From the NCBI RefSeq assembly GCF_029338255.1, contig NZ_CP119787.1, forward strand, positions 3,115,631-3,179,630: a stretch of DNA of 64,000 bases, read 5' to 3'. The position numbers were made by a program, and so were the translations under genes. The notes under the pieces were generated by a model, which worked only from the letters and a program-made list of their open reading frames with translations, made no database searches and was not told where the DNA came from. The first letter of the stretch is position 1; every line of letters starts with the position of its first letter. This document shows positions 1 to 64,000 of this stretch, one piece after another. The stretch comes from Haloarcula halobia (GTDB lineage Archaea; Halobacteriota; Halobacteria; Halobacteriales; Haloarculaceae).

Positions 1-2
1 TG

Positions 3-635
3 GAGCCCCGGGAGAGCGCCGACATGGTCGACGAGGTCGGCTTCGGCTTCTACTACCAGCCGAACTTCAACCCGGGTATCCACGCTCTCTGGGACCGGCG
101 CGACGAGATGGGCGTCCGCTCGTTCGTCAACACCGTCGAGACGCTGGCCAATCCCGCCGACGCCAGCGTCCACCTGGGGAGTTTCTACCACCTCGCGTTC
201 GCGAAGAAGATGGCCCGCACGCTCGCCGAGTCCGAGCAGAGCACCGTCGAGCGCGCCCTGTTCTTCCAGGGGATGGAGGGCTACGACGACGTGCGCCCGG
301 GCGACACCATCGTCGCCGAGTGGCCCGTCGAGGGTTCGGAGTCCGACGACGACGACATCGCCGACTTCGAGATCCTGACCGCCGAGTACGGCATGGACCT
401 CACGAGCGAGGACCTGCAGGTGGCTGACGTGGCCGCCGAATCGGCGACCGTCACCGAGGCGGTACTGGCGGGCGAGCGCGAGGACGGCTTCGCCGACGCC
501 GTCGCGCTCAACGCCGCGCTGCGCATCTACGCCGGCCAGGACGCCGACACCATCGAGGACGGCCTGGAGCAGGCCCGCGCCGCTATCGACGACGGGAGCG
601 CCGCGGCGGTGCTCGAGGACCTCAAGACGTTCTGA
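3..635 (+). CDS. TrpD-like (anthranilate phosphoribosyltransferase family) protein, 5' end outside window
   Basis: The reading frame is already open at base 3, before the first ATG at 24, so the gene begins outside the window and about 210 C-terminal residues are seen. The pattern of a GF-F-P-NP segment, then NT-E-LANPA, then a glycine/His stretch (HLGSFYHLAF) and QGMEGYDDVRPGD matches the phosphoribosyl-anthranilate transferase fold. The C-terminal AVALNAALRIYAGQD followed by an EDGLEQARAAIDDGSA helix is typical of the end of TrpD proteins. Haloarchaea carry a canonical TrpD and a divergent TrpD2-like paralogue, and this looks like the divergent type. The acceptor substrate is therefore uncertain. 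It converges with the DMT transporter gene three bases downstream. Confidence 0.75.
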   Translation, partial: EPRESADMVDEVGFGFYYQPNFNPGIHALWDRRDEMGVRSFVNTVETLANPADASVHLGSFYHLAFAKKMARTLAESEQSTVERALFFQGMEGYDDVRPGDTIVAEWPVEGSESDDDDIADFEILTAEYGMDLTSEDLQVADVAAESATVTEAVLAGEREDGFADAVALNAALRIYAGQDADTIEDGLEQARAAIDDGSAAAVLEDLKTF

Positions 636-638
636 GGG

Positions 639-1571
639 TCAGGCGCGAATCTCCGCCGCGAGCGCCGCGATGGCCTCGCGTTTGAGGACGAGAAAGCCGC
701 TCGCGACGACGAGGAAGCCGACTATCGTCAGCGGCGTCACGGACTCCCGGAGGACGAGGACGCCGGCGACCGTGGCGACCACGGGCACCAGGTACGCCAC
801 CAGCGACGTCTCCAGCGCGCCCCGGACGTCCAGCAGCGTGTAGTAGATGAAGAAGGCGACGGCGGTGGCGAACACGCCGAGATAGGCGACGGCGGCCCAC
901 GCGACGGGCGTCGCGGGGAGCGCGAACGACTCGCCGACGGTGGGGCTGACGCCGTGGAGGACGAGCGCGCCGACGAGCATCGACCACCCCGACAGCGCCG
1001 CGTTCCCCAGCGTCGGCCGGGCGCGCTGGACGAGGACGCCGCCCAGCGAGACAGAGAGCACCTGACAGAGGACGAGCAGGCGGCCGACGACGCCCGTCCC
1101 GAGCAGGTTCGTCGGGTTCGGGCGGACGACGAGGGCCACGCCGAGAAAGCCCAGCAGGATACCGACGACCCCCCGTGCCGAGAGGCGTTCCTCGGGGAGC
1201 AACCCCAGCGCCCACAGCGACGTGGCGATGGGCACCAGACTCTGGAGGATGGCCGCCACCCCACTCGGGACGGTCTGCTGGCCGACGAAGAGGAAGCCGT
1301 TGCCGGCGATGAGAAAGAGGCCGCCGGCCAGTATCGCCACGAGGCTGGCGCGGTCCGTCGGGAGCCACTCGCGCTCGCCGACCAGCGCGTACCCCAGCAG
1401 CAACACGGCGGCGACGTCGTACCGGAAGGCGGCAAAGAGGACGGGGTCGAGCGACTCCAGGCCGACGGCTATCGCGAGAAACGAGAAGCCCCAGAGAACG
1501 GCGAGCGTGACGAAGAGGGCGACGGTACGGAATCGGTGGTCCACGTCGGCAGTGCCGGCCCGGAGTCCCAT
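639..1571 (-). CDS. DMT superfamily (EamA) transporter
   Basis: The 310-residue protein is almost entirely hydrophobic, with about ten membrane segments arranged as two EamA repeats, roughly residues 20-150 and 165-295. The first repeat carries LWGFSFLAIAVGLESLDPVLFAAFRYD, written here in part as LWGFSFLAI, a typical start of the fold. The second ends with the conserved proline/glycine-rich SLVAYLVPVVATVAG and a short basic tail (LKREAIAA). The family exports amino acids, nucleosides and other metabolites, and the substrate cannot be read from sequence. The gene overlaps nothing and is transcribed toward the TrpD-like gene. Confidence 0.85.
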   Translation of the reverse strand: MGLRAGTADVDHRFRTVALFVTLAVLWGFSFLAIAVGLESLDPVLFAAFRYDVAAVLLLGYALVGEREWLPTDRASLVAILAGGLFLIAGNGFLFVGQQTVPSGVAAILQSLVPIATSLWALGLLPEERLSARGVVGILLGFLGVALVVRPNPTNLLGTGVVGRLLVLCQVLSVSLGGVLVQRARPTLGNAALSGWSMLVGALVLHGVSPTVGESFALPATPVAWAAVAYLGVFATAVAFFIYYTLLDVRGALETSLVAYLVPVVATVAGVLVLRESVTPLTIVGFLVVASGFLVLKREAIAALAAEIRA

Positions 1572-1593
1572 AGGGGACTCGGTTCGGCCCCGC

Positions 1594-2004
1594 TCAGAGG
1601 CCCCGTGCCGTGCTGACGTGCATCCCGACGAACCGCCAGTCGCCGGGGCCGTCGCTGGTCGGGGGTCGGCGCTCCAGCGTCCCGCTCCACCGCGTCTCGA
1701 GGTCGTACGCGGCGTCGCGTTCCAGGTCGGTCCACCCCAGTCGCACCAGGTCGGCGAACCACGCGTGTCGCTCCCGTTCGGTGACCCGGAGCGCGTCGCT
1801 CTCGACGGTCCAGTCGCGCGTGGTGGTCGTCTGGGACCGGAGGCCCTCGCGGACGGCGTCGGTCCCGACGAGGCGCTCGGAGATGCCGAACTTCACCACG
1901 GGGTCGTCCTCGGTGCAGGCGTCGGCGAAGAACCGACCCAGCGGGTCGCCGGCCCTGAGCGCCGCGTAGTACACCCGGACCGTCTCGCTGGCGGTCGCCG
2001 GCAT
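1594..2004 (-). CDS. SnoaL/NTF2-like protein
   Basis: This is a 136-residue protein. The N-terminal helix (SETVRVYYAALRAGD) is followed by LGRFFADACTEDDPVVKFGISER and a C-terminal WRFVGMHVSTARG strand. Helix, short acidic loop and curved sheet are the usual order of SnoaL-like NTF2 folds. These small cone-shaped proteins act as enzymes or as ligand-binding subunits, so the role is open. The start codon is immediately next to the stop codon of the upstream small gene (2005-2304), so the two are almost certainly co-transcribed. Confidence 0.65.
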   Translation of the reverse strand: MPATASETVRVYYAALRAGDPLGRFFADACTEDDPVVKFGISERLVGTDAVREGLRSQTTTTRDWTVESDALRVTERERHAWFADLVRLGWTDLERDAAYDLETRWSGTLERRPPTSDGPGDWRFVGMHVSTARGL

Positions 2005-2304
2005 TTACGACTCCCGTGCCGCACGGACGTGTGCGAGCGCCTCCTCGGGGGTCATGCCACGGACCCCACAGGAGCAGGCGCGCAGTTCGGGGTCAGAGAG
2101 GTCGTCGACCCGCTCGGTGCGGTCCCGTTCGAGCGTCTCCGCGTCCTCGTCGTAGGCGAAGTACACGCGGTAGGAGACCTGCGTGACCCCCTCGATGCGG
2201 TGGTCCGCGTCGGGGTCCGGGTTCGCGATGGCGTCGGCGTGTTCGCCCTGCATGGCGGCTTTCCACTCCCGGAGCGTATCCTCCGGGTCCCTGTCGTCTG
2301 TCAC
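2005..2304 (-). CDS. small conserved-looking hypothetical protein
   Basis: A 99-residue acidic protein whose best start is the GTG at 2304 (reading VTDDRDPEDT). The TAA stop is directly followed by the ATG of the SnoaL-like gene, a tight operon junction. The visible features are an N-terminal amphipathic helix (EDTLREWKAAMQGEH), a YRVYFAYDED strand, and a C-terminal RACSCGVRGMTPEEALAHV segment with two close cysteines (C-S-C). I do not recognise the family. Strongly biased third positions and the exact junction with its neighbour support that it is a real gene. Confidence 0.6.
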   Translation of the reverse strand: MTDDRDPEDTLREWKAAMQGEHADAIANPDPDADHRIEGVTQVSYRVYFAYDEDAETLERDRTERVDDLSDPELRACSCGVRGMTPEEALAHVRAARES

Positions 2305-2376
2305 AGGTCGGTGGTCGCGGCGGGCGGTGAAAAATCCGGTGCCGGTTGGCGATACGCTTTCGAGCATGTAGTCTGT

Positions 2377-2979
2377 ATGTCGCGTATGGATATCGGCATC
2401 ATCGGGACGGGGGCGGTCGGGAGCGCACTGGCGTCGGGGTGGACGGCGGCGGGACACGACGTCGTCCTCGGGTCGCGGACGCCCGACTCGACGGCGGCGG
2501 AGGGTCCCCGAGTCCAGGTCAGGGGCCAGCGCGAGGCCGCCGCCTTCGGCGACGCCGTCGTCCTGGCACTCCCGGCAGGTGCGGTGACCGACGTCGCCGC
2601 CTACCTCGAGAACGAGCTCGCCGAGAAAGCCGTCGTCGACACCACCAACGAGTACCCCTTCGCGAGCGACGACCGCTCGCTGGCCCTCCGCCTGGCGGAG
2701 ACGGTGCCACAGTCCCGCGTCGTCAAGGCGTTCAACACCGTCGGGGCCGAGCGGATGGCCGATCCGGTGATCGAGGGCCGCCCCGCGACGATGTTCATTG
2801 CCGGCGACGACCCGGAGGCTTGCGACCTCGTCGGGGCGCTGGCGAGGGACCTCGGGTTCGACCCGCTGCGGGCCGGCGACATCGACGCCGCCGAGCACCT
2901 GGAGCACCTCGCGCGGTTCTGGATATCGCTCAGTCAGACCTGCGGGCGCGACATCGCCTTCCGGCTGCTCGAGGAGTGA
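2377..2979 (+). CDS. F420/NADP-dependent oxidoreductase-type dinucleotide-binding protein (COG2085 family)
   Basis: The protein has about 200 residues. It begins with a textbook nucleotide-binding motif (IGIIGTGAVGSAL) followed by VVLGSRTPDS, where the Arg at the end of beta-2 suggests binding of a phosphorylated dinucleotide such as NADPH. The central VVDTTNEYP and VVKAFNTVGAERM segments are characteristic of NADPH:F420 oxidoreductase relatives. It is shorter than the typical methanogen enzyme and lacks the GGTGDIG signature, so F420 use is inferred. A TATA-like ggcgatacgc sits about 27 bases before the ATG at 2377, supporting a leaderless start there. The ATG at 2386 is the alternative. Two F420 biosynthesis genes and a frameshifted third lie 25-31 kb downstream. 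Confidence 0.75.
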   Translation: MSRMDIGIIGTGAVGSALASGWTAAGHDVVLGSRTPDSTAAEGPRVQVRGQREAAAFGDAVVLALPAGAVTDVAAYLENELAEKAVVDTTNEYPFASDDRSLALRLAETVPQSRVVKAFNTVGAERMADPVIEGRPATMFIAGDDPEACDLVGALARDLGFDPLRAGDIDAAEHLEHLARFWISLSQTCGRDIAFRLLEE

Positions 2980-3096
2980 GTCGAGACCGCCGTCACAGTC
3001 AGGTGTAGTGAGACGTGGACAGAAACGGCGTGGCGGCGGTGAACAGTCATCCCCCCTCCCGAACCACCTTTGTCGCGTCGGCCCGACGTGCCACCG

Positions 3097-3579
3097 ATGG
3101 ACGCTCGCCGTCGCTTCCAGGTGACGAACCTCGTGCTGGTCGCACTCGCAGTGGCCCACGCGCTCGTGACGTGGCCGCTTGCCGACGCCGCCGCGCTCTT
3201 TGTCGGTGGCGCGGCCCTGGCGTTCGTCCTCGAGGCCGCTGTCGTTCGGCTTGGCCTGCTCGAACACACCATCGAACCACGGGTCGCGGGCGTCCCCGTC
3301 ACGGTGGTCCTGGTGTGGCCTGCGGTCGTCTACCTGTTCTACCGCCTCGCCCTGCTGGCCATTCCACAGGTGGTGCCAGCGGCCGCACTCGCCGCCGTCC
3401 TCGCGACGCTGTCGGACGTGGCGACGGACCCGATCGGCGTCCGCGACGGCCTGTGGCGCTACCCGCCCTCGCGGGTCTCGCGGCCGCGCTTCCACGGCGT
3501 CCCCTGGTGGAACTTCGCCGGGTGGCTGGCCATCGTCTTCGTCACGGCGCTGTTGCCAGCGCTGGTCGGGCGGCTCTGA
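3097..3579 (+). CDS. CruF/DUF422-like integral membrane protein
   Basis: This is a 160-residue protein with about four to five membrane segments. The C-terminal part carries the conserved end of CruF/carotenoid-hydratase proteins: TDPIGVRDGLWRYPP, then FHGVPWWNFAGW and a last hydrophobic helix. Full-length haloarchaeal CruF (bisanhydrobacterioruberin hydratase) is about 280 residues, so this is a short relative. It may be a distinct subfamily rather than the C50-carotenoid enzyme itself. I chose the ATG at 3097 because the upstream extension is basic and unlike a membrane protein start. It stands alone, and the gene downstream converges on it. Confidence 0.6.
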   Translation: MDARRRFQVTNLVLVALAVAHALVTWPLADAAALFVGGAALAFVLEAAVVRLGLLEHTIEPRVAGVPVTVVLVWPAVVYLFYRLALLAIPQVVPAAALAAVLATLSDVATDPIGVRDGLWRYPPSRVSRPRFHGVPWWNFAGWLAIVFVTALLPALVGRL

Positions 3580-3599
3580 GAGCACCACCGGAGTCGCCC

Positions 3600-4586
3600 T
3601 CAGGAGCGCCGGACGAGGGGTTCGTACCACTCGCGGTTTTCCTCGTACCAGTCGATGAACTTCGAGACGCCCTCGCGGATGGTGTGGCTCGCTTCGTAGC
3701 CCAGCAACTCGCCGGCCTTCGACGTGTCGGCGTGGGTGTGCTCGGCGTCGGCGTCGTGGCGCTCCTCGTAGACCAGCTCGAGGTCCGGCGCGATCTGGTC
3801 GCGGATCTCCTCGGCGAGCGTCCTGATCTCGATGTTGTCCGTCGAACCGATGTTGACCGCCTCGCCGTCGGCGGCGTCCTCCTCTAAGAGGGTGACGTTC
3901 GCCTCGACGACGTCCTCGATGTACGTGAAGTCCCGCGTCTGGGTGCCGTCGCCGTAGATGACGGGCGGTTCGTCGTTCATACAGCGCGAGACGAAATTCG
4001 AGATGGCCATGTTCGGGCGCATCCGCGGGCCGTAGACGGTGAAATAGCGCAGCGCGACGACCGGGAAGTCGTACACCTCGCCGTAGGCACAGGCGTAGCG
4101 CTCCGCGGCCAGCTTCGACGCACCGTAGGGCGAGACGGGCGTCGTCGGGTGGACCTCGTCGTACGGGAGGTACTGCGGGACGCCGTAGACAGACGACGAG
4201 GAGGCCATCACGAACCGTTCGATCCCCTCGTCGCGGCAGGCGTCTACGACGTTCAGCGTCCCGTCGGCGTTCACCGCGTCGTACTTGCGGGGGTTCTCGA
4301 CGCTCGGGCGGACGCCCGCCTGGGCGGCCTGGTGGTAGACGTACTCCGCGTCGGTCACCAGGTCGGCCACCAGCTCGGCGTCACGGACGTCGCCCTCGAT
4401 CAGGTCGTAGCTCCCGCCGCCCTCGGTCGCCGCCTCGCGACCTGCCTCGACGTTGTGGCGCTTGATGTCCAGGTCGTAAAACGGGTCCAAGTTGTCCAGC
4501 ACGACGACGTCGTGGCCGTCGCGGGCGAACCGCTCGGCGAGGTGGCCGCCGATGAAGCCCGCCCCGCCCGTGACGAGAATGTGCAT
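3600..4586 (-). CDS. NAD-dependent nucleotide-sugar epimerase/dehydratase (extended SDR)
   Basis: The 328-residue protein opens with [15 protein letters not shown], the NAD-binding motif of extended short-chain dehydrogenases. It has the HQAAQAGVR segment, a catalytic Ser cluster (MASSSSVYG) and the YGASK catalytic motif with Tyr and Lys. [16 protein letters not shown] and [17 protein letters not shown] follow, as in UDP-glucose/UDP-glucuronate 4-epimerases and dTDP-glucose dehydratases. Its likely role is supply of nucleotide sugars for S-layer glycosylation or surface polysaccharide. The exact sugar is not determined. It is monocistronic by spacing and diverges from the cyclophilin gene across a 97-base gap. 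Confidence 0.9.
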
Positions 4587-4683
4587 GCCCGGAAGGGGTC
4601 AGGCGACGAGCAAAAAACCGTCGGGTCCGCTCCCGTCGACCCCAGTGGGCAGGCTTTTCCCGCCCGCCGTCCTCGGGCCGGGT

Positions 4684-5232
4684 ATGAGTGAGCTGACTGC
4701 CACGCTACACACCACCGAGGGCGACATCGAGGTCGAGCTGTACGACGAGAAGGTTCCGAACACGGTCGCGAACTTCGTCGGCCTGGCGGACGGGGCAGAC
4801 GACTACGAGGGCACCGAGGTCGGCCCCGGCACCGGCGCGTGGGAGGACCCCGACTCTGGCGAGAAGCGCATCGACCCGCTCTACACCGACATCGAGATCC
4901 ACCGGGTCATCGACGACTTCATGATCCAGATGGGCGACCCGACGGGGACCGGAAAGGGTGGCCCGGGCTACACCTTCGACGACGAGTTCCACGACGACCT
5001 GAGCCACGACGGCCCCGGGAAACTGAGCATGGCGAACCGCGGCCCGAACACCAACGGCTCGCAGTTCTTCATCACGCTCTCGGCCACGCCCCACCTCGAC
5101 GGCAAACACGCCGTCTTCGGCGAAGTCACGGAGGGGATGGACGTCGTCGAGGCCATCGGGAGCACGGAGACGGACCACAGCGACAACCCGACCGCGGACA
5201 TCCGACTCGAGTCGGTCGAGATCAACCGCTGA
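4684..5232 (+). CDS. cyclophilin-type peptidyl-prolyl cis-trans isomerase
   Basis: A 182-residue cytoplasmic cyclophilin. The active-site stretch [15 protein letters not shown] contains the catalytic Arg, followed by [15 protein letters not shown], the [11 protein letters not shown] motif and [12 protein letters not shown]. The His in HLDGKH occupies the position of Trp121 in human CypA, as is common in prokaryotic forms, and predicts low cyclosporin sensitivity. An acidic insert near residues 35-65 ([10 protein letters not shown] to [10 protein letters not shown]) is a halophilic elaboration. No signal peptide is seen. The role is proline isomerisation during protein folding. Confidence 0.93.
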
Positions 5233-5233
5233 G

Positions 5234-6175
5234 TCACTCCAGGGACTGTATCGTCCGGCCGATGGCGGCGACCTCCTCGCGGGCGGCGTCGAGTTCCGGG
5301 TCGGCGAGCATCGGGAGGAACCCGTGGATCATCTCCTCGTAGCGCCGCAGTTCGACCGGGACGCCCGCGTCGCGTAACCGCTCGGCGTACGCGACGTCCT
5401 CGTCACGGAGCGGGTCGAACTCGGCGGCGACGACCGTCGCGGGCGGCAGCCCCGAGAGGTCACGGGCCCGCAGGGGCGCGGCGTAGGGATTCGCCGCGTC
5501 GAGGGGACTCTCGAGATAGTGGTCCCAGAACCAGCGCATCGCCGACCGCGTGAGGAGGTATCCCTCCGCGTTCTCCCGGTAGGAGTCCGTCGCGAAGTTC
5601 CGGTCCAGGACCGGGTAGACGAGCACCTGGTGGGCGATGGCCGGCCCGTCCGCGTCGCGGGCCCGGAGACAGGTCGCGGCCGCGAGGTTGCCGCCGGCGC
5701 TGTCCCCGCCGACGACGAGGCGGTCGGGGTCGCCGCCGAGGGCGTCCGGGTGGGCGGCGACCCACTCCGTCGCCGCGTAGCAGTCCGCCAGCGGCGCGGG
5801 GAACGGGTGATCCGGCGCCAGGCGGTAGTCGACGGAGACGACGGTGCACTCGCCCGCGTTCGCGATGGCCCGCGCGAGGTGGTCGTGGCCGTCGGCGGTG
5901 TCGAAGACCCAGCCGCCGCCGTGGACGTAGACGAACAGCGGGCGGGGCCCGGACGTGGCCGGTTCGTAGATGCGGAGGCCGACCGGGCCATTCGGGCCCG
6001 GTACCTCGACGTTTCGAACGCGGGCCACCGGGTCGCGGTCGTCGTTCGGAACCGCCAGGAGGTCGTCGTGGACCCGCCGTGCGCTCTCGACGGCCAGGTC
6101 GGCGATATCGGGCCTGCCGGACGCGGCCAGGTCGTCCAGTAACGCCGCGACGTCCTCGTGCAGCGATCGAGTCAC
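5234..6175 (-). CDS. alpha/beta hydrolase, hormone-sensitive-lipase family esterase
   Basis: The 313-residue protein shows the HSL-family oxyanion motif HGGGW (residues 85-89), the nucleophile elbow GDSAGG (Ser159), Asp254 in AEFDPLRDED and His284 in MIHGF, which together give a complete catalytic triad. There is an N-terminal cap helix region and no signal sequence, so it is likely a cytoplasmic carboxylesterase acting on short-chain esters. The natural substrate is unknown. It ends one base after the stop of the convergent cyclophilin gene. Confidence 0.9.
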   Translation of the reverse strand: MTRSLHEDVAALLDDLAASGRPDIADLAVESARRVHDDLLAVPNDDRDPVARVRNVEVPGPNGPVGLRIYEPATSGPRPLFVYVHGGGWVFDTADGHDHLARAIANAGECTVVSVDYRLAPDHPFPAPLADCYAATEWVAAHPDALGGDPDRLVVGGDSAGGNLAAATCLRARDADGPAIAHQVLVYPVLDRNFATDSYRENAEGYLLTRSAMRWFWDHYLESPLDAANPYAAPLRARDLSGLPPATVVAAEFDPLRDEDVAYAERLRDAGVPVELRRYEEMIHGFLPMLADPELDAAREEVAAIGRTIQSLE

Positions 6176-6225
6176 GACTCGAGAGACAGGCGAGGAGGGC
6201 TTAAGCCTGTGTGCCGGGCGACGCG

Positions 6226-8550
6226 TCAGCCCCAGTCGGGGCTCCCGCCGCGCTTGGACCCCTTGCGCGAGAACCGCTTTCTGAGGTACCGCGTGATCGG
6301 GAACAGCCGTTCCGTCAGGCGGTCCGACAGCGGCGTCTGGCTGGCGTACACCAGCACGGGGACGCCCCGTTCGGCGGCGAGTGCGACCACCTCGTCGGGC
6401 GTGTTGCCGAAGATGGCCTGGCGGAGCCAGCGGTCCCTGGAAGCCCCGATGACCAGCACGCCGCCGTTCTCGGCGGCCGTCTCGACGAGGCCGTCCGCGA
6501 CCGAGCTCGCCCGGACGTTGTGGACCTGCGTGGTCTCGACGCCCTCCAGCGCGTCCAGCGTCGTCCCGGGCGTCTCGTCGGCCCCGGCCTCGCCGGAGGA
6601 GACGTTGATGAGGTGGAGCACGCTGCCCCGCTGGCCCAGCGCGTTCACCAGCGGGAGGACGGCCTGGTGGTGGGGACCCCCGCCCGCGCCGATGTTGATG
6701 ACCTCGAGGTCCGACTCGTCGACGGTCTCGTCGGCGAAGAAGACGTCACAGGGCGCCTCGCGCTCGACCGTCTCGGTGACTTCCTGGTGGCGCTCGGGGT
6801 AGCCCATCAGGATGAGGTCGGCCTCGTCGTCACGGGCGGTCTGGAGGATGTCGAAGGCGATGTCACGGCAGGTGTGGCCCTCGACGGTGTAGTCGACGTC
6901 GAGGTTGGCGCCGTCGACCTCCTCCTGGATTATCTCGGTGCGCTTCGAGGCCGTCTCGACGACCGTCTCCCACGGCGTCTGGTCGGGGACCTGGGTGACG
7001 TTCAGCACGTGGACGATGGCGTCCTTGTCGGAGACGTTCGCGAGCGCGGCGGCGAGTTTCACGTACCGCAGCGTCCGGTCGGGGCGGGCGATGGGGACAA
7101 GCACGCGGAACTGTTCGCCGGGTGCGGCGGCCTCGGCTTCGGTGACACCGGGGCTCGGCGTCTCGGGGACGACCTCGTGGAACATCTCCTCGGTGTCGGG
7201 CTTGCCGCCCCAGGCGAGGTAAGCGACGACGAGCGCGCCGGTGAGGACCAGACCGGTGACGACCCCTCGGTCCGGAAGGTTGTAGATGAGTCCCAGGTTC
7301 GCGAGCACGCCGATGACCGGGACCACGGGGACGCCGGGGACCCGGAAGCCACGGTCGATGTCGGGGTACTTCCGCCGGGAGTAGATGAGCGCGACGTTGA
7401 CCACCGCCAGCGGCAGGAGGAGGTTCAGCGTCGCGAATCCGGTGAGCGCGGTCAGGCCCAGGTTGAGGCCGATGGCGTCCCCGAGACCACCCTCGGTCGG
7501 GAAGACGCCGATGAAGACGACGATGAGCACCATGATCGTCACCGTCGCAGTGGTGACGCTCCAGAACGGCGTCCCGTACTCGCGGTGGATGCGCGAGAAG
7601 CGCCGCGGAGCCTGACCCTGCCGGCCCATCAGCGAGCCGATGGAACTGGCCGCCAGCACGGAGGCGTTCGACGCCGACACCATCGAGAAGATGGCGCCGG
7701 CGACGATGAGCGACTCGCCGATGCTGCCGAGGAAGCCCGCAGCGACCCGCCCCATCGCCGTCTCGCCCTCCTGAGCGATGACCTCGGCGGGGACCGGCGA
7801 GTTCACCATCGCGATGATGACCAGCGCGTAGAGGACGGTCACCGTGACGATGCTGGCCGCGATGGCCCGGGGGACGGTCCGCTGTGGTTCGATGATCTCG
7901 CCCGCGCTGGCGGCGATGGCGGAGAACCCGAAGAAGGTGATGAACGCGAGCGCGGAGATAGCGAGGATGCTGATGGCGTCACCGCCGAAACTCGTCGCGA
8001 AGTTGCCGACGGCGGTGCCGGGGCCACGAAACGTGAACGCGCCGGCGATGAAGGCGATGAGGACGGCCACCTTCGCGCCGGTGACGATGAGCTGGAACCC
8101 CCCGCTCTCCTCGGTCCCACGGGCGTTGAGCACGCCCAGCAGGAGTGCGGTCACGACACCCGTGGTCCCGTGGGGCAGGAAGTGGAGCCACTCGGGGAGG
8201 ACGAAGCGGAAGAACCACTCGTCCATCGTCGCCAGGTAGAAGGCAGTCGTCCCGGTGTAGCCCAAGAACAGCGACATCCCGATGGCGTAGGTCAGGAGGT
8301 CACGGTCCTCGAACGTCTGTGAGCAGAAGAGATAGCCGCCGCCGTTCTCCGAATAGATGGAGGCGAACTCGGAGTAGGCGGCGGCGGTGACACCCGCGAT
8401 GGCCGCGGCGATGACGAACGCGATGACGGCGCTGGACCCGATGGCGGCGACGGCGGTCCCCGACAGCGAGAAGATGCCCGCCGCGATCATGGTCCCGAGG
8501 CCGATCGCGAACGCGATCTTGAAATCGAGCGTCCGTGTGTGCTGTACCAT
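6226..8550 (-). CDS. APC-family amino acid permease with C-terminal universal stress protein domains
   Basis: The protein has about 774 residues. The first 420 or so form a 12-helix APC permease beginning VQHTRTLDFKIAFAIGLGTMI, with the family signature GTMIAAGIFSLSG in helix 1. The rest (about 450-740) is two tandem Usp domains, with a first repeat FRVLVPIARPDRT and a second ending GVLVIGASRDRWLRQAIFG plus VLVYAS. This architecture is recurrent in haloarchaea, and the Usp part probably senses nucleotides to gate transport. I start it at the ATG at 8550 because a TATA-like element lies 27 bases upstream. The upstream TTG at 8577 would sit on that element. Confidence 0.88.
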   Translation of the reverse strand: MVQHTRTLDFKIAFAIGLGTMIAAGIFSLSGTAVAAIGSSAVIAFVIAAAIAGVTAAAYSEFASIYSENGGGYLFCSQTFEDRDLLTYAIGMSLFLGYTGTTAFYLATMDEWFFRFVLPEWLHFLPHGTTGVVTALLLGVLNARGTEESGGFQLIVTGAKVAVLIAFIAGAFTFRGPGTAVGNFATSFGGDAISILAISALAFITFFGFSAIAASAGEIIEPQRTVPRAIAASIVTVTVLYALVIIAMVNSPVPAEVIAQEGETAMGRVAAGFLGSIGESLIVAGAIFSMVSASNASVLAASSIGSLMGRQGQAPRRFSRIHREYGTPFWSVTTATVTIMVLIVVFIGVFPTEGGLGDAIGLNLGLTALTGFATLNLLLPLAVVNVALIYSRRKYPDIDRGFRVPGVPVVPVIGVLANLGLIYNLPDRGVVTGLVLTGALVVAYLAWGGKPDTEEMFHEVVPETPSPGVTEAEAAAPGEQFRVLVPIARPDRTLRYVKLAAALANVSDKDAIVHVLNVTQVPDQTPWETVVETASKRTEIIQEEVDGANLDVDYTVEGHTCRDIAFDILQTARDDEADLILMGYPERHQEVTETVEREAPCDVFFADETVDESDLEVINIGAGGGPHHQAVLPLVNALGQRGSVLHLINVSSGEAGADETPGTTLDALEGVETTQVHNVRASSVADGLVETAAENGGVLVIGASRDRWLRQAIFGNTPDEVVALAAERGVPVLVYASQTPLSDRLTERLFPITRYLRKRFSRKGSKRGGSPDWG

Positions 8551-8574
8551 TGGGCGAGTATATTCAGGAGGATA

Positions 8575-8584
8575 CAATAAAACG
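8575..8584 (-). promoter_or_regulatory. TATA box of the permease-Usp gene
   Basis: On the minus strand the sequence cgttttattg is centred about 27 bases before the ATG at 8550, the usual distance for a leaderless haloarchaeal transcript. It supports the chosen start codon. Confidence 0.5.
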
Positions 8585-8642
8585 TCCCGAATCGGCGCTC
8601 GGGGCCACAGCCCTCAATAGCACGGCCGACTTCGGTCTCGCA

Positions 8643-9419
8643 ATGGCACACGTCGAGCGGCTCACGGTCTACCCGGTGAAGGGATTCGACGGCGTCGACC
8701 GCGAGGTCGCGCGCCTGATCGGCGGCGGCACGCTGGCCCACGACCGCGAGTTCGCGCTGTTCGACGGGGACGGCGACGTCGTCAACGGAAAACGGACCGA
8801 CCGGGTCCACGACGTGGCGACGGACTACGACCCCGAGACCGGGCGGCTCTCGGTCTCGGCGCCCGGCCACGGCGCCGCGACGTTCGACGTCGGCGACGAG
8901 ACCGGCCGCCAGCGAGCGGCCGCGTGGTTCGGGTCGGTCTTCGGCCTCGACCTCTCGCTCGAGCGCGACGCCGAGCTGGGCTTCGTCGACCGCCGCGAAC
9001 TGGGGCCGTCGGTCGTCAGCACGGCCACGCTGGAGACCGTCGCCTCGTGGTTCGAGGAGGTCACCGTCGAGAGCGTGCGGCGACGGCTCCGGGCCAACGT
9101 CGAGGTCGGTGGCGTCCCGGCGTTCTGGGAGGACCGTTTCGTCGGGACGGACGCCCCGTCTTTCCGGGTCGGCGACGTCCGCTTCGAGGGGGGCACCCCC
9201 TGTGGCCGCTGTGTCGTCCCCGAGCGGGACCCCGACACCGGCGACCCGACGCCGGAGTTCCGCGAACGGTTCGTCCAGCGCCGCGAGGCCACGTTCCCCG
9301 ACTTCGCCGACCGGGCCGCCTTCGACCACTACTACACCGTGATGCTCATCGCGAGGGTCACCCCGGCCGACCGCGGCGGGACCGTCCGCGTCGGCGACGA
9401 GGTCGCGCTCGTCGACTGA
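8643..9419 (+). CDS. MOSC domain protein (MOSC_N plus MOSC)
   Basis: A 258-residue protein beginning VERLTVYPVKGFDGV, the hallmark of the MOSC_N beta-barrel. A MOSC domain follows with RRRLRANVEV, RVGDVRFEGGTPCGRC and a conserved cysteine pair. In MOSC proteins such as mARC, YiiM and YcbX, the cysteine in the P-C-x-R-C segment binds the molybdenum cofactor and the enzymes reduce N-hydroxylated compounds. That activity is inferred from the family. The start is the ATG at 8643, just after the short divergent promoter region shared with the permease gene. Confidence 0.85.
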   Translation: MAHVERLTVYPVKGFDGVDREVARLIGGGTLAHDREFALFDGDGDVVNGKRTDRVHDVATDYDPETGRLSVSAPGHGAATFDVGDETGRQRAAAWFGSVFGLDLSLERDAELGFVDRRELGPSVVSTATLETVASWFEEVTVESVRRRLRANVEVGGVPAFWEDRFVGTDAPSFRVGDVRFEGGTPCGRCVVPERDPDTGDPTPEFRERFVQRREATFPDFADRAAFDHYYTVMLIARVTPADRGGTVRVGDEVALVD

Positions 9420-9470
9420 GCGCTCGCGGGAACCGACAATCGAAAGACCGTCGACGCCGAACGGACACCG

Positions 9471-9812
9471 ATGACCGAGGCCGACGACACCGTCGACCCA
9501 AGCGAGTTCGGCGAACAGGACGCCCCGCCCGTCGAGGCAAAGCCCTACAAGATCATCTTCGAGGCCAACAAGTGCTTCGGCGCCGGGAAGTGCGCCGAGG
9601 TCTCGCGGAACTGGAACCTCGACCTCGACACCGGCATCGCAACCCCGCGGGCCTACTTCATCGGCGAGGAGGACCTGGACCACAACGTCGCGGCCGCAGA
9701 GGCCTGCCCCGCGAAGAAGGGACGTGGCATCATCCACGTCGTCGACCGCCGAACGAACGAGGAGGTCGCGCCCGACCCCCACGGCGACGGCACCCTCTCG
9801 GTCGACTGGTAA
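9471..9812 (+). CDS. 3Fe-4S-type ferredoxin
   Basis: This is a 113-residue acidic protein. Its KIIFEANKCFGAGKCAEV segment has Cys-x5-Cys, and a third cysteine sits in AACP-type context (EACPAKKGRGIIHVV). Three cluster cysteines with that spacing and no fourth fit a single [3Fe-4S] ferredoxin of the type paired with P450 or other oxidoreductases. The N-terminal 25 residues are an acidic haloarchaeal extension. The redox partner is unknown, and the hydrogenase operon begins 2.7 kb downstream with an unrelated promoter. The gene lies 40 bases before the tRNA gene. Confidence 0.8.
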   Translation: MTEADDTVDPSEFGEQDAPPVEAKPYKIIFEANKCFGAGKCAEVSRNWNLDLDTGIATPRAYFIGEEDLDHNVAAAEACPAKKGRGIIHVVDRRTNEEVAPDPHGDGTLSVDW

Positions 9813-9852
9813 CCGAAACCCGTTTTCCCCCTCGGTGTGCATGACCGAGTGC

Positions 9853-9937
9853 GCGAGGGTCGCCTAGGCTGGCCAATGGCGGTGGGCTTAAGACCCGCTC
9901 CCGTAGGGGTCCATGGGTTCGAATCCCATCCCTCGCA
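9853..9937 (+). tRNA. tRNA-Leu (anticodon UAA)
   Basis: The acceptor arms GCGAGGG (9853-9859) and CCCTCGC (9930-9936) pair perfectly with A as discriminator. The anticodon loop CTTAAGA between stems GTGGG and CCCGC gives anticodon UAA. A long variable arm (TCCCGTAGGGGT) is present, as expected for leucine tRNA, and the T-loop GGTTCGAATCC is canonical. The 3' CCA is not encoded. Its 3' end is duplicated twice downstream. Confidence 0.95.
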
Positions 9938-9970
9938 TTCTCTGCCTCGAACGGATGTGAGAGGCGTGAA
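9916..9970 (+). repeat. tRNA 3'-end repeat, copy 1 (native)
   Basis: The last 22 bases of the tRNA (T-loop to acceptor) plus about 33 downstream bases containing GCCTC-n12-GAGGC form a unit that recurs at 10035 and 10146. In this copy the acceptor ends CCCTCGCA, so the tRNA is intact. Confidence 0.8.
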
Positions 9971-10034
9971 AATCTAACAGATGGCGATTCGAAGCCTATC
10001 AGTCGCGCGCAGCGATGCGAGCACGTCTGATTTC

Positions 10035-10089
10035 GGTTCGAATCCCATCCCTCGGGTTCTCTGCCTCGAACGGATGTGAGAGGCGTGAA
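10035..10089 (+). repeat. tRNA 3'-end repeat, copy 2 (att-like)
   Basis: This is nearly identical to the native unit over 55 bases. It keeps GGTTCGAATCCCATCCCTCG and the GCCTC/GAGGC inverted repeat but has GG instead of CA after CCCTCG. It has no matching 5' tRNA half. It lies 119 bases after copy 1, as an attachment-site duplication would. Confidence 0.7.
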
Positions 10090-10145
10090 TGTGCACCGGA
10101 TGGATTCGAACTACGGCAGGCCGAGCGAAGCGAGATCTGGCATCG

Positions 10146-10184
10146 GGTTCGAATCCCATCCCTCGGGTTCTCTGCCTCGAACGG
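10146..10184 (+). repeat. tRNA 3'-end repeat, copy 3 (att-like)
   Basis: A third, shorter copy that matches the unit as far as TGCCTCGAACGG and then diverges. It carries the same GG substitution as copy 2 and lies 111 bases after it. The 10185-10270 stretch that follows has no gene and no clear element. Confidence 0.65.
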
Positions 10185-10270
10185 GGCCGCGGAGTGAAGC
10201 CAGTAGCCCGTTGCGAGCCAGGGATGAGAACCTGAACAAATAATCAAACCCCCCGTCAGAGTAGCGAACG

Positions 10271-10685
10271 GTGAGGACGCCGGTGTCGCTCAGTCCAGAA
10301 CTCCTCGTTGCGGGCCGGATTCTCGCGATTCTGCCCTCGGTGGGGTTCCTCGCGCTCCCGATCAGGAACCGTGACAAGCCCGGGAGCCTGGGGTTCGCGC
10401 TGTTCGTCGCCGGGACGGCGCTCTGGGCGTTCGCCGCGACGGTCGACATCGCGACGAGCGACGGCCGTCGAGAACGGCGTGCTCGTCCCCGAGTACAATC
10501 CCGGGTTCTGGGTACACGCGGGGGTCTCGTACCTGTTCGTCGCGGTCGGGACGGGTATGCTGGCGCTGGAGGCGACGCAGTCGAGGGGGGTGCGACGGAC
10601 ACAGACGACCCTGCTCGCGCTCGCGGTCGTCCCGTCGGTCGGCGCGACCCTCGTCTCGCTGTTCGACATCGCGTTCGGGGAGTAG
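10271..10685 (+). pseudogene. remnant of a membrane histidine kinase (N-terminal 7TM sensor region)
   Basis: Two frames together encode one recognisable protein. The GTG at 10271 opens LSPELLVAGRILAILPSV and a second hydrophobic stretch ending AFAATVDIATSD. Near 10452-10470 the coding continues in another frame as VENGVLVPEYNPGFWVHAG, then SYLFVAVGTGMLALEA and VVPSVGATLVSLFDIAFGE, and stops at 10685. The order of helices and the NPGFWVHAGVSYL segment resemble the 7TM input domain of haloarchaeal sensor kinases. The kinase core is absent, so the gene is both frameshifted and truncated. Its place next to the repeated tRNA ends suggests it came with, or was cut by, an integration event. Confidence 0.6.
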
Positions 10686-10730
10686 CCACAGACGACGCGT
10701 TTTTCCGCTCGAGACGCCAATACCGTCCCG

Positions 10731-11243
10731 ATGACCGAGGTACCAGCGGACGTCGGGGCCGCCTTCGACCGGCACGAGGCGTTCGTCCCGGCGGGGACGG
10801 GCTACGCCGTCGAGACGACGAGTTTCACGGGTCACGTCACCGCGAGCGAGGGCGAGCAGTGGCGGACGGACATCGAGGTGACGGTCCGGGCGCCGTCGCT
10901 CCAGGCCGCGACCAGCGACGAGGTCGGCGAGGCGGTCCGCGAGGGCTGGTTCGAGACGTTCGAGCGCCGACTCGAGGACGCCCCGAAGGCGACCCGGGCG
11001 TCGGTCGACGTCGACGAGTACGTCGTCGAGCGCGACGGCGACGAGGTGGTGGTCACCTACCGGTTCAGTCTCGGGAACGCGAATCAGGCCGCCGACGTCG
11101 CGAAGGCCTTCGCCGAGTACGTCCAGGGGACCTACGTCGAGGGAATCATCCCGGGCTACGACTACGTGGGGACCGTCGCGGACCTCATGGACACGGCGAG
11201 CACGGGCGGGAGCGAGGGTCGTCGCGGCGGGACGCCGCTGTGA
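10731..11243 (+). CDS. DUF5813-type haloarchaeal protein
   Basis: A 170-residue soluble acidic protein. It shows the order I associate with DUF5813: an N-terminal helix (VGAAFDRHEAF), ETTSFTGHVTASEGEQWRTDI, the central GWFETFERRLEDAPKATR segment and the late YVQGTYVEGIIPGYDYVG stretch. No catalytic motif or membrane segment is visible, and the function is unknown. The start is the ATG at 10731. It is an independent gene 45 bases after the kinase remnant. Confidence 0.7.
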   Translation: MTEVPADVGAAFDRHEAFVPAGTGYAVETTSFTGHVTASEGEQWRTDIEVTVRAPSLQAATSDEVGEAVREGWFETFERRLEDAPKATRASVDVDEYVVERDGDEVVVTYRFSLGNANQAADVAKAFAEYVQGTYVEGIIPGYDYVGTVADLMDTASTGGSEGRRGGTPL

Positions 11244-11355
11244 GTGGCGCGTGCGCTCTCGAGTGCAGGTGAGCCCGCAGGCAGTGGTGATTGCCGTCCC
11301 GAAGCCACGACGGTCGACGGGCGTCGTGTGGACCGAGCACCCATCGATACCGACA

Positions 11356-11397
11356 GGGTCCTCGCCCACAGGGGCCGGCAGTGACGGGCGAGGACCT
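11356..11397 (+). other. strong inverted repeat / RNA hairpin in a geneless 434-base gap
   Basis: GGGTCCTCGCCC (11356-11367) pairs with GGGCGAGGACCT (11386-11397): eleven Watson-Crick pairs plus one G-U around an 18-base loop. The surrounding gap, 11244-11677, holds no credible gene: the open frames there are rich in Arg and Ser with no domain. It may be the end structure of the upstream transcript, or a structured leader or small RNA. Confidence 0.35.
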
Positions 11398-11677
11398 CCG
11401 AGTGGTCGATTCCCACGCACGGTTCGGGAGCCGTCGTCGCGACTCCCCGGTCGTAAAGCGAGCCCAGCTCGGCGCCGGTGTCGGGTCGCCCTCGGTCGGA
11501 CCGGGACGCTCGCCCGGGGCTGGTGCCAGCTGGTCACGAGACCCCGTTGCTGTGCCGACGACGGGTGGCGGGCGGGCGACGGCGTGGGGTCTCCGCGGGG
11601 TCCGAATCGTGGCGACCCGGGTACCTCGACCGGCAAAAGCGGTTTTTCCGAGCAGTGCTATTGGTCGGTACGAGCGC

Positions 11678-12346
11678 ATGCCCGGTGTCCGCGCGGAACT
11701 CGCCTTCGACGACCCGACCGGTTGTCCAGTCGCCGACCTCACCGACGGGCAGGGGGGCACGGCCCGGTCCGTGACCTGGAGTGACGGCGACAGGACCGTC
11801 ACCGAGCAGTTCGAGTACGACGGGGACGTCGACGCCTCGAGCGGGAGCGAGACAGCGCCCGAGGGCGACGTGAACCGGGTGTTCGACTACGACGACGCAG
11901 CAGTCTACGAGCTGGAGCGAGAGAGCGAGGACTGCGTCTGTCAGACCATCGCCGAGTTCGACTGTCCGCTGTCGGACGTCGATGTCGCCGACGGCACGCT
12001 CTACGTGAGCCTCCACCTGCGGGACGCCACCGAACTCAGGGCGTTGCTCGAGCGACTGCGGGGGGCGTACGACGACGTCCGGGTCCGCTATCTGGTGCAG
12101 TCCGGCGACGGTGACAGCAGCGGCGACGTCGTCCCCGTCGACCGGGACCGACTCACCGACCGTCAGCGCGAGGCGGTCGCCACGGCCTACCGGATGGGCT
12201 ACTTCGATTACCCCAGGCAGTCGAACGCGTCCGAGGTGGCCGAGGCACTCGACATCGCCCCGTCGACGTTCACTGAACACCTCACGGCGGCCCAGTCAGA
12301 GCTGCTCCGCGCGGTGCTCGACGACGACAGCCCGGGGCCGCGGTAA
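11678..12346 (+). CDS. Bat-type helix-turn-helix transcription regulator
   Basis: The 222-residue protein has an N-terminal region of two beta-rich halves without obvious PAS or GAF signatures (residues 1-150, with CVCQTIAEFDC in the middle). A C-terminal bacterio-opsin-activator HTH_10 domain follows: LTDRQREAVATAYRMGYFDYP, given in part as LTDRQREAVATAY, then ASEVAEALDIAPSTFTEHL. These regulators respond to oxygen, light or redox in haloarchaea. It is the last gene before the hydrogenase operon, on the same strand, 209 bases from the small-subunit ATG, so it is a good candidate for that operon's regulator. It could also act on the rhodopsin genes further along. Confidence 0.85.
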   Translation: MPGVRAELAFDDPTGCPVADLTDGQGGTARSVTWSDGDRTVTEQFEYDGDVDASSGSETAPEGDVNRVFDYDDAAVYELERESEDCVCQTIAEFDCPLSDVDVADGTLYVSLHLRDATELRALLERLRGAYDDVRVRYLVQSGDGDSSGDVVPVDRDRLTDRQREAVATAYRMGYFDYPRQSNASEVAEALDIAPSTFTEHLTAAQSELLRAVLDDDSPGPR

Positions 12347-12443
12347 ACCGCGTCTCTCGACGGCACCGGACCACGCCGACCCCGACCGGCACGGGCGTGG
12401 CCCGCCGGCGACCGATGGCTGACCGCCGGTGGTCCACCTGGAG

Positions 12444-12469
12444 TTATAAAGACCCCTGGAACCGGGGTC
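12444..12469 (+). promoter_or_regulatory. hydrogenase operon promoter with palindromic operator
   Basis: A clear TATA box, ttataaa (12444-12450), is followed directly by the inverted repeat GACCCC-n7-GGGGTC (12451-12469), between the TATA box and the expected transcription start near 12473. A protein bound there would block or gate the start. The implied leader before the ATG at 12556 is about 80 bases. The TATA position also shows that the longer open frame beginning near 12397 is not the true gene start. Confidence 0.5.
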
Positions 12470-12555
12470 GACAATCCATCCAGCTTCAGCCGTCAGATAC
12501 GTATACAGCGGCGGGCGTGCCCCGACGGGCGCGAACCCGCCCGGAACAGCCCACA

Positions 12556-13836
12556 ATGGCGACCAGAACCCCGACCACGGACGATGCAGGCCCGCGAGTC
12601 GACCGGCGACCGGACTTCCTCGAGCTCTGTCACCACAACGACGGAGGCGACGTCGTCGAACAGTACGCCGCCGACATCCGGGCGTCGCTCTCGACGGTGA
12701 CGACCGGTGCGATCGACGTCGCCTGGGTGCAGGGACAGAGCTGTACCGGGTGCACCATGTCGATGCTGCAAAACGAGTTCCCCGCCATCGAGGGGGTGCT
12801 CAGCGAGTTCCGCGAGACGGTCAGTTTCCACCCCACGCTGATGGACGAGGCCGGCGAGACGGCGATGGGTTCACTCGGGGCCGGTCCGGACGTCCTCGTG
12901 GTCGAGGGCGCGGTTCCCGTCGAGATACCGCGGGCGGCCACGCTCGGCCGCGACGAGCGAGGGAACCCGAAACCGCTCGTGGACTGGGTGATAGAGCTCG
13001 GTGAGGCCGCGGACCTCGTCATCGCCGTCGGGAGCTGTGCCGCCTACGGCGGGCTGCCCGCGGCCGGTCGACACGACAGCGACGATGTCGGCGCGGACCC
13101 GACCGGCGCGCGCGGCCTCCAGTTCGACGGCAGGGACCCCGGTGGCGTCTTCGGTCCGGCCTTCCGGACCGGGCGGGACCTGCCCGTCGTCAACGTCCCC
13201 GGCTGTCCGGCCCACCCCGAACACGTCCTACTCACCCTCGCGACCGTGTTGCACGGCCACGACCCGGTCCTCGATGAGTTCAACCGGCCGCTCCCGATAT
13301 TCGGCCCGCTCGTCCACGACGACTGCTCCCTGCGCGAGGAGTACGAGAGCGGCAACTTCGCCGACCATCCCGGCGACGACGGCTGCCTCTACGAGGCAGG
13401 CTGTGCCGGCGTCTACGCGTACTGTGACGACTCCAAGCGGCTGCGAAACGGCGGGACGACCATCTGCCGTGACGTCGGCGCACCCTGCATCGGATGCGTC
13501 GAGCCGGCGTTCTGGGACCGGTTCACCCCGTTCTACGAACCGGGGCTCGACCGGGGAGACGCAGGCCGTGACGGCCACTCGAAGCGTGACTACCGCGACG
13601 CCGCCGCCGACCCCGACGAGACCACCGGCGTCCGCGAGGCTGTCGCGGACGCGAGTCCGGTGACGAACCCCGTCGGGGCCCTCATCGGAGCGGTGGTGAG
13701 TCTCCTCCTGGTACCGCTGTTGCCCGGTGCCGCGGCCGCCGCCGCCCTCGTTCGCTGGCTCGACATCTGTCAGCGGCGTCCCGAGGGCCCGGTCGCGCTG
13801 ACCGGGCCCGACGACAGAGCAACGCGCGATAGCTGA
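12556..13836 (+). CDS. [NiFe] hydrogenase small subunit (group 1-like)
   Basis: The 426-residue protein carries the electron-transfer clusters. The proximal motif is SCTGCTMS (Cys63, Cys66), followed by DVLVVEGAVP, VGSCAAYGG and NVPGCPAHPE. The distal and medial cluster region has HDDC, GCLYEAGC, then YCDDS, TIC and APCIGCVEPAFWD, the order found in group 1 uptake enzymes. The proximal motif is CTGC, not the cysteine-rich form of O2-tolerant membrane enzymes. RRPDFLEL (residues 17-24) resembles a Tat motif, but no hydrophobic stretch follows, so export is doubtful. A C-terminal helix (NPVGALIGAVVSLLLVPLLP) probably anchors it to the membrane. It is the first gene of the operon; the large subunit starts six bases after its stop. 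Confidence 0.93.
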   Translation: MATRTPTTDDAGPRVDRRPDFLELCHHNDGGDVVEQYAADIRASLSTVTTGAIDVAWVQGQSCTGCTMSMLQNEFPAIEGVLSEFRETVSFHPTLMDEAGETAMGSLGAGPDVLVVEGAVPVEIPRAATLGRDERGNPKPLVDWVIELGEAADLVIAVGSCAAYGGLPAAGRHDSDDVGADPTGARGLQFDGRDPGGVFGPAFRTGRDLPVVNVPGCPAHPEHVLLTLATVLHGHDPVLDEFNRPLPIFGPLVHDDCSLREEYESGNFADHPGDDGCLYEAGCAGVYAYCDDSKRLRNGGTTICRDVGAPCIGCVEPAFWDRFTPFYEPGLDRGDAGRDGHSKRDYRDAAADPDETTGVREAVADASPVTNPVGALIGAVVSLLLVPLLPGAAAAAALVRWLDICQRRPEGPVALTGPDDRATRDS

Positions 13837-13842
13837 CAGACA

Positions 13843-15387
13843 ATGCCCGAGATAGAGATCGACCCCACGACCCGCATCGAGGGCCACCACTCGACGACGC
13901 TGCACGTCGAGGACGGCCACGTCGTTCGAGCAGAGAGCGAGATGAACATGTTCCGCGGCGTCGAGTCCATCACCCTCGGTCGGCAGCCGTCGGACGTCCC
14001 GCAGGTGACCCAGATGGTCTGTGGCGTCTGTTTCACGTGCCACCGACAGGCCTCCATCCTGGCCATGGAAGACGCCGCCGGGCGGGCCGGCGTGTTCGAC
14101 GGCGTGCCGCCCAACGGCCGGCTGCTCCGGGACATCATGGAGGGGATGTTCCTCCTGTGGAACCACGCCGTCCACCTGTTCGTCCTCGCCGGACCGGACT
14201 ACTCGAACGCGGTCGCGGACACCGGCTTCGACCGGCTCGACCCGGTCGACGGAGCGGGGTACCAGGACGCGCTGGCCCACCAGCGTGACCTCCTCCAGGC
14301 CTTCACGGAGTTCGGTGGGCGGGCGCCGCACCCGCTCACGTACGCACCCGGCGGCGTGACCGCCGACCCCGACCCGGAGACGCTTGCGGAGATTCGCGAG
14401 ACCGTCGCGGCCATAGACGAGTGGCTCGGGCCGACCGACGCGGTTCCGGAGCTGGTCGAGCGGGCGCGCGACGACGAACGCGGCGAGCCGACCGACGGCG
14501 GTGCCGGCGGCTACGACCTCTGTTCGATACTCGTCGCCGCCGCCGAGGCCGGCGCCGCCGACTTCGGCGTCGGGCCGGGCCGCTTCTACGCCAACGGGAT
14601 GTTCTTCGGGCCGGGCGGGAGCGCCGACGACCCGGCCGAGTCGCTGGTGTTCCCACGCGGCATCTACGAGGACGGCAACCTCCGACGGCCGACGCGGACC
14701 GACCTCGTCGAGGGCATCACCGAGGACGTCGGCCACGCGTGGTACACGGACGCGTCGGGCGGTCGGCCCGCGGAGGCGCCCGCACCTGACCCCGACCCCG
14801 AGAAGGCGGGTGCCTACTCGTGGGGAAAGGCCCCGAAGTACCGCGGGCGGACGATGGAGACCGGACCGCTGGCGCGACTCGTCGCCGCCGAGCGCGACCC
14901 GGCCGACCTCCGGGCGACGCTCGGCAACGGCGCGGCCGCCAGTAGCACGTTCAACCGGCTGGCCGCTCGCGTCCAAGAGACGCTGCTGGTCCGCGACCGC
15001 CTCGTCGAGTGGCTGGACGCCGTCGACCCCGACGCCCCGACGAAGGCCGAGTGGACCGACGACTTCAGCGGCGCCGGCGTCGGCTTCTGGGGCGCCTCGC
15101 GCGGGGCGCTTTCCCACTGGGTCCAGGTCGACAGCGGTACGGTCAACCAGTACCAGATCGTCACGCCGACGACCTGGAACCTCGGCCCGCGTGACGACGA
15201 CGGTGTTCCCGGCGTCTTCGAGTCGGCCGTCGAGGGGATGGCGGTCCCCGACGTCTCGGACCCGACCGACGTGATGCGTACCGTCCGGTCGTTCGACCCC
15301 TGTCTGGGGTGTGCGGTCCACGTCGAGAGCCCCGAGGGGCGCTTCGAGACCGAAGTCGAACCACACGCGCCCGGAGGGGGCCGGTGA
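13843..15387 (+). CDS. [NiFe] hydrogenase large (catalytic) subunit
   Basis: The 514-residue catalytic subunit begins PEIEIDPTTRIEGHHS, containing the conserved TRIEGH. The L1 motif is MVCGVCFTCH (Cys60, Cys63, His67) and L2 is DPCLGCAVH (Cys487, Cys490, His493), giving the four Ni-Fe cysteine ligands. Twenty-one residues follow His493, the cleavable tail removed by a maturation protease after metal insertion. In L1 the usual Arg-Ile before the first cysteine is Met-Val and there is an extra cysteine (Cys66). The region of about residues 170-240 carries acidic inserts. It lies six bases after the small subunit, and its stop overlaps the protease start (GTGA). Confidence 0.93.
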   Translation: MPEIEIDPTTRIEGHHSTTLHVEDGHVVRAESEMNMFRGVESITLGRQPSDVPQVTQMVCGVCFTCHRQASILAMEDAAGRAGVFDGVPPNGRLLRDIMEGMFLLWNHAVHLFVLAGPDYSNAVADTGFDRLDPVDGAGYQDALAHQRDLLQAFTEFGGRAPHPLTYAPGGVTADPDPETLAEIRETVAAIDEWLGPTDAVPELVERARDDERGEPTDGGAGGYDLCSILVAAAEAGAADFGVGPGRFYANGMFFGPGGSADDPAESLVFPRGIYEDGNLRRPTRTDLVEGITEDVGHAWYTDASGGRPAEAPAPDPDPEKAGAYSWGKAPKYRGRTMETGPLARLVAAERDPADLRATLGNGAAASSTFNRLAARVQETLLVRDRLVEWLDAVDPDAPTKAEWTDDFSGAGVGFWGASRGALSHWVQVDSGTVNQYQIVTPTTWNLGPRDDDGVPGVFESAVEGMAVPDVSDPTDVMRTVRSFDPCLGCAVHVESPEGRFETEVEPHAPGGGR

Positions 15388-16142
15388 CCGGCGCCCACGA
15401 CGCCGTGGCCATCGTCGGGGTCGGCAACCCGACGATGGGCGACGATGGCCTGGGGCGCGCGGTGCTCGACCGCCTCGTCGCCGACGCCGATGTGGTGGGG
15501 GCCGGAGGCGGACAGGACGGGCCCGTTCGAGCGGCCTTCGCCGGGACGACCGGGTTCTTCGCGCTCGAGGCGATGGACGGCGTCGACCGGGCAGTCGTCG
15601 TCGACGCCGTCGACGCGGACGGGCCACCCGGGACGGTCCACCGGGTCCGACTGGACCGGCCCCGCGCTGGGTCCGGGGCGGCCGGCGGCGACCCGGCGCT
15701 CACCGGCGGCGTCCCGGAGGTGACGCTGCACGACATCACCTTCCGCGACGCGCTCCGAACCTGTCGGTCGGCGTACGACCTCCCCGACTGGGTGGTCCTC
15801 GTCGGGGTGGTGCCGGCGGTGGTCGAGGGCGGGATCGGACTCAGCGACCCGGTGACGGCAGCGGTACCGACGGCGGCGGCCGCCGTCCGGGCCGAACTGG
15901 ACCGGCGGCCGCGACACGGGACCGACGGAGGTGACCCGAGCATGGACACGACCTGGTACTGTCACGACTGCGACAGACGGATCGACTCGGCGGCGGTCGA
16001 CGAACACGAGGCCCGAGGCCACAGCGTCAGGGGTCGGCTTCGGCCCGACCGCTTGCTCGCACAGGACCCCTGGGAGACGGACGGCACGCTGGACGAGGAC
16101 GGCGAATCGGGCCCGGACGACGCGTCGGAGGTGACCGAGTGA
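15384..16142 (+). CDS. hydrogenase maturation protease (HyaD/HycI family) continuous with a zinc-finger-like tail
   Basis: The start is the GTG at 15384, inside the large-subunit stop, with GGAGGGG just upstream. Residues 1-180 are the endopeptidase that trims the large-subunit tail: VGVGNPTMGDDGLGRAV with the conserved nickel-binding Asp, then VVVDAVDADGPPGTV and VVLVGVVP. In place of a stop the frame runs on into 66 residues with C-x2-C-x11-H-x4-H spacing (YCHDCDRRIDSAAVDEHEARGH) and an acidic end. Normal HyaD/HycI proteins are 150-200 residues, so this is either a real fusion or two genes without a separating stop. The TGA overlaps the hypC ATG by one base. Confidence 0.85.
   Translation: MTGAHDAVAIVGVGNPTMGDDGLGRAVLDRLVADADVVGAGGGQDGPVRAAFAGTTGFFALEAMDGVDRAVVVDAVDADGPPGTVHRVRLDRPRAGSGAAGGDPALTGGVPEVTLHDITFRDALRTCRSAYDLPDWVVLVGVVPAVVEGGIGLSDPVTAAVPTAAAAVRAELDRRPRHGTDGGDPSMDTTWYCHDCDRRIDSAAVDEHEARGHSVRGRLRPDRLLAQDPWETDGTLDEDGESGPDDASEVTE
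15927..15934 (+). promoter_or_regulatory. ribosome binding site inside the protease frame
   Basis: GGAGGTGA lies seven bases before an in-frame ATG at 15942. The same octamer with the same spacing precedes hypC (16127-16134, ATG 16142). It complements the haloarchaeal 16S rRNA end fully, so internal initiation is plausible. Confidence 0.55.
15942..16142 (+). CDS. possible separate small zinc-finger protein made by internal initiation
   Basis: Starting at the ATG at 15942, the same frame as the protease would give a 66-residue acidic protein. It has a Cys2His2-like segment (YCHDCD, then DEHEARGHSVRG), RLRPDRLLAQDPWE and a Glu/Asp-rich end. A perfect ribosome binding site precedes it. Small zinc-finger proteins of this look may be free-standing elsewhere, in which case the protease has lost its stop. 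The role is unknown; metal handling during hydrogenase assembly is a guess from context. Confidence 0.4.
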   Translation: MDTTWYCHDCDRRIDSAAVDEHEARGHSVRGRLRPDRLLAQDPWETDGTLDEDGESGPDDASEVTE

Positions 16143-16387
16143 TGTGTCTCGGCATCCCCGGCGAGGTGCTCGAGATCGACGGCGATGAGGCCCGCGCGGC
16201 GTTTCGCGGCGCCGAAAAGTGGGTCCGAATCGACGTCGTCGGCGACGACCTCTCCGTCGGCGACTACGTGCTCAACCACGCCGGCTTCGCGATTCGGAAG
16301 ATTCCCGAAGAGCAGGTCGAACGGACGGTCGAACTGTACGAACAGGCCGCCGCGGGCGACACCGGACGGGGTGAGGTCAGTGACTGA
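16142..16387 (+). CDS. hypC: hydrogenase maturation factor HypC
   Basis: This is an 81-residue chaperone beginning MCLGIPGEVLEI. Cys2 becomes N-terminal after Met removal and holds the Fe(CN)2CO unit on its way from HypD to the large subunit. The start is the ATG at 16142, not the GTG one codon earlier, because Cys2 must follow the initiator and GGAGGTGA is seven bases upstream. The ATG overlaps the preceding TGA by one base, and the gene overlaps hypD by eight bases. Confidence 0.95.
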   Translation: MCLGIPGEVLEIDGDEARAAFRGAEKWVRIDVVGDDLSVGDYVLNHAGFAIRKIPEEQVERTVELYEQAAAGDTGRGEVSD

Positions 16388-17471
16388 AGCGCTGGAGTTT
16401 CGCGACCCCGAGCGAGCGACGGAACTGACGGACCGTCTCCGGGCGCTCGTCGACGGCGTCGACCGGCACCTCCGCGTGATGCACGTCTGTGGGTCACACG
16501 AGGAGGCCATCGCGGAGTTCGGGCTCCGGAGCGTCCTGCCGGACGGCCTGACGGTGGCGATGGGACCGGGCTGTCCGGTCTGTGTCACCGACCTGCCGGA
16601 GGTCGACGAGGCGGTGGCGCTGGCCGAGACGGGCCACACCGTGGCCACCTACGGCGACATGGTCCGCGTGCCCGGCAGCGACGGGAGCCTCGCCGACGCC
16701 CGGTCGGCCGGGGCGGACGTCAGGACGGTCTACAGCGCCGCGGAAGCGGTCGACGTCGCGACGGAGACCGACGGCGAGGTGGTGTTCTTCGCGACCGGGT
16801 TCGAGACCACCGCCGCGCCGACAGCGACCGTGCTCCGGGACGGGCCGCCGGAGAACTTCTCGGTGCTGTCGGCCCACAAGTACGTCCCGCCGGCGATGGA
16901 CGTCGTGGCCGCTCACCCCGACACGCAGGTCGACGGGTTCCTCGCCGCCGGGCACGCCGCGACGATAACCGGCGTGGACGTCTTCGAGAGCGTCGTCGAG
17001 AACCACGGCCTGCCGGTCGTCGTCGGGGGGTTCGAACCGCTCGACATCCTCGCGGGGTTGGTCATCCTGGTCGAGGAAATCAGCGCGGGCGAGGCCTCGG
17101 TGACCAACGCGTACCCCCGGTGTGTCGACGACGCCGGCAACCGGGCTGCCCGCGAGGCGCTGTGGGAGGTCTTCGAGCGGGTCCCCGGCAAGTGGCGCGG
17201 CGTCGCGGAGGTGCCCGACGCAACGCTCGAGCTCCGGGAGTCGTACGCGGAGTACGACGCCCGCCGGCAGTTCGACATCGACCGCCCGACCGTCGACGAC
17301 CGGACGACCGAGTGCATCTGTGGCGACATCATGGGCGGTCGCGCCAGCCCGACCGACTGCGACCTGTTCGGGACGGCGTGTACGCCGACGGACCCCGTCG
17401 GCGCCTGCATGGTGAGCGACGAGGGGCCCTGCCACATCCAGCACGCCTACGGCGGGAGGCGACAGCCGTGA
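16380..17471 (+). CDS. hypD: hydrogenase maturation factor HypD
   Basis: The 363-residue iron-sulfur protein assembles the Fe(CN)2CO ligand set with HypC. Visible motifs are VMHVCGSHEEAI, MGPGCPVCVT, FATGFETTAAPTA, SAHKYVPPAM and the C-terminal cysteine set CICGDIMGGRASPTDCDLFG. The start is the GTG at 16380, reading VTEALEFRDPERA, inside the end of hypC. Its TGA overlaps the hypE GTG by three bases (GTGA). Length and motifs are normal for the family. Confidence 0.96.
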   Translation: MTEALEFRDPERATELTDRLRALVDGVDRHLRVMHVCGSHEEAIAEFGLRSVLPDGLTVAMGPGCPVCVTDLPEVDEAVALAETGHTVATYGDMVRVPGSDGSLADARSAGADVRTVYSAAEAVDVATETDGEVVFFATGFETTAAPTATVLRDGPPENFSVLSAHKYVPPAMDVVAAHPDTQVDGFLAAGHAATITGVDVFESVVENHGLPVVVGGFEPLDILAGLVILVEEISAGEASVTNAYPRCVDDAGNRAAREALWEVFERVPGKWRGVAEVPDATLELRESYAEYDARRQFDIDRPTVDDRTTECICGDIMGGRASPTDCDLFGTACTPTDPVGACMVSDEGPCHIQHAYGGRRQP

Positions 17472-18589
17472 CCAGGACCGAGGCCGAGCCCGACGCCGTG
17501 GAAGAAACCGGCGAGTCGGCGGGCGACGCAACCGTCACCGCCGCCCACGGGGCGGGCACCGAGCGCACCCGCGACCTGCTCGACGCCGTCGTGACCGACC
17601 GCTTTGGCGACCCGGCGACGGCCGACGTCGGGCTGGGGGCGCTCGACGACGGCGCGGTCGTCCCTGACAGTGCGGTCAGAGACGTGGACCCACCGGCGGC
17701 CGACGGCGACCGTTCCCCCGAGGGCTCGACCGTCGTCACGACCGACGCCCACGTCGTACACCCCCGGGAGTTTCCCGGCGGCGACCTCGGTCGCCTCGCG
17801 GTCTGTGGGACCGTCAACGACCTCGCGGCGATGGGCGCGACCGCCCCGCTCGCGCTGTCGAGCGCCCTCGTCGTCGAGGCCGGCACGCCGGTCGCGGCCG
17901 TCGACCGGCTGACGTCGTCGATGGCGGCGGCCTGCGAGGAGGCGGGCTGTCAGCTCCGCACCGGCGACACGAAGGTGATGGGAAGCGGGGACGTCGACGG
18001 CATCGTCGTCACGACCACCGGCGTCGGTCGGATCGAACGCGGCGCCGAACTGGCCGCCACCGGCGTCTCGCCCGGCGACGCGTTGCTCGTGACCGGCCCG
18101 GTCGGCGACCACGGCGTCGCCCTGCTGGCGGCCCGCGAGGGCTTCGAGTTCGCCTCTCCGCTCAGGAGCGACGTGCGACCCGTCAACGACCTGGTCGCCG
18201 CCGCCCGGGAAGCCGGCCGGGTGACCGCGGCGACGGACCCGACCCGAGGGGGGGTGGCGAACGCCGTCAACGAACTCGCCGCCGCCAGCGAGGTCGGACT
18301 GGTCCTCGACGAGCAGTCGATACCCGTCGCCGACGCGACCCGCGGCGCGGCCGAGGTGCTCGGCCTCGACCCGCTGACCGTCGCCTGCGAGGGGCGGATG
18401 GTGCTCGCAGTCGACGCCGCCGACGCCGACGCCGTCCGTGACCGGCTCAGAGAACTGCCCGGCGGTGAGAGGGCGGCGGTCGTCGGCCGTGCGGTCGACG
18501 ACCACCCCGGCGACGTCGTCCTCGACACCGGCTTCGGGGAGCGCTACCTCGACGTCCCGACCGGCGAACGGGTCCCCCGAATCTGTTGA
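17468..18589 (+). CDS. hypE: hydrogenase maturation factor HypE
   Basis: A 373-residue PurM/AIR-synthase-fold enzyme. It dehydrates the thiocarboxamide that HypF places on its C-terminal cysteine to thiocyanate, the source of the active-site CN ligands. The protein indeed ends PRIC. Other marks are VTAAHGAGTERTRDLL, LGALDDGAVV, VTTDAHVVHPREFPGGDLG and TDPTRGGVANAVNELA. The N-terminus has an acidic extension of about 25 residues. The start is the GTG at 17468, overlapping the hypD stop. Confidence 0.96.
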   Translation: MTRTEAEPDAVEETGESAGDATVTAAHGAGTERTRDLLDAVVTDRFGDPATADVGLGALDDGAVVPDSAVRDVDPPAADGDRSPEGSTVVTTDAHVVHPREFPGGDLGRLAVCGTVNDLAAMGATAPLALSSALVVEAGTPVAAVDRLTSSMAAACEEAGCQLRTGDTKVMGSGDVDGIVVTTTGVGRIERGAELAATGVSPGDALLVTGPVGDHGVALLAAREGFEFASPLRSDVRPVNDLVAAAREAGRVTAATDPTRGGVANAVNELAAASEVGLVLDEQSIPVADATRGAAEVLGLDPLTVACEGRMVLAVDAADADAVRDRLRELPGGERAAVVGRAVDDHPGDVVLDTGFGERYLDVPTGERVPRIC

Positions 18590-18592
18590 ACC

Positions 18593-18994
18593 ATGCACGA
18601 ACTCGCCATCGCGGACCGGCTGCTCGACCGCGCCGTATCGGCCGCTCGCGACGCCGGCGCGGAGCGGGTCGACGGACTGACAGTCGAACTCGGTACCGCG
18701 ACGCACCTCGTCCCCGAACAGGTGGCGTTCTGCCTCGACGCGGTCGCCGAGGACACCCCCGCGGAGGGTGCCACAGTCACCTTCGAGCGCGTGTCGGCCC
18801 GTGGCGAGTGTTCGTGCGGGTGGCACGGCGAGCTGGAGACGCTCGCCGAGACGGTCGCCGGGGTCCCGGACAGGCGCTGTCCGGACTGCGGAGCCGAGGT
18901 CGAACTCACCGCCGGGCGCGAGTGCCGGCTGAAGACCGTCGAGATTCCCGAGGCACCGACCACTCGAAAGACCGACCAGACGGACCAGACGTGA
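18593..18994 (+). CDS. hypA: hydrogenase nickel insertion protein HypA
   Basis: The 133-residue protein starts MHELAIADRLLD. His2 with the amino terminus binds nickel. The zinc site is formed by CSCGW (residues about 73-77) and RRCPDCG (about 97-103), two cysteine pairs as in other HypA proteins. The C-terminal 20 residues are a Thr/Asp-rich tail. It follows hypE by three bases and precedes hypB by 13, and it works with HypB to deliver nickel to the large subunit. Confidence 0.95.
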   Translation: MHELAIADRLLDRAVSAARDAGAERVDGLTVELGTATHLVPEQVAFCLDAVAEDTPAEGATVTFERVSARGECSCGWHGELETLAETVAGVPDRRCPDCGAEVELTAGRECRLKTVEIPEAPTTRKTDQTDQT

Positions 18995-19007
18995 GCGAAC
19001 GTCCACG

Positions 19008-19847
19008 ATGACCTACCACGCAACCCACGACGTCGACCGACTCCTCGCATCGCTCGCTCGAACGATAACGCGCCTGCAACCCCGCCAGCCGCTCCCTCCA
19101 GACCGCCGCCGTGGGCCACTCCGGACGCACCGCTTCGGGCACGAGAGCGACCCCGAGGCAGGTGGTAGCGGTGACACCGCCGAGGCCGACGTCCTCGCTG
19201 CGGTCCGCGAGACGGCCGGCGACGTCCACGAGCGACTCGGGCACGACCACGACGTCTTCGCCGTCGAGCTGCTCGGCGCGACCGGCGCCGGGAAGACGGC
19301 CCTGCTCGAGTCGTTGCTGGGGGACGAGGGGCCGACGCCGTTCGCCGGCGAACGCGTCGGGGTCGTCACCGGCGACGTGGCCGGCACCGACGACGCCGAC
19401 CGCCTGCGGGCCCTCGACGTCCCCGTGGTGAACGTGACGACCGGGCGGGACTGTCACCTCGACCCGGAGCGCGTCGACAGCGCACTGGACGACTTCGACC
19501 TCGACCGTCTCGACGTGCTGGTCGTCGAGAACGTCGGCAACATGGTCTGCCCGGCCGACTTCCCGCTCGGGACCGACGTCCGCGCCGTCGTCGTCAGCCC
19601 CACCGAGGGGGACGACGTCGTCCGGAAACATCCGCTGTTGTTCCAGGTCTGTGACGTCGCGGTCCTCAACAAGGGAGACGTCGCCGCCGCCGTCGGGGCC
19701 GACGTACAGCGGATGGCCGACGACGTCGACCACGTCGCTCCCGAGACCCCGGTCGTCCGGACCAGCGCCGAGACGGGCGCGGGCATCGACGAACTGTCGG
19801 CGTGGCTCGTCGACCGACGCCGCGAGCGAGTCCACTCCCATGGCTGA
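19008..19847 (+). CDS. hypB: hydrogenase nickel insertion GTPase HypB
   Basis: This is a 279-residue SIMIBI GTPase with the P-loop ELLGATGAGKTALLES, GVVTGDVAGTDDADR, the GRDCHLDPERV metal-site cysteine and histidine, VVENVGNMVCPADFPLG and the base-recognition motif LNKGD (commonly NKxD). The N-terminal 60 residues are a basic, histidine-poor extension rather than a nickel-storing His-rich tract. The ATG at 19008 follows hypA closely, and the end overlaps hypF by eight bases. Confidence 0.94.
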   Translation: MTYHATHDVDRLLASLARTITRLQPRQPLPPDRRRGPLRTHRFGHESDPEAGGSGDTAEADVLAAVRETAGDVHERLGHDHDVFAVELLGATGAGKTALLESLLGDEGPTPFAGERVGVVTGDVAGTDDADRLRALDVPVVNVTTGRDCHLDPERVDSALDDFDLDRLDVLVVENVGNMVCPADFPLGTDVRAVVVSPTEGDDVVRKHPLLFQVCDVAVLNKGDVAAAVGADVQRMADDVDHVAPETPVVRTSAETGAGIDELSAWLVDRRRERVHSHG

Positions 19848-22224
19848 ACGCGCCGACCGTCGGGCGGACGCGGCCGAACCGGATCGCGACGAAGGTCCCG
19901 CGAGCGAGGGCGAGTCCGACGGCGCCCGTGACGCCGACGCCGGTCCCAGCGCCGTCGCGGTGGGGGTGACCGGGACGGTCCAGGGCGTCGGCTTTCGCCC
20001 GTTCGTCGCCCGGACGGCCGGGGAACACGGGGTGGCCGGCAGGGTGAAAAATGCCGACGACGGGGTCCGGATCGTCTTCGAGGGAGCGCCCGGAGCGGTC
20101 GAGGAAGCCGTCGAGACGGTCCGGACGGACCCACCGCCGCTCGCGACCGTCGACGACGTGACGGTCGCCGACTGTGACCCGGCCGGCCACGAGCAGTTCG
20201 AGATCGTCCCGTCGACGGCCGCCGGAGAGCGGGCGACGCTCGTCCCGCCGGACACCGGGATCTGTGCCGACTGCCGGGCGGACATCCGCGCCCCGGACTC
20301 CCGGTACCACGGTTACTGGGCGACAGCCTGCGTGAACTGTGGCCCGCGCTTTGCCATCACCGAGGGTCTGCCGTACGACCGCAAGCGGACCGCGATGAGT
20401 GACTTTCGACGCTGCCCGGACTGCCAGGCCGCCTACGAGTCCCCGACCGACAGGCGGTTCCACGCACAGACCGTCGCCTGTCCGGCGTGTGGACCGACGC
20501 TGACGCTGGTCGACGGCGACGGAACCGACCTGACTGCCGGGACGGCGGCGCTGTCACACCTCGCCGACCGCCTCGCGGAGGGCGAAGTTGCCGGACTCAA
20601 AGGCGCCGGCGGGTGCCACCTGTGCTGTCGCGCGACCGACGCCGACGCCGTCGGGTGTCTCCGCGAGCGGACCGGCCGCGACGAAAAGCCCTTCGCCGTC
20701 ATGGCCCCGTCCGTGGAACGCGTCGAGGCGTTCGCCCGGGTCGACGCTGCCGAGCGCGAGTCCCTCACCGACGCGCGTCGCCCCATCGTCGTGCTGGACC
20801 GACGGACGCCGGCCGGCGACGACGCCCGCTGGCTAGAGGCCGTCGCCCCGGGACTGCACACCGTCGGCGTGATGCTGCCCTACAGCGGCGTCCACCACCT
20901 CCTGTTCGACCGGGTGACCGACCCGCTCGTGATGACGAGCGCCAACCGCCCTGGCGAGCCGATGTGTACCACCCGGACGGAGCTGCTCGACCTGTCGGCG
21001 GTCGACTGTGTGCTCGTCCACGACCGGGACGTGACCAACCGCTGTGACGACAGCGTCGTCCGCCACGTCGACGGCGACCGGCGCTTTCTCCGGCGCTCCC
21101 GTGGCTGGGTTCCCGACCCCCTTCCCCGACCCGTCGTCCCCGACCTGGAGGTGCTGGGCGCCGGCGGTCGGTCCGACGTCACCGTGGCCCTGACCGACGG
21201 CGACCGCGTGGTGCCCAGCCAGCACGTGGGGACGGTCACCGACCCGGCGACGGCACGCTTTCACCGCCGGGCGGCCGCGCACCTTTCGACGCTGCTCGAC
21301 GTGGACCCCGACGTCGTCGCCCACGACCTGCACCCGGAGTTCCGGACGAGGGCGGTCGCTGAAACGGTCGACGCCCGGTCCGTCGGGGTGTGGCACCACC
21401 ACGCGCACGCCGCCGCGTTGCTCGCCGAACACGACCGGTCCCGGGCGGTGGTAATCGCCGCGGACGGGACCGGATACGGCCCGGACGGTGTCGTCCGCGG
21501 CGGGGAGGTACTAGACAGTCGGCTCGCCCGGAGCGACCGGGTCGGCGGCCTCTCGGAGTTCCGACTCCCCGGCGGCGAGCGGGCGGTGCGCGAGCCGGCG
21601 CGGGTCCTCGCCGATCTCCTCGACGACGAGCGCCGCGTCACGGACCTGCTCGTCGAGCACGGTATCGTCGACGACCGGACGGCCGCGGCCACCATCCACC
21701 GGCAGGCGGCTCGCAAGCTGAACAGCCCGGTGACGACCAGTGCCGGGCGGTTCCTCGACGCGACCAGCGCGCTACTTGGGCTCTGTACGGAGCGGTCGTA
21801 CCGCGGACAGCCGGCGCGCAGGCTGGAAGCGGTCGCCGCCCGCGGCGACCCGCACGACGTCGACCCACCCGTCGACCGGACCGGTGTGGCACCCACCGTC
21901 CGGGCTGACCGCGCACTCGAGCATCTCGCGGCCCTGTCGGACCGACACGCGCCCGCCGACGTCGCCGCCACCGCACAGCGGCTTCTCGCCGACGGCCTCG
22001 CGGAGATTGCCGTGGACGCCGCGCAGCGCCGAGGGCTGCAAGCGGTGGGGTTCACCGGTGGCGTCGCGTACAACCCGGCCATCTCGGCCCGCATCCGGGA
22101 GGCCGTCACCGACGCTGGGCTGGCGTTCCTGGGCCACGCGGCGGTACCGCCCGGCGACGGCGGCCTCTCGTACGGACAGGCGGTGGCGGTCAGTGCTCGC
22201 GCCGAGCGGGGGGACCTCGAATAG
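19840..22224 (+). CDS. hypF: carbamoyltransferase HypF
   Basis: A 794-residue protein with the full HypF order. The acylphosphatase domain carries VTGTVQGVGFRPFVART (about residues 43-59). Two C4 zinc fingers follow (CADC/CVNC and CPDC/CPAC, about 140-225), with ACVNCGPRFAITEGLPYDR between them. The YrdC-like domain carries LKGAGGCHLCCRATD, and the C-terminal Kae1-like domain has HHHAHAAALLAEH, AADGTGYGPDG and GFTGGVAYNPAIS. It makes carbamoyl-adenylate and loads HypE. The first 40 residues are an acidic extension. It is the last gene of the operon. Confidence 0.96.
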   Translation: MAERADRRADAAEPDRDEGPASEGESDGARDADAGPSAVAVGVTGTVQGVGFRPFVARTAGEHGVAGRVKNADDGVRIVFEGAPGAVEEAVETVRTDPPPLATVDDVTVADCDPAGHEQFEIVPSTAAGERATLVPPDTGICADCRADIRAPDSRYHGYWATACVNCGPRFAITEGLPYDRKRTAMSDFRRCPDCQAAYESPTDRRFHAQTVACPACGPTLTLVDGDGTDLTAGTAALSHLADRLAEGEVAGLKGAGGCHLCCRATDADAVGCLRERTGRDEKPFAVMAPSVERVEAFARVDAAERESLTDARRPIVVLDRRTPAGDDARWLEAVAPGLHTVGVMLPYSGVHHLLFDRVTDPLVMTSANRPGEPMCTTRTELLDLSAVDCVLVHDRDVTNRCDDSVVRHVDGDRRFLRRSRGWVPDPLPRPVVPDLEVLGAGGRSDVTVALTDGDRVVPSQHVGTVTDPATARFHRRAAAHLSTLLDVDPDVVAHDLHPEFRTRAVAETVDARSVGVWHHHAHAAALLAEHDRSRAVVIAADGTGYGPDGVVRGGEVLDSRLARSDRVGGLSEFRLPGGERAVREPARVLADLLDDERRVTDLLVEHGIVDDRTAAATIHRQAARKLNSPVTTSAGRFLDATSALLGLCTERSYRGQPARRLEAVAARGDPHDVDPPVDRTGVAPTVRADRALEHLAALSDRHAPADVAATAQRLLADGLAEIAVDAAQRRGLQAVGFTGGVAYNPAISARIREAVTDAGLAFLGHAAVPPGDGGLSYGQAVAVSARAERGDLE

Positions 22225-22274
22225 TCGACGGACCACACCGGGGGCGACGAGGCCACCGACGACAGGACCAGACT

Positions 22275-22360
22275 CGGGGGACGGCCCCCGCTCCGTAGCA
22301 CGGCTTCCGACGACGACCGGCCAGCGGGAGTGACAACCGGACCATCGAGAGACGGTCCGG
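22275..22360 (+). terminator. paired hairpins after the hydrogenase operon
   Basis: Two hairpins lie in the 242-base gap between convergent genes. CGGGGG/CCCCCG has a four-base loop (22275-22290), and CCGGACC/GGTCCGG has a ten-base loop (22337-22360). They are placed where the hypF transcript should end. Archaeal termination usually relies on T tracts, which are absent, so they may instead stabilise the transcript end. Confidence 0.35.
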
Positions 22361-22466
22361 CGAGCGAAGCGAGCCAGTGGCCCGCAGTGCGAGGAACCGG
22401 GCGCCAGGGCTCTAGATATCTGCGAACGGGGGTCCCGGCGGACTCCCCGACGGGAACACGTAGTCG

Positions 22467-22697
22467 CTAGTCCATCGCGATGTAGGTCTGCGTGTTCTCG
22501 ACGCCCTGGATGTCCTGGATGTGGGTGGCAGCCACGTCCTTGACCGCGGCGGGCGTGTCGACCGACACCTTCGCGATGAGGTCGACGTCGCCGGCGACGA
22601 TGTGGGCCTCGCCGACCCCGTCGATGGCTTCGATTTCGTCCCGCAGGCGGTCCGCGTCTCCAGTGTGGGCTTTGACCATGACGTACGCAGTGACCAT
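22467..22697 (-). CDS. stand-alone RAM (Lrp/AsnC ligand-binding) domain protein
   Basis: The 76-residue protein is the C-terminal effector domain of Lrp/AsnC regulators without a DNA-binding part: VTAYVMVKAHTGDADRL, DGVGEAHIVAGDVDLIAKV and IQGVENTQTYIAMD. The start is the ATG at 22697, with GGAGGTG six bases upstream inside the end of trkA. Such stand-alone RAM proteins form rings that bind amino acids. Co-transcription with trkA suggests it senses a ligand relevant to potassium uptake. A paralogue lies on the other side of trkA at 23500. Confidence 0.85.
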   Translation of the reverse strand: MVTAYVMVKAHTGDADRLRDEIEAIDGVGEAHIVAGDVDLIAKVSVDTPAAVKDVAATHIQDIQGVENTQTYIAMD

Positions 22698-22698
22698 C

Positions 22699-23385
22699 TC
22701 AGGCACCTCCGAGTGCGGTCGCCGTTTCGGAGTCGCCGACGACGATGCTCCGGACGTCCGCGAGGTTGTTGAAGTCCGCGAGTACGACGACCTTGTCGCC
22801 GGCCTCGAGCGTCTCGTCGGCGTTCGGCAGGCCGAGCGGCGAGTCGTCCTTCGCGTGGGCCATCAGCTGCGAATCCGCCGGGAGTTCCAGTTCCGACAGC
22901 GAGTACCCCTCCATCGGTGAGCCCTTCGAGATGGTGAACTCGACGAGCTGGAGGTTCTGTGCGATGTCGGCGACGGCGCGGATGTTGCCGCCCAGCAGCG
23001 CGTTCTTGGCGGCGATGGCGCCCAGCCGTTCGGGGTAGATGACCTCGTCGACCTCCGAGGCGTAGCGGCGGTAGATCTCCTCGCGGTAGTCCTCGTCGAT
23101 GCGCATGACCGTCCGGCAGCCGTGTTCCTTGGCCACCATACAGGCGACGAAGTTGGTGTTGAGGTCGCCGGTGAGCGCGCCCAGCGCCTCGGCGTCGTCC
23201 AGATCGGCCTGCGCGATGGTGTCTTCCATCCCGGCGTCGCCGGCGACGACCTCGAAGCCGGCGTCCCGGGCGCGCTCGATGGTCGTCTCGTTTACCTCCA
23301 CGAGGACGACCTCGTGTCCACTCTCATTGAGGACGCGCGCGGTCCGGAGGCCGACGCGACCTGCACCCACGATAACGAATCTCAT
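22699..23385 (-). CDS. trkA: Trk potassium uptake regulatory protein TrkA
   Basis: The 228-residue protein has an N-terminal NAD-binding RCK domain beginning MRFVIVGAGRVGLRTARVL, with an acidic end of beta-2 (LVEVNE), and MRIDEDYREEIYRRY. A C-terminal TrkA_C domain (about residues 140-220) carries the SKGSPMEGYSLSELELP and GDKVVVLADF segments. It gates a TrkH-type potassium channel, central to salt-in halophiles. No trkH gene is in this window. The gene leads a two-gene unit with the RAM protein downstream. Confidence 0.92.
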   Translation of the reverse strand: MRFVIVGAGRVGLRTARVLNESGHEVVLVEVNETTIERARDAGFEVVAGDAGMEDTIAQADLDDAEALGALTGDLNTNFVACMVAKEHGCRTVMRIDEDYREEIYRRYASEVDEVIYPERLGAIAAKNALLGGNIRAVADIAQNLQLVEFTISKGSPMEGYSLSELELPADSQLMAHAKDDSPLGLPNADETLEAGDKVVVLADFNNLADVRSIVVGDSETATALGGA

Positions 23386-23499
23386 GTGGGGCCGTACGAG
23401 ACGGGGGTGAATAAAAGTACCCCGGAGAATCGACGGACTGGCACGGGACGGACCGCCCCGCGGGAAACCTTTTGGTGGGCTGGTACGTCATAGCATAGT

Positions 23500-23730
23500 A
23501 TGGTAAACGCCTTCATCATGATCAAGACCGTCGCCGGGAAGTCCGAGGAGCTGCTGAACGCCGTCAAAGAGTCCGACGGCATCGGCGAGGCCCACATCGT
23601 CGCCGGGCAGTACGACATCATCGCGGAGGCGTCGGGAACGGAGGTGTACGACGTCATGCACTCGGTGTCCTCCCAGATACGGAACCTCGAAGGCGTCGCG
23701 GACACGCGGACCTACATCTGTCTGGAGTGA
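23500..23730 (+). CDS. stand-alone RAM (Lrp/AsnC ligand-binding) domain protein
   Basis: A 76-residue paralogue of the protein at 22467-22697, sharing the DGIGEAHIVAG core and the ending LEGVADTRTYICLE. It is divergent from trkA, with 114 bases between starts. It has no helix-turn-helix and would act by ligand binding or by joining a full-length Lrp. The start is the ATG at 23500. Confidence 0.85.
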   Translation: MVNAFIMIKTVAGKSEELLNAVKESDGIGEAHIVAGQYDIIAEASGTEVYDVMHSVSSQIRNLEGVADTRTYICLE

Positions 23731-23776
23731 GGCGTCACTCCGATACCGAAAAGAGGACTGACCCCGTAGCGGGAGC

Positions 23777-24100
23777 ATGGTCAGCGTCCTCGGTATCGTC
23801 GGACTGCTCGTCATCGTCCTGCTCAACAGCGCGATGACGGCGCTGATGACGCGGTTCTTCCGCGTCAGACTGAAGACGCGATGGGGCAGCCTCCTCTATT
23901 CGCTCTTGCTCTGTCCGGTCGCCATGTTCGTCGTCCTGCTCGTGTTGAGCGGTCCGCTCCCGCTTGGTGACGGCCTGAACCTCGGACCCGGGTCGACGCT
24001 GTTTCTCACCATCGCCGTCCCGCTGGCGGTCGGGATGACCTTCGACTACGTCTGGATGCCCGCGCCCGACGAGGTGGAGCTGCCGGCCTCGCTGAACTAG
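23777..24100 (+). CDS. small membrane protein of unknown function
   Basis: The 107-residue protein has three hydrophobic helices: a signal-anchor-like start ([19 protein letters not shown]), [20 protein letters not shown] and [21 protein letters not shown] basic patch [12 protein letters not shown] lies between helices 1 and 2, which places that loop in the cytoplasm. The tail is acidic. I do not recognise the family by name. Its stop overlaps the stop of the convergent tmk gene by four bases. Confidence 0.7.
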
Positions 24101-24690
24101 CAGCGGGCGAGAATCGCCTCGCGGACCCGTTCGTACACGGCGTCCGGTGACCGGGTGGCGTCGACGCGGACGAACCGCTCGGAGTCGGCCGCGAGGAGTC
24201 GTTCGTAGTTCTCTCGCACGTCCGCGAGGTAGTCGGCCGCCTCGAACTTGTTGGTCGCGCCGCTGCGCCGGGCGGCCGTCCCGGGGTCGACGTCGAGGTA
24301 GACGGTGAGGTCAGGCGGCCGCGTCCAGGGTTCGTGGACCCGCCGGACGTACGCCAGAGCGTCCTCGAACGCGTCGGCGTCCGAAAGCGTCGCGCCCTGA
24401 TAAGCGTACCGCGAGTCCGAGTAGCGGTCGGAGACGACGAGTCGCCCGTCCGCCAGCGCCGGTTCGACGGTCTCTGCGAGGTGGGCGGCGTGGTCTGCGG
24501 TGTAGAGGAACAGCTCCGCCAGCGAGTCGGCACCGTCGTCGTCGATAGAGCGCTGGACGCAGTCGCCGTACCAGGTGTCCGTGGGTTCCCGGGTGAAGAC
24601 GGCGTCGGCCGGCAGGGCGTCGTCGGTCGCGAGACGGTCCCAGACCGTCGACTTCCCGCTGCCGTCGAGGCCTTCGAGCGTGACGAGCAT
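24097..24690 (-). CDS. tmk: thymidylate kinase
   Basis: This is a 197-residue kinase that makes dTDP from dTMP. It has the P-loop [13 protein letters not shown], the [11 protein letters not shown] substrate loop (the DR-x or REP region of Tmk), [15 protein letters not shown], and a LID region with [10 protein letters not shown]. Length and motif order are normal. The start is the ATG at 24690. It is likely monocistronic. Confidence 0.93.
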
Positions 24691-24776
24691 ATCCGGGTGT
24701 CGGCCCGCGGGTACGTAAGCACCCCGACGTCGTCCGGCGTGCTATCGGGTCACGGACCATACCAGTTGCGCCGTAC

Positions 24777-24787
24777 CTTTACAGTAT
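24777..24787 (+). promoter_or_regulatory. TATA box of the NDUFA9-like gene
   Basis: ctttacagtat is centred about 27 bases before the ATG at 24808, the leaderless spacing. It favours that ATG over the GTG at 24799. Confidence 0.45.
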
Positions 24788-24807
24788 AGCCGGTCGATGT
24801 GTCAGGT

Positions 24808-25713
24808 ATGAACGTACTCGTAGTCGGTGGGACGGGCTTCATCGGACAGTACCTGTGTCGAGAGCTTGACGAACGAGGGCACGACGTCACGGCGCTCTCG
24901 CGGGACCCGCACGACGCCGACCTCCCGACGGGCGTCACGCGAAAGACGGGTGACGTGACCGACTACGAGAGCATCGAGGGGACCTTCGAGGACAAGGACG
25001 CGGCCGTCTTCCTTCCCGCGCTGACGCCGCTGTTCAAACCGGAGGGCGGCAACGAGATGCACGAGCGGGTCCACCTCGAGGGCACGAAACACTGCGTGCA
25101 GGCCGCCGAAGCACACGGTGTCGACCGGTACCTCCAGATGAGCGCGCTGGGCGCGGCCCCGCACGCGGCGACGCACTACCTCCGCGCGAAGGGGAAAGCC
25201 GAGGAGGTGGTCCGGGACTCGGACCTCGAGTGGGTGATCTTCCAGCCCTCCATCGTCTTCGGCGAGGGCGACGAGTTCGTCTACTTCACCAAACGCCTGA
25301 AACAGATATTCGCGCCCGGCGTCCCGCTCTACCCGCTGCCCGGGGGCGGCAAGAAGGCCACCTTCCAGCTCATCTGGGTCGAGGACCTCGTCCCGATGCT
25401 GGCCGACGCCCTGGCGGGCGACGAGCACGTCGGCGAGACCTACGAGGTCGGCGGCCCGGAGGTGCTGACCCTGCGCGAGGCCACGGAGCTGGTCTTCGAC
25501 GCCGAGGGGAAACCCGTCACCATCGTCCCGCTCCCGATGCCGCTCGCGAAGATCGGGCTGCCGGTGCTCGGCGCGCTCGGGTTCCCGATGGGGAGCGACC
25601 AGTACGAGGGGCTCGATTTCGTCAACGCCCCGGCGACCAACGACGTGGACGCCTTCGACGTCGACCCCGCCGAGATGAAGACGTTCGGGTCGTACCTCGG
25701 CGTCGAGGGGTGA
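24808..25713 (+). CDS. atypical SDR / complex I NDUFA9-like NAD(P)-binding protein
   Basis: A 301-residue protein with the Rossmann motif VLVVGGTGFIGQYL at residues 3-16, TALSRDP, then YLQMSALGAA and HYLRAKGKAEEVVRDSDLEWVIFQPS, which is typical of NDUFA9-type SDRs (Tyr and Lys four residues apart). The later part carries FQLIWVEDLVPMLADAL and YEVGGPEVLTLREATELV. In many haloarchaea it is annotated as a complex I NDUFA9 subunit homologue, but the role there is not established. It stands alone, followed by a 248-base gap. Confidence 0.85.
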   Translation: MNVLVVGGTGFIGQYLCRELDERGHDVTALSRDPHDADLPTGVTRKTGDVTDYESIEGTFEDKDAAVFLPALTPLFKPEGGNEMHERVHLEGTKHCVQAAEAHGVDRYLQMSALGAAPHAATHYLRAKGKAEEVVRDSDLEWVIFQPSIVFGEGDEFVYFTKRLKQIFAPGVPLYPLPGGGKKATFQLIWVEDLVPMLADALAGDEHVGETYEVGGPEVLTLREATELVFDAEGKPVTIVPLPMPLAKIGLPVLGALGFPMGSDQYEGLDFVNAPATNDVDAFDVDPAEMKTFGSYLGVEG

Positions 25714-25907
25714 CTCCACCCGCCCGGCCGTTTCCAATCGGCGCGATCGAAATTAACCGGCATTGAGAACTCGCGGGGAGTTTATTCGCGTCAGTTGGAA
25801 CAGATTACCGGGTTCGACGGCCGATACACGGGATATCGCGTTGAAGAACGATCTCCCCTGCCGTTTATTCGTATTGCCGAATTGGGGTCTCACGAATGAG
25901 ATTTGGG

Positions 25908-25916
25908 CATAAAGCT
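25908..25916 (+). promoter_or_regulatory. promoter region of cetZ
   Basis: gcataaagc resembles a TATA box about 50 bases before the cetZ ATG, and GGAG (25949-25952) serves as a ribosome binding site. The whole gap 25714-25961 is notably AT-rich compared with its surroundings, with no gene in it. Confidence 0.35.
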
Positions 25917-25961
25917 TATCCGTACCATCCGCATTGCCCTTTTTAACCGGAGAACAAAAGT

Positions 25962-27146
25962 ATGAAACTCGCGATGATCGGCTTCGGGCAGGCCGGCGGC
26001 AAGATCGTGGACAAGTTCCTCGAGTACGACGAGAAGACGAACTCGGGAATCGTCCGCGCGGCTGTCGCGGTAAACACAGCGAAGGCCGACCTGCTCGGTC
26101 TGAACCAGGTACCGGAAGAGAACCGCGTGCTCATCGGGCAGGCACGCGTGAAAGGCCACGGCGTCGGTGCCGACAACGAGCTCGGCGCGGAGATCGCCGA
26201 GGAGGACGTCGACGAGATCCAGGGCGCCATCGACAACATCCCCGTCCACGAGGTGGACGCGTTCCTCATCGTCGCCGGGCTGGGGGGCGGGACCGGGTCC
26301 GGCGGCTCGCCGGTCGTCGCGAAGCACCTCAAACGGATCTACACCGAACCCGTCTACGGTCTCGGTGTGCTGCCGGGCAGCGACGAGGGTGGCATCTACA
26401 CCCTGAACGCCGCACGCTCGTTCCAGACGTTCGTCCGCGAGGTGGACAACCTGATGGTGTTCGACAACGACGCCTGGCGACAGACCGGCGAGTCCGTCGA
26501 GGGCGGCTACGACCACATCAACGAGGAGATCGTCCGTCGCTTCGGCGTCCTCTTCGGTGCGGGCGAGGTGGAGGCCGGCGACAACGTCGCCGAGAGCGTC
26601 GTCGACTCCTCGGAGATCATCAACACGCTCGACGGCGGCGGCGTCTCGACGGTCGGGTACGCCTCGGAGGACGTCGAGATATCCTCGAACGGCGGGGGCC
26701 TCCTCTCGCGGTTCAAGGGCGGCGACGACAGCACCGACGACGGCATGGACACTGCCAACACGACCAACCGGATCACGTCGCTGGTTCGCAAGGCCGCCCT
26801 CGGTCGCCTCACGCTGCCGTGTGAGATAGAGGGCGCAGAGCGTGCGCTGCTAGTGATGGCCGGCCCGCCCGAGCACCTGAACCGTAAGGGCATCGAGCGC
26901 GGGCGCAAGTGGCTCGAGGAGCAGACCGGGTCCATGGAGGTCCGGGGCGGGGACTACCCGACGAACTCCCCGAAAGTCGCGGCCTCGATACTGCTGGCCG
27001 GCGTCCACAACGTGCCACGGATCAAGGAGCTCCAGCAGGTCGCCATCGAAGCCCAGGACAACATCGACGACATCAGGCGCCAAAGCGAAGATAACTTAGA
27101 GGAGTTAGTCGAAGACGACGAAGATGAACTCGATCCGCTGTTCTAA
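25962..27146 (+). CDS. cetZ: CetZ tubulin/FtsZ-superfamily cytoskeletal GTPase
   Basis: The 394-residue protein begins MKLAMIGFGQAGGKIVDKF. It has the tubulin signature GGGTGSG (residues 108-114), NTAKADL and FDNDAWRQTG at the nucleotide site, and the acidic, disordered C-terminal tail characteristic of CetZ. CetZ proteins control cell shape and rod development in haloarchaea and differ from the division FtsZ. A variable Ser/Asp/Gly segment (about residues 240-265) is an insert before the C-terminal domain. The last 23 bases overlap the next gene, which suggests coupled translation. Confidence 0.92.
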   Translation: MKLAMIGFGQAGGKIVDKFLEYDEKTNSGIVRAAVAVNTAKADLLGLNQVPEENRVLIGQARVKGHGVGADNELGAEIAEEDVDEIQGAIDNIPVHEVDAFLIVAGLGGGTGSGGSPVVAKHLKRIYTEPVYGLGVLPGSDEGGIYTLNAARSFQTFVREVDNLMVFDNDAWRQTGESVEGGYDHINEEIVRRFGVLFGAGEVEAGDNVAESVVDSSEIINTLDGGGVSTVGYASEDVEISSNGGGLLSRFKGGDDSTDDGMDTANTTNRITSLVRKAALGRLTLPCEIEGAERALLVMAGPPEHLNRKGIERGRKWLEEQTGSMEVRGGDYPTNSPKVAASILLAGVHNVPRIKELQQVAIEAQDNIDDIRRQSEDNLEELVEDDEDELDPLF

Positions 27147-27897
27147 GGGAACAATCGCTCTGCTTTGTGTGGTCGGCCTGCTCGCGTTCGCGGGGACGGC
27201 CACCGCGTTTTCCGTCGCTGCAGACGGCGTTCCGTCCGAAGTGGCAGTTGATGAGGAGGTAACGGTCACGTACACCATCGACGACCCGTTCACCGACGCG
27301 CCCAACCAGTGGACGCTCCGGGGAACGACTGAACTGGAGAGTGTCAGCTGGCAGGTGTCGGTGTTCCGTGCCGGGAACCAGATAAGCGAGGACACCTACG
27401 GGAGCCAGAACATCTCCCAGGACCTGGATATCGACGACAACGGTGACGAGGTCCAAATCGAACTGTCGGGGACCGTCCCGAGCGTCGAGAACTACACGTA
27501 CGCGCCGGAAGAACGGTTCACGGTCGCGACGCTCTCGCGCCAGACCGGCAACAACACCGAGGAGTTCCAGAACGACACGGCCCACCACTTCACCGAGGAC
27601 AGCAAGGAGGCCCGTGAGGCCATCGACGCCGCCCAGGCGAGCATCGAGGCGGCCGGCGGCAACGAGGAGGCCGAGAGCCTCGTCGACAGCGCCGTCTCCT
27701 CCTACGAGAACGGGAACTTCCAGAACGCCATCGACCTGGCAGATCAGGCCCGGGACACCGCCGAGAGCGCCCAGCAAAGCCAGCAGACGACCCGGACGCT
27801 GCTCATCGTCGGCGGCGCGCTCGTCGTCCTCCTCCTGCTCGCCGGCGGGGGCTATTACCTGTACTCCCAGCAGGGAGACGACTACAGCAAGCTGTAG
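27124..27897 (+). CDS. single-pass membrane-anchored exported protein
   Basis: A 257-residue protein. A signal peptide (about residues 9-28, TIALLCVVGLLAFAGTATAF) precedes a beta-rich domain (30-140) with N-x-S/T sequons (NIS, NYT, NNT, NDT). A helical repeat region of about 155-215 follows, with the look of a four-helix or TPR-like coil. A C-terminal membrane helix (LLIVGGALVVLLLLAGGGYY) precedes a short cytoplasmic tail. It begins inside cetZ and is followed directly by cofC. It may link CetZ to the envelope; this is inference from gene order alone. Confidence 0.75.
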   Translation: MNSIRCSKGTIALLCVVGLLAFAGTATAFSVAADGVPSEVAVDEEVTVTYTIDDPFTDAPNQWTLRGTTELESVSWQVSVFRAGNQISEDTYGSQNISQDLDIDDNGDEVQIELSGTVPSVENYTYAPEERFTVATLSRQTGNNTEEFQNDTAHHFTEDSKEAREAIDAAQASIEAAGGNEEAESLVDSAVSSYENGNFQNAIDLADQARDTAESAQQSQQTTRTLLIVGGALVVLLLLAGGGYYLYSQQGDDYSKL

Positions 27898-28500
27898 ATG
27901 CGCGTCGTCGTCCCCGTCTCGGGGTCGAATCCCAAGACTCGCCTCGCACCCGTGCTCGACGCCGACGAGCGACTGGCCTTCACCGAAGCGATGCTCACAG
28001 ACGTTCTCGCGGCGCTCGACGGGGCTGGACACGACCCGGCGGTGGTGACGACGGCGCCGATAGATTGCCCGGCGCCCACGACCGTCGACGACCGGGGGCT
28101 CGACGCCCTGGTCAACGACTGCCTCTCGCGGGGCGACCTCGCCGTCGTCATGGCCGACCTGCCGCTGGCGACGCCCGAGGCGATAGCCCGCCTGTTCGCG
28201 CCCGACGCGGACGTCGTGCTGGCGCCGGGCCTTGGCGGCGGGACCAACGCCTTCGTCAGCCGCCATCCCGACTTCCGCGTGGACTACCACGGCGCCTCGA
28301 TACGGGACCACAGACGCATCGCCCGCGACGTCGGCGCGACCCTCGCGGAGGTCGACTCCCGGCGCCTGGCCACCGACGTCGACGAACCGGCGGACCTCGC
28401 GGAGGTCCTGCTCCACGGCGAGGGGGCCGCCGCGGACTGGCTCCGGGACGCCGGCTTCTCGGTCGGGGTCACCGACGGCCGTGCCGTCGCCGAGCGGTAG
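27898..28500 (+). CDS. cofC: 2-phospho-L-lactate guanylyltransferase CofC
   Basis: The 200-residue nucleotidyltransferase of coenzyme F420 synthesis activates 2-phospholactate (or phosphoenolpyruvate) with GTP. The start [20 protein letters not shown] contains the nucleotide-binding loop. [26 protein letters not shown] and the ending [17 protein letters not shown] are all family marks. Its ATG follows the previous stop with no gap. The cofG and cofH genes lie 2.4-5.8 kb downstream, beyond the phototaxis pair. Confidence 0.92.
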
Positions 28501-28554
28501 GTCCACCGTGCGGACAGCGCCCGCCAATTTTTGTGAGTGATAACTGTGTGAAAG

Positions 28555-28562
28555 TGTTTATG
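28555..28562 (+). promoter_or_regulatory. TATA box of htrI-sopI
   Basis: tgtttatg lies about 27 bases before the htrI ATG at 28586, consistent with a leaderless transcript for the phototaxis pair. Confidence 0.45.
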
Positions 28563-28585
28563 CTGATTTCGGCCAACGTCCAAAT

Positions 28586-30154
28586 ATGGTACTGTCCGTC
28601 ATCAAGCAACGGTACGGCGCCAAGCTCGGGCTTGGTTACGTCGCGGCGGCGGCGCTGCTGGTCGCCGTCGGCGTCCTGACACAGGACGTCGCCTCGACCA
28701 TCGTCGCGGGCATCGCCGGTCTGCTGACGCTCGGGTCGATAAACGCGGCCGAGACCGTCGCGAGCGTCACCGAGCTGTCGGCACAGACGAGACAGGTTGC
28801 CGACGGCCACTTAGACACCCAGATACGCTCCACCCGGACAGACGAGTTCGGGGACCTCGCCGGGTCGATAGAGGAGATGCGGGTCTCGCTGCGGGACCGC
28901 CTCGAGGAGATGGAGACCGCCCGCGCCGAGCTGGAGACCGCCCGCGAGAACGCCGACCAGGCGCGCGACGAGGCGGAGGCGGCCGAGCGCGAAGCGCGCG
29001 AGATGGCCGAGGCCTACCGCGACATCGCCACGGACTACGGGGCGGTGATGGAGCGGGCGGCCGACGGGGACCTCACGCAGCGAGTCGACGTGACCACCGA
29101 GTACGACGCGATGGAGACCATCGGTCGGTCGTTCAACCAGATGATGGACGACCTCCAGGGGACCATCGAGACGGTGACGGACGTCACCGACCGCATCGCC
29201 ACGGAGACCGAGGAGATGACCGACATGAGCCGGCGGATAGAGCAAGGGGTAGCGGAGGCCGTCGACACGGCGGTGGGCATCCAGGAGCGTGCGACCCACC
29301 AGCAGCACGAGCTGGAGACGGCCGCCGCCGACGTCCAGGACGTGAGCGCCTCGGCGGAGGAGATAGCGGCCACCGTCGACGACCTGGCCGCCCGCAGTAC
29401 CGAGGTCGAGGAGGCAAGCGTCGACGCCAAGTCGGCCTCCGAGACGGCACTCTCCGAGATGGAGAGCATCGAGGGTGACGTCGAGAGCGCGGTCGCACAG
29501 GTCGAGACGCTCCGCGAGCGCATGACCGAGATCACCGACATCGCGGACATCATCTCCGACATCGCCGAGCAGACGAACATGCTCGCGCTGAACGCCTCCA
29601 TCGAGGCGGCCCGCGCCGGCGGCGACGGGGGCGGCGCCGACGGCGACGGCTTCAGCGTCGTCGCCGACGAGGTCAAGTCCCTCGCCGAGGAGACCCAGGA
29701 CCGCGCCGACGAGATCGCGACGCTCATCGAGGAGGTCTCTACCCAGACGGAGGAGGTGACAGACTCCATCCAGCAGACCGAGAGCAGAGTCGAGACAGGG
29801 ACCGAGACGGTCGAGTCCACGCTCGAGGAGATCGCCACCATCGCGGGGGCCGTCGACGACATCTCGGCCTCCATCGAGGAGATACGCGACACGACAGCCG
29901 ACCAGGCCGACACCGTGCAGACGACCGCCGAGTCCATCGGTGACGTCACCGACGCCAGCGCGGAGACGGCGACGACCGCCGAGGAGATGTCGACCCAGAT
30001 TCGCCAGCAACAGGACGTGGTCGAGTCCATCTCGGAGTCGCTGACCGCGTTCCGCGAGCGTGCCGTCGACAGTCTGGAGTCGCAGGTCCAGGTCTTCACC
30101 GTCGACGGCGCGGCCGGCCGCGAACACGCCGTGGCCACGGGGGGTGACGACTGA
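28586..30154 (+). CDS. htrI: sensory rhodopsin I transducer HtrI
   Basis: This is a 522-residue methyl-accepting transducer. Two membrane helices (about residues 12-32 and 36-56) are joined by only a few residues, which is typical of HtrI and leaves no extracellular ligand domain. A HAMP region (VADGHLDTQIRSTRTDEFGDLAGSI, in part), a long coiled coil with a second HAMP-like repeat (AADGDLTQRVDVTTEYDAM), and the MCP signalling tip (EQTNMLALNASIEAARAG with GFSVVADEVKSLAEETQ) follow. A Gly/Asp insert separates the two halves of the tip. It would couple SRI to CheA/CheW. Its TGA overlaps the sopI ATG by one base. Confidence 0.93.
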   Translation: MVLSVIKQRYGAKLGLGYVAAAALLVAVGVLTQDVASTIVAGIAGLLTLGSINAAETVASVTELSAQTRQVADGHLDTQIRSTRTDEFGDLAGSIEEMRVSLRDRLEEMETARAELETARENADQARDEAEAAEREAREMAEAYRDIATDYGAVMERAADGDLTQRVDVTTEYDAMETIGRSFNQMMDDLQGTIETVTDVTDRIATETEEMTDMSRRIEQGVAEAVDTAVGIQERATHQQHELETAAADVQDVSASAEEIAATVDDLAARSTEVEEASVDAKSASETALSEMESIEGDVESAVAQVETLRERMTEITDIADIISDIAEQTNMLALNASIEAARAGGDGGGADGDGFSVVADEVKSLAEETQDRADEIATLIEEVSTQTEEVTDSIQQTESRVETGTETVESTLEEIATIAGAVDDISASIEEIRDTTADQADTVQTTAESIGDVTDASAETATTAEEMSTQIRQQQDVVESISESLTAFRERAVDSLESQVQVFTVDGAAGREHAVATGGDD

Positions 30155-30867
30155 TGGACGCCGTCACCGCCGCCTACTGGATGACCGGCGCGGGGTTCCT
30201 GGTGGGCGTCGCCATCGTCTGGTGGCTGTACGCCTCGCTCGAGGGGGCCGAGGAGCGGTCGGTCCTCGCGGCACTCGCCATCATCCCCGGGTTCGCCGGC
30301 GTCTCGTACGCCCTGATGGCGCTGGGGGTCGGCACAGTGTCGGTCGGCGGGACCACCCTGGTCGGCTTCCGGTACGTCGACTGGCTCGTGACGACGCCAC
30401 TGCTGGTCGGGTTCGTCGGCTACGTCGCCGGCGCGTCCCGTCGGGCCATCCTCGGCGTGATGGCCGCCGATGCGCTGATGATACTGGCAGGCGTCGGCGC
30501 GACGGCGACCGAGGGGAGGCTGAAGTGGGCGCTGTTTGCCGTCTCCGCGGCGTTCCACCTCTCGCTGTTTGCCTACCTCTACCTGGTCTTCCCGAGGGCC
30601 GTCCCGGACGACCCGGAGCGCCTGGGGCTGTTCAGCCTCCTGAAGAACCACATCGGCCTGCTGTGGCTGGCGTACCCCCTGGTGTGGTTGGCCGGGCCGG
30701 CCGGCCTCGGAATCGGTACCTTCGTCGGGACCAGCCTCACCTACGCGTTCCTCGACCTGCTGGCGAAGGTCCCCTACGTCTACTTCTTCTACGCCCGGCG
30801 ACAGGTCTTCATCGAGGGCGTCGTCGACAAGACGACCGGACGGACGGGGCCCACGACGGCGGACTGA
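30154..30867 (+). CDS. sopI: sensory rhodopsin I
   Basis: A 237-residue seven-helix retinal protein. The key residues fall at the same numbers as in Halobacterium SRI: Asp76 in RYVDWLVTTP (counter-ion), His166 in LLKNHIGLLW (photocycle proton transfer) and Lys205 in FLDLLAKVPYVYFFYARR (retinal Schiff base). Asp96 of proton pumps is not present at the matching site (LLVGFVGY instead). With HtrI it gives attractant responses to orange light and repellent responses to near-UV. It is translated from the ATGA overlap with htrI. Confidence 0.95.
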   Translation: MDAVTAAYWMTGAGFLVGVAIVWWLYASLEGAEERSVLAALAIIPGFAGVSYALMALGVGTVSVGGTTLVGFRYVDWLVTTPLLVGFVGYVAGASRRAILGVMAADALMILAGVGATATEGRLKWALFAVSAAFHLSLFAYLYLVFPRAVPDDPERLGLFSLLKNHIGLLWLAYPLVWLAGPAGLGIGTFVGTSLTYAFLDLLAKVPYVYFFYARRQVFIEGVVDKTTGRTGPTTAD

Positions 30868-30921
30868 CGCGGCCGGGGAACAACCCCGCCGTTTTTGCGC
30901 CCGGAGCGCAGAGAAGGTGAC

Positions 30922-32029
30922 GTGATACCGGGCGCCGCCGACCACGACGTGGACGTCTCGATAGCGGACGCGGCCGTCGAGCGCCTGCTATCGGTCACGC
31001 CTGCCGACGTGGACCCGGCAACCGAGCTCAGTTACTGTCGGAACGTGTTCGTCCCGCTGACGACCGCCTGCCGGTACACCTGCACCTACTGTACGTACTA
31101 CGACCCGCCGGGCCAGGCCGACCTCCTCTCGCCAGCGGAGATACGCGACATCTGTCACCGCGGGGCCGACGCCGGCTGTACGGAGGCGCTCTTTACCTTT
31201 GGCGACGACCCCGACGACCGCTACACCGAGATATACGACCAGCTGGGAAGAGCTGGGCCACGAGAGCGTCCACGAGTACCTGCGGGAAGCCTGCAAGATC
31301 GCCCTCGAGGAGGGACTGCTCCCCCACGCGAACCCCGGCGACCAGACCCGCGAGCAGATGGCGACCGTCGCCGACCTGAACGCCTCGATGGGCGTGATGC
31401 TGGAGACGACAGCCGAGGTACAGGCCCACGGCGGCCCCCGGTCGAAGTCGCCGGGTCAGCGCCTCGCCACGCTCCGGACGGCGGGGGAACTGGGCGTGCC
31501 CTTTACCACTGGGATTCTCGTCGGCATCGGCGAGGACTGGCGGGCCCGCGCCGAGAGCATCCTGGCCATCGCCGAGCTCCACGACCGGTACGGCCACATC
31601 CAGGAGGTCATCGTCCAGCCGGTCGTCGAGAACGAGCGCTGGCGTGACGGGTCGCCGGACCTGGCGACGATGCGACGCGTCACCGCGATGGCGCGGGCGG
31701 GTCTGCCCGACGAGGTGGCCGTCCAGGTCCCGCCGAACCTGGCGCCGGCCCGGGACCTCACTGACTGCGGCGTCGACGACCTGGGCGGTGTCTCGCCGGT
31801 CACCGTCGACCACATCAACCCCGAGTACGAGTGGCCGGCGCTGCGCGAACTGGAGGCCGTCGCCGAGGCGGCCGGGGTCCCGCTCACCGAACGCCTGCCC
31901 GTCTACGAGCGGTTCGTCGAGTCGGGGTGGCTCTCGTCGCGGGTCGAGGCCGCTATCGACGCCGACACCGCGGCCGGCGAGCGGTTCCGCGCGGTGCTCG
32001 CCGGAGAGCAGTCGCCGGCCGACCCCTGA
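30922..32029 (+). pseudogene. cofG: cofG, 7,8-didemethyl-8-hydroxy-5-deazariboflavin synthase subunit, with a one-base frameshift
   Basis: Radical SAM enzyme of F420 chromophore synthesis. The start is the GTG at 30922 (VIPGAADHDV), with GGTGA close upstream. The cluster motif CRYTCTYC (Cys50, Cys54, Cys57) and EALFTFGDDPDDRYTEIYDQL are in the first frame. At the G run 31245-31247 one extra G shifts the frame. The protein resumes as EELGHESVHEYLREACKIAL, continues through VMLETTAEVQAHGGPR and FTTGILVGIGEDW, and ends normally at 32029. Removing one G gives a complete, well-conserved protein of about 368 residues. Either the sequence has a homopolymer error or the gene is newly broken. Confidence 0.88.
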
Positions 32030-32148
32030 ACCGTGGCGAGATGGGTCGAGGCGGGCCGGGATGAGACGAGAGGAGACACGAGCGCCGCGTCCGAAACGAT
32101 GCCCACGGGCCCAGAGGCGACGTGCGCTCGTGTCAGGTATCGATCAAA

Positions 32149-32177
32149 CCTAGTCGACTAGGCCAGACATATATACC
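32149..32177 (+). promoter_or_regulatory. 14-base perfect palindrome next to a TATA element
   Basis: CCTAGTCGACTAGG (32149-32162) is a perfect palindrome, and catatatacc (32168-32177) follows. This looks like a regulator site placed upstream of a TATA box. No protein gene starts downstream on the plus strand before the end of cofH. Confidence 0.45.
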
Positions 32178-32184
32178 GGTCCCA

Positions 32185-32256
32185 CACTCTGTTTTCAGTG
32201 GCCCGGGTCTGCCTCTGACAATTTCCCGGGTTTCAAACCGTTTCCCGTACAGAGTG
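32185..32256 (+). other. nested inverted repeats between cofG and cofH
   Basis: CACTCTG (32185-32191) pairs with CAGAGTG (32250-32256), and inside it CCCGGG at 32202 can pair with CCCGGG at 32225. The segment lies in the gap 32030-32315, between convergent cofG and cofH ends. It could be a terminator structure or part of a small RNA driven by the TATA element at 32168. Confidence 0.35.
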
Positions 32257-32315
32257 ACAACAGATAGAGAGGTTCGCGTCTCCCGTCCGGGAGGGTGCCC
32301 CGTCGAGCTGTGGGC

Positions 32316-33668
32316 TCACTCGAGCAGCGGCGTCCCGTCCGCCTCCGGCCCCAGTCGCGGGCCGACCACGTCGGCGTCCGGGTCGACGACCCGGCGCTCG
32401 GTGTAGTCGGTCGACCGTTCGACCGGCGTCCGACCGATGGCCCGGATCATGTCGGCGTACTCCCGGACCGAGCGGAACTCGCCGTAGTCGCCGCCGGCCC
32501 GCTTTGTTATCTCCTCCGAGAGGATGGTCCCCATGAAGTCGTCGGCCCCGCAGGTGAGCATCTTCAGCCCCTGTGTGTCGCCGTATTTCACCCAGGAGGA
32601 CTGAATGTGGTCGACGTTGTCCAGGAAGAGCCGCGAGACGGCGATCATCAGCTCGTCCTCGGCGGTGCTGGCGCCGCCCTCGACCATGCCACGCTCGTAC
32701 AGCGGCGTCGCCTCGTGGACGAAGGACAGGGGAACGAACTCCGTGATGGCACCGGTCCGGTCCTGCAGGTCGCGGACCCGTTCGAGGTGCATGACCCGGT
32801 GCATCTCGTTCTCGACGTGGCCGTACATGATGGTCGCCGTGGTGCCCAGGCCGACGCTCGCGGCGGCCTCCATCGCCTCGAGCCACTCCGCAGTGCCGAT
32901 CTTCCCCGGGCAGATGACCTCGCGGACCTCGTCGACGAGGATCTCGGCGGCCGTCCCCGGCACGCTGTCAAGTCCCGCGGCCTGCAACCGCCGGAACACC
33001 TCCTCGTAGGACCAGTCGGTCCCGCGCCGGGCGTGATACGCCTCCTCGGGCGTCATCGAGTGGACGTGGACGCCGCCGACGTCCATCGCCCGGATCTGTG
33101 CGCAGTAGGTGCCCGGGTCGACGTCGTACTCGCCCGGCGAGCGGTAGTTCAGGTCGCCCCGGTCGCTTCCCTCGAGTATCTCGCGGTGCTCGTCGTCGAG
33201 GGCGAGCGCCGGATGCAGGCCCGACACCGAGCAGACCTCGTAGATGCCCCGGTCAACGGCGTCGGCGACGATGTCGCGCGACTCCGCGGGCGTCTTCGTG
33301 AACCCGCCGTGAGACCCCTGGTACTCGGTCCGGAACTGCTCGGAGCGGTCCTTGAAGTTGCAGAACAGACAGCCCGTGTTGCAGGCCGTCGTCACGTTGT
33401 TGTTGAGGTTCGCGACGAAGGTGACCTCGTCGCCGACCACCTCGGCCCGGCGCCGGTCGGCCGCCTCGAGGACCCGTTCTTTCCGTCGTGGGTCGATCCC
33501 CTCGGTGTCGGTGCCGGTCGTGAGCAGTTCCACCCCGTCGGCCACTGAGAGGCGGACGCCGTCGCGAGCCTTCGCCAGCGCGTTCTCGAAGGACTGGTCG
33601 GTCACCGGTCGGTGCCTGAACTCCACGGTGTCGACCGGACGGCGCGGGGACTCGGAGGCGTCGGACAT
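32316..33668 (-). CDS. cofH: CofH, 5-amino-6-(D-ribitylamino)uracil-L-tyrosine 4-hydroxyphenyl transferase
   Basis: The 450-residue radical SAM partner of CofG in F420 synthesis. The cluster motif is CNTGCLFC (Cys96, Cys100, Cys103). The [45 protein letters not shown] and [20 protein letters not shown] segments are family hallmarks. The start is the ATG at 33668 (SDASESP), because the longer upstream frame encodes a basic, unrelated stretch. The N-terminal 80 residues are longer than in methanogen CofH. It diverges from purC. Confidence 0.93.
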
Positions 33669-33763
33669 TGTACAACGGAAGGGGAGTAGCGGAGAAAAAG
33701 GTTGGTGACTGGCACGGTGTCGAAGTGCAAACCTCTTTGCCACGGCCCGAAAAGGCAGTCCCA

Positions 33764-34798
33764 ATGACGAGCGTCAAGGACTTCCGCGTGGACGAGCCCG
33801 CGACGGCCGACGAGCTGGGCCGTGGCTCGTTCGTGTTCACGGACGACTACTCGGTGTTCGACTGGGGGAAGATGCCCGACCAGATACCGGACAAGGGCGC
33901 CTCGCTGTGTACGATGGGCGCGTTCAACTTCCAGCTGCTAGCGGAGAACCACGTCCCGACCCACTACGAGGGGGTCCGCGTCGAGGGTCACGACGAGGTG
34001 CTGGACCTCGGCGATGCGCTCTCGGTGGGCCAGCCGCCGACGGAGATGGTCATCTCGCTCACGCAGGTCCCCGACCTGCCCTTCGGCGACGGCACCTACG
34101 ACTACGACGCCTACCACGACGAGGCGGGCGAGAACTTCCTCGTCCCCCTCGAGATCGTCTTCCGCAACCGCGTCCCGGTCGGGTCGTCGCTGCGCTCGCG
34201 GACCGACCCGGCCGACCACGGCCTCGACTTCGAGGAGTGGCCCGACGAGCCGGTCGACCTCGAGACGCCGGTCGTCGAGTTCTCCACGAAGTACGAGGAA
34301 CAGGACCGCTACCTCGACCGCGAGGAAGCCGACCGCATCGCGGGCGCCGCCAGCATCGACCGGCTCGAGGAACTCGCGCTCGCGGTCAACCACATCCTCA
34401 CCCGCCAGGCCGAGCAGGCCGACCTGGTCCACGAGGACGGGAAGATAGAGTGTCTCTACGACGACGGCCAGATCCGCATCGCCGACGTGGTCGGGACCTT
34501 CGACGAGAACCGCTTCTCCTACGACGGCCAGCAGGTCTCGAAGGAGGTCATCCGCCAGTACCACAAGCGCACACAGCCCGAGTGGGTCGCGGCCGTCTCC
34601 GAGGCGAAACAGCGAGCGACCGAGGAGGGCATCGCCGACTGGAAGGGCCTCTGTGAGGTCGACCCGGAACCGCTGGACGAGCGGGTCGTCCGGGTCGCCC
34701 GCGACCTCTACTGTGCCGGGACGAACGCCTACGTCGGCGGCGACGTGTTCGACGCGCCGTCGCTCGCCGAGGCCGTCGACGCGGCCGCAGAGCTCTAA
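33764..34798 (+). CDS. purC: phosphoribosylaminoimidazole-succinocarboxamide synthase PurC
   Basis: This is a 344-residue SAICAR synthetase of purine synthesis, of the long haloarchaeal form. It begins [18 protein letters not shown], then [20 protein letters not shown] (the SDRYSVFDWG equivalent). [17 protein letters not shown], the acidic [14 protein letters not shown] and a [18 protein letters not shown] segment with DEN-RF for ATP binding follow. The start is the ATG at 33764, fitting a short 95-base divergent promoter shared with cofH. Confidence 0.93.
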
Positions 34799-34808
34799 GC
34801 CGGCGGCG

Positions 34809-35912
34809 TCACTCCTCGAAGTCGCCGATCTCCTCGTCGGGGAACGAGATGAGGTTCTCCCGGCCGATGCGGAGTTTGTCGATTCGGCCGTCCTCGTCCA
34901 TCGACGAGAGCAGCTGCGAGACCTTCGCGTTCGACCATCCGGTCTCCTTGACGATGCGGGCCTGTTTCATCCGGCCGCCGCTCTGCTCTAACAGGCGTTC
35001 GACACGCTCCTCGTCGCTGAGCAGTTCCACGTCGACGTCGGCGTCGTCGGTCGAGTCCGTCGCGTCGGCCACCACGTCGTCGCTCTGCCCGGCCCCGTCG
35101 TCGCCGTCAGCGTCGTCCGTCCCTGCGGGCTGTGGGACAGCTCCCTGCCGGGCCATGTAGCCGACGGCCACGACGAGGCCGAGGATGAGCACCGCGGCGC
35201 CGCCCAGCCAGAGCGACCCGCCGCCGAACGGGGGGCCGTCGTCGGGCGTCTCGGGTGCGGTGGTCGTGGTGGGGGCCTCGCCTGCGTAGACGATCTGCAG
35301 GTAGCCCGGTTCGAACGTCCGGGGGCCCTCGAACCGGAGTTCCCCGCCCTCGACGGCCGTGGGAACGCTGCGGACGCCGTAGTTCGTCGGCGGGGAGATG
35401 ACGAGTCGCTGTTCCTCGGTCAGGCGGCCCAGCCAGGTGCCGTCGGTGGTGTTGAACGCGTCACCGACGACCAGGCGGTCGCCCTCGACGGTCGCGAAGT
35501 TCGTCCAGGTGAACTCGAGGACGATGGTCCCTTTCCCCTCGCTGACGACGTAATCTCGCCGCACGTCGGTGACGTTCATCTGCCGGCCGGTGGCCTCGCT
35601 CGCGGCGGTGCTGGCCCGCCGGAACGACTGCTCCCACCCGACGTCCCTCTCGCCCTCGACGTAGGCGGTGGCGAGGTCTTCGAAGGCCCGGGTGTCGTTC
35701 TCGTCTTCGAGGGCGTACGTGTCGGTTATCGTCCACCGCGCGTCACCGTTCGCCCGTATCTGGAGGTAGAACGTGGTGTTCTCGGTGACCGACGTCGTGG
35801 GCGTCGTCTGTGCGACGGAGCCGTCGCCACCCAGCGTCGCACCGACGACAGGGGTCGCGGCCGGAACGAGGAGGAGGAGAGCGAGGAGGGCGGCCAGTAC
35901 CCGCGGGGACAT
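34809..35912 (-). CDS. membrane-anchored winged-helix regulator with extracytoplasmic sensor domain
   Basis: A 367-residue protein. A signal peptide (MSPRVLAALLALLLLVPAA) precedes an extracytoplasmic beta-rich domain (about 30-210, with NTTFYLQI and the TNYGVRSVPTAVEGGELRF region). A Thr/Pro linker, one membrane helix (about 232-255), an Asp-rich linker and a cytoplasmic winged helix (about 310-360, KQARIVKETGWSNAKVSQLLSS) follow. This is the haloarchaeal DUF7345-TM-DUF7343 type. The start is the ATG at 35912, with GAGGTGA three bases upstream. It is divergent from an exported-protein gene across a region with a perfect palindrome, so local regulation is likely. Confidence 0.8.
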   Translation of the reverse strand: MSPRVLAALLALLLLVPAATPVVGATLGGDGSVAQTTPTTSVTENTTFYLQIRANGDARWTITDTYALEDENDTRAFEDLATAYVEGERDVGWEQSFRRASTAASEATGRQMNVTDVRRDYVVSEGKGTIVLEFTWTNFATVEGDRLVVGDAFNTTDGTWLGRLTEEQRLVISPPTNYGVRSVPTAVEGGELRFEGPRTFEPGYLQIVYAGEAPTTTTAPETPDDGPPFGGGSLWLGGAAVLILGLVVAVGYMARQGAVPQPAGTDDADGDDGAGQSDDVVADATDSTDDADVDVELLSDEERVERLLEQSGGRMKQARIVKETGWSNAKVSQLLSSMDEDGRIDKLRIGRENLISFPDEEIGDFEE

Positions 35913-35959
35913 TTCACCTCGAGACTGCACGGTCCGGAGCAAAAACCCTTTCCATCCGA

Positions 35960-35991
35960 GAATAAAACGTCTCCGGACGTTTTGAAACGTC
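35960..35991. promoter_or_regulatory. perfect palindromic operator between divergent genes
   Basis: AAAACGTC (35964-35971) and GACGTTTT (35976-35983) are perfect inverted arms around TCCG, followed at once by a third half-site GAAACGTC (35984-35991). The left arm overlaps the minus-strand TATA-like TTTTATT about 50 bases before the start of the membrane regulator. Binding there would control that gene and perhaps its divergent neighbour. Confidence 0.55.
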
Positions 35992-36065
35992 TTGAGCACT
36001 CTACGCCGTCTATCCGGGGTCGGGAATGCAGGGATTTTTGTACTGGCGGACTGTACGCCGTGGTG

Positions 36066-37307
36066 ATGCGCCCATCCCCCGCCCTCCTCGTCGCCATCCT
36101 CGTGGTGGTGACGGCACCTCCTGCCGCGGTTGCGACGCCCGCGCTCGCCGCCGGGGACGGCGGCACGTACCAGATCACGCCCGTCAACGGGACGACCAAC
36201 CAGCTGTCGATTCCCGAAAGCGAGGTCCGGACGGCGGCATTTACCTCGCCGGACGTCGAGGTCGGGACGGCCGTCGCGGCCGGGTCCCGGCAGCTCCACC
36301 AGGAACACGAGACCCAGGCCTTCGAGGAGCGGTTCATCCGCGCCGACTCCCAGCGGGCCCGTGCGGTGCTCGTCGATGACCGCCTCGACGCCATCGAGGA
36401 GCGCCGGCTCGAACTCGAACGCCAGCAGCGCGATGCGCTCGCGGCCGCCAGCGACTCGAGGTCGGTCGCCGAGTTCGTGACGGTGCGCGCACTGGTCGAC
36501 GCCGAGGCCCGGTCGCTCGCCGACGGCCTGCGGCGAATCGAACGCACCGATCGCAACAACCCCGATTTCTCGCTGGGGCGCGAGCGACGGACCGAGCTCG
36601 AGAACACCAAGGGGAACCTCCGGATGCTCACCGGACCGGTGGCCACACAGCTGGGCCGGTCGCTGTCAGGGCAGTCGACGAGCGGTCCCGTCTACTTCGA
36701 GACGGCGACGGACGGCTACACGCTCGCGTTCGTGACCGAAAGCGAGTACGTCCGCGAGACCCACCTCGACGACCAGCGGTCCCCCGGGGCCACCGACCAG
36801 TTCGCCGAGAGCGAGGGCGACCGCCTGCGTAACGCCGCCGACCGCGCCGAGTCGCTGTACCCGTGGCTCTACGACCGTCAGCTGCCCAGCGTCCAGAGCT
36901 TCGGGGGGACGAACATCTACCAGCTGACCGCCGACCACTCCGACGGCCGGTTGACGGCGTACCTCGATGGCGGGTCGACCCAGGTGTTCCGCGAGATACA
37001 GTACCGCCAGCTCTCGACGGTCGAACCGACGGCCTCGGAGACGACCGTCGAGGAGTCCGTCCGCCTCACCGTGAACCGGGCCTACGAGACGGGCCCGCTT
37101 CGCGTGGTCGTCGCAAGCAACGAGACCGGCGCCCCGATCGAGGGGACCGTCGCGGTGAGTGGCCAGCGCGTCGGTGAGACCGGGGCCGACGGGACCCTGT
37201 GGACGGTCGAACCCCGCGGCGCGTACAACGTGACCGTGACTACCGCCGACGGGACCGAACTCGAGGTCGAGCGGACCGAGCTCGACGTGGACTCGTCGGT
37301 CCAGTGA
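36066..37307 (+). CDS. exported protein of unknown function (DUF7096-like) with C-terminal Ig-like domain
   Basis: The 413-residue protein has a signal peptide (PSPALLVAILVVVTAPPAAVA) ending near residue 30. A mainly helical region of about 60-220 follows, with coiled-coil character (DAIEERRLELERQQRDALAAA), then a mixed domain with a LYPWLYDRQLPSVQSFGG segment. The C-terminal 80 residues form a carboxypeptidase-regulatory/Ig-like sandwich (APIEGTVAVSGQRVGETGADG). No C-terminal membrane helix is seen, so it is probably secreted or lipid-free in the envelope. The divergent membrane regulator is its natural partner. The family name is from memory. Confidence 0.65.
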   Translation: MRPSPALLVAILVVVTAPPAAVATPALAAGDGGTYQITPVNGTTNQLSIPESEVRTAAFTSPDVEVGTAVAAGSRQLHQEHETQAFEERFIRADSQRARAVLVDDRLDAIEERRLELERQQRDALAAASDSRSVAEFVTVRALVDAEARSLADGLRRIERTDRNNPDFSLGRERRTELENTKGNLRMLTGPVATQLGRSLSGQSTSGPVYFETATDGYTLAFVTESEYVRETHLDDQRSPGATDQFAESEGDRLRNAADRAESLYPWLYDRQLPSVQSFGGTNIYQLTADHSDGRLTAYLDGGSTQVFREIQYRQLSTVEPTASETTVEESVRLTVNRAYETGPLRVVVASNETGAPIEGTVAVSGQRVGETGADGTLWTVEPRGAYNVTVTTADGTELEVERTELDVDSSVQ

Positions 37308-37314
37308 GCCGTCG

Positions 37315-37935
37315 TTACTCGGGGACGTCCGCGACGGTCGTGATGGCGCGTGGACTCCCCGGCCGGGACTGCTGGATGTGGTGCTCGAAGGAGTCGAAGC
37401 CGGCGTCGGCGAACATCCGGTCGGCCTCCGCCTCGTCGTAGAAGAGCATGATGGCGTCGGCCATCTTCTGGAAGACCGTCGACCGGGGGTAGTCGGGGCC
37501 GACGATGAGCACCCTCCCGCCCGGTTTCGCGACGCGGCGACACTCAACGAGGGCGTCGACGGGGTTGGGCCAGTACTCGATCGAACCCGAGGACCAGACC
37601 ACGTCGAACGTGTCGTCCGCAAACGGGAGGCGCTCGGCGTCGCCGAGGTGAAAGCGGACGTCGCCGTGCTTGCCGAACTTCTCGTAGGCCTTCGAGAGCT
37701 GGTGGGGGCTCTGGTCGAGGCCGTAGACGACGTCGACGTGGCGGAGCAGGCCCTCCGTGGCGAAGCCGGTGCCACACCCCACGTCAAGCACCCGGTCGTC
37801 GGAGTCGAGTCCGAGCATGTCGATCGCCTCGTCGCGCATGCGTTCGTCCCAGATGAAGGGGTTTACCTGGTCGTAGACCTTCGAGAGGTACTTGTAGAAC
37901 AGCCGCGCGCGCGATTTGTTCTCGAGGACACCCAT
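37315..37935 (-). CDS. SAM-dependent methyltransferase (UbiE/MPBQ-type)
   Basis: A 206-residue class I methyltransferase with the SAM motif DRVLDVGCGTGFATEGLL, acidic GLDQSPHQL after beta-2, GDAERLPFADDTFDVVWSSGS and KPGGRVLIVGPDYPRS. The N-terminal NKSRARLFYKYLSKVYDQVNPF is typical of quinone-type methyltransferases in haloarchaea. The enzyme may act on menaquinone precursors, but the substrate is not proven. The start at 37935 (GVLENKSRAR) is preferred over 37962 because aattatga lies about 27 bases before it. Confidence 0.8.
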   Translation of the reverse strand: MGVLENKSRARLFYKYLSKVYDQVNPFIWDERMRDEAIDMLGLDSDDRVLDVGCGTGFATEGLLRHVDVVYGLDQSPHQLSKAYEKFGKHGDVRFHLGDAERLPFADDTFDVVWSSGSIEYWPNPVDALVECRRVAKPGGRVLIVGPDYPRSTVFQKMADAIMLFYDEAEADRMFADAGFDSFEHHIQQSRPGSPRAITTVADVPE

Positions 37936-38081
37936 TGGCAGTACTTGGGACGAGACGGTCATAATTCCCCGGATTTCGGACCGCGGGGCTGGCCCGCTGT
38001 GGCGGCGCTACGGTGCGCTCGCGGCGCGCAAGTTTCGCAACTACCAAATAGGCGCTCTGGCAACGTCCGTACGATTAGAGA

Positions 38082-38414
38082 ATGCCACGGCCAGAAGTTC
38101 TCGACAAGATAAAAGAGGCCGAGCAGGAGGCCGACGAGATCGTCGCCGAAGCCGAGGAAGACCGCGAGCAGCGGATCCAGGAGGCTCGCGAGGAGGCCGA
38201 GGAAATCCGCCAGGAGGCCCGCGAGGAGGCCGAGGCGGCGGCCGAAGAACGACTCGCCGAAGCCCGATCGGAGATCGAGGCCGAGCGCGAGGAGATTCTC
38301 GCCGACGGCGAGGCGGCCCGCGACGAGCTCGAGGCAGCGGCCGAAGACCGCGTCGACGAGGTGGTCGACTACGTGACAGAGCTCTTCGAGGAGGCGGTAC
38401 ATGCTCAGACCTGA
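38082..38414 (+). CDS. atpH: A-type ATP synthase subunit H (peripheral stalk)
   Basis: The 110-residue protein is nearly all charged heptads of Glu, Ala and Arg, a single right-handed coiled coil, and ends DEVVDYVTELFEEAVHAQT. It pairs with subunit E to form the peripheral stalk. It is the first gene of the ATP synthase operon and overlaps atpI by 14 bases. A weak TATA-like ccaaatagg lies about 33 bases before the ATG. Confidence 0.93.
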   Translation: MPRPEVLDKIKEAEQEADEIVAEAEEDREQRIQEAREEAEEIRQEAREEAEAAAEERLAEARSEIEAEREEILADGEAARDELEAAAEDRVDEVVDYVTELFEEAVHAQT

Positions 38415-40644
38415 GAAGATGTGCCGCGTCTCGGTGACCGGGTCGAAACGGTCCATGCGGGACACCGTGGAGGCGGTCCACGACCTCGACATGCTCCACG
38501 TCACCGAGTACGACGGCGCGTGGGACGGGTTCGAGCCGGGCGACCCCGTCGAAGGCGCCGACGAGGCCTCGGAGAAACTGGTCACCGTCCGGTCGCTGGA
38601 GTCGATTCTGGACGTCGGCGCGGACGATGCGGGCCCGACCCGCGTGGTGACCGACGAGGCCATCGACGAGGAGCTGGCGTCCGTCCGCGAGCAGGTCAAC
38701 GAGCTCGACGACCGGCGTGACGACCTTCGCGGCGAACTCCGCCAGGTCGAAGAGCGCATCAACGCGATGGAACCGTTCGTCACGCTGGGCATCGACCTCG
38801 ACCTCCTCCGTGGCTACGAGTCGCTGTCGGTCGTCGTCGGCGAGGCCGACCCCGACGAGGTGAAGGTCGCTCTCGCCGACAGTCCCGTCGACAGGTTCCG
38901 CGTCGACGCCGTGGACGGTGTCGTCGCCATCTTCGCCAAGGCCGAGGAGAGCGAGGTCCAGGACGCCCTGGTCGGGGCGACGTTCACCGGGCTGGAGATC
39001 CCCGACGGCGACGGCGACCCCTCGTCGTACCTCGAGGAACTCCAGCACCGCAAACAGAAACTCGAGTCGAAGCTCACGACGGTCCAGGACGAACTGGACG
39101 ACCTCCGACTCGACTACGCCGGCTTCCTGCTGGCCGCCGAGGAGAAACTCTCCATCGAGGTCCAGAAGGCCGAAGCACCCCTGACCTTCGCGACGACCGA
39201 GAACGCCTTCATCGCCGAGGGCTGGCTCCCGAACGACCGCTACGAGGAGTTCCAGAGCGCGGTCCGCAGCGAGGTCGGCGAGGCCGTCGACATCGAGAAG
39301 CTCGAAGTCGCCGAGTACGACTCCGACGGGCACGCACACGCCGCCGAGGAGGTCGAACACGAGGCGTCGGCACCCGCCGCAGACGAGGGCGCCGCCACCG
39401 CCGACGAGGAGGGCGAGACCCGCGAGGCCGCTGCCGACGGCGGGACGGTGCGCTCCGACGGTGGCATCGTCACGATGGGCAGCGACGCCCCGCCGGTCGT
39501 CCAGGACAACCCGGCGACGGTCAAGCCCTTCGAGGCGCTGGTCGAGGTCATCAACCGACCGAAGTACAGCGAGTTCGACCCGACCGTCGCCTTCTTCCTG
39601 ACCTTCCCGGCCTTCTTCGGGTTCATGATCGGCGACCTGGGATACGGGACCATCTACCTGCTGCTGGGTTACACGCTGTACAGCCGCGTCGACAGTGACG
39701 TCCTGAAGAGCCTCGGCGGCGTCGCGATGTGGGCCGGTGGCTTCACGATGCTGTTTGGCGTCCTCTACGGCGAGATATTCGGGTTACACCAGCTCGGTGA
39801 GATCGTCTGGGGCGGCAACCCGCCGATCCACAAGGGCCTCCAGCCCCACTACGGCGAGTACGCGCTCGGCTGGCTCGTCCTGAGCCTCTTTGCCGGGATG
39901 CTCCACCTCGCGGTCGGCTGGATCTTCGACTTCATCGAGAACCTCAGCCACGGCCTCAAGGACGCGGTCCTCGAGAGTGGCTCCTGGCTCATGATGCTGT
40001 TTGGCTTCTGGGGCTGGATCCTCGCCGACGCGCCGCCGACCGGCGCCGCACCGCCGCTGCTCGTCGGCTCTGCCGAACAGAGCGTCTTCGCCGGGAACCC
40101 GTTCCCGTTCGGCTTCACCGTCCTGCCGGAAGTAGTCGGCTTCCTGGCGTTCGCGGTCTTCGCCGTCGGCCTGGTCCTGCTGGTCGTCGGTGAGCCCATC
40201 GAGGGCGTCGAGTTCCTCAACGTGCTCGTCAACGTGCTCTCGTACACCCGACTCGCCGCCGTGCTGCTCGCCAAGGCGGGGATGGCCTTCGTGGTCAACC
40301 TCCTCTTTTTCGGCGTGTGGGTCACGGGCTCGGGCGCCGACGCCGAGTGGCACTTCGGCATCAACCACGCCCCCGCGTACTACCTCGAACAGGGGACCTA
40401 CCACGGTGCCGAGGTCACCGAAGTGATGTTCGGCGGCCTGATGCACTCGGGCATCGCCGGCGTCATCGGCGGCCTGCTCGTGCTGGTCATCGGCCACCTG
40501 CTCGTGCTGGTGCTGGGTATCACCAGTGCCGGCCTGCAGGGGGTTCGTCTCGAGTACGTCGAGTTCTTCGGGAAGTTCTACGAGGGTGGCGGCAAGCCCT
40601 ACACCCCGTTCGGCTACGAGCGCAACTACACGACCGAGGACTGA
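38401..40644 (+). CDS. atpI: A-type ATP synthase subunit I (membrane stator a)
   Basis: The 747-residue protein has a cytoplasmic half of paired coiled coils beginning RPEKMCRVSVTGSKRSM. A Glu/Ala/Asp-rich linker of about 300-360 residues position follows, and then a membrane half of about eight helices carrying VAFFLTFPAFFGFMIGDLGYG and LVNVLSYTRLAAVLLAKAGM, where the conserved Arg lines the proton path. The linker is a halophile feature. A 224-base gap follows before atpK, which has its own promoter. Confidence 0.94.
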   Translation: MLRPEKMCRVSVTGSKRSMRDTVEAVHDLDMLHVTEYDGAWDGFEPGDPVEGADEASEKLVTVRSLESILDVGADDAGPTRVVTDEAIDEELASVREQVNELDDRRDDLRGELRQVEERINAMEPFVTLGIDLDLLRGYESLSVVVGEADPDEVKVALADSPVDRFRVDAVDGVVAIFAKAEESEVQDALVGATFTGLEIPDGDGDPSSYLEELQHRKQKLESKLTTVQDELDDLRLDYAGFLLAAEEKLSIEVQKAEAPLTFATTENAFIAEGWLPNDRYEEFQSAVRSEVGEAVDIEKLEVAEYDSDGHAHAAEEVEHEASAPAADEGAATADEEGETREAAADGGTVRSDGGIVTMGSDAPPVVQDNPATVKPFEALVEVINRPKYSEFDPTVAFFLTFPAFFGFMIGDLGYGTIYLLLGYTLYSRVDSDVLKSLGGVAMWAGGFTMLFGVLYGEIFGLHQLGEIVWGGNPPIHKGLQPHYGEYALGWLVLSLFAGMLHLAVGWIFDFIENLSHGLKDAVLESGSWLMMLFGFWGWILADAPPTGAAPPLLVGSAEQSVFAGNPFPFGFTVLPEVVGFLAFAVFAVGLVLLVVGEPIEGVEFLNVLVNVLSYTRLAAVLLAKAGMAFVVNLLFFGVWVTGSGADAEWHFGINHAPAYYLEQGTYHGAEVTEVMFGGLMHSGIAGVIGGLLVLVIGHLLVLVLGITSAGLQGVRLEYVEFFGKFYEGGGKPYTPFGYERNYTTED

Positions 40645-40798
40645 GGCTCGGTCCAGCGGATCGCTTTCTGCGTTCACACAGGTCCTGAGCGACGCGTCCC
40701 GGGCGGAGTGCGTCGGGGCGTGGCTGTTATCAGTCCACACCCCCGGCCCAGCGAGAGCGTAAATCGCCGGAACAGCGTCCCGCTGAAGCAGTTTGGGA

Positions 40799-40808
40799 AG
40801 TTTTATGA
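40799..40808 (+). promoter_or_regulatory. internal promoter before atpK
   Basis: agttttatga forms a good TATA box at 40799-40808. It would start transcription about 37 bases before the atpK ATG, and GAGAGGA precedes the start codon. A separate promoter could raise expression of the rotor subunit, which is needed in many copies. Confidence 0.5.
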
Positions 40809-40868
40809 AGTACGTCGCGCCACATACGCCTGTTCGGACACGAGCAACCTCAGAGAGGACTTCAAACA

Positions 40869-41123
40869 ATGATTGAATCCATCGCACCCGTTGTCAACGC
40901 TGTACTGCAGGGATCGAGCGCACCAGCAATTCCGCCGGCCGCCGGCGCAGCACTCGCCGTCGGTCTGGCCGCTCTCGGCGCCGGTATCGCCGAGCGTGGT
41001 ATCGGTGCTGCCGCGGTCGGTGCCGTCGCCGAAGACGAGAGCATGTTCGGGCGTGGCCTCATCCTCACGGTCCTCCCGGAGACACTCGTCATCCTCGCGC
41101 TGGTCGTCGTCTTCGTCGTCTAA
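40869..41123 (+). CDS. atpK: A-type ATP synthase subunit K (proteolipid c-ring)
   Basis: An 84-residue protein with two membrane helices. A Gly/Ala-rich first helix (AAGAALAVGLAALGAGIAERG) and a second helix with the ion-binding Glu in TVLPETLVILALVVVFVV make one hairpin with a single carboxylate, of the size of bacterial c subunits. The loop AVAEDESMFGRG joins the helices. This supports a high-ion-number proton ring. Confidence 0.95.
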   Translation: MIESIAPVVNAVLQGSSAPAIPPAAGAALAVGLAALGAGIAERGIGAAAVGAVAEDESMFGRGLILTVLPETLVILALVVVFVV

Positions 41124-41144
41124 ACGCACCCCCCTTTTCCAACA

Positions 41145-41729
41145 ATGAGCCTTGAAACAGTCGTAGAGGACATTCGAGACGAAGCCCGCGCGCGTGCAGA
41201 CGAGATTCGCGACGAGGCCGACGAGCGCGCCCAGGAGATCACCGACGAGGCACGAGCCGACGCCGAGCAGATCCGCGAGGACCGCGAGGCCGAAGTCGAG
41301 AGCGATATCTCCCAGGAGCGCGAGCAGCGCCTCTCCTCGGCGAAGCTGCAGGCCAAGCAGGCCCGACTGGGCGCCCGTCGTGACGTCCTCGAGGACGTCC
41401 GCGCCGACGTCGAGGCGGCACTCGCCGACCTCGGAGCCGACCGTCGCGAAGAGCTCACCCGGGCCCTCCTGGACGCCGCCGTCGCGGAGTTCGACGACGG
41501 CGCCGACCTGGCCGTCTACGGCCGGGCCGACGACCAGGACCTGCTCGAAGACGTCCTCACAGACTACGACGGTGCAACGTTCGCCGGAGAGCGAGACTGC
41601 CTCGGTGGTGTCGTCGTCGAGAGCGAGGCCTCCCGAGTCCGCGTGAACAACACGTTTGACTCGCTGCTCGAGACGGTCTGGGAGGACAACCTGCGAGACA
41701 TCAGCGACCGCCTCTTCGACCCACAATGA
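41145..41729 (+). CDS. atpE: A-type ATP synthase subunit E (peripheral stalk)
   Basis: The 194-residue protein has an N-terminal coiled coil (about 1-100, rich in DEARARADEIRDEA-like heptads) and a globular C-terminal domain ending LETVWEDNLRDISDRLF. FAGERDCLGGVVVESE matches the family segment with Gly-Gly-Val-Val. It caps the catalytic head and pairs with subunit H. Four bases overlap atpC. Confidence 0.94.
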   Translation: MSLETVVEDIRDEARARADEIRDEADERAQEITDEARADAEQIREDREAEVESDISQEREQRLSSAKLQAKQARLGARRDVLEDVRADVEAALADLGADRREELTRALLDAAVAEFDDGADLAVYGRADDQDLLEDVLTDYDGATFAGERDCLGGVVVESEASRVRVNNTFDSLLETVWEDNLRDISDRLFDPQ

Positions 41730-42802
41730 GCCTGCGAACGGACGCAAAGCGCGGTCAAGGAAGTAACTACGAGTACGTCGTCGCCCGCGTGCGGTCGCGC
41801 CGCGCGTCGCTGTTCGACGACGACGACTACCGGAAGCTGGTCCGCATGGGGACGGGCGAGATCGCCCGCTTCATGGAGGAGACCGAGTACGAGACCGAGA
41901 TGAACGCACTCGGCGCCCGATACAGCGGTATCGACCTCGTCGAGTACGCGCTGAATCGCAACCTGGCCAAGCACTTCGACGACCTGCTGAACTGGGCCGA
42001 AGGGCAGCTGTACGACTACATCGCCCGGTACCTCCGGAAGTTCGACGCCTGGAACATCAAGACCATCATCCGGGGAATCTACTCCGGGGCCTCCCGGACA
42101 GATGTCGAAGACAACCTCATCGACGCCGGGGAGTTCGACGAGCGACTGCTCGAGCAGCTGCTGGCCACCGAGAGCATCGAGGAGGTCGTCGAGACCCTCG
42201 AGACCACCATCTTCGGCGACGCCCTCGCGATTGCCTACGGCGAATTCGAGGACAGCGGCGTCCTCGTGCCGCTGGAGAACGCCGTCGACCGCGCGTTCTA
42301 CGAGATGCTCCTGTCGGGGCTCCCGACGGGACCGGAGGTCGACAGCCCGACGGGGCTGTACATCGAGTTCCTCCAGGCCGAGGTCGACTTCCGGAACCTC
42401 CGGAACGCCCTCCGACTCGCTCGGAGCGGGGCCGACATGGACCCGGCCGAGTACTTCATCGAGGGCGGTCGGCTGTTCAAAGAGCGCCAGCTCGCCCAGC
42501 TTGCGACCGACACCGACCAGCTCGTCAACGCCGTCCGGGAGAGCCCATACGGCGACGACTTAGAGGACGCGCTGGAGACGCTCGAGGGCGCCGACAACCT
42601 CATCGACTTCGAGCGCGCCCTCGACGTCGCCTTGCTCGAGTACGCGGAACAGCTCTCGAACCGGTATCCGCTGTCGGTCTGTCCCGTCCTCTCGTATATC
42701 CTCTCGAAGGAGCGGGAGGTCGACAACATCCGCGCCATCTCGCGCGGCCGGGAGGCCGGGCTGGATGCCGACGAGATAGAACAGGAACTGGTGATACTAT
42801 GA
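41726..42802 (+). CDS. atpC: A-type ATP synthase subunit C (V-type d, central stalk socket)
   Basis: A 358-residue, mostly helical protein linking the rotor ring to the central stalk. It begins with SNYEYVVARVRSRRASLFDDDDY and has the internal repeat structure of V-type subunit d (DAWNIKTIIRGIYSG, then VDFRNLRNALRLARSG), ending VCPVLSYILSKEREVDNIRAIS. It overlaps atpE and atpF by four bases on each side. Confidence 0.95.
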   Translation: MSLRTDAKRGQGSNYEYVVARVRSRRASLFDDDDYRKLVRMGTGEIARFMEETEYETEMNALGARYSGIDLVEYALNRNLAKHFDDLLNWAEGQLYDYIARYLRKFDAWNIKTIIRGIYSGASRTDVEDNLIDAGEFDERLLEQLLATESIEEVVETLETTIFGDALAIAYGEFEDSGVLVPLENAVDRAFYEMLLSGLPTGPEVDSPTGLYIEFLQAEVDFRNLRNALRLARSGADMDPAEYFIEGGRLFKERQLAQLATDTDQLVNAVRESPYGDDLEDALETLEGADNLIDFERALDVALLEYAEQLSNRYPLSVCPVLSYILSKEREVDNIRAISRGREAGLDADEIEQELVIL

Positions 42803-43125
42803 GCCAGGAGATAGCCGTGATCGGGAGCCCGGAGTTCACGACGGGGTTCCGGCTGGCGGGCGTCCGCAAGTTCGCGGACATCCCGAACGAGGAGAAAGAC
42901 GAACGGTTGGACGACGCCGTCGAGGAGATGCTCACCGACGACGACGTCGGCATCGTCGTGATGCACGACGACGACATGGAGCGTCTCTCCCGTGGCGTCA
43001 GGAAGGACGCAGAGACCAGCGTCGAACCGGTGCTGGTGACCCTCGGCGCGAGCGGCGCCGGGAGCGGCGGACTGCGTGAACAGATCAAGCGAGCCATCGG
43101 AATCGACCTGATGGACGAAGACTAA
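42799..43125 (+). CDS. atpF: A-type ATP synthase subunit F
   Basis: The 108-residue Rossmann-like protein of the central stalk begins [19 protein letters not shown], followed by [17 protein letters not shown] and a C-terminal helix ([17 protein letters not shown]). These are normal for subunit F, which tunes ATPase activity. It lies between atpC (overlap) and atpA (two-base gap). Confidence 0.94.
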
Positions 43126-43127
43126 TC

Positions 43128-44888
43128 ATGAGCCAAGCAACAGAAACAGACGTCCGCGAGGACGGTATCATCGAAAGCGTCTCGGGACCGGTCGTATCGG
43201 CTCGGGACCTCGAAGCCCGGATGAACGACGTCGTGTACGTCGGTTCGGAAGGGCTGATGGGCGAGGTCATCGAGATCGAAGGAAACATCACCACCATCCA
43301 GGTCTACGAGGAGACCTCCGGGGTCTCCCCGGGCGAACCCGTCGAGGGGACGGGCTCGCCGCTCTCCGTGGACCTCGGGCCGGGCATGCTCGACGCCATC
43401 TACGACGGCGTCCAGCGCCCGCTCGACGTCCTCGAAGAGAAGATGGGCTCCCCGTACCTCGACCGCGGTGTCGACGCACCCGGTATCGACCTGGAGAAGA
43501 CCTGGGAGTTCACGCCCGAGGTCTCTGCGGGTGACGAGGTCGAACCCGGTGACATCGTCGGGACCGTCCCGGAGACGCCCAGCATCGACCACAAAGTGAT
43601 GGTCCCGCCCGAATCCGAGGGCGGCGAGGTCGTCTCGGCGAACTCCGGCTCGTTCGACGTCCAGGAGACGGTCGTCGAGCTGGACACCGGCGAGGAGATC
43701 TCGATGCACCAGGAGTGGCCCGTCCGCAGTCAGCGGCCGGCCGACGAGAAGCAGACCCCGACCGAACCGCTCGTGTCGGGCCAGCGCATCCTCGACGGCC
43801 TGTTCCCCATCGCGAAAGGTGGGACCGCCGCCATCCCCGGTCCGTTCGGCTCGGGGAAGACGGTCACCCAGCACCAGCTCGCGAAGTGGGCCGACGCGGA
43901 CATCGTCGTCTACGTCGGCTGTGGCGAGCGTGGCAACGAGATGACGGAAGTCATCGAGGACTTCCCGGAACTCGAGGACCCGACCACCGGGAACGCCCTG
44001 ATGGACCGGACCTGCCTCATCGCCAATACGTCGAACATGCCCGTGGCGGCCCGGGAGTCCTGTGTCTACACCGGCATCACCATCGCGGAGTACTTCCGCG
44101 ACATGGGCTACGACGTCGCGCTGATGGCCGACTCCACCTCGCGGTGGGCCGAGGCCATGCGCGAGATATCCTCGCGGCTGGAGGAGATGCCCGGTGAGGA
44201 GGGGTACCCCGCGTACCTCTCGGCTCGCCTCAGCGAGTTCTACGAGCGCGCCGGCTACTTCGAGAACATCAACGACACCGAGGGGTCGGTCTCGGTCATC
44301 GGGGCCGTCTCCCCGCCCGGCGGGGACTTCTCGGAACCGGTCACCCAGAACACGCTGCGCATCGTCAAGACGTTCTGGGCGCTGGACGCCGACCTCGCCG
44401 AGCGCCGGCACTTCCCCTCGATCAACTGGAACGAGTCGTACTCCCTGTACCGCGACCAGCTCGACGACTGGTTCGTCGAGAACGTCCGCGAAGAGTGGCC
44501 CGAGACGCGACAGTGGGCCATCGACGTGCTCGACGAGGAGGCGGAGCTCCAAGAGATCGTCCAGCTCGTCGGGAAGGACGCACTGCCGGAAGACCAGCAG
44601 CTCACGCTCGAGGTCGCTCGCTACCTGCGTGAGGCCTGGCTCCAGCAGAACGCGTTCCACGACGTCGACACCTACTGCGAGCCCGAGAAGACCTACCGCA
44701 TCGTGAACGCCATCCAAACGTTCAACGACGAGGCCTTCGACGCGCTCGAGGCGGGCGTCCCCGTCGAGGAGATCACGGACATCGACGCCGCACCGCGGCT
44801 CAACCGCATCGGCGTCCAGGAGGACTACGGGGCGTACGTCGACGACTTAGAAGAGGACCTCGCTGCGGAACTCCAGGAGAAGTACTAA
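43128..44888 (+). CDS. atpA: A-type ATP synthase catalytic subunit A
   Basis: A 586-residue catalytic subunit. The P-loop is [19 protein letters not shown], written here as GPFGSGKT, with the catalytic glutamate in [13 protein letters not shown]. The A-type non-homologous region covers about residues 110-200. [16 protein letters not shown] and [13 protein letters not shown] follow. No intein is present, though inteins occur in some archaeal atpA genes. It is directly followed by atpB with a two-base gap. Confidence 0.97.
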
Positions 44889-44890
44889 CG

Positions 44891-46318
44891 ATGAAAGAGT
44901 ACCAGACAATCACGGAAATCAGCGGACCGCTGGTCTTCGTCGAGACCGACGAACCGGTCGGCTACGACGAGATCGTCGAGATCGAGACGAGCGACGGCGA
45001 GACCCGCCGTGGCCAGGTGCTGGAGTCGACCAGCGACTACGTCGCCATCCAGGTGTTCGAGGGCACCTCCGGTATCGACCGGAAGGCGTCCGTTCGCTTC
45101 CTCGGCGAGACCATGAAGATGCCCGTCACCGAGGACCTGCTGGGACGGGTCATGGACGGGACCGGCCAGCCCATCGACGGCGGGCCCGAGATCGTCCCCG
45201 ACGAGCGCCAGGACATCGTCGGCGCGGCCATCAACCCCTTCTCGCGGGAGTACCCCGAGGAGTTCATCCAGACCGGGGTCTCGGCCATCGACGGCATGAA
45301 CACCCTGGTCCGTGGCCAGAAGTTGCCCATCTTCTCGGCCTCGGGGCTGCCCCACAACGATCTGGCGCTCCAGATCGCCCGCCAGGCGACCGTCCCCGAA
45401 GAGGAGGAAGGCGGCGACGACGAGGAGGGGTCCGAGTTCGCAGTCATCTTCGGCGCGATGGGCATCACGGCCGAAGAGGCCAACGAGTTCATGGACGACT
45501 TCGAGCGCACCGGCGCGCTGGAGCGGTCGGTCGTCTTCATGAACCTCGCGGACGACCCCGCCGTCGAGCGGACGATCACGCCGCGACTCGCGCTCACCAC
45601 GGCCGAGTACCTCGCCTTCGAGAAGGACTACCACGTGCTGGTCATCCTGACGGACATGACCAACTACTGTGAGGCGCTCCGAGAGATCGGTGCCGCACGT
45701 GAGGAGGTCCCCGGCCGGCGTGGGTACCCCGGGTACATGTACACCGACCTGGCCCAGCTCTACGAGCGGGCCGGTCGTATCGAGGGCCGCGAAGGGTCTG
45801 TGACCCAGCTGCCCATCCTCACGATGCCCGGCGACGACGACACCCACCCCATCCCGGACCTAACTGGTTACATCACCGAGGGCCAGATCTACATCGACCG
45901 GGACCTGAACAGCCAGGGCATCCAGCCGCCGATCAACGTCCTGCCGTCGCTGTCGCGCCTGATGGACGACGGTATCGGCGAGGGCCTGACTCGTGGCGAC
46001 CACGCGGACGTCAAGGACCAGCTGTTCGCCGCGTACGCGGAGGGGGAAGACCTGCGCGACCTGGTGAACATCGTCGGTCGCGAGGCCCTGTCGGACCTGG
46101 ACAACAAGTACCTGGACTTCGCCGACCGGTTCGAGTCCGAGTTCGTCGATCAGGGCTTCGATACGGCTCGTGACATCGACGAGACGCTCGAACTCGGCTG
46201 GGACCTCCTCTCGATGCTGCCAAAAGAGGCGCTCAACCGCATCGACGAGGAACTCATCGAGGAGAACTACCGCGAGGACGAGGACGCCGCGGCCGAGGCC
46301 GTCGAAGCCGAAGCCTAG
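44891..46318 (+). CDS. atpB: A-type ATP synthase non-catalytic subunit B
   Basis: The 475-residue regulatory subunit lacks a P-loop: [18 protein letters not shown] sits at that place. It shows [31 protein letters not shown] and [19 protein letters not shown]. An acidic insert ([13 protein letters not shown]) near residue 175 is a salt adaptation. After its stop the operon is interrupted by a rhodopsin gene before atpD. Confidence 0.97.
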
Positions 46319-46360
46319 CGTCGGCGAGCGGTTCGCCGTCGCGGCGTTACCCCGTCCCTA

Positions 46361-46371
46361 ACCATTTTGGT
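46361..46371 (+). promoter_or_regulatory. possible Bat-type upstream activating sequence of the rhodopsin gene
   Basis: ACCATTTTGGT (46361-46371) is a perfect inverted repeat (ACCA-TTT-TGGT) centred about 47 bases before the rhodopsin ATG. A weak TATA-like cagttactt lies around 46386-46394. The Halobacterium bop activator site occupies a similar distance, so activation by a Bat-type regulator is a fair inference. Confidence 0.4.
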
Positions 46372-46412
46372 ATGATAGATATTGGCAGTTACTTCTTAGT
46401 GAGTGATGCACT

Positions 46413-47165
46413 ATGCCTGCACCAGGTGGCGAATCGATATGGCTATGGCTCGGTACTGCCGGGATGTTCCTCGGCATGTTGTACTTCATCGGTCGCGGTT
46501 GGGGAGAAACCGATGAACGAAGACAGAAGTTCTACATCGCAACGATACTGATAACGGCGATCGCCTTCGTGAATTACCTCGCGATGGCGCTCGGGTTCGG
46601 ACTGACGATAATCGAGTTGGGCGGAGAGGAGGTGCCCATCTACTGGGCCCGGTACACGGACTGGTTGTTCACCACCCCGCTGTTGCTCTACGACCTCGGG
46701 TTGCTCGCGGGTGCCGATCGCAACACCATCGCCTCACTGGTGAGCCTCGACGTCCTGATGATCGGCACCGGTGTCGTCGCGACGCTCAGCGCGGGGAGCG
46801 GCGTCCTCTCGGCCGGCGCGGAGCGACTCGTCTGGTGGGGTATCAGCACGGCGTTCCTGCTCGTGCTGCTGTACTTCCTGTTCAGTTCGCTCTCCGGCCG
46901 GGTCGCCGACTTGCCGAGCGATACCCAAAGCACGTTCCGCACGTTGCGGAACCTCGTGCTGGTCGTCTGGCTCATCTACCCGGTCTGGTGGCTCGTCGGA
47001 ACGGAGGGTCTCGGCCTGGTGACGCTGGGTATCGAGACCGCCGGCTTCATGGTCATCGACCTCACCGCGAAGGTCGGCTTCGGGTTCATCCTCCTGCGCA
47101 GTCACAGCGTCCTCGACGGCGCTGCGCAGGCGACTGCGAGCGGCGCGGCCCCGGCCGACGACTGA
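46413..47165 (+). CDS. bop: bacteriorhodopsin-type light-driven proton pump (cruxrhodopsin-like)
   Basis: A 250-residue seven-helix retinal protein. Helix C reads [19 protein letters not shown], with both pump carboxylates (Asp83 and Asp94, equal to Asp85 and Asp96 of bacteriorhodopsin). The proton-release glutamates are present (Glu198 and Glu208), and the retinal lysine is Lys220 in [11 protein letters not shown]. It therefore should pump protons outward, and it closely resembles Haloarcula cruxrhodopsins from memory. It sits between atpB and atpD on the same strand, with its own upstream region of 94 bases. Confidence 0.95.
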
Positions 47166-47252
47166 CGACCGACGCGGCGTCCATTTTTTCGTGCGCCGAC
47201 CGCCAGTCCCGACTGAAAACGGTTAACTGACTCCGCCCTGAAAGAGTCGGTA

Positions 47253-47945
47253 ATGGCGAAGGACGTCAAACCCACGCGGAAGAACTTGATGCAGATCGAG
47301 GACCGCATCGAGCTCTCCGAGCGTGGGCACGACACGCTGGAGAAGAAGCGTGACGGCCTCATCATGGAGTTCATGGACATCCTGGACCAGGCTCAGGACG
47401 TCCGCGAGGACCTGGGCGAGGACTACCAGCGGGCCCAGCGGGCCATCAACATGGCGCGAGCGATGGAGGGGGACGTCGCCGTGCGAGGCGCCGCCGCCGC
47501 GCTGAAAGAACACCCCGAGCTGACGACCCAGTCGAAGAACATCATGGGCGTGGTCGTCCCCCAGATCGAGTCCAGCAAGGTCAGGAAGTCCCTGGACGAG
47601 CGTGGCTACGGCGTGATGGGGACATCGGCGCGCATCGACGAGGCCGCAGAGGCCTACGAGGAGCTGCTCGAGACCATCATCCTCGCCGCCGAGGTGGAGA
47701 CGGCGATGAAGAAGATGTTAGAGGAGATCGAGACCACCAAGCGTCGCGTCAACGCCCTGGAGTTCAAGCTCCTGCCGGACCTCTATGACAACCAGGAGTA
47801 CATCGAGCAAAAGCTCGAGGAACAGGAGCGCGAGGAGATCTTCCGCATGAAGAAGATCAAGGCCAAGAAGGAGGCCGAGGAGGACGCGATCGCGGCCGAG
47901 GAGGCCGCCGAAGAGGAAGTCGAGCCCGTCTCCGCCGACGACTGA
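47253..47945 (+). CDS. atpD: A-type ATP synthase subunit D (central shaft)
   Basis: The 230-residue rotor shaft protein begins [33 protein letters not shown], the long N-terminal coil, abbreviated here to [13 protein letters not shown]. The [17 protein letters not shown] segment and a C-terminal acidic coil follow. The last 35 residues ([17 protein letters not shown]) are a halophilic extension. It is separated from atpB by the rhodopsin gene, with 87 bases between. Confidence 0.95.
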
Positions 47946-48036
47946 ACCCCGTTCGATTCGCTCTCGTTCTCGCACCGACCGCTGGTTCGGGGGTGCCAGC
48001 CGTCACGCTCTTCCTGCCGCCCCACGGACTACCGGC

Positions 48037-48429
48037 ATGGCCTGTTCGAACTGTGGTGGCGACACCGTCGCGGTCCCGGTGGCCGAGGAGTTGCGCCAGT
48101 ACCTCCCAGAGGGGACTGTCGGGGTGAGTCTCTGCCGGTCGTGTCTCACGATGGACCCCGTCGAGGACCCCCCGGAGACGGTGCCCGACCTCACCGCGCT
48201 CGACGACAGCTTCCCGTCGAACCCCGAGGCGGCGGTGCCATTGGCGTTGCTCGTCGGGTTGCTCGACTCGCTCGCGCTCAACCGCCAGGAGATCACGGCG
48301 TTGCTCGAACGGGTCGAGCGAGCGGGGACGGACCCGCTGCTGGTGGTCGACCGACTGGACGATTCGTTCGGGGGCGACGCCTTCGTGGACCTCGGGGCGC
48401 GTCGCCACCAGCTGGCGCAGTTGCTCTAG
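48037..48429 (+). CDS. small zinc-ribbon protein (DUF6276-like)
   Basis: A 130-residue protein with an N-terminal zinc ribbon: ACSNCGG (Cys-x2-Cys) and SLCRSCL (Cys-x2-Cys) about 30 residues apart. A helical domain with PSNPEAAVPLALLVGLLDSLAL and a C-terminal DPLLVVDRLDDSFGGDAFVDL follow. The family number is from memory. The function is unknown. Its stop overlaps the end of the convergent gene by four bases. Confidence 0.65.
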   Translation: MACSNCGGDTVAVPVAEELRQYLPEGTVGVSLCRSCLTMDPVEDPPETVPDLTALDDSFPSNPEAAVPLALLVGLLDSLALNRQEITALLERVERAGTDPLLVVDRLDDSFGGDAFVDLGARRHQLAQLL

Positions 48430-48812
48430 GGGGGGCGGACCGCACTGACGTCGTCGGCGTCCAGCACGGTCTTTCGCGAGACGACGTCGATGGTCGTGTC
48501 CGCGCCGATGCCGGTGCCGCCCTCGACGCGCTCGACGCGCAGTATCACGTCCTCGGGACTCGCACAGCCACAGTTGACGAACTCGTCCCACTCGTCGCCG
48601 ACGGCGACGGGGCCGGCGTGGGCCCACCGGAGGTACCGGAGGTAGGTCGGTTCGGTCATGTTCTCCTCGAGCCAGGCGCTGTCGGCGACGAACCAGCCCT
48701 CGTTCTCGTCGGGGTCGGTCTCGGGCGACCGGAAGGAGACGAGGACCCGGTCTGCCTGGTCCGACACCGTCGACGGGTCTGTCCTGTTGACGCGCTCGCT
48801 GTCGGTGGTCAT
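48426..48812 (-). CDS. hypothetical acidic protein
   Basis: The 128-residue protein starts TTDSERVNRTDPSTV from the ATG at 48812. Central aromatic-rich segments are WFVADSAWLEENM and YLRYLRWAHAGP, followed by VNCGCASPEDVILRVERV, with two cysteines, and a beta-type C-terminus. I do not recognise the family. Codon bias and a tight convergent end with the zinc-ribbon gene support a real gene. Confidence 0.6.
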   Translation of the reverse strand: MTTDSERVNRTDPSTVSDQADRVLVSFRSPETDPDENEGWFVADSAWLEENMTEPTYLRYLRWAHAGPVAVGDEWDEFVNCGCASPEDVILRVERVEGGTGIGADTTIDVVSRKTVLDADDVSAVRPP

Positions 48813-49047
48813 TGCTACGTCTACGCGGGACGACGGGTTAAGAGTTTTGTCCACATAGTGCAATACTACCGTAACCGAACCCGTGTCGCCGTCGTCTGCG
48901 AACGTTCCCACGAACCGACAGGGTCCGCCGGACGGACCGAAGACGACGGCTCCCGTACGGGACTGCCACGTCTGGTGTCCATCCTGATACGTTTGGCTTC
49001 CCGGTCAACCGATAGAACTTACGTAAACGTCACCGAATGGGTCGCGC

Positions 49048-50178
49048 ATGGACCTCTTCGGGATCGCCGTGGAGAACGTTGTCGTCGGTATCGGGGCGGC
49101 GTTGCTGGTCGGGGGCGTGATGCGGGCGAAGGACGTTGCCTACAACAAGTATCTCGAGCGACAGTATCCGATCGCGGGCGAGTACATCACCATCTGGGAG
49201 CAGGAGGTCGACGGCGAGCTCGTCACCGAGTCGGCGGCGGCGACCCTGACACAGCGTGGGACGGAGATAGAGGGCGTCTCGGAGATGCCCGATTCCGACA
49301 TCGAGTGGAAGTTCGAGGGACAGGTGTCCGAGACCGGCTACCTGAACGGCATCTACTACTCGACCAATCCCCACGACACTTCCATCGGGAACTTCTTCTT
49401 CCACATCAACTACGACGGGGAGCTCGAGGGGCTGTGGTCGGGGTACCAGGAGCGAAACGACACGTTGAACTCCGGTCGCTACCGATTCGTCCCGGTCCTC
49501 GATGCGTACAACATCCACCCGGTCCACAGGTCCCACGTCCCCGCGGCAGTCGACATCGCCGAGCAACGGCTGGGACCGGAGGACGCCTCGGCCGAGTTAC
49601 TGACGCGGGCACTCGACGCCGACGACGCGCACTTCGGGCACGTCGCACAGATCGACACCGGCTTCGAGACGGAGACGTCGCTCGGGGCGAACCTGACCGA
49701 CTCGTTGCTCGGCGAACCGTCGATAACCGACCAGACCGGGCCGGGAGACCCCGTGCCGAGCGACGTGATCGGGTTCTGCGTGGGTGCGGTCCTCGACCAG
49801 GACACGTTCCGGTCGTCGCTGAACGTCCCGGAGACGGAGCTCTCGAAGGCGTTGCAGCACGCAGACCGCGTGGGCGTCATCGAGGTGGTCGCGGTGAAAG
49901 ACGGCTTCGAGAAACGCGGCATCGGGACCGAACTGGTCGAGCGCTGCCTGGCGGCCTGTGCCGACAACGGCGCGACGGCGCTGTTCGCGCTCGGGCGTGA
50001 GCACGACGACGACGTCGCCATCGCCGGGATTCTGGAGTACTTCGGCTTCCGGGCGGTCGCTCGTATCGACGATTACTGGCGCGAGGAGCGGACCGCCTGT
50101 CTCGACTGCGAGGCCTCTCCGTGTACGTGTACGGCCGTGCTCTACGCCCGCTACCAGTCGCCCGAAGAGATAGCGTGA
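49048..50178 (+). CDS. membrane-anchored beta-barrel-like domain fused to a GNAT acetyltransferase
   Basis: A 376-residue protein of unusual build. It has one N-terminal membrane helix (about 5-25), then a beta-rich region of about 40-155 with repeated G-x-Y/W turns (AGEYITIWEQE, WKFEGQVSETGYLNGIYYS, GELEGLWSGYQERN). Its pattern recalls the membrane-tethered barrel domains seen in some defence effectors. The C-terminal GNAT domain (about 220-370) has IEVVAVKDGFEKRGIGTELVERC, the acetyl-CoA loop, and GILEYFGFRAVAR. A cysteine cluster C-x2-C-x5-C-x-C (CLDCEASPCTC) lies near the end. The substrate is unknown. It stands alone, with 235 bases of gene-free, less GC-rich sequence upstream. Confidence 0.7.
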   Translation: MDLFGIAVENVVVGIGAALLVGGVMRAKDVAYNKYLERQYPIAGEYITIWEQEVDGELVTESAAATLTQRGTEIEGVSEMPDSDIEWKFEGQVSETGYLNGIYYSTNPHDTSIGNFFFHINYDGELEGLWSGYQERNDTLNSGRYRFVPVLDAYNIHPVHRSHVPAAVDIAEQRLGPEDASAELLTRALDADDAHFGHVAQIDTGFETETSLGANLTDSLLGEPSITDQTGPGDPVPSDVIGFCVGAVLDQDTFRSSLNVPETELSKALQHADRVGVIEVVAVKDGFEKRGIGTELVERCLAACADNGATALFALGREHDDDVAIAGILEYFGFRAVARIDDYWREERTACLDCEASPCTCTAVLYARYQSPEEIA

Positions 50179-50194
50179 GGGGGGCTGCCGTCGC

Positions 50195-51445
50195 TTACAC
50201 GCCCGTCGAGTACCGCAGGAGGCCGGCGACGCCGCCGAAGGCGTTGAGCAGCTGTTCGCCTTTCTCGAAGTCGGTGGAGATGAACACCGTCTCGGTGCCC
50301 CGCTGGTCGGCCAGTTCCATCAGGTGGTCGATGGCGTCCTCTCGCTCGCCCTCCTCGGCCGGGACCGTCGCGTTACAGCGGGTGCAGTCGTGGTCGCCGG
50401 TGCTCGCGTTCGCATCGACGAGTTCGAACTCCTCGTGGCCGTTCTCGCAGGTGTAGGCGACGACGTCCTTCCGGAGGTCCTCGGAGATGAGCAGCTGTTC
50501 GACGGCACCCATGTTGAGGTTCTTCCGGGTCTGGTCGAACCCGTAGGTGGCCTTCTCGCCGTCGTGGAGCTGCTTGAAGAACTCCTCCATGACCTGCTTG
50601 TCCTGGAGCATCTCGTGTTCGGCCAGGACGTCCTCGGCGGCGTCGACCAGGTCATAGAGGCCGGACTCGTCGGTGTAGGCCACGTCGAACTTCCCGAGCA
50701 CCATGTCCTGGAGCTCGTGATGGAGGTAGTCGCCGTCGAGGAACTCGTCTTTCGTCGGCGAGGGGCCACCGACGAGCACGCCGTCCATCTCGTGGCGCTC
50801 GGGGACGAACAGCTCGTTTGCCATCCCCGCGACCTCCTGGTAGAAGTTGTCGATGGCCTCCAGGCGCAGACGGGCGAACCGCTGTGCGGACTGGCCACCT
50901 TTGCGCTGCTTGCCGGGGACCAGCGAGGAGGCCGACTTGACGGCCTCGACGCGCTTGCCCTTGAGCCACCCGACGTTGGCCTCGCGGCGGTCGAGGACGA
51001 CGAGGCCGAACAGGCCCTTGTCGGCCAGCATCTCTTCTAAGGGTTCGGTGAGGAACTCCGAGTCACAGTGGTACCGGAACGACTCGATGGGGTCCGGCGG
51101 GTTCTCGAGGGACTTGGTGACCATGTCCGTCCGGCCGCCGCCGGTGTCGATGGCGCCCGAGAACAGGACCATGCCGTTCTCCGGCGGGTTGTCGTAGTAC
51201 CGAAGCCGGTCCTTGATCGAGGTCAGCGCGTCCTGGACGGCCGTCCGGGTGTCCTTGGACTTGATGTTCGACGCCTCGGAGTGTTCCTGCGTGACGTGGG
51301 CGACCACGTCGCTCAGCTGCTTGTCCTCGGGGACGTAGATAGAGACCAGCTGGGTGCCCGAGCCGCTGTATCCCTTGAGCTCCTCGATGACCTTGCGGAA
51401 CTCGTATTTCTGTTTGTCCGACTGCTCCTGTTCCTGCTCACTCAT
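50195..51445 (-). CDS. prf1: peptide chain release factor aRF1
   Basis: The 416-residue class I release factor has the stop-codon recognition motif NIKSKDT in domain 1 and the peptide-release motif RKGGQSAQRF in domain 2. Domain 3 includes a zinc-binding-like CENGHEEFELV and DCTRCNATVP pair. The start is the ATG at 51445. The N-terminus SEQEQEQSDKQKYEFRK is acidic. It recognises all three stop codons in archaea. Confidence 0.96.
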   Translation of the reverse strand: MSEQEQEQSDKQKYEFRKVIEELKGYSGSGTQLVSIYVPEDKQLSDVVAHVTQEHSEASNIKSKDTRTAVQDALTSIKDRLRYYDNPPENGMVLFSGAIDTGGGRTDMVTKSLENPPDPIESFRYHCDSEFLTEPLEEMLADKGLFGLVVLDRREANVGWLKGKRVEAVKSASSLVPGKQRKGGQSAQRFARLRLEAIDNFYQEVAGMANELFVPERHEMDGVLVGGPSPTKDEFLDGDYLHHELQDMVLGKFDVAYTDESGLYDLVDAAEDVLAEHEMLQDKQVMEEFFKQLHDGEKATYGFDQTRKNLNMGAVEQLLISEDLRKDVVAYTCENGHEEFELVDANASTGDHDCTRCNATVPAEEGEREDAIDHLMELADQRGTETVFISTDFEKGEQLLNAFGGVAGLLRYSTGV

Positions 51446-51485
51446 TGTCCCCGTTTGGCTAGTGGTGGGTAAGAAACTGTTGAAG

Positions 51486-51570
51486 GTAGCGAGGGGCGCG
51501 AACGAGCCGTGCGAGTGAGCGGCCCTCGAAGCGGAACGGCGAGCGAAGCGAGCCGTGGAGCAGAAGCGAG
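51486..51570 (+). repeat. 85-base intergenic direct repeat, copy A
   Basis: An 85-base unit starting GTAGCGAGGGGCGCG and containing GCGAGCGAAGCGAGC recurs at 51695 with only a few changes, 209 bases apart. The whole 51446-51949 gap has no credible gene and consists largely of these GCGAAGCGAG-rich elements. Confidence 0.75.
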
Positions 51571-51614
51571 GCGCTACGCGCCTCGAAACGTCGAGCGGTG
51601 AAACCGCGAGACAG

Positions 51615-51647
51615 GTAGCGAGGGGCTGAGCGAAGCGAAGTCCCTCG
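51615..51647 (+). repeat. 33-base repeat shared with the 63.7 kb intergenic region
   Basis: This 33-base element, containing CTGAGCGAAGCGAAG and ending CCCTCG, matches the reverse complement of 63696-63728 with about two changes. It starts with the same GTAGCGAGG as the 85-base units. Confidence 0.65.
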
Positions 51648-51694
51648 ATGTGAAGCGGTGAGCAAAGCGAACCGCGGAACAGATCTCCAAGAGC

Positions 51695-51779
51695 GTAGCG
51701 AGGGGCGCGACCGAGCCGTACGAGTGAGTGGCCCTCGAAGCGGAACGGCGAGCGAAGCGAGCCGTGGAGCAGGAGCGAG
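51695..51779 (+). repeat. 85-base intergenic direct repeat, copy B
   Basis: Second copy of the unit at 51486, with small differences such as GACCGAGCCGTACGAG against GAACGAGCCGTGCGAG. A GC-rich stretch and then the minD promoter follow. Confidence 0.75.
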
Positions 51780-51910
51780 GGCGGCCCGTAGAGCACGGAC
51801 GGGCCGACCGCCAGACGAACGGTTCCAGCGCGCCGATGCACCCGTTCAGGGCGGATACAGACACACACACCGGCGAACTGCCGACAGCACGCGTCCGGCC
51901 GACAGCCGGA

Positions 51911-51918
51911 TTTATATG
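51911..51918 (+). promoter_or_regulatory. TATA box of the MinD-family gene
   Basis: tttatatg at 51911-51918 predicts a start about nine bases before the ATG at 51950, an almost leaderless transcript. Confidence 0.55.
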
Positions 51919-51949
51919 CCCCACTACCCTGAAGACAAGCAATCAGAAC

Positions 51950-52762
51950 ATGGCGGGCTACGTCTGTACAATCGCGGGCGGGAAAGGCGGCGTCGGGAAG
52001 ACGACGACCGCGGTCAACCTCGGGGCCGGACTCCAGGAGCTGGGGTACGACGTGGCGGTCGTCGACGCCGATCTCGGGATGGCGAACCTGGGTGCGATGC
52101 TCGACGTCGAGCCCGACCGGAGCCTGCATGACGTCCTCGCCGGTGACGGCCCCGTGAGCGAGGCGCTCACCGACGCGCCCGGCGGCCTGACGGTCATCCC
52201 CGGCGACCAGTCGCTCGACGCCTTCGCCGACGCGGACCCCGCCAACCTCCGGCGGGTCGTCAAGACGCTGCGCAACGCCTACGACGTGGTGCTGGTCGAC
52301 ACCGGCGCGGGCCTGAGCGACGCGGTGGCGGTCCCGCTGGGACTGGCCGACGGCATCGTCCTGGTGACGACGCCGGACGACGTGGCCGTTGGCGATACGA
52401 TAAAGACCGCGGAACTGGCCGACCGCATCGACGGGGCCGTCGTCGGCGCGATACTCAACCGGGTGACCCGCGAGACGGACGTAGCCGCCATCGCGGACCG
52501 ATTTTCGTTCCCGCTGCTCGCGGTCGTCCCGGACGACAGGGAAGCGACGGCCGACGAACCGCTCTTGTTCAACGCCCCGGAGGCCCCCGCCTCGGACGCC
52601 TTCATGCGACTGGCCGAGGCGCTCGAGGGCGTGTTCTTCGACGGCGAGACGGCTACCGAGGACGTCGAGACCATCGTCGACGAGGAGTGGTTCGTCGACG
52701 AATCCTCCGACGCAGACGACGAGGAGGAGAGTTCCGGCGGCGTCTTCGGCCTGTTCAACTGA
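51950..52762 (+). CDS. MinD/ParA-family ATPase
   Basis: The 270-residue P-loop ATPase begins AGYVCTIAGGKGGVGKTTTAVNL, with the deviant Walker A motif KGGVGKTT (residues 12-19). VAVVDADLGMANLGAML and VVLVDTGAGLSDAV (switch regions), then GAILNRVTRET, follow. After the ATPase core a 40-residue acidic tail ends GGVFGLFN. It does not show a clear amphipathic membrane helix as in bacterial MinD. Haloarchaea have several MinD paralogues involved in positioning archaella and chemosensory arrays; which one this is cannot be decided here. Confidence 0.88.
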   Translation: MAGYVCTIAGGKGGVGKTTTAVNLGAGLQELGYDVAVVDADLGMANLGAMLDVEPDRSLHDVLAGDGPVSEALTDAPGGLTVIPGDQSLDAFADADPANLRRVVKTLRNAYDVVLVDTGAGLSDAVAVPLGLADGIVLVTTPDDVAVGDTIKTAELADRIDGAVVGAILNRVTRETDVAAIADRFSFPLLAVVPDDREATADEPLLFNAPEAPASDAFMRLAEALEGVFFDGETATEDVETIVDEEWFVDESSDADDEEESSGGVFGLFN

Positions 52763-52772
52763 GTCGCCGGCC

Positions 52773-54563
52773 CTACATCGAGTCCGGCGCGGCGACGCCC
52801 AGCACGTCCAGCGCGTTCGCGACGGCGTGGCGCGTCCCGGCGACCAGCGCCAGGCGTGCGGCGCGGGTCTCGGGTTCGGCGTCGAGGACCGGGCACTCGC
52901 GGTAGAAGGCGTTGAACGTCTCCGCGAGGTCACGGGTATAGGTGGCGACCGTGTGTGGCTGGAGGTCGTCGGCGGCCGTCTCGACCACGGCCGGGAAGCG
53001 GGCGAGGACCCGCAGGAGGTCGCGTTCCTCGGGTTCGTCGAGAGCGTCGGCGTCCGGCGCGGCCGGCACCTCGGCTTCGACCTCGTCGTCTCGCGGTTCC
53101 ACCGCTCGACTGTCCGAGGCGCGGTTCCGCGCCTCGCTAAGGATTCCGCAACACCGTGCGTGGACGTACTGGACGTACGGTGCGGACTGGGCCTCGAAGT
53201 CGAGCGCGCGGTCCCACTCGAAGGTGATACCCTTCGTCGGTTGCTTGGAGACGATGTCGTAGCGGACCGCCCCGATGCCGACCTGGTGGGCGATGCGCTC
53301 GACGTCCTCGTCGTCGAGGTCGTTGCGGGTCCGGTCCTCCAGCCGCGACTCGACCTCCTCGCGGGCGCGGTCGATGGCCTCGTCGAGCAGGTCGTCTAAG
53401 TCGATGCCGGTCCCCTCGCGGGTGCTCATCCCGCCGTCGGGGAGGTTGACCCACGAATAAAAGACCTGCCGGAGGGCGTCGGTGTCGTTGCCAAGCAGGT
53501 CCAGCGCCGCGGAGAGCTGGTCGGCCTGGAGCTTGTGGTCCTCCCCCAGCACCGTCACGGCACGGTCGTAGTTCTCGAACTTCCACTCGTGGTGGGCCAG
53601 GTCCCGCGTGGTGTACAGGGAGGTGCCGTCCGAGCGCAGGAAGACGAGGTGCTTCTCGAAGTCCGGCAGGTCCAGCTGCCAGGCGTCGTCCTCGTAGACC
53701 GCACAGTCCAGTTCCTTCAGGCGGCCCACCAGGTCGTCGGTGGAGCCGTCGCGCATGAATCGGGTCTCCTTGACGAACTCGTCGAACTCTGCGGGGAGGC
53801 GTTCGAGGGTGCCGCGCATCCCGCCCAGCACAGTATCGACAACCTCGGCGACTCGTTCGTAGGTGTCCTCGTCGCCCGCCTCGAGGCCCTGCAGGATGGC
53901 CTGGACCTCGGCCTCGGCCGACTCGACGCGCTCCGGGTCGGCCTCCTCCAGGAACTGGTTGCCCTTGCGGTAGTAGCGGACCATCTCGTACTCGGGGGAG
54001 TCCCGTTCCGGTTCGGGCAGGTCGCTCTCGTCGAATGTCTCGTAGGCCCACGTGAACACCGCGATCTGGCGGCCCGCGTCGTTGACGTAGTAGTGGCGGT
54101 CGACGTCGTAGCCGGCGTAATCGAGCACGCGTGCGACGGCGTCCCCGATGATGGGGTTGCGCGCCCGACCGACGTGGACCGGGCCGGTGGGGTTGGCCGA
54201 GGTGTGTTCGACGACGACGCTCTCGTGTCTGGCGGGCAGGCGACCGTAGTCGGCGTCGGTCGCGGCGTCGAGCGTGTCCGCGAAGTACGCGTCGCTGGGC
54301 AGAAAGTTGACGTAGGGGCCCTGAGTCGCGACCGTGCTGACGTAGGGCAGGGCCGCGGCGTCTATCTCGTCGGCGACCCGGGCGGCGACCTCCGGCGGCG
54401 GGGCGCCGACCTCACCGGCGAGGCGGAAGGCCACGCTCGAGGCGAGGACGGCGTCGACGTCCGCCGGCGGCTCCTCGATACCGAGGTCGTCGGTCGGCAG
54501 GTCGAGACGCGTGAGCGCGGACTCGAGGGCGTCCTCGACCTCCGCGCGGAGCTGCAGGAACAT
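52773..54563 (-). CDS. argS: arginyl-tRNA synthetase
   Basis: A 596-residue class I synthetase with an N-terminal Add-1 domain (about 1-110). The HIGH-type motif is [25 protein letters not shown] and a [15 protein letters not shown] segment follow, and the usual KMSKS is replaced by [13 protein letters not shown], as in many ArgRS. The C-terminal anticodon domain carries a [21 protein letters not shown] stretch, cited as [14 protein letters not shown]. An Asp/Glu/Pro insert is present near residue 500. The start is the ATG at 54563. Confidence 0.95.
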
Positions 54564-54614
54564 ACGCCCGGCTTTCGCGGCGGGGGGTAAATGGGTAACG
54601 AAAGGCCCGATCGG

Positions 54615-56381
54615 TCAGGTAAGCAGCCGGGGGCCAAAGACCATCAGGACGAGCCCGCCGATCATCGACAGGGTGACCGTCAGCGTGACAGCCGTGGTCA
54701 GGCGCCGCCGGTCCGGGATCGGCAGCCGGGAGACGAACGACTCCGTCGTCGTCCGGAGGATGTGCCCGCCGTCGAGCGGGAACGTCGGCACGCAGTTGAA
54801 CTGCCCGATGACGACGTTTATCCACCCGGTCCAGAACAGCGCGTTAGCCAGGACGAAGACGCCGCCGGTACCGAGGGCGGAAAGCGGTCCCTGGACGGTA
54901 TAGAAGCTCGTCGCGATGCCGGTGAAGCCGGCGAAGTTGTAGCCGAAGCCGCCGGCGACCCCGATAAAGGGCAGGATGAGCACGCCGAAGACTCGCTGGG
55001 CGAACGAAAAGCCCCGGTCGGCCGTCGGGTCGTCCGTCTCGCCGCCGATGAAAGAGAGGAAGGTGGCGGCGGGGTACTCGTCGATGCCGAAGTCGTCGAC
55101 GGAGACGCCGCTGACCCCCGCCAGCGCGTTGATACCGAGGATGCCGTTGTCGGACCCTGCGGTCGACCCGAGCGTGACGTCGTACGTCCGGCGCTCGCCG
55201 TCGACGTAGCCGGTGACGGTCACCCGGTCGCCCGGGCTGGTCCGATCGAGCGCGGTCAGGAGTGCCTGGGAGTCGTGAATCCGCTGGCCGTCGAGCTCGG
55301 TGACGACCATGGACCCGCCGGCGGGGCCACCCGCGTCGGCCAGCGCACCGCCCTCGGCCACGAGGACGTAACTGCCAAGCGGCATGGTCACCGTCCGGCC
55401 GCCCTCGGTCTGGAGCGTCGCGACAGTGGTGTTGCGCGCGGCCCGTTCGAACTCGCTGCGGGTGCTCACCGCCGTCCCGTTGACCGCGGTGATGGTGTCC
55501 CCGTTGCGCAGTTGCGAGCTCTGGACGGCGCTGGCGACGACGACGGCCCGCTCGACGGGGACGGCCTCGCCGTCGCGCCGCGAGACGGTCACGGTCTGGT
55601 TGTCGGTCGCCGCGAGGACTGCCTCGAGGTCGCGCCCGTTCGCGACGGGGTCGCCGTCGACGGCCGTGATGACGTCGCCGGACTCGAGGCCGGCGTCGGC
55701 GGCTGGCGTCCCTTCCAGCGTCCCCCCGACCGGGACGCCGTCGACGACGGCGATGGCGCCCGCGACGGGTCCAAACAGGAGGACGAGCGCGACCAGGGCC
55801 AGCGCGAAGTTGTTCGTCACGCCCGCGGCGTACATCCGGGTCTGTGCGCCCCGGTCCGACTTCAGGAGCGCCTCCTCGTCGGGTTCGACGAAGGCTCCGA
55901 CGGGGACCACGGTCAGCATCGCCAGCCCCATCGACTCGATGTCGATGTCCTCGACCCGGCAGAGCAGTCCGTGGCCGCCCTCGTGGACGACCAGGCCAAG
56001 CACCAGGCCCAGGACGATCTCGGGCGCCACCGAGAGCGGGAGGAAGTCGTTGACGCCGGGGATCGCCAGCGCGTTGCGCGGTTCGTTCAGCGCGGAGGGC
56101 TGTGGGTCGAGGATCGCCTGGACGGCCCCGACGGCGACCAGCAGGAAGGACCCGACCATCACGACGATGGCGATGCCGACACCCAGGTTCCCCCAGGCCC
56201 GCCAGAACCGCTTCGGGCGGGCCAGCCAGGTCAGGAACGCCTTTCCGCGCTGGGTGTGTATCGTCGTGATCGGGCCGCTGAACCGGACGTACTCGGGTAC
56301 CACGCCACGGGCACGGAGGACCATCGCCACGAAACTGTAGGCGACGAGGCCCGCGAGGACCCACGTCAGCGTGCTCACCAT
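54615..56381 (-). CDS. site-2-protease-type M50 metallopeptidase with PDZ domains
   Basis: The 588-residue membrane protease has the zinc motif VHEGGHG (HExxH) in a membrane helix near residue 140 and the second zinc ligand in FPLDGGHILR near residue 535. Two PDZ domains lie between them (about 215-285 and 290-420), with GLESGDVITAVDGDPVANG and the QLRNGDTITAVNG repeat. About six to eight membrane helices are visible. It would cut membrane-bound regulators or signal-peptide remnants inside the membrane. The substrate is unknown. A 216-base gap without a gene (56382-56597) precedes it. Confidence 0.9.
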   Translation of the reverse strand: MVSTLTWVLAGLVAYSFVAMVLRARGVVPEYVRFSGPITTIHTQRGKAFLTWLARPKRFWRAWGNLGVGIAIVVMVGSFLLVAVGAVQAILDPQPSALNEPRNALAIPGVNDFLPLSVAPEIVLGLVLGLVVHEGGHGLLCRVEDIDIESMGLAMLTVVPVGAFVEPDEEALLKSDRGAQTRMYAAGVTNNFALALVALVLLFGPVAGAIAVVDGVPVGGTLEGTPAADAGLESGDVITAVDGDPVANGRDLEAVLAATDNQTVTVSRRDGEAVPVERAVVVASAVQSSQLRNGDTITAVNGTAVSTRSEFERAARNTTVATLQTEGGRTVTMPLGSYVLVAEGGALADAGGPAGGSMVVTELDGQRIHDSQALLTALDRTSPGDRVTVTGYVDGERRTYDVTLGSTAGSDNGILGINALAGVSGVSVDDFGIDEYPAATFLSFIGGETDDPTADRGFSFAQRVFGVLILPFIGVAGGFGYNFAGFTGIATSFYTVQGPLSALGTGGVFVLANALFWTGWINVVIGQFNCVPTFPLDGGHILRTTTESFVSRLPIPDRRRLTTAVTLTVTLSMIGGLVLMVFGPRLLT

Positions 56382-56597
56382 CTACCGCTATGGAAGGGGC
56401 ACCGATTCAAGAGGGTTTGGTTCCACGCAGTCGGCCAGTCAGTGGGCGTCACGACAGCGAGCGATGGTCCCGCAGACGACGGTCGGGACCGACCACCCGG
56501 CCATGGACGCGGCGACCGTCGCCCCGGCGAGGTGGAGGGCACTGCGGCGGTCCATCCGTGCCGACCGGCCGGGCGACAGATCAGTGTACCGACCGGC

Positions 56598-58238
56598 CTA
56601 CGCCTCGCGGCGGAGCCGGTCGACGACGAACTCGCGGTCGAGTTTCGCGATGAACGGGCCCAGTTGCGGGCCCTGCGTGTCGTCGAACAGCAGGCGGTAG
56701 CCCGCCGCGAAGAACTCGCCGATGTCGATGTCGTGGCGTTTCGCCGTCTCGTATATCTCGCCCTGGATCTCGTCGCCGTCGTGGCCCTCCGCCACGAAAT
56801 CGGCCAGTTCGTCCAGCGCGGCCTGGGTCGCCACGTCGAACTCGGCGTCCGGCATCGCGGTTCGCTTGAGCTCGTAGTCGAACTCGTTGCCGGTCCGGCG
56901 GGCCCAGTTGCGGGCGCGCTCGACCCGCGCCAGGGCACTCTCGACGGCCCACTCGGGGGCGTCGTCGGGGATGTGGCCCTCGTTTCGTGCGATCTCCTCG
57001 CGCAGGTCGGGGTCGTCGGTCATCCCCAGCACGGCGGCGAAGGTGTAGGGGATACGCAGACGCTCCTGGCGGGGGTCGTCGACGACCATCGGGTAGGCGC
57101 GCTCGGCCAGTTCCCGCTCGTCGTCCTCGCGGGGCTCCACTTCGCCGAAGTACACCCGCTCGAACGCGTCGAACTCGTCGACGAGCTGGTCGACGTGCTC
57201 GACCGAGAAGTCCCGCTGCTTGCGGGGGTTCTTCACGAAGAAGTACCGGAAGACCTCCGGTTCCAGCAGGTCGAGCACCTCGTCGACCGTGACGACGTTG
57301 CCCGACGACGAGGAGAGCGGTTCGCCGTCGAGCGTGAACCACTCGTAGACCATCGGGACGGGCGGCCGGATGTCCAAGACGTTCTCGGCGACGTCCTCGC
57401 CGGAGGGCCAGGAGCCCTCGGCGTGGTCCTTGCCGAACGGCTCGAAGTCCACGCCCAGAATCTCCCACTGGGCGGGCCACTCGAAGCGCCACGGGAGCTT
57501 GCCGTCCCGGAGCGAGGCGACGCCCTCGTGGCCACAGCCCTCGATCGTCTGGTCGCCGGCCTCGACGTCCGTACAGACGTAGTGGACCTCGCCGGCGTCC
57601 AGGTCGACGTCCGTGACGCCCTCGGTGAGTTTTCCGCATTCCTCACACTGGGGGACGAACGGGACGTACTCCTCGTCGACCTTGTTCTGGTAGTCGGCGA
57701 GCACCTCGCGGGCCCGGTCGGCGCGGTCGAGCACCCGCCGGGTGACCGCCTCGAACTCCCCTTCGGCGTACAGCCGGGTGTTCGAGACGAACTCGACGTC
57801 GACGCCGACGAGGTCGGCGCTCTTTTTCAGCAGGTTCGTGAAGTGCGCGCCGTAGGAGTCACAGCAGCCGAAGGGGTCGGGGATGTCGGTGTAGGGCTTG
57901 CCGAGGTTCCGGCCGAGCGCGCCCGCGTCGACCTCACCTAGGCCGACGACGTTCCACTCCAGGTCGGCGAGTTGCCGGGGGACCTTCCGCAGGCGGTCCT
58001 TGTCGTCGGCGGTGAAGACCTGCCGGACCTCGTGGCCGCGGTCGCGCAGCGCTTCGGCGACGAAGTAGCCTCGCATTATCTCGTTGAAGTGGCCAATGTG
58101 GGGCACGCCCGAGGGAGAGACGCCGCCCTTGACGACGATGGGGTCCTCGGGGTCGCGAGCCTCGACGGCGTCGGCGACAGAGTCGGCCCAGAACGCCCGC
58201 CGGCCGCCGCGACCGACCTCGTACGGGTCTTCGGCCAT
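56598..58238 (-). CDS. lysS: lysyl-tRNA synthetase, class I
   Basis: This is a 546-residue archaeal class I LysRS. The HIGH motif is SGVPHIGHFNEIM, the KMSKS equivalent is LSSSSGNVVTV, and a zinc-ribbon pair (PQCEECGKLT and the later EGCGHEG) lies in between. The C-terminal helical anticodon domain ends FIAKLDREFVVDRLRREA. The start is the ATG at 58238, one base after the stop codon of pyrH, so the two genes are co-transcribed. Confidence 0.95.
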   Translation of the reverse strand: MAEDPYEVGRGGRRAFWADSVADAVEARDPEDPIVVKGGVSPSGVPHIGHFNEIMRGYFVAEALRDRGHEVRQVFTADDKDRLRKVPRQLADLEWNVVGLGEVDAGALGRNLGKPYTDIPDPFGCCDSYGAHFTNLLKKSADLVGVDVEFVSNTRLYAEGEFEAVTRRVLDRADRAREVLADYQNKVDEEYVPFVPQCEECGKLTEGVTDVDLDAGEVHYVCTDVEAGDQTIEGCGHEGVASLRDGKLPWRFEWPAQWEILGVDFEPFGKDHAEGSWPSGEDVAENVLDIRPPVPMVYEWFTLDGEPLSSSSGNVVTVDEVLDLLEPEVFRYFFVKNPRKQRDFSVEHVDQLVDEFDAFERVYFGEVEPREDDERELAERAYPMVVDDPRQERLRIPYTFAAVLGMTDDPDLREEIARNEGHIPDDAPEWAVESALARVERARNWARRTGNEFDYELKRTAMPDAEFDVATQAALDELADFVAEGHDGDEIQGEIYETAKRHDIDIGEFFAAGYRLLFDDTQGPQLGPFIAKLDREFVVDRLRREA

Positions 58239-58239
58239 C

Positions 58240-58926
58240 TCAGGCCCCCGGAACGATGGCGGTACCGTCGACGTCGTCGTCCTGGACGGCCTGCCGGACG
58301 CGGTCGGGGTCAGTCCCGTCGAGGACGACCGTCTCGATGCCCGAGCGCTGGATGACCTTCGCGGCCAGCAGGTCGACGGGCGCGTTGCTCCCGGCGTTCA
58401 TCTCGTTGCCGACGACGATGTCGACGAGTTCGTCGGCAGTGAGCTCGTCGAAGCGTGTCGCGTCGGGGTCCTCGTTCGGATCGGCGTCGTAGACGCCGGG
58501 GACCGAGGTGGCATAGACGAGCAGGTCGGCGTCGACGTACTCGGCGAACGAGGCGGCGACGGCGTCGGTGGTCTGAGCGGCGACGATACCCCCCAGGACC
58601 GGCACCTCGCCCCGGCGCATGGTCGCCCGGCCCTCGTCGTAACTCTCGGCCGGCGCGGGCGCGGCCAGGTCATCGAGCGCGGCCGTCAGCAGGCGCCCGT
58701 TCAGGCGCGTGACGGCGATGCCCAGCTGGTCGAGTTCGATCTCGTTTGCGCCCAGTTCGCGGGCGGCACCGATGTACTTCCGTGCGGTGGGCCCGCCGCC
58801 CACCACGGCGCCGAGGCGGTGACCCGCGTCCACGAGCGCCTGGACGACGTCCGCGTAGGCTTCGACTCGGTCTGATTCCAGGTCGGGGGCCAGGACGCTC
58901 CCGCCGACTGAGACGACGACTTTCAT
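58240..58926 (-). CDS. pyrH: UMP kinase (archaeal type)
   Basis: A 228-residue amino-acid-kinase-fold enzyme making UDP from UMP. It begins MKVVVSVGGSVLAP, with GAVVGGGPTARKYIG, LGGIVAAQTTDAVAA and the YATSVPGVYDADPNEDPDA nucleotide segment, and ends IETVVLDGTDPDRV. The length is typical of archaeal PyrH. It heads a pyrH-lysS unit. Confidence 0.94.
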   Translation of the reverse strand: MKVVVSVGGSVLAPDLESDRVEAYADVVQALVDAGHRLGAVVGGGPTARKYIGAARELGANEIELDQLGIAVTRLNGRLLTAALDDLAAPAPAESYDEGRATMRRGEVPVLGGIVAAQTTDAVAASFAEYVDADLLVYATSVPGVYDADPNEDPDATRFDELTADELVDIVVGNEMNAGSNAPVDLLAAKVIQRSGIETVVLDGTDPDRVRQAVQDDDVDGTAIVPGA

Positions 58927-59071
58927 TGGCCCGGCGTAGCCACGATGCGGTCTTAAGGGTTGTCAAGCCCACTGACCAACCGGCCGCCTCGACCGGCAGA
59001 CGCCACACTATATCCGGCAACATGCTCCGTTAAATGCGCCACTGGGTACGTGAGAAATCGGTTTTACACAG

Positions 59072-59127
59072 GCTATATAGCAACGACATCCGGACTCGAT
59101 TTTACCGACGCTAAAGCGTTCGTAAAA
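59072..59127. promoter_or_regulatory. TATA palindrome and large imperfect inverted repeat in a 333-base gap
   Basis: GCTATATAGC (59072-59081) is a perfect palindrome carrying a TATA element for either strand. Bases 59100-59127 form a 28-base imperfect palindrome, 11 of 14 positions matching, around ACGCTAAAGCGT. The gap 58927-59259 between pyrH and the DUF7123 gene is AT-rich for this genome and has no gene. Confidence 0.4.
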
Positions 59128-59215
59128 TGTCTAAGCGCCTCTCGAACCGTCGTAAAAGGACGATTTTTCGTTGATTTCGGCTGAAAGTGACCGAAGAGAC
59201 TCGAAGGTTCCTTCC

Positions 59216-59223
59216 TTTATATA
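59216..59223 (+). promoter_or_regulatory. TATA box of the DUF7123-like gene
   Basis: tttatata at 59216-59223 predicts transcription from about 59246, just before GAGGTGA (59248-59254) and the ATG at 59260. Confidence 0.55.
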
Positions 59224-59259
59224 CTCGTCCCGCAGCAAGGGGGTAGTGAGGTGACACAG

Positions 59260-59508
59260 ATGAGCGCGACAGTTTCCCCTGCTACGAAAGAAGAGCCCTC
59301 CAAAGAAGAACGCCTGCAGTCCTTCCTCACCAAGAAGGCGGCCGACGGCGAGATGTACTTCAAGAGCAAGTTCATCGCGGACGAAGTCGGCCTCTCCCCG
59401 AAGGAGATCGGCGCGCTGATGGTCAAGCTGAAAGACAGCGCGTCCGAGCTCGAGGTCGAGAAGTGGTCCTACACCAGCGCGACCACCTGGCGCGTCGAAC
59501 CCGCGTAA
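59260..59508 (+). CDS. small winged-helix-like protein (DUF7123 family)
   Basis: The 82-residue protein has the conserved core DGEMYFKSKFIADEVGLSPK followed by EIGALMVKLKDS and EVEKWSYTSATTWRVE. Helix, GLSPKEIG turn and helix look like a winged helix, so DNA binding is likely but unproven. The start is the ATG at 59260, with GAGGTGA five bases upstream. The GTG at 59251 is the alternative. Such proteins are very conserved across haloarchaea, and the target is unknown. Confidence 0.8.
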   Translation: MSATVSPATKEEPSKEERLQSFLTKKAADGEMYFKSKFIADEVGLSPKEIGALMVKLKDSASELEVEKWSYTSATTWRVEPA

Positions 59509-59663
59509 CCGCCCCAGCCGGTCCCCTCTACCGTCGAGTGTTCGCGCTTTCGGACCCACCCGGTCGGCCCGACCCGGCGGGTCCACCGAACGCTATGCCA
59601 TCACGCGCCCGGATAGCCGACCTTACCCGGGTAGTACGGTCCTTCGGCCCGGTATGGCCGACA

Positions 59664-59671
59664 GTATATTA
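59664..59671 (+). promoter_or_regulatory. TATA box of the second M50 protease gene
   Basis: gtatatta at 59664-59671 lies about 30 bases before the ATG at 59698, a leaderless arrangement. Confidence 0.5.
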
Positions 59672-59697
59672 GTAGCCAGCGCCCATATCGAGTGACG

Positions 59698-60894
59698 ATG
59701 AGCCGCTCCGCCGACGACCCACCCGCGCCGGCCGAGTTCTCGGACGTGTTCTTCGTGACGGCCGTGCGGCGCGACGGGGAGGCGGTCAGGTACGTCGGTG
59801 ACTCGCTGGTCCCGCCGGAGGCGCTCCTCGCCGAGCTCCGCCCCCGGTTCCGCGAGCGGGGCTATACGCTCTCCCTCCAGCGGCGGTCGGCCGCCACGGG
59901 GCCGACGGACGGGGGGACGACGCTCGACAGTCCGTCGGGAGGCCGGACCGCCCCGTACGAACTCGTCGCCGAACCCACCGGGACCGACACGGGCGGCGTA
60001 CCGTGGCTGAACGTGGTCCTCTTGCTCGTGACTGTCGCCTCGACGCTGTACGTCGGCGCCAGCCGGTGGTACTACATCCCGGTCTTCGAACAGCCCTGGC
60101 GCGTCATCGAGGCCTGGCCGTTCGTCGTCGCGATGCTGGGCGTGCTGGGCATCCACGAGCTGGGCCACTACGCGGCCGCGCGGTACCACGGCGTCGACGT
60201 GACGCTTCCCTACTTCATCCCGTTCCCGTCGCTGCTGGGGACGATGGGTGCGGTCATCAACATCCGCGGCCGCATCCCGGACCGGACGGTCCTGTTCGAC
60301 ATCGGCGTCGCCGGCCCGCTTGCGGGCCTGGTCGCGACGGCCGTCGTGACAGTCGTCGGCCTCTCGCTCGACCCCATCACCGTCCCCGAGCGGGTCGCAG
60401 AGGGGGGCGCGAACTTCGTCATCACCTTCCAGGACCCGCTGCTCCTGCAGGCGCTCGAGTTCATGGTGCGGTCGGCCGGGCTCGGCGCGGAGTACGGGCC
60501 CGGCACGGCCGTCCACCCCATCGTCTTCGCCGGGTGGGCCGGGATGTTCTTCACCTTCCTGAACCTGCTGCCGGTCGGGCAACTCGACGGCGGGCACATC
60601 GTCCGCGCGATTCTGGGCCCGCGCCAGGAGACGGTCGCCGCGGCCGTCCCGGGTGGCCTGTTCGCGCTCGCCGGCTTCCTCTATTTCACCCGCGATCCGC
60701 CGCCCGTCGGCTTCGGCGTCTGGACGCTGTGGGTGTTCTGGGGGCTGTTCGCGACCGGCCTGGCGTACGCCGGCCCGGCGAGGCCCACCGTCGACGACAC
60801 GCTCGACCGCCGGCGGGTCGCCATCGGCGTGGTGACCTTCGCGCTGGGCCTGGCCTGTTTCACGCCGGTCCCGTTCGAGATCGTTGCTGCCTGA
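59698..60894 (+). CDS. site-2-protease-type M50 metallopeptidase
   Basis: A 398-residue membrane protease with an N-terminal cytoplasmic region (about 1-95) resembling the extension of archaeal/plant EGY-type S2P proteins. HELGH lies in a membrane helix (GIHELGHYAAARYHGV, about residue 155), and NLLPVGQLDGGHIVRA near residue 290 has the third zinc ligand. PYFIPFPSLLGTMGAVINIRG is the substrate-loop segment typical of this subfamily and is quoted here only in part as IPFPSLLGTMGAV. It has no PDZ domain, unlike the protease at 54615. Confidence 0.9.
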   Translation: MSRSADDPPAPAEFSDVFFVTAVRRDGEAVRYVGDSLVPPEALLAELRPRFRERGYTLSLQRRSAATGPTDGGTTLDSPSGGRTAPYELVAEPTGTDTGGVPWLNVVLLLVTVASTLYVGASRWYYIPVFEQPWRVIEAWPFVVAMLGVLGIHELGHYAAARYHGVDVTLPYFIPFPSLLGTMGAVINIRGRIPDRTVLFDIGVAGPLAGLVATAVVTVVGLSLDPITVPERVAEGGANFVITFQDPLLLQALEFMVRSAGLGAEYGPGTAVHPIVFAGWAGMFFTFLNLLPVGQLDGGHIVRAILGPRQETVAAAVPGGLFALAGFLYFTRDPPPVGFGVWTLWVFWGLFATGLAYAGPARPTVDDTLDRRRVAIGVVTFALGLACFTPVPFEIVAA

Positions 60895-60902
60895 CCCGAG
60901 AG

Positions 60903-61769
60903 TCAGTGCGAGTAGCCCCGGTCCGGCAACGGATCGCCGTCGAGCATCACGCCCGACTGGGTGACCCTGCCGATGCGATGGAGCGGGCAGGGGACCGCCT
61001 GGCGGGCATCGTCGAAGTCCGGTTCCGGCACCGTACAGACGAGTTCGAAGTCCTCGCCGAGAAAGAGGCCCAGTTCGCGGCGCTCCGCGGCGTCCGCTGC
61101 CACCCCATCGACGCGCTCGTCGATGGGCAGGGGCGACTCGATAGCGGCCCCACAGTCGCTGGCCGCCGTCAGCTGGTGGAGCGATCGGGCCAACCCGTCG
61201 CTGGAGTCCAGCATCGCCGTCGCGTGTGGGCGAAGCGCGGTCCCGGCGGCCACTCGCGGTTGGAAGCGAAAGAGGGCGTTCGCGCGCTCGATTTCGCCCC
61301 GCTCGAACAGTTCGAGGGCGACCCCGGTCCGGCCCAGCGTCCCGGTGACACAGACCGCCTCGCCCGGCGAGGCCCCGGAGCGCAGGACGGGGTCGTCGAC
61401 CTCGCCCAGCGCCGTCGTCGCGACGGTGAACTCCTCGTGGCCGTCGAGGTCGCCACCGACGTACTCGGCGCCGACGGCGTCACAGACGTCGCTCGCCCCG
61501 TCGACGAACGACAGGAGGTCCTCTGCGTCGAACGCTGGCACCCCGTAGACGGCCACCGCGGCCGTCGCCCGAGCGCCCATCGCCGCCACGTCCGAGAGCG
61601 AGGCACCGACGGCCCGCCAGCCGGCCGTGTAGCGGGTCGTCCCGTCCGGGAAGTCGGTTCGGTCGTGGAGCATGTCCGTCGTGAGGACCTGGCCGTCGAC
61701 GACGGCACAGTCGTCGCCGGCCGCCGACAACCGATCGCCGATGAGCGCGAGTGCGGCCTGTTCGTCCAT
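60903..61769 (-). CDS. thiL: thiamine-monophosphate kinase ThiL
   Basis: A 288-residue PurM-fold kinase of thiamine diphosphate synthesis. It reads DEQAALALIGDRLSAAGDDCAVVDGQV, then TTDMLHDRTDFP, SLSDVAAMGA, GGDLDGHEEFTV, MLDSSDGLARSLHQL and LFLGEDFELVCTV. The start is the ATG at 61769, because the longer upstream frame is not similar to the family. The overall length is slightly below bacterial ThiL (about 320), as in other haloarchaea. Confidence 0.92.
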   Translation of the reverse strand: MDEQAALALIGDRLSAAGDDCAVVDGQVLTTDMLHDRTDFPDGTTRYTAGWRAVGASLSDVAAMGARATAAVAVYGVPAFDAEDLLSFVDGASDVCDAVGAEYVGGDLDGHEEFTVATTALGEVDDPVLRSGASPGEAVCVTGTLGRTGVALELFERGEIERANALFRFQPRVAAGTALRPHATAMLDSSDGLARSLHQLTAASDCGAAIESPLPIDERVDGVAADAAERRELGLFLGEDFELVCTVPEPDFDDARQAVPCPLHRIGRVTQSGVMLDGDPLPDRGYSH

Positions 61770-61847
61770 ACCGTCCAGTGGTGACCGGCGGGCAAAACGG
61801 TCGGGGATTGCGGTGCCTTCATACCCACGACGCCCGACGGCACCGAT

Positions 61848-62891
61848 ATGGACGAGAGCCGGTGGGCGACGGTCCTTGGCTTCGCTGGCACGCTGGTCGT
61901 GCTCTCGGCGCTCGTGGTGGTCGTCGGCGTCGACGACACCGTCCGGGCGCTGACCCGTGCCGACCCGGGGGCGGTGGTGGTGGTGGTCGCCATCGCCGTC
62001 GTCTGGCTCACCTCGTGGGGCCTGGCGCTGTGGACCATCCTCCGCGCGCTGAACGCACCCATCGCGGCGCACCGCGCAGTACTGCTCTTTGCGGGTGCCG
62101 TCTTCTCGAACAACGTCACGCCCTTCGGCCAGGCGGGCGGGGAACCGCTCAGCGCCCTGCTCATCTCGACGGCCGCTGACAGCGAGTACGAGACCGGCCT
62201 GGCGGCCATCGCCAGCGTCGACACCATCCACTTCGTCCCCTCGGTGGGCTACGCCATCGTCGGGTTCACCTTCGTCGCGGCCGGCGCGGTCCGGCTCGGG
62301 CGGAACCTCATCTTCGCCGCCGCCGCCGTGGCCGTCCTGGCCGTCGGCCTCCCCGTCGGCGCGTACCTGGGCTGGCGGTACCGATACGAGCTCGAGGCCG
62401 CCGTCGTCAGGCTCTTCACCCCCGTCATCCGCTTCCTCGGTCGCATCGCACCCCGTCGCTCGCCGCCCACCGCCCGGATGATCGAGGACCGCATCGAGAG
62501 CTTCTTCCAGGCCATCGACCGCGTCGCGACCGACCGGTGGACGCTGCTCCAGACGCTCGGGTTCTCGGCGCTCGGGTGGGCCTGTCTGGCCGCCTCGCTG
62601 TGGACGTCGCTGTACGCCGTCGGGTACAGCGTCCCGCCGTCGACGGTGCTACTCGTGGTCCCGGTCGGCAGCATCGCCAGTCTCGCCCCGCTTCCCGGCG
62701 GATCCGGCGCCATCGAGGCCGTCCTGGTGACGCTGCTCGTCTCGACGGCACCGGTGCCGGCGGCGGCGGCCACCTCCGCCGTCCTCGTCCACCGCGGTGC
62801 GACCTACCTGCTCCCGACGATCGTCGGCAGCGGCGTCGCGACGGCGCTGGGCGTCGACCGCGCCGTCGAGTTGAACCGCGAGGACGAGTGA
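61848..62891 (+). CDS. flippase-like integral membrane protein (UPF0104/TIGR00374)
   Basis: The 347-residue protein has about eight membrane helices. The family core FAGAVFSNNVTPFGQAGGEPLSALL appears near residue 95 (quoted here as SNNVTPFGQAGGEP), and the ending PVGSIASLAPLPGGSGAIEA is the second conserved site. It is related to the lysylphosphatidylglycerol synthase membrane domain and to AglD-type proteins, and may move or modify lipids or lipid-linked sugars. The substrate is unknown. Confidence 0.85.
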   Translation: MDESRWATVLGFAGTLVVLSALVVVVGVDDTVRALTRADPGAVVVVVAIAVVWLTSWGLALWTILRALNAPIAAHRAVLLFAGAVFSNNVTPFGQAGGEPLSALLISTAADSEYETGLAAIASVDTIHFVPSVGYAIVGFTFVAAGAVRLGRNLIFAAAAVAVLAVGLPVGAYLGWRYRYELEAAVVRLFTPVIRFLGRIAPRRSPPTARMIEDRIESFFQAIDRVATDRWTLLQTLGFSALGWACLAASLWTSLYAVGYSVPPSTVLLVVPVGSIASLAPLPGGSGAIEAVLVTLLVSTAPVPAAAATSAVLVHRGATYLLPTIVGSGVATALGVDRAVELNREDE

Positions 62892-62953
62892 GCCGACGGT
62901 CCCCGGCGAGGGAGCACGTGAACGGTTCACTCTCCGGACCAGGGAACGATGCG

Positions 62954-62961
62954 CTTAAATG
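62954..62961 (+). promoter_or_regulatory. TATA box of rps19e
   Basis: cttaaatg at 62954-62961 is centred 27 bases before the ATG at 62985, a leaderless start that excludes the upstream in-frame ATG near 62949. Confidence 0.55.
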
Positions 62962-62984
62962 ACGGCGACGGAAAGAAAGCGGCA

Positions 62985-63446
62985 ATGACGACACTCTACG
63001 ACGTTCCCGCCGAGGACCTCATCGAGGCCCTCACGGAGACGCTCGCCGAGGAGGACGCCATCGAAGCACCGGAGTGGGCCGCGTTCACCAAGACCGGCGT
63101 CGACAAGGAACTACCCCCGGAACAGGAGGACTTCTGGCAGCGACGCGCCGCCAGCCTGCTCCGCAAGGTCGCCGTCGACGGCCCCGTCGGGGTCAACCGC
63201 CTGAAGACCGAGTACGGCAGTTCCAAGCAGGGCACGACCCGCTATCGGGTCCGACCACACCAGAAGGTCGACGGGTCGGGGAACATCGTCCGGACCGCCC
63301 TCCAGCAGCTCGAAGAGGCCGGCTACGTCGAGACCAGCGAGAACGACGGCCGCCGCGTCACCGGCGAGGGCCGGAGCCTCCTCGACGACACCGCCAGCGA
63401 GGTGCTCGAGTCCCTCGACCGTCCGGACCTCGAACGCTACGCCTGA
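62985..63446 (+). CDS. rps19e: 30S ribosomal protein S19e
   Basis: A 153-residue archaeal/eukaryotic ribosomal protein with the typical start TTLYDVPAEDLIEALTETL. PEWAAFTKTGVDKELPPEQEDFW, RRAASLLRKVAVDGPVGVNRL and the C-terminal QQLEEAGYVETSENDGRRVT winged-helix end follow. The ATG at 62985 fits the TATA position. The next gene on, the PDCD5-like gene, commonly neighbours rps19e in archaea. Confidence 0.96.
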   Translation: MTTLYDVPAEDLIEALTETLAEEDAIEAPEWAAFTKTGVDKELPPEQEDFWQRRAASLLRKVAVDGPVGVNRLKTEYGSSKQGTTRYRVRPHQKVDGSGNIVRTALQQLEEAGYVETSENDGRRVTGEGRSLLDDTASEVLESLDRPDLERYA

Positions 63447-63496
63447 CCACCGCTCTCTAGTTCTTCCGTCACTCACGACCGCCTCGAGCCGCTGGT

Positions 63497-63720
63497 GGGT
63501 CGCTGGCGCTCCCCGCTCGAGTCACCGAGGGTCTTCGCTCCGCTCAGACTGCAACGTCCCGACAGCACCGTCGGCTCTCGCGGGTCGCTGGCGCTCCCCG
63601 CTCGAGTCACCGAGGGGCTTCGCTTCGCTCAGACTGCAACGTCCCGACAGCACCGCCGGCTCTCGCGGGTCGCTGGCGCTCCCCGCTCGAGTCACCGAGG
63701 GGCTTCGCTTCGCTCAGACC
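63497..63720 (+). repeat. 85-base tandem repeat, about 2.6 copies
   Basis: Units start at 63497, 63582 and 63667 with GGGTCGCTGGCGCTCC. The first two are 85 bases long, and the third breaks off after about 54 bases. Copies differ by a few substitutions (GGGTCTTCGCTCC against GGGGCTTCGCTTC). They fill most of the 326-base gap between rps19e and the PDCD5-like gene, where no protein gene is credible. Confidence 0.85.
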
Positions 63721-63728
63721 CTCGCTAC
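63696..63728 (-). repeat. 33-base repeat shared with the 51.6 kb intergenic region
   Basis: On the minus strand this reads GTAGCGAGGG, then CTGAGCGAAGCGAAG and CCCTCG, the same element as 51615-51647 with about two changes. It overlaps the end of the tandem repeat block. Confidence 0.65.
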
Positions 63729-63772
63729 TCCCGAAATTGTTTTCCGCCCGACTCCAGTACATCTAACCAGTC

Positions 63773-64000
63773 ATGAGTGGCGACCCAAGCGAGGAAGAGC
63801 TCGAGGAACTCCGCCAGAAGAAGATGGAACAGCTCAAAGAGCAACAGAGCGAGGAGGGGGACGCCGAGGCCCAGCAGGCCGCCCAGGAGCAGGCCGAGGC
63901 CCAGAAGAAGGCCATCCTTCGCCAGCACCTCTCGGATGGCGCTCGGAAGCGACTGAACACCGTCAAGATGTCCAAGCCGGAGATCGGCGAGCAGGTCGAA
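63773..64000 (+). CDS. PDCD5-related DNA-binding protein, 3' end outside window
   Basis: Seventy-six residues are seen, starting [21 protein letters not shown] long charged helix rich in Gln and Glu ([21 protein letters not shown]) follows, then [22 protein letters not shown]. This is the order of archaeal homologues of human PDCD5 (about 115 residues in total), a triple-helix protein. In archaea it is described as DNA-binding, with an unclear role. The frame is still open at base 64000. Confidence 0.9.

Follow-up and report, generated by a model that had tools for sequence, protein, structure and literature searches.

A [NiFe] hydrogenase operon of Haloarcula halobia belonging to a HydABC branch without Tat signal and HydC

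The window analyzed here is a stretch of 64,000 nucleotides from the genome of Haloarcula halobia (contig NZ_CP119787.1, positions 3,115,631 to 3,179,630). Positions 12556-22224 of the window hold a complete and intact [NiFe] hydrogenase operon, consisting of genes for the small and large subunits, a maturation protease, and HypC, D, E, A, B and F (Table 1). A first-pass annotation had described the operon as complete, joined mostly by overlaps of 1-8 bases and intact in its motifs, and these points were borne out: all nine ORFs lie where it had placed them, with family matches far above chance. In Pfam, the small subunit matches PF01058 and PF14720, the large subunit PF00374 (1.6e-84) and the protease PF01750, and the maturation proteins match HypC (5.6e-23), HypD (8e-128), AIRS/HypE, HypA (4.7e-23), cobW/HypB and five HypF domains. 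Curated NCBIfam cut-offs are passed for HypC, D, E, B and F and for the protease superfamily; HypA reaches 70 of the 88 bits required by TIGR00100, and the equivalogs for the structural subunits are likewise not passed. The large subunit retains both sets of NiFe ligands, L1 as CGVCFTCH (CGVCxxCH) and L2 as DPCLGCAVH, and continues for 21 residues beyond the last ligand His as a C-terminal peptide, with the protease gene next. HypC has its Cys2 and HypE its C-terminal Cys, whereas the first zinc pair of HypA is C-x-C and not C-x2-C, a form common to all of the haloarchaeal HypAs compared. Five of the eight junctions overlap (large subunit/protease by 4 bases, protease/HypC by 1, or 4 with a GTG start, C/D by 8, D/E by 4 and B/F by 8), and the remaining gaps measure 6 (small/large), 3 (E/A) and 13 (A/B) bases. 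The first ORF opens at ATG 12556, position 12444 falling at about the TATA-like box.

Table 1. Features of the hydrogenase locus (window coordinates).
Feature	Coordinates	Strand	Evidence or remarks
Inserted block, ~11.1 kb (regulator + operon)	11242..22357	.	blastn of L133-L136 vs window; absent from four congeners
DmsR_N + HTH_10 regulator, bacterio-opsin-activator family	11678..12346	+	Pfam DmsR_N 129.5 bits, HTH_10 76.8 bits
TATA-like element GAGTTATAAAGACCCC, probable operon promoter	12440..12458	+	sequence inspection only
Small subunit, HydA-like, 426 aa	12556..13836	+	degenerate Tat signal DRRPDFLELCHHNDGGDVVEQY; ligands of three Fe-S clusters all intact; hydrophobic helix at C-terminus (~372-406)
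Large subunit, HydB-like, 514 aa	13843..15387	+	NiFe ligands at L1 and L2; cleavable C-terminal peptide
Hydrogenase maturation protease	15384..16142	+	in-frame C-terminal zinc-ribbon-like tail (WYCHDCDRRID)
hypC	16142..16387	+	TIGR00074 67 bits, cut-off 48
hypD	16380..17471	+	TIGR00075 415 bits
hypE	17468..18589	+	TIGR02124 334 bits; C-terminal PRIC
hypA	18593..18994	+	PF01155 4.7e-23
hypB	19008..19847	+	TIGR00073 211.8 bits
hypF	19840..22224	+	TIGR00143 722 bits

The cysteines of the regulator upstream of the operon, read from the sequence, follow the pattern C-x(n)-C-x-C-x7-C, which we take to resemble that of NarO. DmsR and NarO have been described as activators of anaerobic respiration (PMC11218638). 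Regulator and operon occupy one inserted block with a GC content of 72.3%, against 67.9% for the remaining window. In four congeners (L133-L136), blastn places window position 11241 directly before window positions 22358-22469, separated by only ~20-165 bases, and the nearest relative, whose flank is 93% identical, is missing ~11.1 kb at this site. Integrase-mediated insertion was considered and rejected, as neither a target duplication nor an integrase was seen at the block ends. Elsewhere in the window, positions 9853-10214 contain a tRNA-Leu (TAA) whose 3' end, together with ~30 bases, recurs twice more behind it (repeats at 9916, 10035 and 10146); the copies might be traces of repeated integration events.

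Comparison of gene order across some 40 loci distinguished two types of operon. In type A, the order is small subunit, large subunit, an interval of ~1 kb, protease and hypCDEABF, and in Natrarchaeobaculum sulfurireducens AArc1 this interval holds HydC, a 1-kb gene that carries a cytochrome b/b6-domain annotation and matches PF01292. Type B operons have no HydC gene and comprise those of the window, L086, L087/L004, L088/L005, L089/L006, L078 and L092; three further type B small-large pairs (L090, L093 and L095) have no adjoining maturation genes and come from genomes that also carry type A. The two types occur together in some genomes (G069, G178 and G258). A HydC query found no match in seven B-only genomes (G000, G367, G168, G117, G299, G124 and G391, the last 78% complete), and the same query matches AArc1 (taken to be G182), G346 and G069. 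PF01292, a profile that recognizes HydC, likewise has no match in the window genome, and with both searches returning nothing, a HydC encoded elsewhere in this genome was ruled out. Synteny around type B loci shows conservation of only the Hyp genes, plus a DmsR-like regulator in three loci (apart from the window itself, L004 and L086 are the only type B loci with an adjoining homologue of the window regulator), and neither a quinone site nor a named electron partner was found for the window enzyme. The protease carries its zinc-ribbon-like segment (window 15942-16139) as an in-frame fusion in the window, L087, L088 and L078; the tail is absent from L092 and from the type A sequences recovered, which do not represent every locus. 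AArc1 has a separate small hypothetical ORF at the equivalent place, between protease and HypC.

A textbook Tat signal, for example TRRNFLKLVGTAAAGSVITEY, opens the small subunits of type A. The equivalent columns read RRPDFLELCHHNDGGDVVEQY in the window and PDFLELVREREAGAVVDER, PDFLDIAARSEPGTVVETH and YDFLSLAVDREPGDVVSEF in other type B proteins, and the signal is lost in 10 of 10 type B small subunits: few of them keep an RR pair, and the segment that aligns with the former hydrophobic core (PDFL...L) is still there but carries charges. Hydropathy of the h-region, taken as the 15 residues after the motif, ranges from -0.99 (the window protein) to -0.05 in all ten type B proteins and from 0.31 to 0.93 in type A with no overlap, and charged or His residues number 4-8 per 15 in type B versus 0-3 in type A. 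A molybdoenzyme encoded in the same genome (L116) has an intact Tat signal with its hydrophobic core kept (hydropathy 0.85). A missed upstream start was also rejected, since the in-frame stretch above ATG 12556 contains no signal. Re-siting of the enzyme would thereby be legible in the sequence as a fossil Tat signal. At the other end of the protein, type B small subunits have a hydrophobic run of 28-31 residues with a central P-x-x-P and, beyond it, a tail of 17-52 residues; this anchor is absent in L092. In the AlphaFold model, which is weak as a whole (mean pLDDT 63.6), the anchor forms one continuous helix at 372-406 (pLDDT ~73-86), and a hairpin, an idea raised by the central P-x-x-P, is not claimed. 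Positive charges are slightly more common after the helix than before it, which mildly favors an inside C-terminus, although charges do not settle topology. Without export through Tat, the simplest topology would be that of a tail-anchored protein with its Fe-S domain inside.

In a tree of large subunits, the window sequence falls within a haloarchaeal HydAB clade (34 rows, 100/100), inside which type B is monophyletic (100/98) with a type A sequence, L067, as its sister (95/89). A second tree was built on the core of the small subunit, leaving out the Tat segment and anchor columns and rooting on two Tat-positive sequences drawn from a different family within the phylum; here too type B is one clade (100/100) within type A (98/96). 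Because type B forms a single clade in both trees and is nested within a Tat-positive, HydC-positive family, the losses are derived and shared, and loss of the Tat signal and HydC was a single shared event. Type B, comprising 10 loci, is a new variant branch within the published HydABC family; in the open-access literature, outside of which most subscription papers fall, we found no haloarchaeal hydrogenase described as Tat-less or HydC-less.

Hydrogenases are uncommon in the class, as the first-pass annotation had held: PF00374 occurs in 41 of 391 haloarchaeal genomes and 20 of 86 genera. Full-length relatives of the large subunit occur in 19 of 146 genomes of Haloarculaceae, a patchy rather than routine distribution, and within the genus only in the window genome and G367. 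The large subunit is 79% identical to that of Halorientalis regularis TNN28 and 73% identical to those of Halovenus carboxidivorans WSH3 and a Natronomonas MAG. The operon of G367 has another chromosomal location and branches apart from that of the window within the type B clade, so that two independent acquisitions in the genus appear likelier than many losses.

The same annotation correctly reported rhodopsins in the window (two PF01036 genes, 30163-30786 and 46431-47105; two more rhodopsin genes lie elsewhere in the genome), but the contrast it drew between a hydrogenase and an aerobic phototroph is not supported. AArc1, a facultative anaerobe, produces rhodopsin under aerobic conditions and turns to H2 only in their absence, oxidizing it with sulfur or DMSO (PMC6176080). 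The window genome itself encodes L116, a Tat-exported molybdoenzyme of the type II DMSO-reductase family (TIGR03479, 1318 bits; narG-like, below the narG cut-off), and the host is therefore probably a facultative anaerobe; together with a formate-dehydrogenase-like protein also encoded there, this enzyme makes anaerobic respiration plausible. The suggestion of H2 as an extra electron source stays plausible as well, although the respiratory wiring of relatives cannot be assumed for an enzyme whose HydC and Tat signal are missing. Those two losses, and the placement of the regulator within the same inserted block, go beyond what had been annotated.

We infer from the above where the enzyme sits, in which direction it runs, what accepts its electrons and how it responds to oxygen. 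The best explanation, and one we regard as reasonably probable, is a probably functional hydrogenase, derived from HydABC (group 1a), that has switched from the outer face of the membrane to the inner one. In the type B ancestor, the small subunit would have lost its Tat signal, the operon its HydC gene, and a weak C-terminal anchor would have become a long hydrophobic tail anchor (L092 being without it). Assembly of the NiFe site by HypCDEABF and the protease would take place in the cytoplasm, and the finished heterodimer would stay on that side, tethered to the membrane. Anaerobic H2 use in the parent family, the anaerobic enzymes of this genome and the DmsR/NarO-type regulator favor H2 oxidation at the inner face under low oxygen, with the adjacent regulator as the putative switch and with H2 evolution from ferredoxin as the main rival. 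The distal cluster, close to the membrane surface, may be the exit for electrons, with menaquinone or a soluble ferredoxin as acceptor. The broader proposal is more tentative, and we place it somewhat short of an even chance: that a tethered, cytoplasm-facing lineage arose from an exported, cytochrome-b-coupled group 1a enzyme by joint loss of Tat signal and cytochrome, that regulator and operon spread between genera as a cassette, and that electrons pass directly to quinone or ferredoxin with no dedicated partner. Depending on its membrane side and wiring, a hydrogenase turns H2 into a proton gradient, into reducing power or into neither.

Other readings must be weighed against this one. A cytoplasmic valve, reoxidizing reduced ferredoxin through proton reduction during fermentation or anoxia, would suit the predicted cytoplasmic location, the lack of a quinone-reactive subunit and the low-oxygen type of regulator. 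It is nevertheless unlikely: most members have kept a membrane anchor, the parent family is of the uptake type, and the operon has no dedicated ferredoxin gene, the ferredoxin-like ORF at 9471-9812 lying outside the inserted block and without a Pfam match. Less probable still is an ordinary outward-facing respiratory uptake enzyme, as in AArc1, that is exported by some other means and coupled to an unlinked quinone-reactive partner. Its family, its Hyp set and the position of its C-terminal membrane helix are all those of HydABC, and the charges after the helix slightly favor an inside C-terminus, but the Tat signal is gone from every type B protein and HydC from every B-only genome searched. 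A further argument against it is that folded Fe-S proteins are not known to be exported by any route other than Tat.

In favor of an H2 sensor that resembles HupUV/HoxBC (group 2b) and signals through the neighboring regulator are the missing Tat signal, the missing cytochrome b and the adjoining regulator gene. Sensor hydrogenases are not known to have a large-subunit C-terminal peptide or a dedicated protease; the window enzyme has kept both, its large subunit is clearly separated from HoxC in the tree, and its operon has no histidine kinase or PAS partner, which together make a sensor very improbable. The least credible reading is a decaying remnant in which loss of Tat signal and HydC marks the onset of pseudogenization. 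Two functional parts are indeed lost relative to the ancestor and the distribution is patchy, but the ORFs are all intact in several genera, every ligand is conserved, and the loss is one old, shared event rather than many recent ones. In comparison with Halorientalis, each operon gene differs more at the third codon position than at the first and second (~1.7-3.6x); these codon patterns led us to reject a pseudogene and indicate purifying selection on the operon, and the hydrogenase is probably functional. Under the favored reading of a re-sited, membrane-tethered enzyme, a haloarchaeal [NiFe] hydrogenase gene alone does not imply respiratory, outward-facing H2 uptake.

The survey also recovered hydrogenases of other kinds. 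Six loci (L080-L085, from G297, G118, G264, G290, G220 and G281) hold a second, unrelated haloarchaeal hydrogenase that groups with HofG of Cupriavidus (group 1h) at 100/100, with a small subunit lacking a Tat signal and the protease gene upstream; these enzymes are possibly high-affinity H2 scavengers. In two species of one genus (L097:8680-9672 and L099:8260-9306), a Tat-positive small subunit has its C-terminal half, the domain of the medial and distal clusters, replaced by repeat-rich sequence; the large subunit is intact and the HydC query has no match in the genome. A very divergent operon from another haloarchaeal family (L066 in G129) encodes a large subunit 34% identical to that of the window, and no Tat signal was found. 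More distant PF00374 proteins of ~440-580 aa, in G069, G178, G258, G089, G318 and others of the family, are perhaps group 3 hydrogenases.

Among characterized enzymes, the closest parallel is HydABC, published in AArc1 and in Halodesulfurarchaeum formicicum HTSR1 ([NiFe] group 1a / group 1; PMC6176080, PMC5437934); the group 1a label used here is that of this parent family, taken from PMC6176080. The window enzyme has the same subunit families and ligand motifs, a large subunit 59% identical to that of AArc1, and, linked to the subunit genes, a protease gene and hypCDEABF arranged as in AArc1. Unlike AArc1, in which HydA has an intact Tat signal and HydC follows the large subunit, the window branch is without both, and it further differs in its anchor and in the in-frame zinc-ribbon tail of its protease. 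Assignment to the O2-tolerant group 1d was rejected, as SCTGCT and GSCAAYGG lack the two extra cysteines of the proximal 4Fe-3S cluster, and so was assignment to the regulatory group 2b, by the 21-residue C-terminal peptide and the protease gene. Actinobacterial-type group 1h enzymes, such as HofG/HofK of Cupriavidus necator, are group 1 hydrogenases that are not known to be exported by Tat; the window enzyme does not group with HofG and belongs to a separate clade. The best PDB match of the small subunit in both sequence and fold is Huc of Mycobacterium smegmatis (group 2a, 7utd), which has no Tat signal and faces the cytoplasm in association with the membrane. By phylogeny Huc is probably not the nearest family; the large-subunit tree, which contained no Huc sequence, places HoxC (2b) and a Runella sequence outside the HydAB clade. 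There is no stalk gene near the window operon, and all proximal-cluster cysteines are kept in the window (CTGC), compared with CSGN in Huc. Exported HydABC and the derived, apparently unexported type B enzyme constitute a natural before-and-after pair built around the same active site.

Follow-up and report, generated by a model that had tools for sequence, protein, structure and literature searches.

A haloarchaeal [NiFe]-hydrogenase clade, derived from exported HydABC enzymes and predicted to face the cytoplasm

Hydrogenases of the kind analyzed here are normally exported across the cell membrane, and the membrane side of a respiratory hydrogenase decides whether H2 oxidation itself builds proton-motive force. 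In the cited sections of the descriptions of Halodesulfurarchaeum and natronoarchaea, haloarchaeal HydABC enzymes with the cytochrome b HydC are associated with anaerobic H2 oxidation (PMC5437934, PMC6176080), and the HydDB class 1a is given to haloarchaeal relatives (PMC6176080). The actinobacterial type of group 1h/5 (5aa5) is presented as having no Tat signal, as lying, by the accepted view, on the cytoplasmic side and as ending without a C-terminal helix (PMC5364354). A 2024 paper mentions that the HucM scaffold delivers quinone to HucS, that SUL1 of Acidianus is possibly part of a complex akin to succinate dehydrogenase, and that there are undescribed group 1 clades, some of them in Halobacteriota (PMC11018855).

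Titles and the beginnings of abstracts in the open-access literature yielded no Tat-less haloarchaeal group 1a enzyme. We analyzed such a candidate in Haloarcula halobia, in a stretch of 64,000 nucleotides hereafter called the window. Comparison with its relatives suggests, with a probability of about 0.75, a two-subunit [NiFe] uptake hydrogenase that derives from HydABC and has turned to face the cytoplasm. The annotation "membrane-bound group 1a hydrogenase" can thus mislead on both the side and the electron acceptor of such an enzyme.

The operon, its relatives and their phylogeny

The window holds a complete hydrogenase operon on the + strand, with the small subunit, the large subunit, the maturation protease and the hyp genes up to position 22224. 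Its features are as follows:

11642..12346, + strand: DmsR-like HTH_10 regulator, directly upstream of the operon (family match)
12444..12449, + strand: TATA-like element TTATAA (pattern match only)
12556..13836, + strand: [NiFe]-hydrogenase small subunit, HydA-like, 426 aa, without Tat signal (family, PDB matches, alignment)
12604..12702, + strand: region of the former Tat signal (R17-T49), which has become polar, with predicted short helices
13660..13761, + strand: hydrophobic C-terminal segment in its changed form (A369-V402), carrying P387 and P390 and no His
13843..15387, + strand: [NiFe]-hydrogenase large subunit, HydB-like, with DPCLGC at 485 and WGASRGAL, Gly 417
15384..16142, + strand: maturation protease of the HyaD/HycI type; a small zinc finger shares its frame (about 15942-16139)
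16139..16387, + strand: HypC (family match)
16380..17471, + strand: HypD, start approximate (gene order and known features)
17462..18589, + strand: HypE, start approximate (gene order and known features)
18593..18994, + strand: HypA (family match)
19008..19847, + strand: HypB (family match)
19840..22224, + strand: HypF, start approximate (gene order and known features)

HypD, HypE and HypF are putative names, given from gene order and known features. An earlier note on this DNA had placed the small subunit at 12556-13836; these coordinates (ATG at 12556, stop ending at 13836) were confirmed, as was the identity of the protein by matches to PF14720, PF01058, NCBIfam and PDB entries. The best PDB match of the small subunit was Huc (7utd, E 1.3e-42), followed by NiFeSe enzymes; the large subunit was nearest to NiFeSe and NiFe enzymes and less near to Huc. 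A search of the genome returned the 12556-13836 gene as its only PF14720 gene.

Among 391 sampled genomes of the class, 35 gave a match (38 matches), and six further genomes came from 146 searched within the family. The 42 loci classed, whose counts describe drawn samples and not prevalence, comprise 10 of the window's kind (B: the window, L036-L043 and L082), 23 Tat-bearing loci (A: L044-L062 and L083-L086), two truncated, Tat-bearing loci (D: L063 and L064) and seven group 1h-like loci (C: L066-L072), with L065 (G129) and G437 outside the count. The A small subunits are 50-56% identical to that of the window, and A and B occur together in three genomes. The protease and hypA-E are present at seven B loci, window included. 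The small zinc finger (WYCxDC...HExxGHxV..RPxRLLxxDPW) was detected by tblastn at 23/23 A loci and 7/10 B loci; in six of these seven it shares the reading frame of the maturation protease. The window copy (15942-16139) gave no Pfam match above the cut-off, and the finger may be a maturation factor that has escaped recognition. Three of the nine B loci examined (window, L037 and L038) have a gene from the cluster of the DmsR-like regulator, hinting at a control of the operon by anaerobiosis.

Trees of the small and the large subunit, which leave out 13 of the 25 outgroup loci, both recovered B as one clade (support 100/100 and 100/98; bootstrap 100%) nested in a paraphyletic A. Its sister is L044, which has both the Tat signal and the cytochrome (support of the joining branch 86/81 and 95/83). 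Both window subunits nest among haloarchaeal HydAB in their respective trees, and the large-subunit tree is independent of the altered small-subunit columns. Since the outgroup small subunits from the phylum mostly bear RR signals, the pattern is most simply read as a loss in B. This nested phylogeny offers a before-and-after pair of the exported and the predicted cytoplasm-facing form, and the three genomes with A and B allow the change of side and the loss of the cytochrome to be compared within one cell.

Tat signal, cytochrome b and C-terminal segment

The small subunit had been described as retaining only a relic of a Tat signal. R17-R18-P-D-F-L-E-L is indeed present, followed by a polar stretch in which uncharged runs reach at most three residues, and the region aligns with the Tat signals of the relatives. 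The idea of a relic does not extend to free decay, however, because D20, F21, L22, G31, V33, V34 and L45 are invariant across five aligned B members; the RR itself remains at this place in two of the 10 (window and L038). An RRNFL motif with an uncharged stretch was found in 23/23 A small subunits, including L085, whose row shows RRNFLKLVGTAAAG and in which automatic scoring had taken a later RR, and in 0/10 of B; the window protein thus lacks the signal of haloarchaeal HydABC (group 1a). Two weak AlphaFold models (mean pLDDT 50) place short helices at the former signal (block pLDDT 74-83, residues 21-50).

A missed upstream start restoring a normal signal peptide was checked and ruled out. 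The reading frame is open upstream of 12556 as far as 12277, with GTG 12397 as the first in-frame start and ATG 12415 as another. Both precede the TATA-like box at 12444 and are therefore unlikely to be used, and the extension from GTG 12397 to residue 49 contains no hydrophobic stretch (best 15-residue mean 0.23). Taken together, the hydropathy of the extension and the position of the box argue that no signal peptide is hidden upstream.

A cytochrome b gene (PF01292) adjoins the large-subunit gene at 23/23 A loci and at 0/10 B loci. The reported lack of cytochrome b in the operon was reproduced, and the window locus thereby departs from haloarchaeal HydABC (group 1a), where HydC is adjacent. 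A cytochrome b elsewhere in the genome was also ruled out, as searches with HydC and with PF01292 were both empty in this 99.97% complete assembly. HydC is absent from all seven B-only genomes, one of which, G391, is only 78% complete, and is present in the three genomes with both A and B. Gene calls and tblastn revealed no conserved partner gene beside the B loci and no dedicated electron-acceptor gene among the operon neighbours, and at the level of the operon no extra structural gene such as a HucM scaffold was seen.

The C-terminal helix, said in the earlier note to be kept, persists as a strongly hydrophobic segment (KD19 2.24, residues 373-391), but in a changed form that is longer, far more hydrophobic, proline-bearing and devoid of His. 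The A tails form a weakly hydrophobic helix (KD19 0.87-1.71, His in 23/23, 0-1 Pro), and the nine B tails compared, L082 being left out because it is cut by a stop, gave KD19 values of 1.89-2.74 with His in 0/9 and 2-4 Pro, without overlap between the two hydropathy ranges. P387 and P390 are invariant in five aligned B members. A hairpin was considered for this proline-bearing tail and discarded, since both AlphaFold models (mean pLDDT 50) give, at low confidence, a single long helix of 31-35 residues (block pLDDT about 57-72), spanning residues 372-406 in one of them. In the Wolinella small subunit, a histidine of the C-terminal helix is reportedly needed for menaquinone reduction. The change in the B tail looks like a switch from a cytochrome-packed helix to a lipid-facing one. 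Positive-inside counts showed no inversion between A and B and were uninformative on topology.

As read from these alignments and trees, the B lineage is one that lost the Tat signal, the adjacent cytochrome and the helix His together. All these losses fall on one branch and therefore count as a single event, so that the association of the traits has no independent replicates. In clade D the cytochrome was lost and the Tat signal retained, so these traits can come apart. The clade D small subunits (L063:9180-10175 and L064:9260-10309) bear a Tat signal and lack the medial/distal Fe-S domain, which in L064 is replaced by a 51-base tandem repeat of 3.8 copies; the missing Fe-S motifs were absent from the other frames of the stretch around each locus, and no HydC homologue was found in either genome.

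Since the export tag, the cytochrome partner and a residue with a presumed role in electron transfer to it are all lost, the inner face of the membrane is the most likely site of action. A position on the cytoplasmic face had already been proposed, and it is supported, within the reach of sequence and comparison, by a Tat loss common to the whole of a clade nested in Tat-bearing relatives, more strongly than by the window sequence alone. Overall, the window hydrogenase is very likely located in the cytoplasm, and its tail probably anchors it.

A working enzyme and its possible electron acceptors

The preferred reading starts from an exported haloarchaeal HydABC enzyme that would have given rise to a cytoplasm-facing, two-subunit form. 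The mature dimer would stay in the cytoplasm, with the C-terminal hydrophobic segment as a tail anchor on the inner leaflet, and would oxidise H2 at the cytoplasmic side. From the distal cluster, electrons would then reach either menaquinone, directly at the surface of the membrane, or a carrier in the cytosol, and so enter respiration with none of the charge separation that belongs to the exported enzyme with its cytochrome.

The B enzymes keep the cluster-ligand cysteines and the TRIEGH, DPCLGC and SRGAL motifs. For three close pairs among L041-L043, dN/dS was 0.15-0.17 in the small and 0.12-0.16 in the large subunit; among the other large-subunit pairs, window/L036 (1 codon) was left out. 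Several changes separate the two groups. R-G-[YF]-[YF] follows the distal H..C in 23/23 A and 0/10 B sequences, and the loop after the distal ligands, RGYFDRGEF in A, has become R[EP].YE in 9/10 B members, the changed loop being acidic. A residue near the medial ligands is Trp in 23/23 A and Arg in 10/10 B sequences, and beside the SRG motif of the large subunit stands Gly in 10/10 B and, by the pattern used, Glu in 21/23 A sequences. At the usual Arg of R[IV]CGVC (large-subunit residues 58-67), Met is found in 10/10 B sequences; many of the A sequences displayed have Met, Lys or Thr there. Because the ligands and motifs are kept, dN/dS is low and A and B reside together in three genomes, B is most likely, on this sequence record, a functional enzyme whose role differs from that of A.

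Two variants of the cytoplasm-facing reading differ in the acceptor. Huc is not known to have a cytochrome b partner, and by a similar route the tail of the window enzyme could bring the distal cluster to the inner leaflet for a haem-free, direct reduction of menaquinone. We rate this at somewhat less than even odds. In its favour, no solved structure matched the small subunit better than Huc, whose HucM scaffold delivers quinone to HucS, and the B tail is strongly hydrophobic; against it, the operon showed no HucM-like gene, the large subunit is closer to NiFeSe/NiFe enzymes, and acidic residues mark the altered loop at the distal ligands. In the other variant, the acceptor would be ferredoxin or another soluble carrier protein of the cytosol, and the tail would do no more than hold the enzyme near the membrane. 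The same remodelled loop and the absence of a membrane partner gene from the locus favour this variant, which we would entertain with some doubt. The genome of the window also encodes a formate dehydrogenase alpha subunit, which makes soluble electron exchange plausible, and a NarG/DMSO-type II reductase (L112 and L113), both possible partners in H2 metabolism. However, the B loci have no conserved carrier gene next to them; a small protein encoded at 9471-9812, putatively ferredoxin-like by a motif, gave no family match in the searches of the window and does not recur at other B loci.

A decaying remnant, with signal and cytochrome gone and the enzyme on its way to loss, could account for the former signal and the tail evolving faster than other parts of the protein (in distant pairs, dN/dS reaches 0.65) and for the shortened L082, and clade D is a precedent for drastic truncation. 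It is nevertheless very improbable, as it is contradicted by purifying selection, by the presence of the exported version as well in three genomes, by the intact ligand cysteines and active-site motifs and by the operon retained at seven loci. Some Tat enzymes are exported together with a partner that bears the signal, and the tail could be a membrane helix in either topology, yet export by such a partner or by an unrecognised route, with the enzyme acting outside, is likewise very improbable, since in A the signal sits on the small subunit itself, the B large subunit begins at the conserved core without a leader and no gene for a signal-bearing partner was recognised in the operon.

Comparison with described hydrogenases

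In the fullest form of the preferred reading, the signal peptide would have become part of the folded core, the docking helix a lipid-facing anchor, and the bare dimer a menaquinone reductase that arose independently of Huc and group 1h; we propose this combination only tentatively and regard it as rather doubtful. Huc, of group 2a, is the closest PDB match of the window small subunit, and differs in relying on the HucM scaffold, for which no gene was recognised in the window operon.

The group 1h/5 enzymes resemble the window enzyme in having no Tat signal. They differ in being described without a C-terminal helix, where the window protein has a tail helix by hydropathy, and in their motifs, TSRICGICGDNH and SFDPCLPCGVH against QMVCGVCFTCH and SFDPCLGCAVH in the window (PMC5364354, in the part cited). 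The group 1h/5-like hydrogenases of haloarchaea (L066-L072, in seven genomes) have a distinct operon and form the separate clade C, apart from the window's clade; for the L071 protein, the best solved relative was 5aa5 (7e-109).

SUL1 of Acidianus, as far as its cited description goes, is like the window enzyme a lone large/small pair with no adjoining HydC-type cytochrome b gene, but its small subunit has been shortened until a single cluster is left, whereas that of the window retains all ligand motifs (PMC11018855). The truncated clade D proteins also invite comparison with SUL1. The likeness to the HydABC enzymes, in the sections cited, extends to the subunit sequences and to an operon with the protease and hyp genes; HydABC has HydC, and its A homologues have the Tat signal and the helix His, all three of which are missing from the window enzyme (PMC5437934, PMC6176080). 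With these A homologues, the window enzyme shares the four-cysteine medial ligand set.
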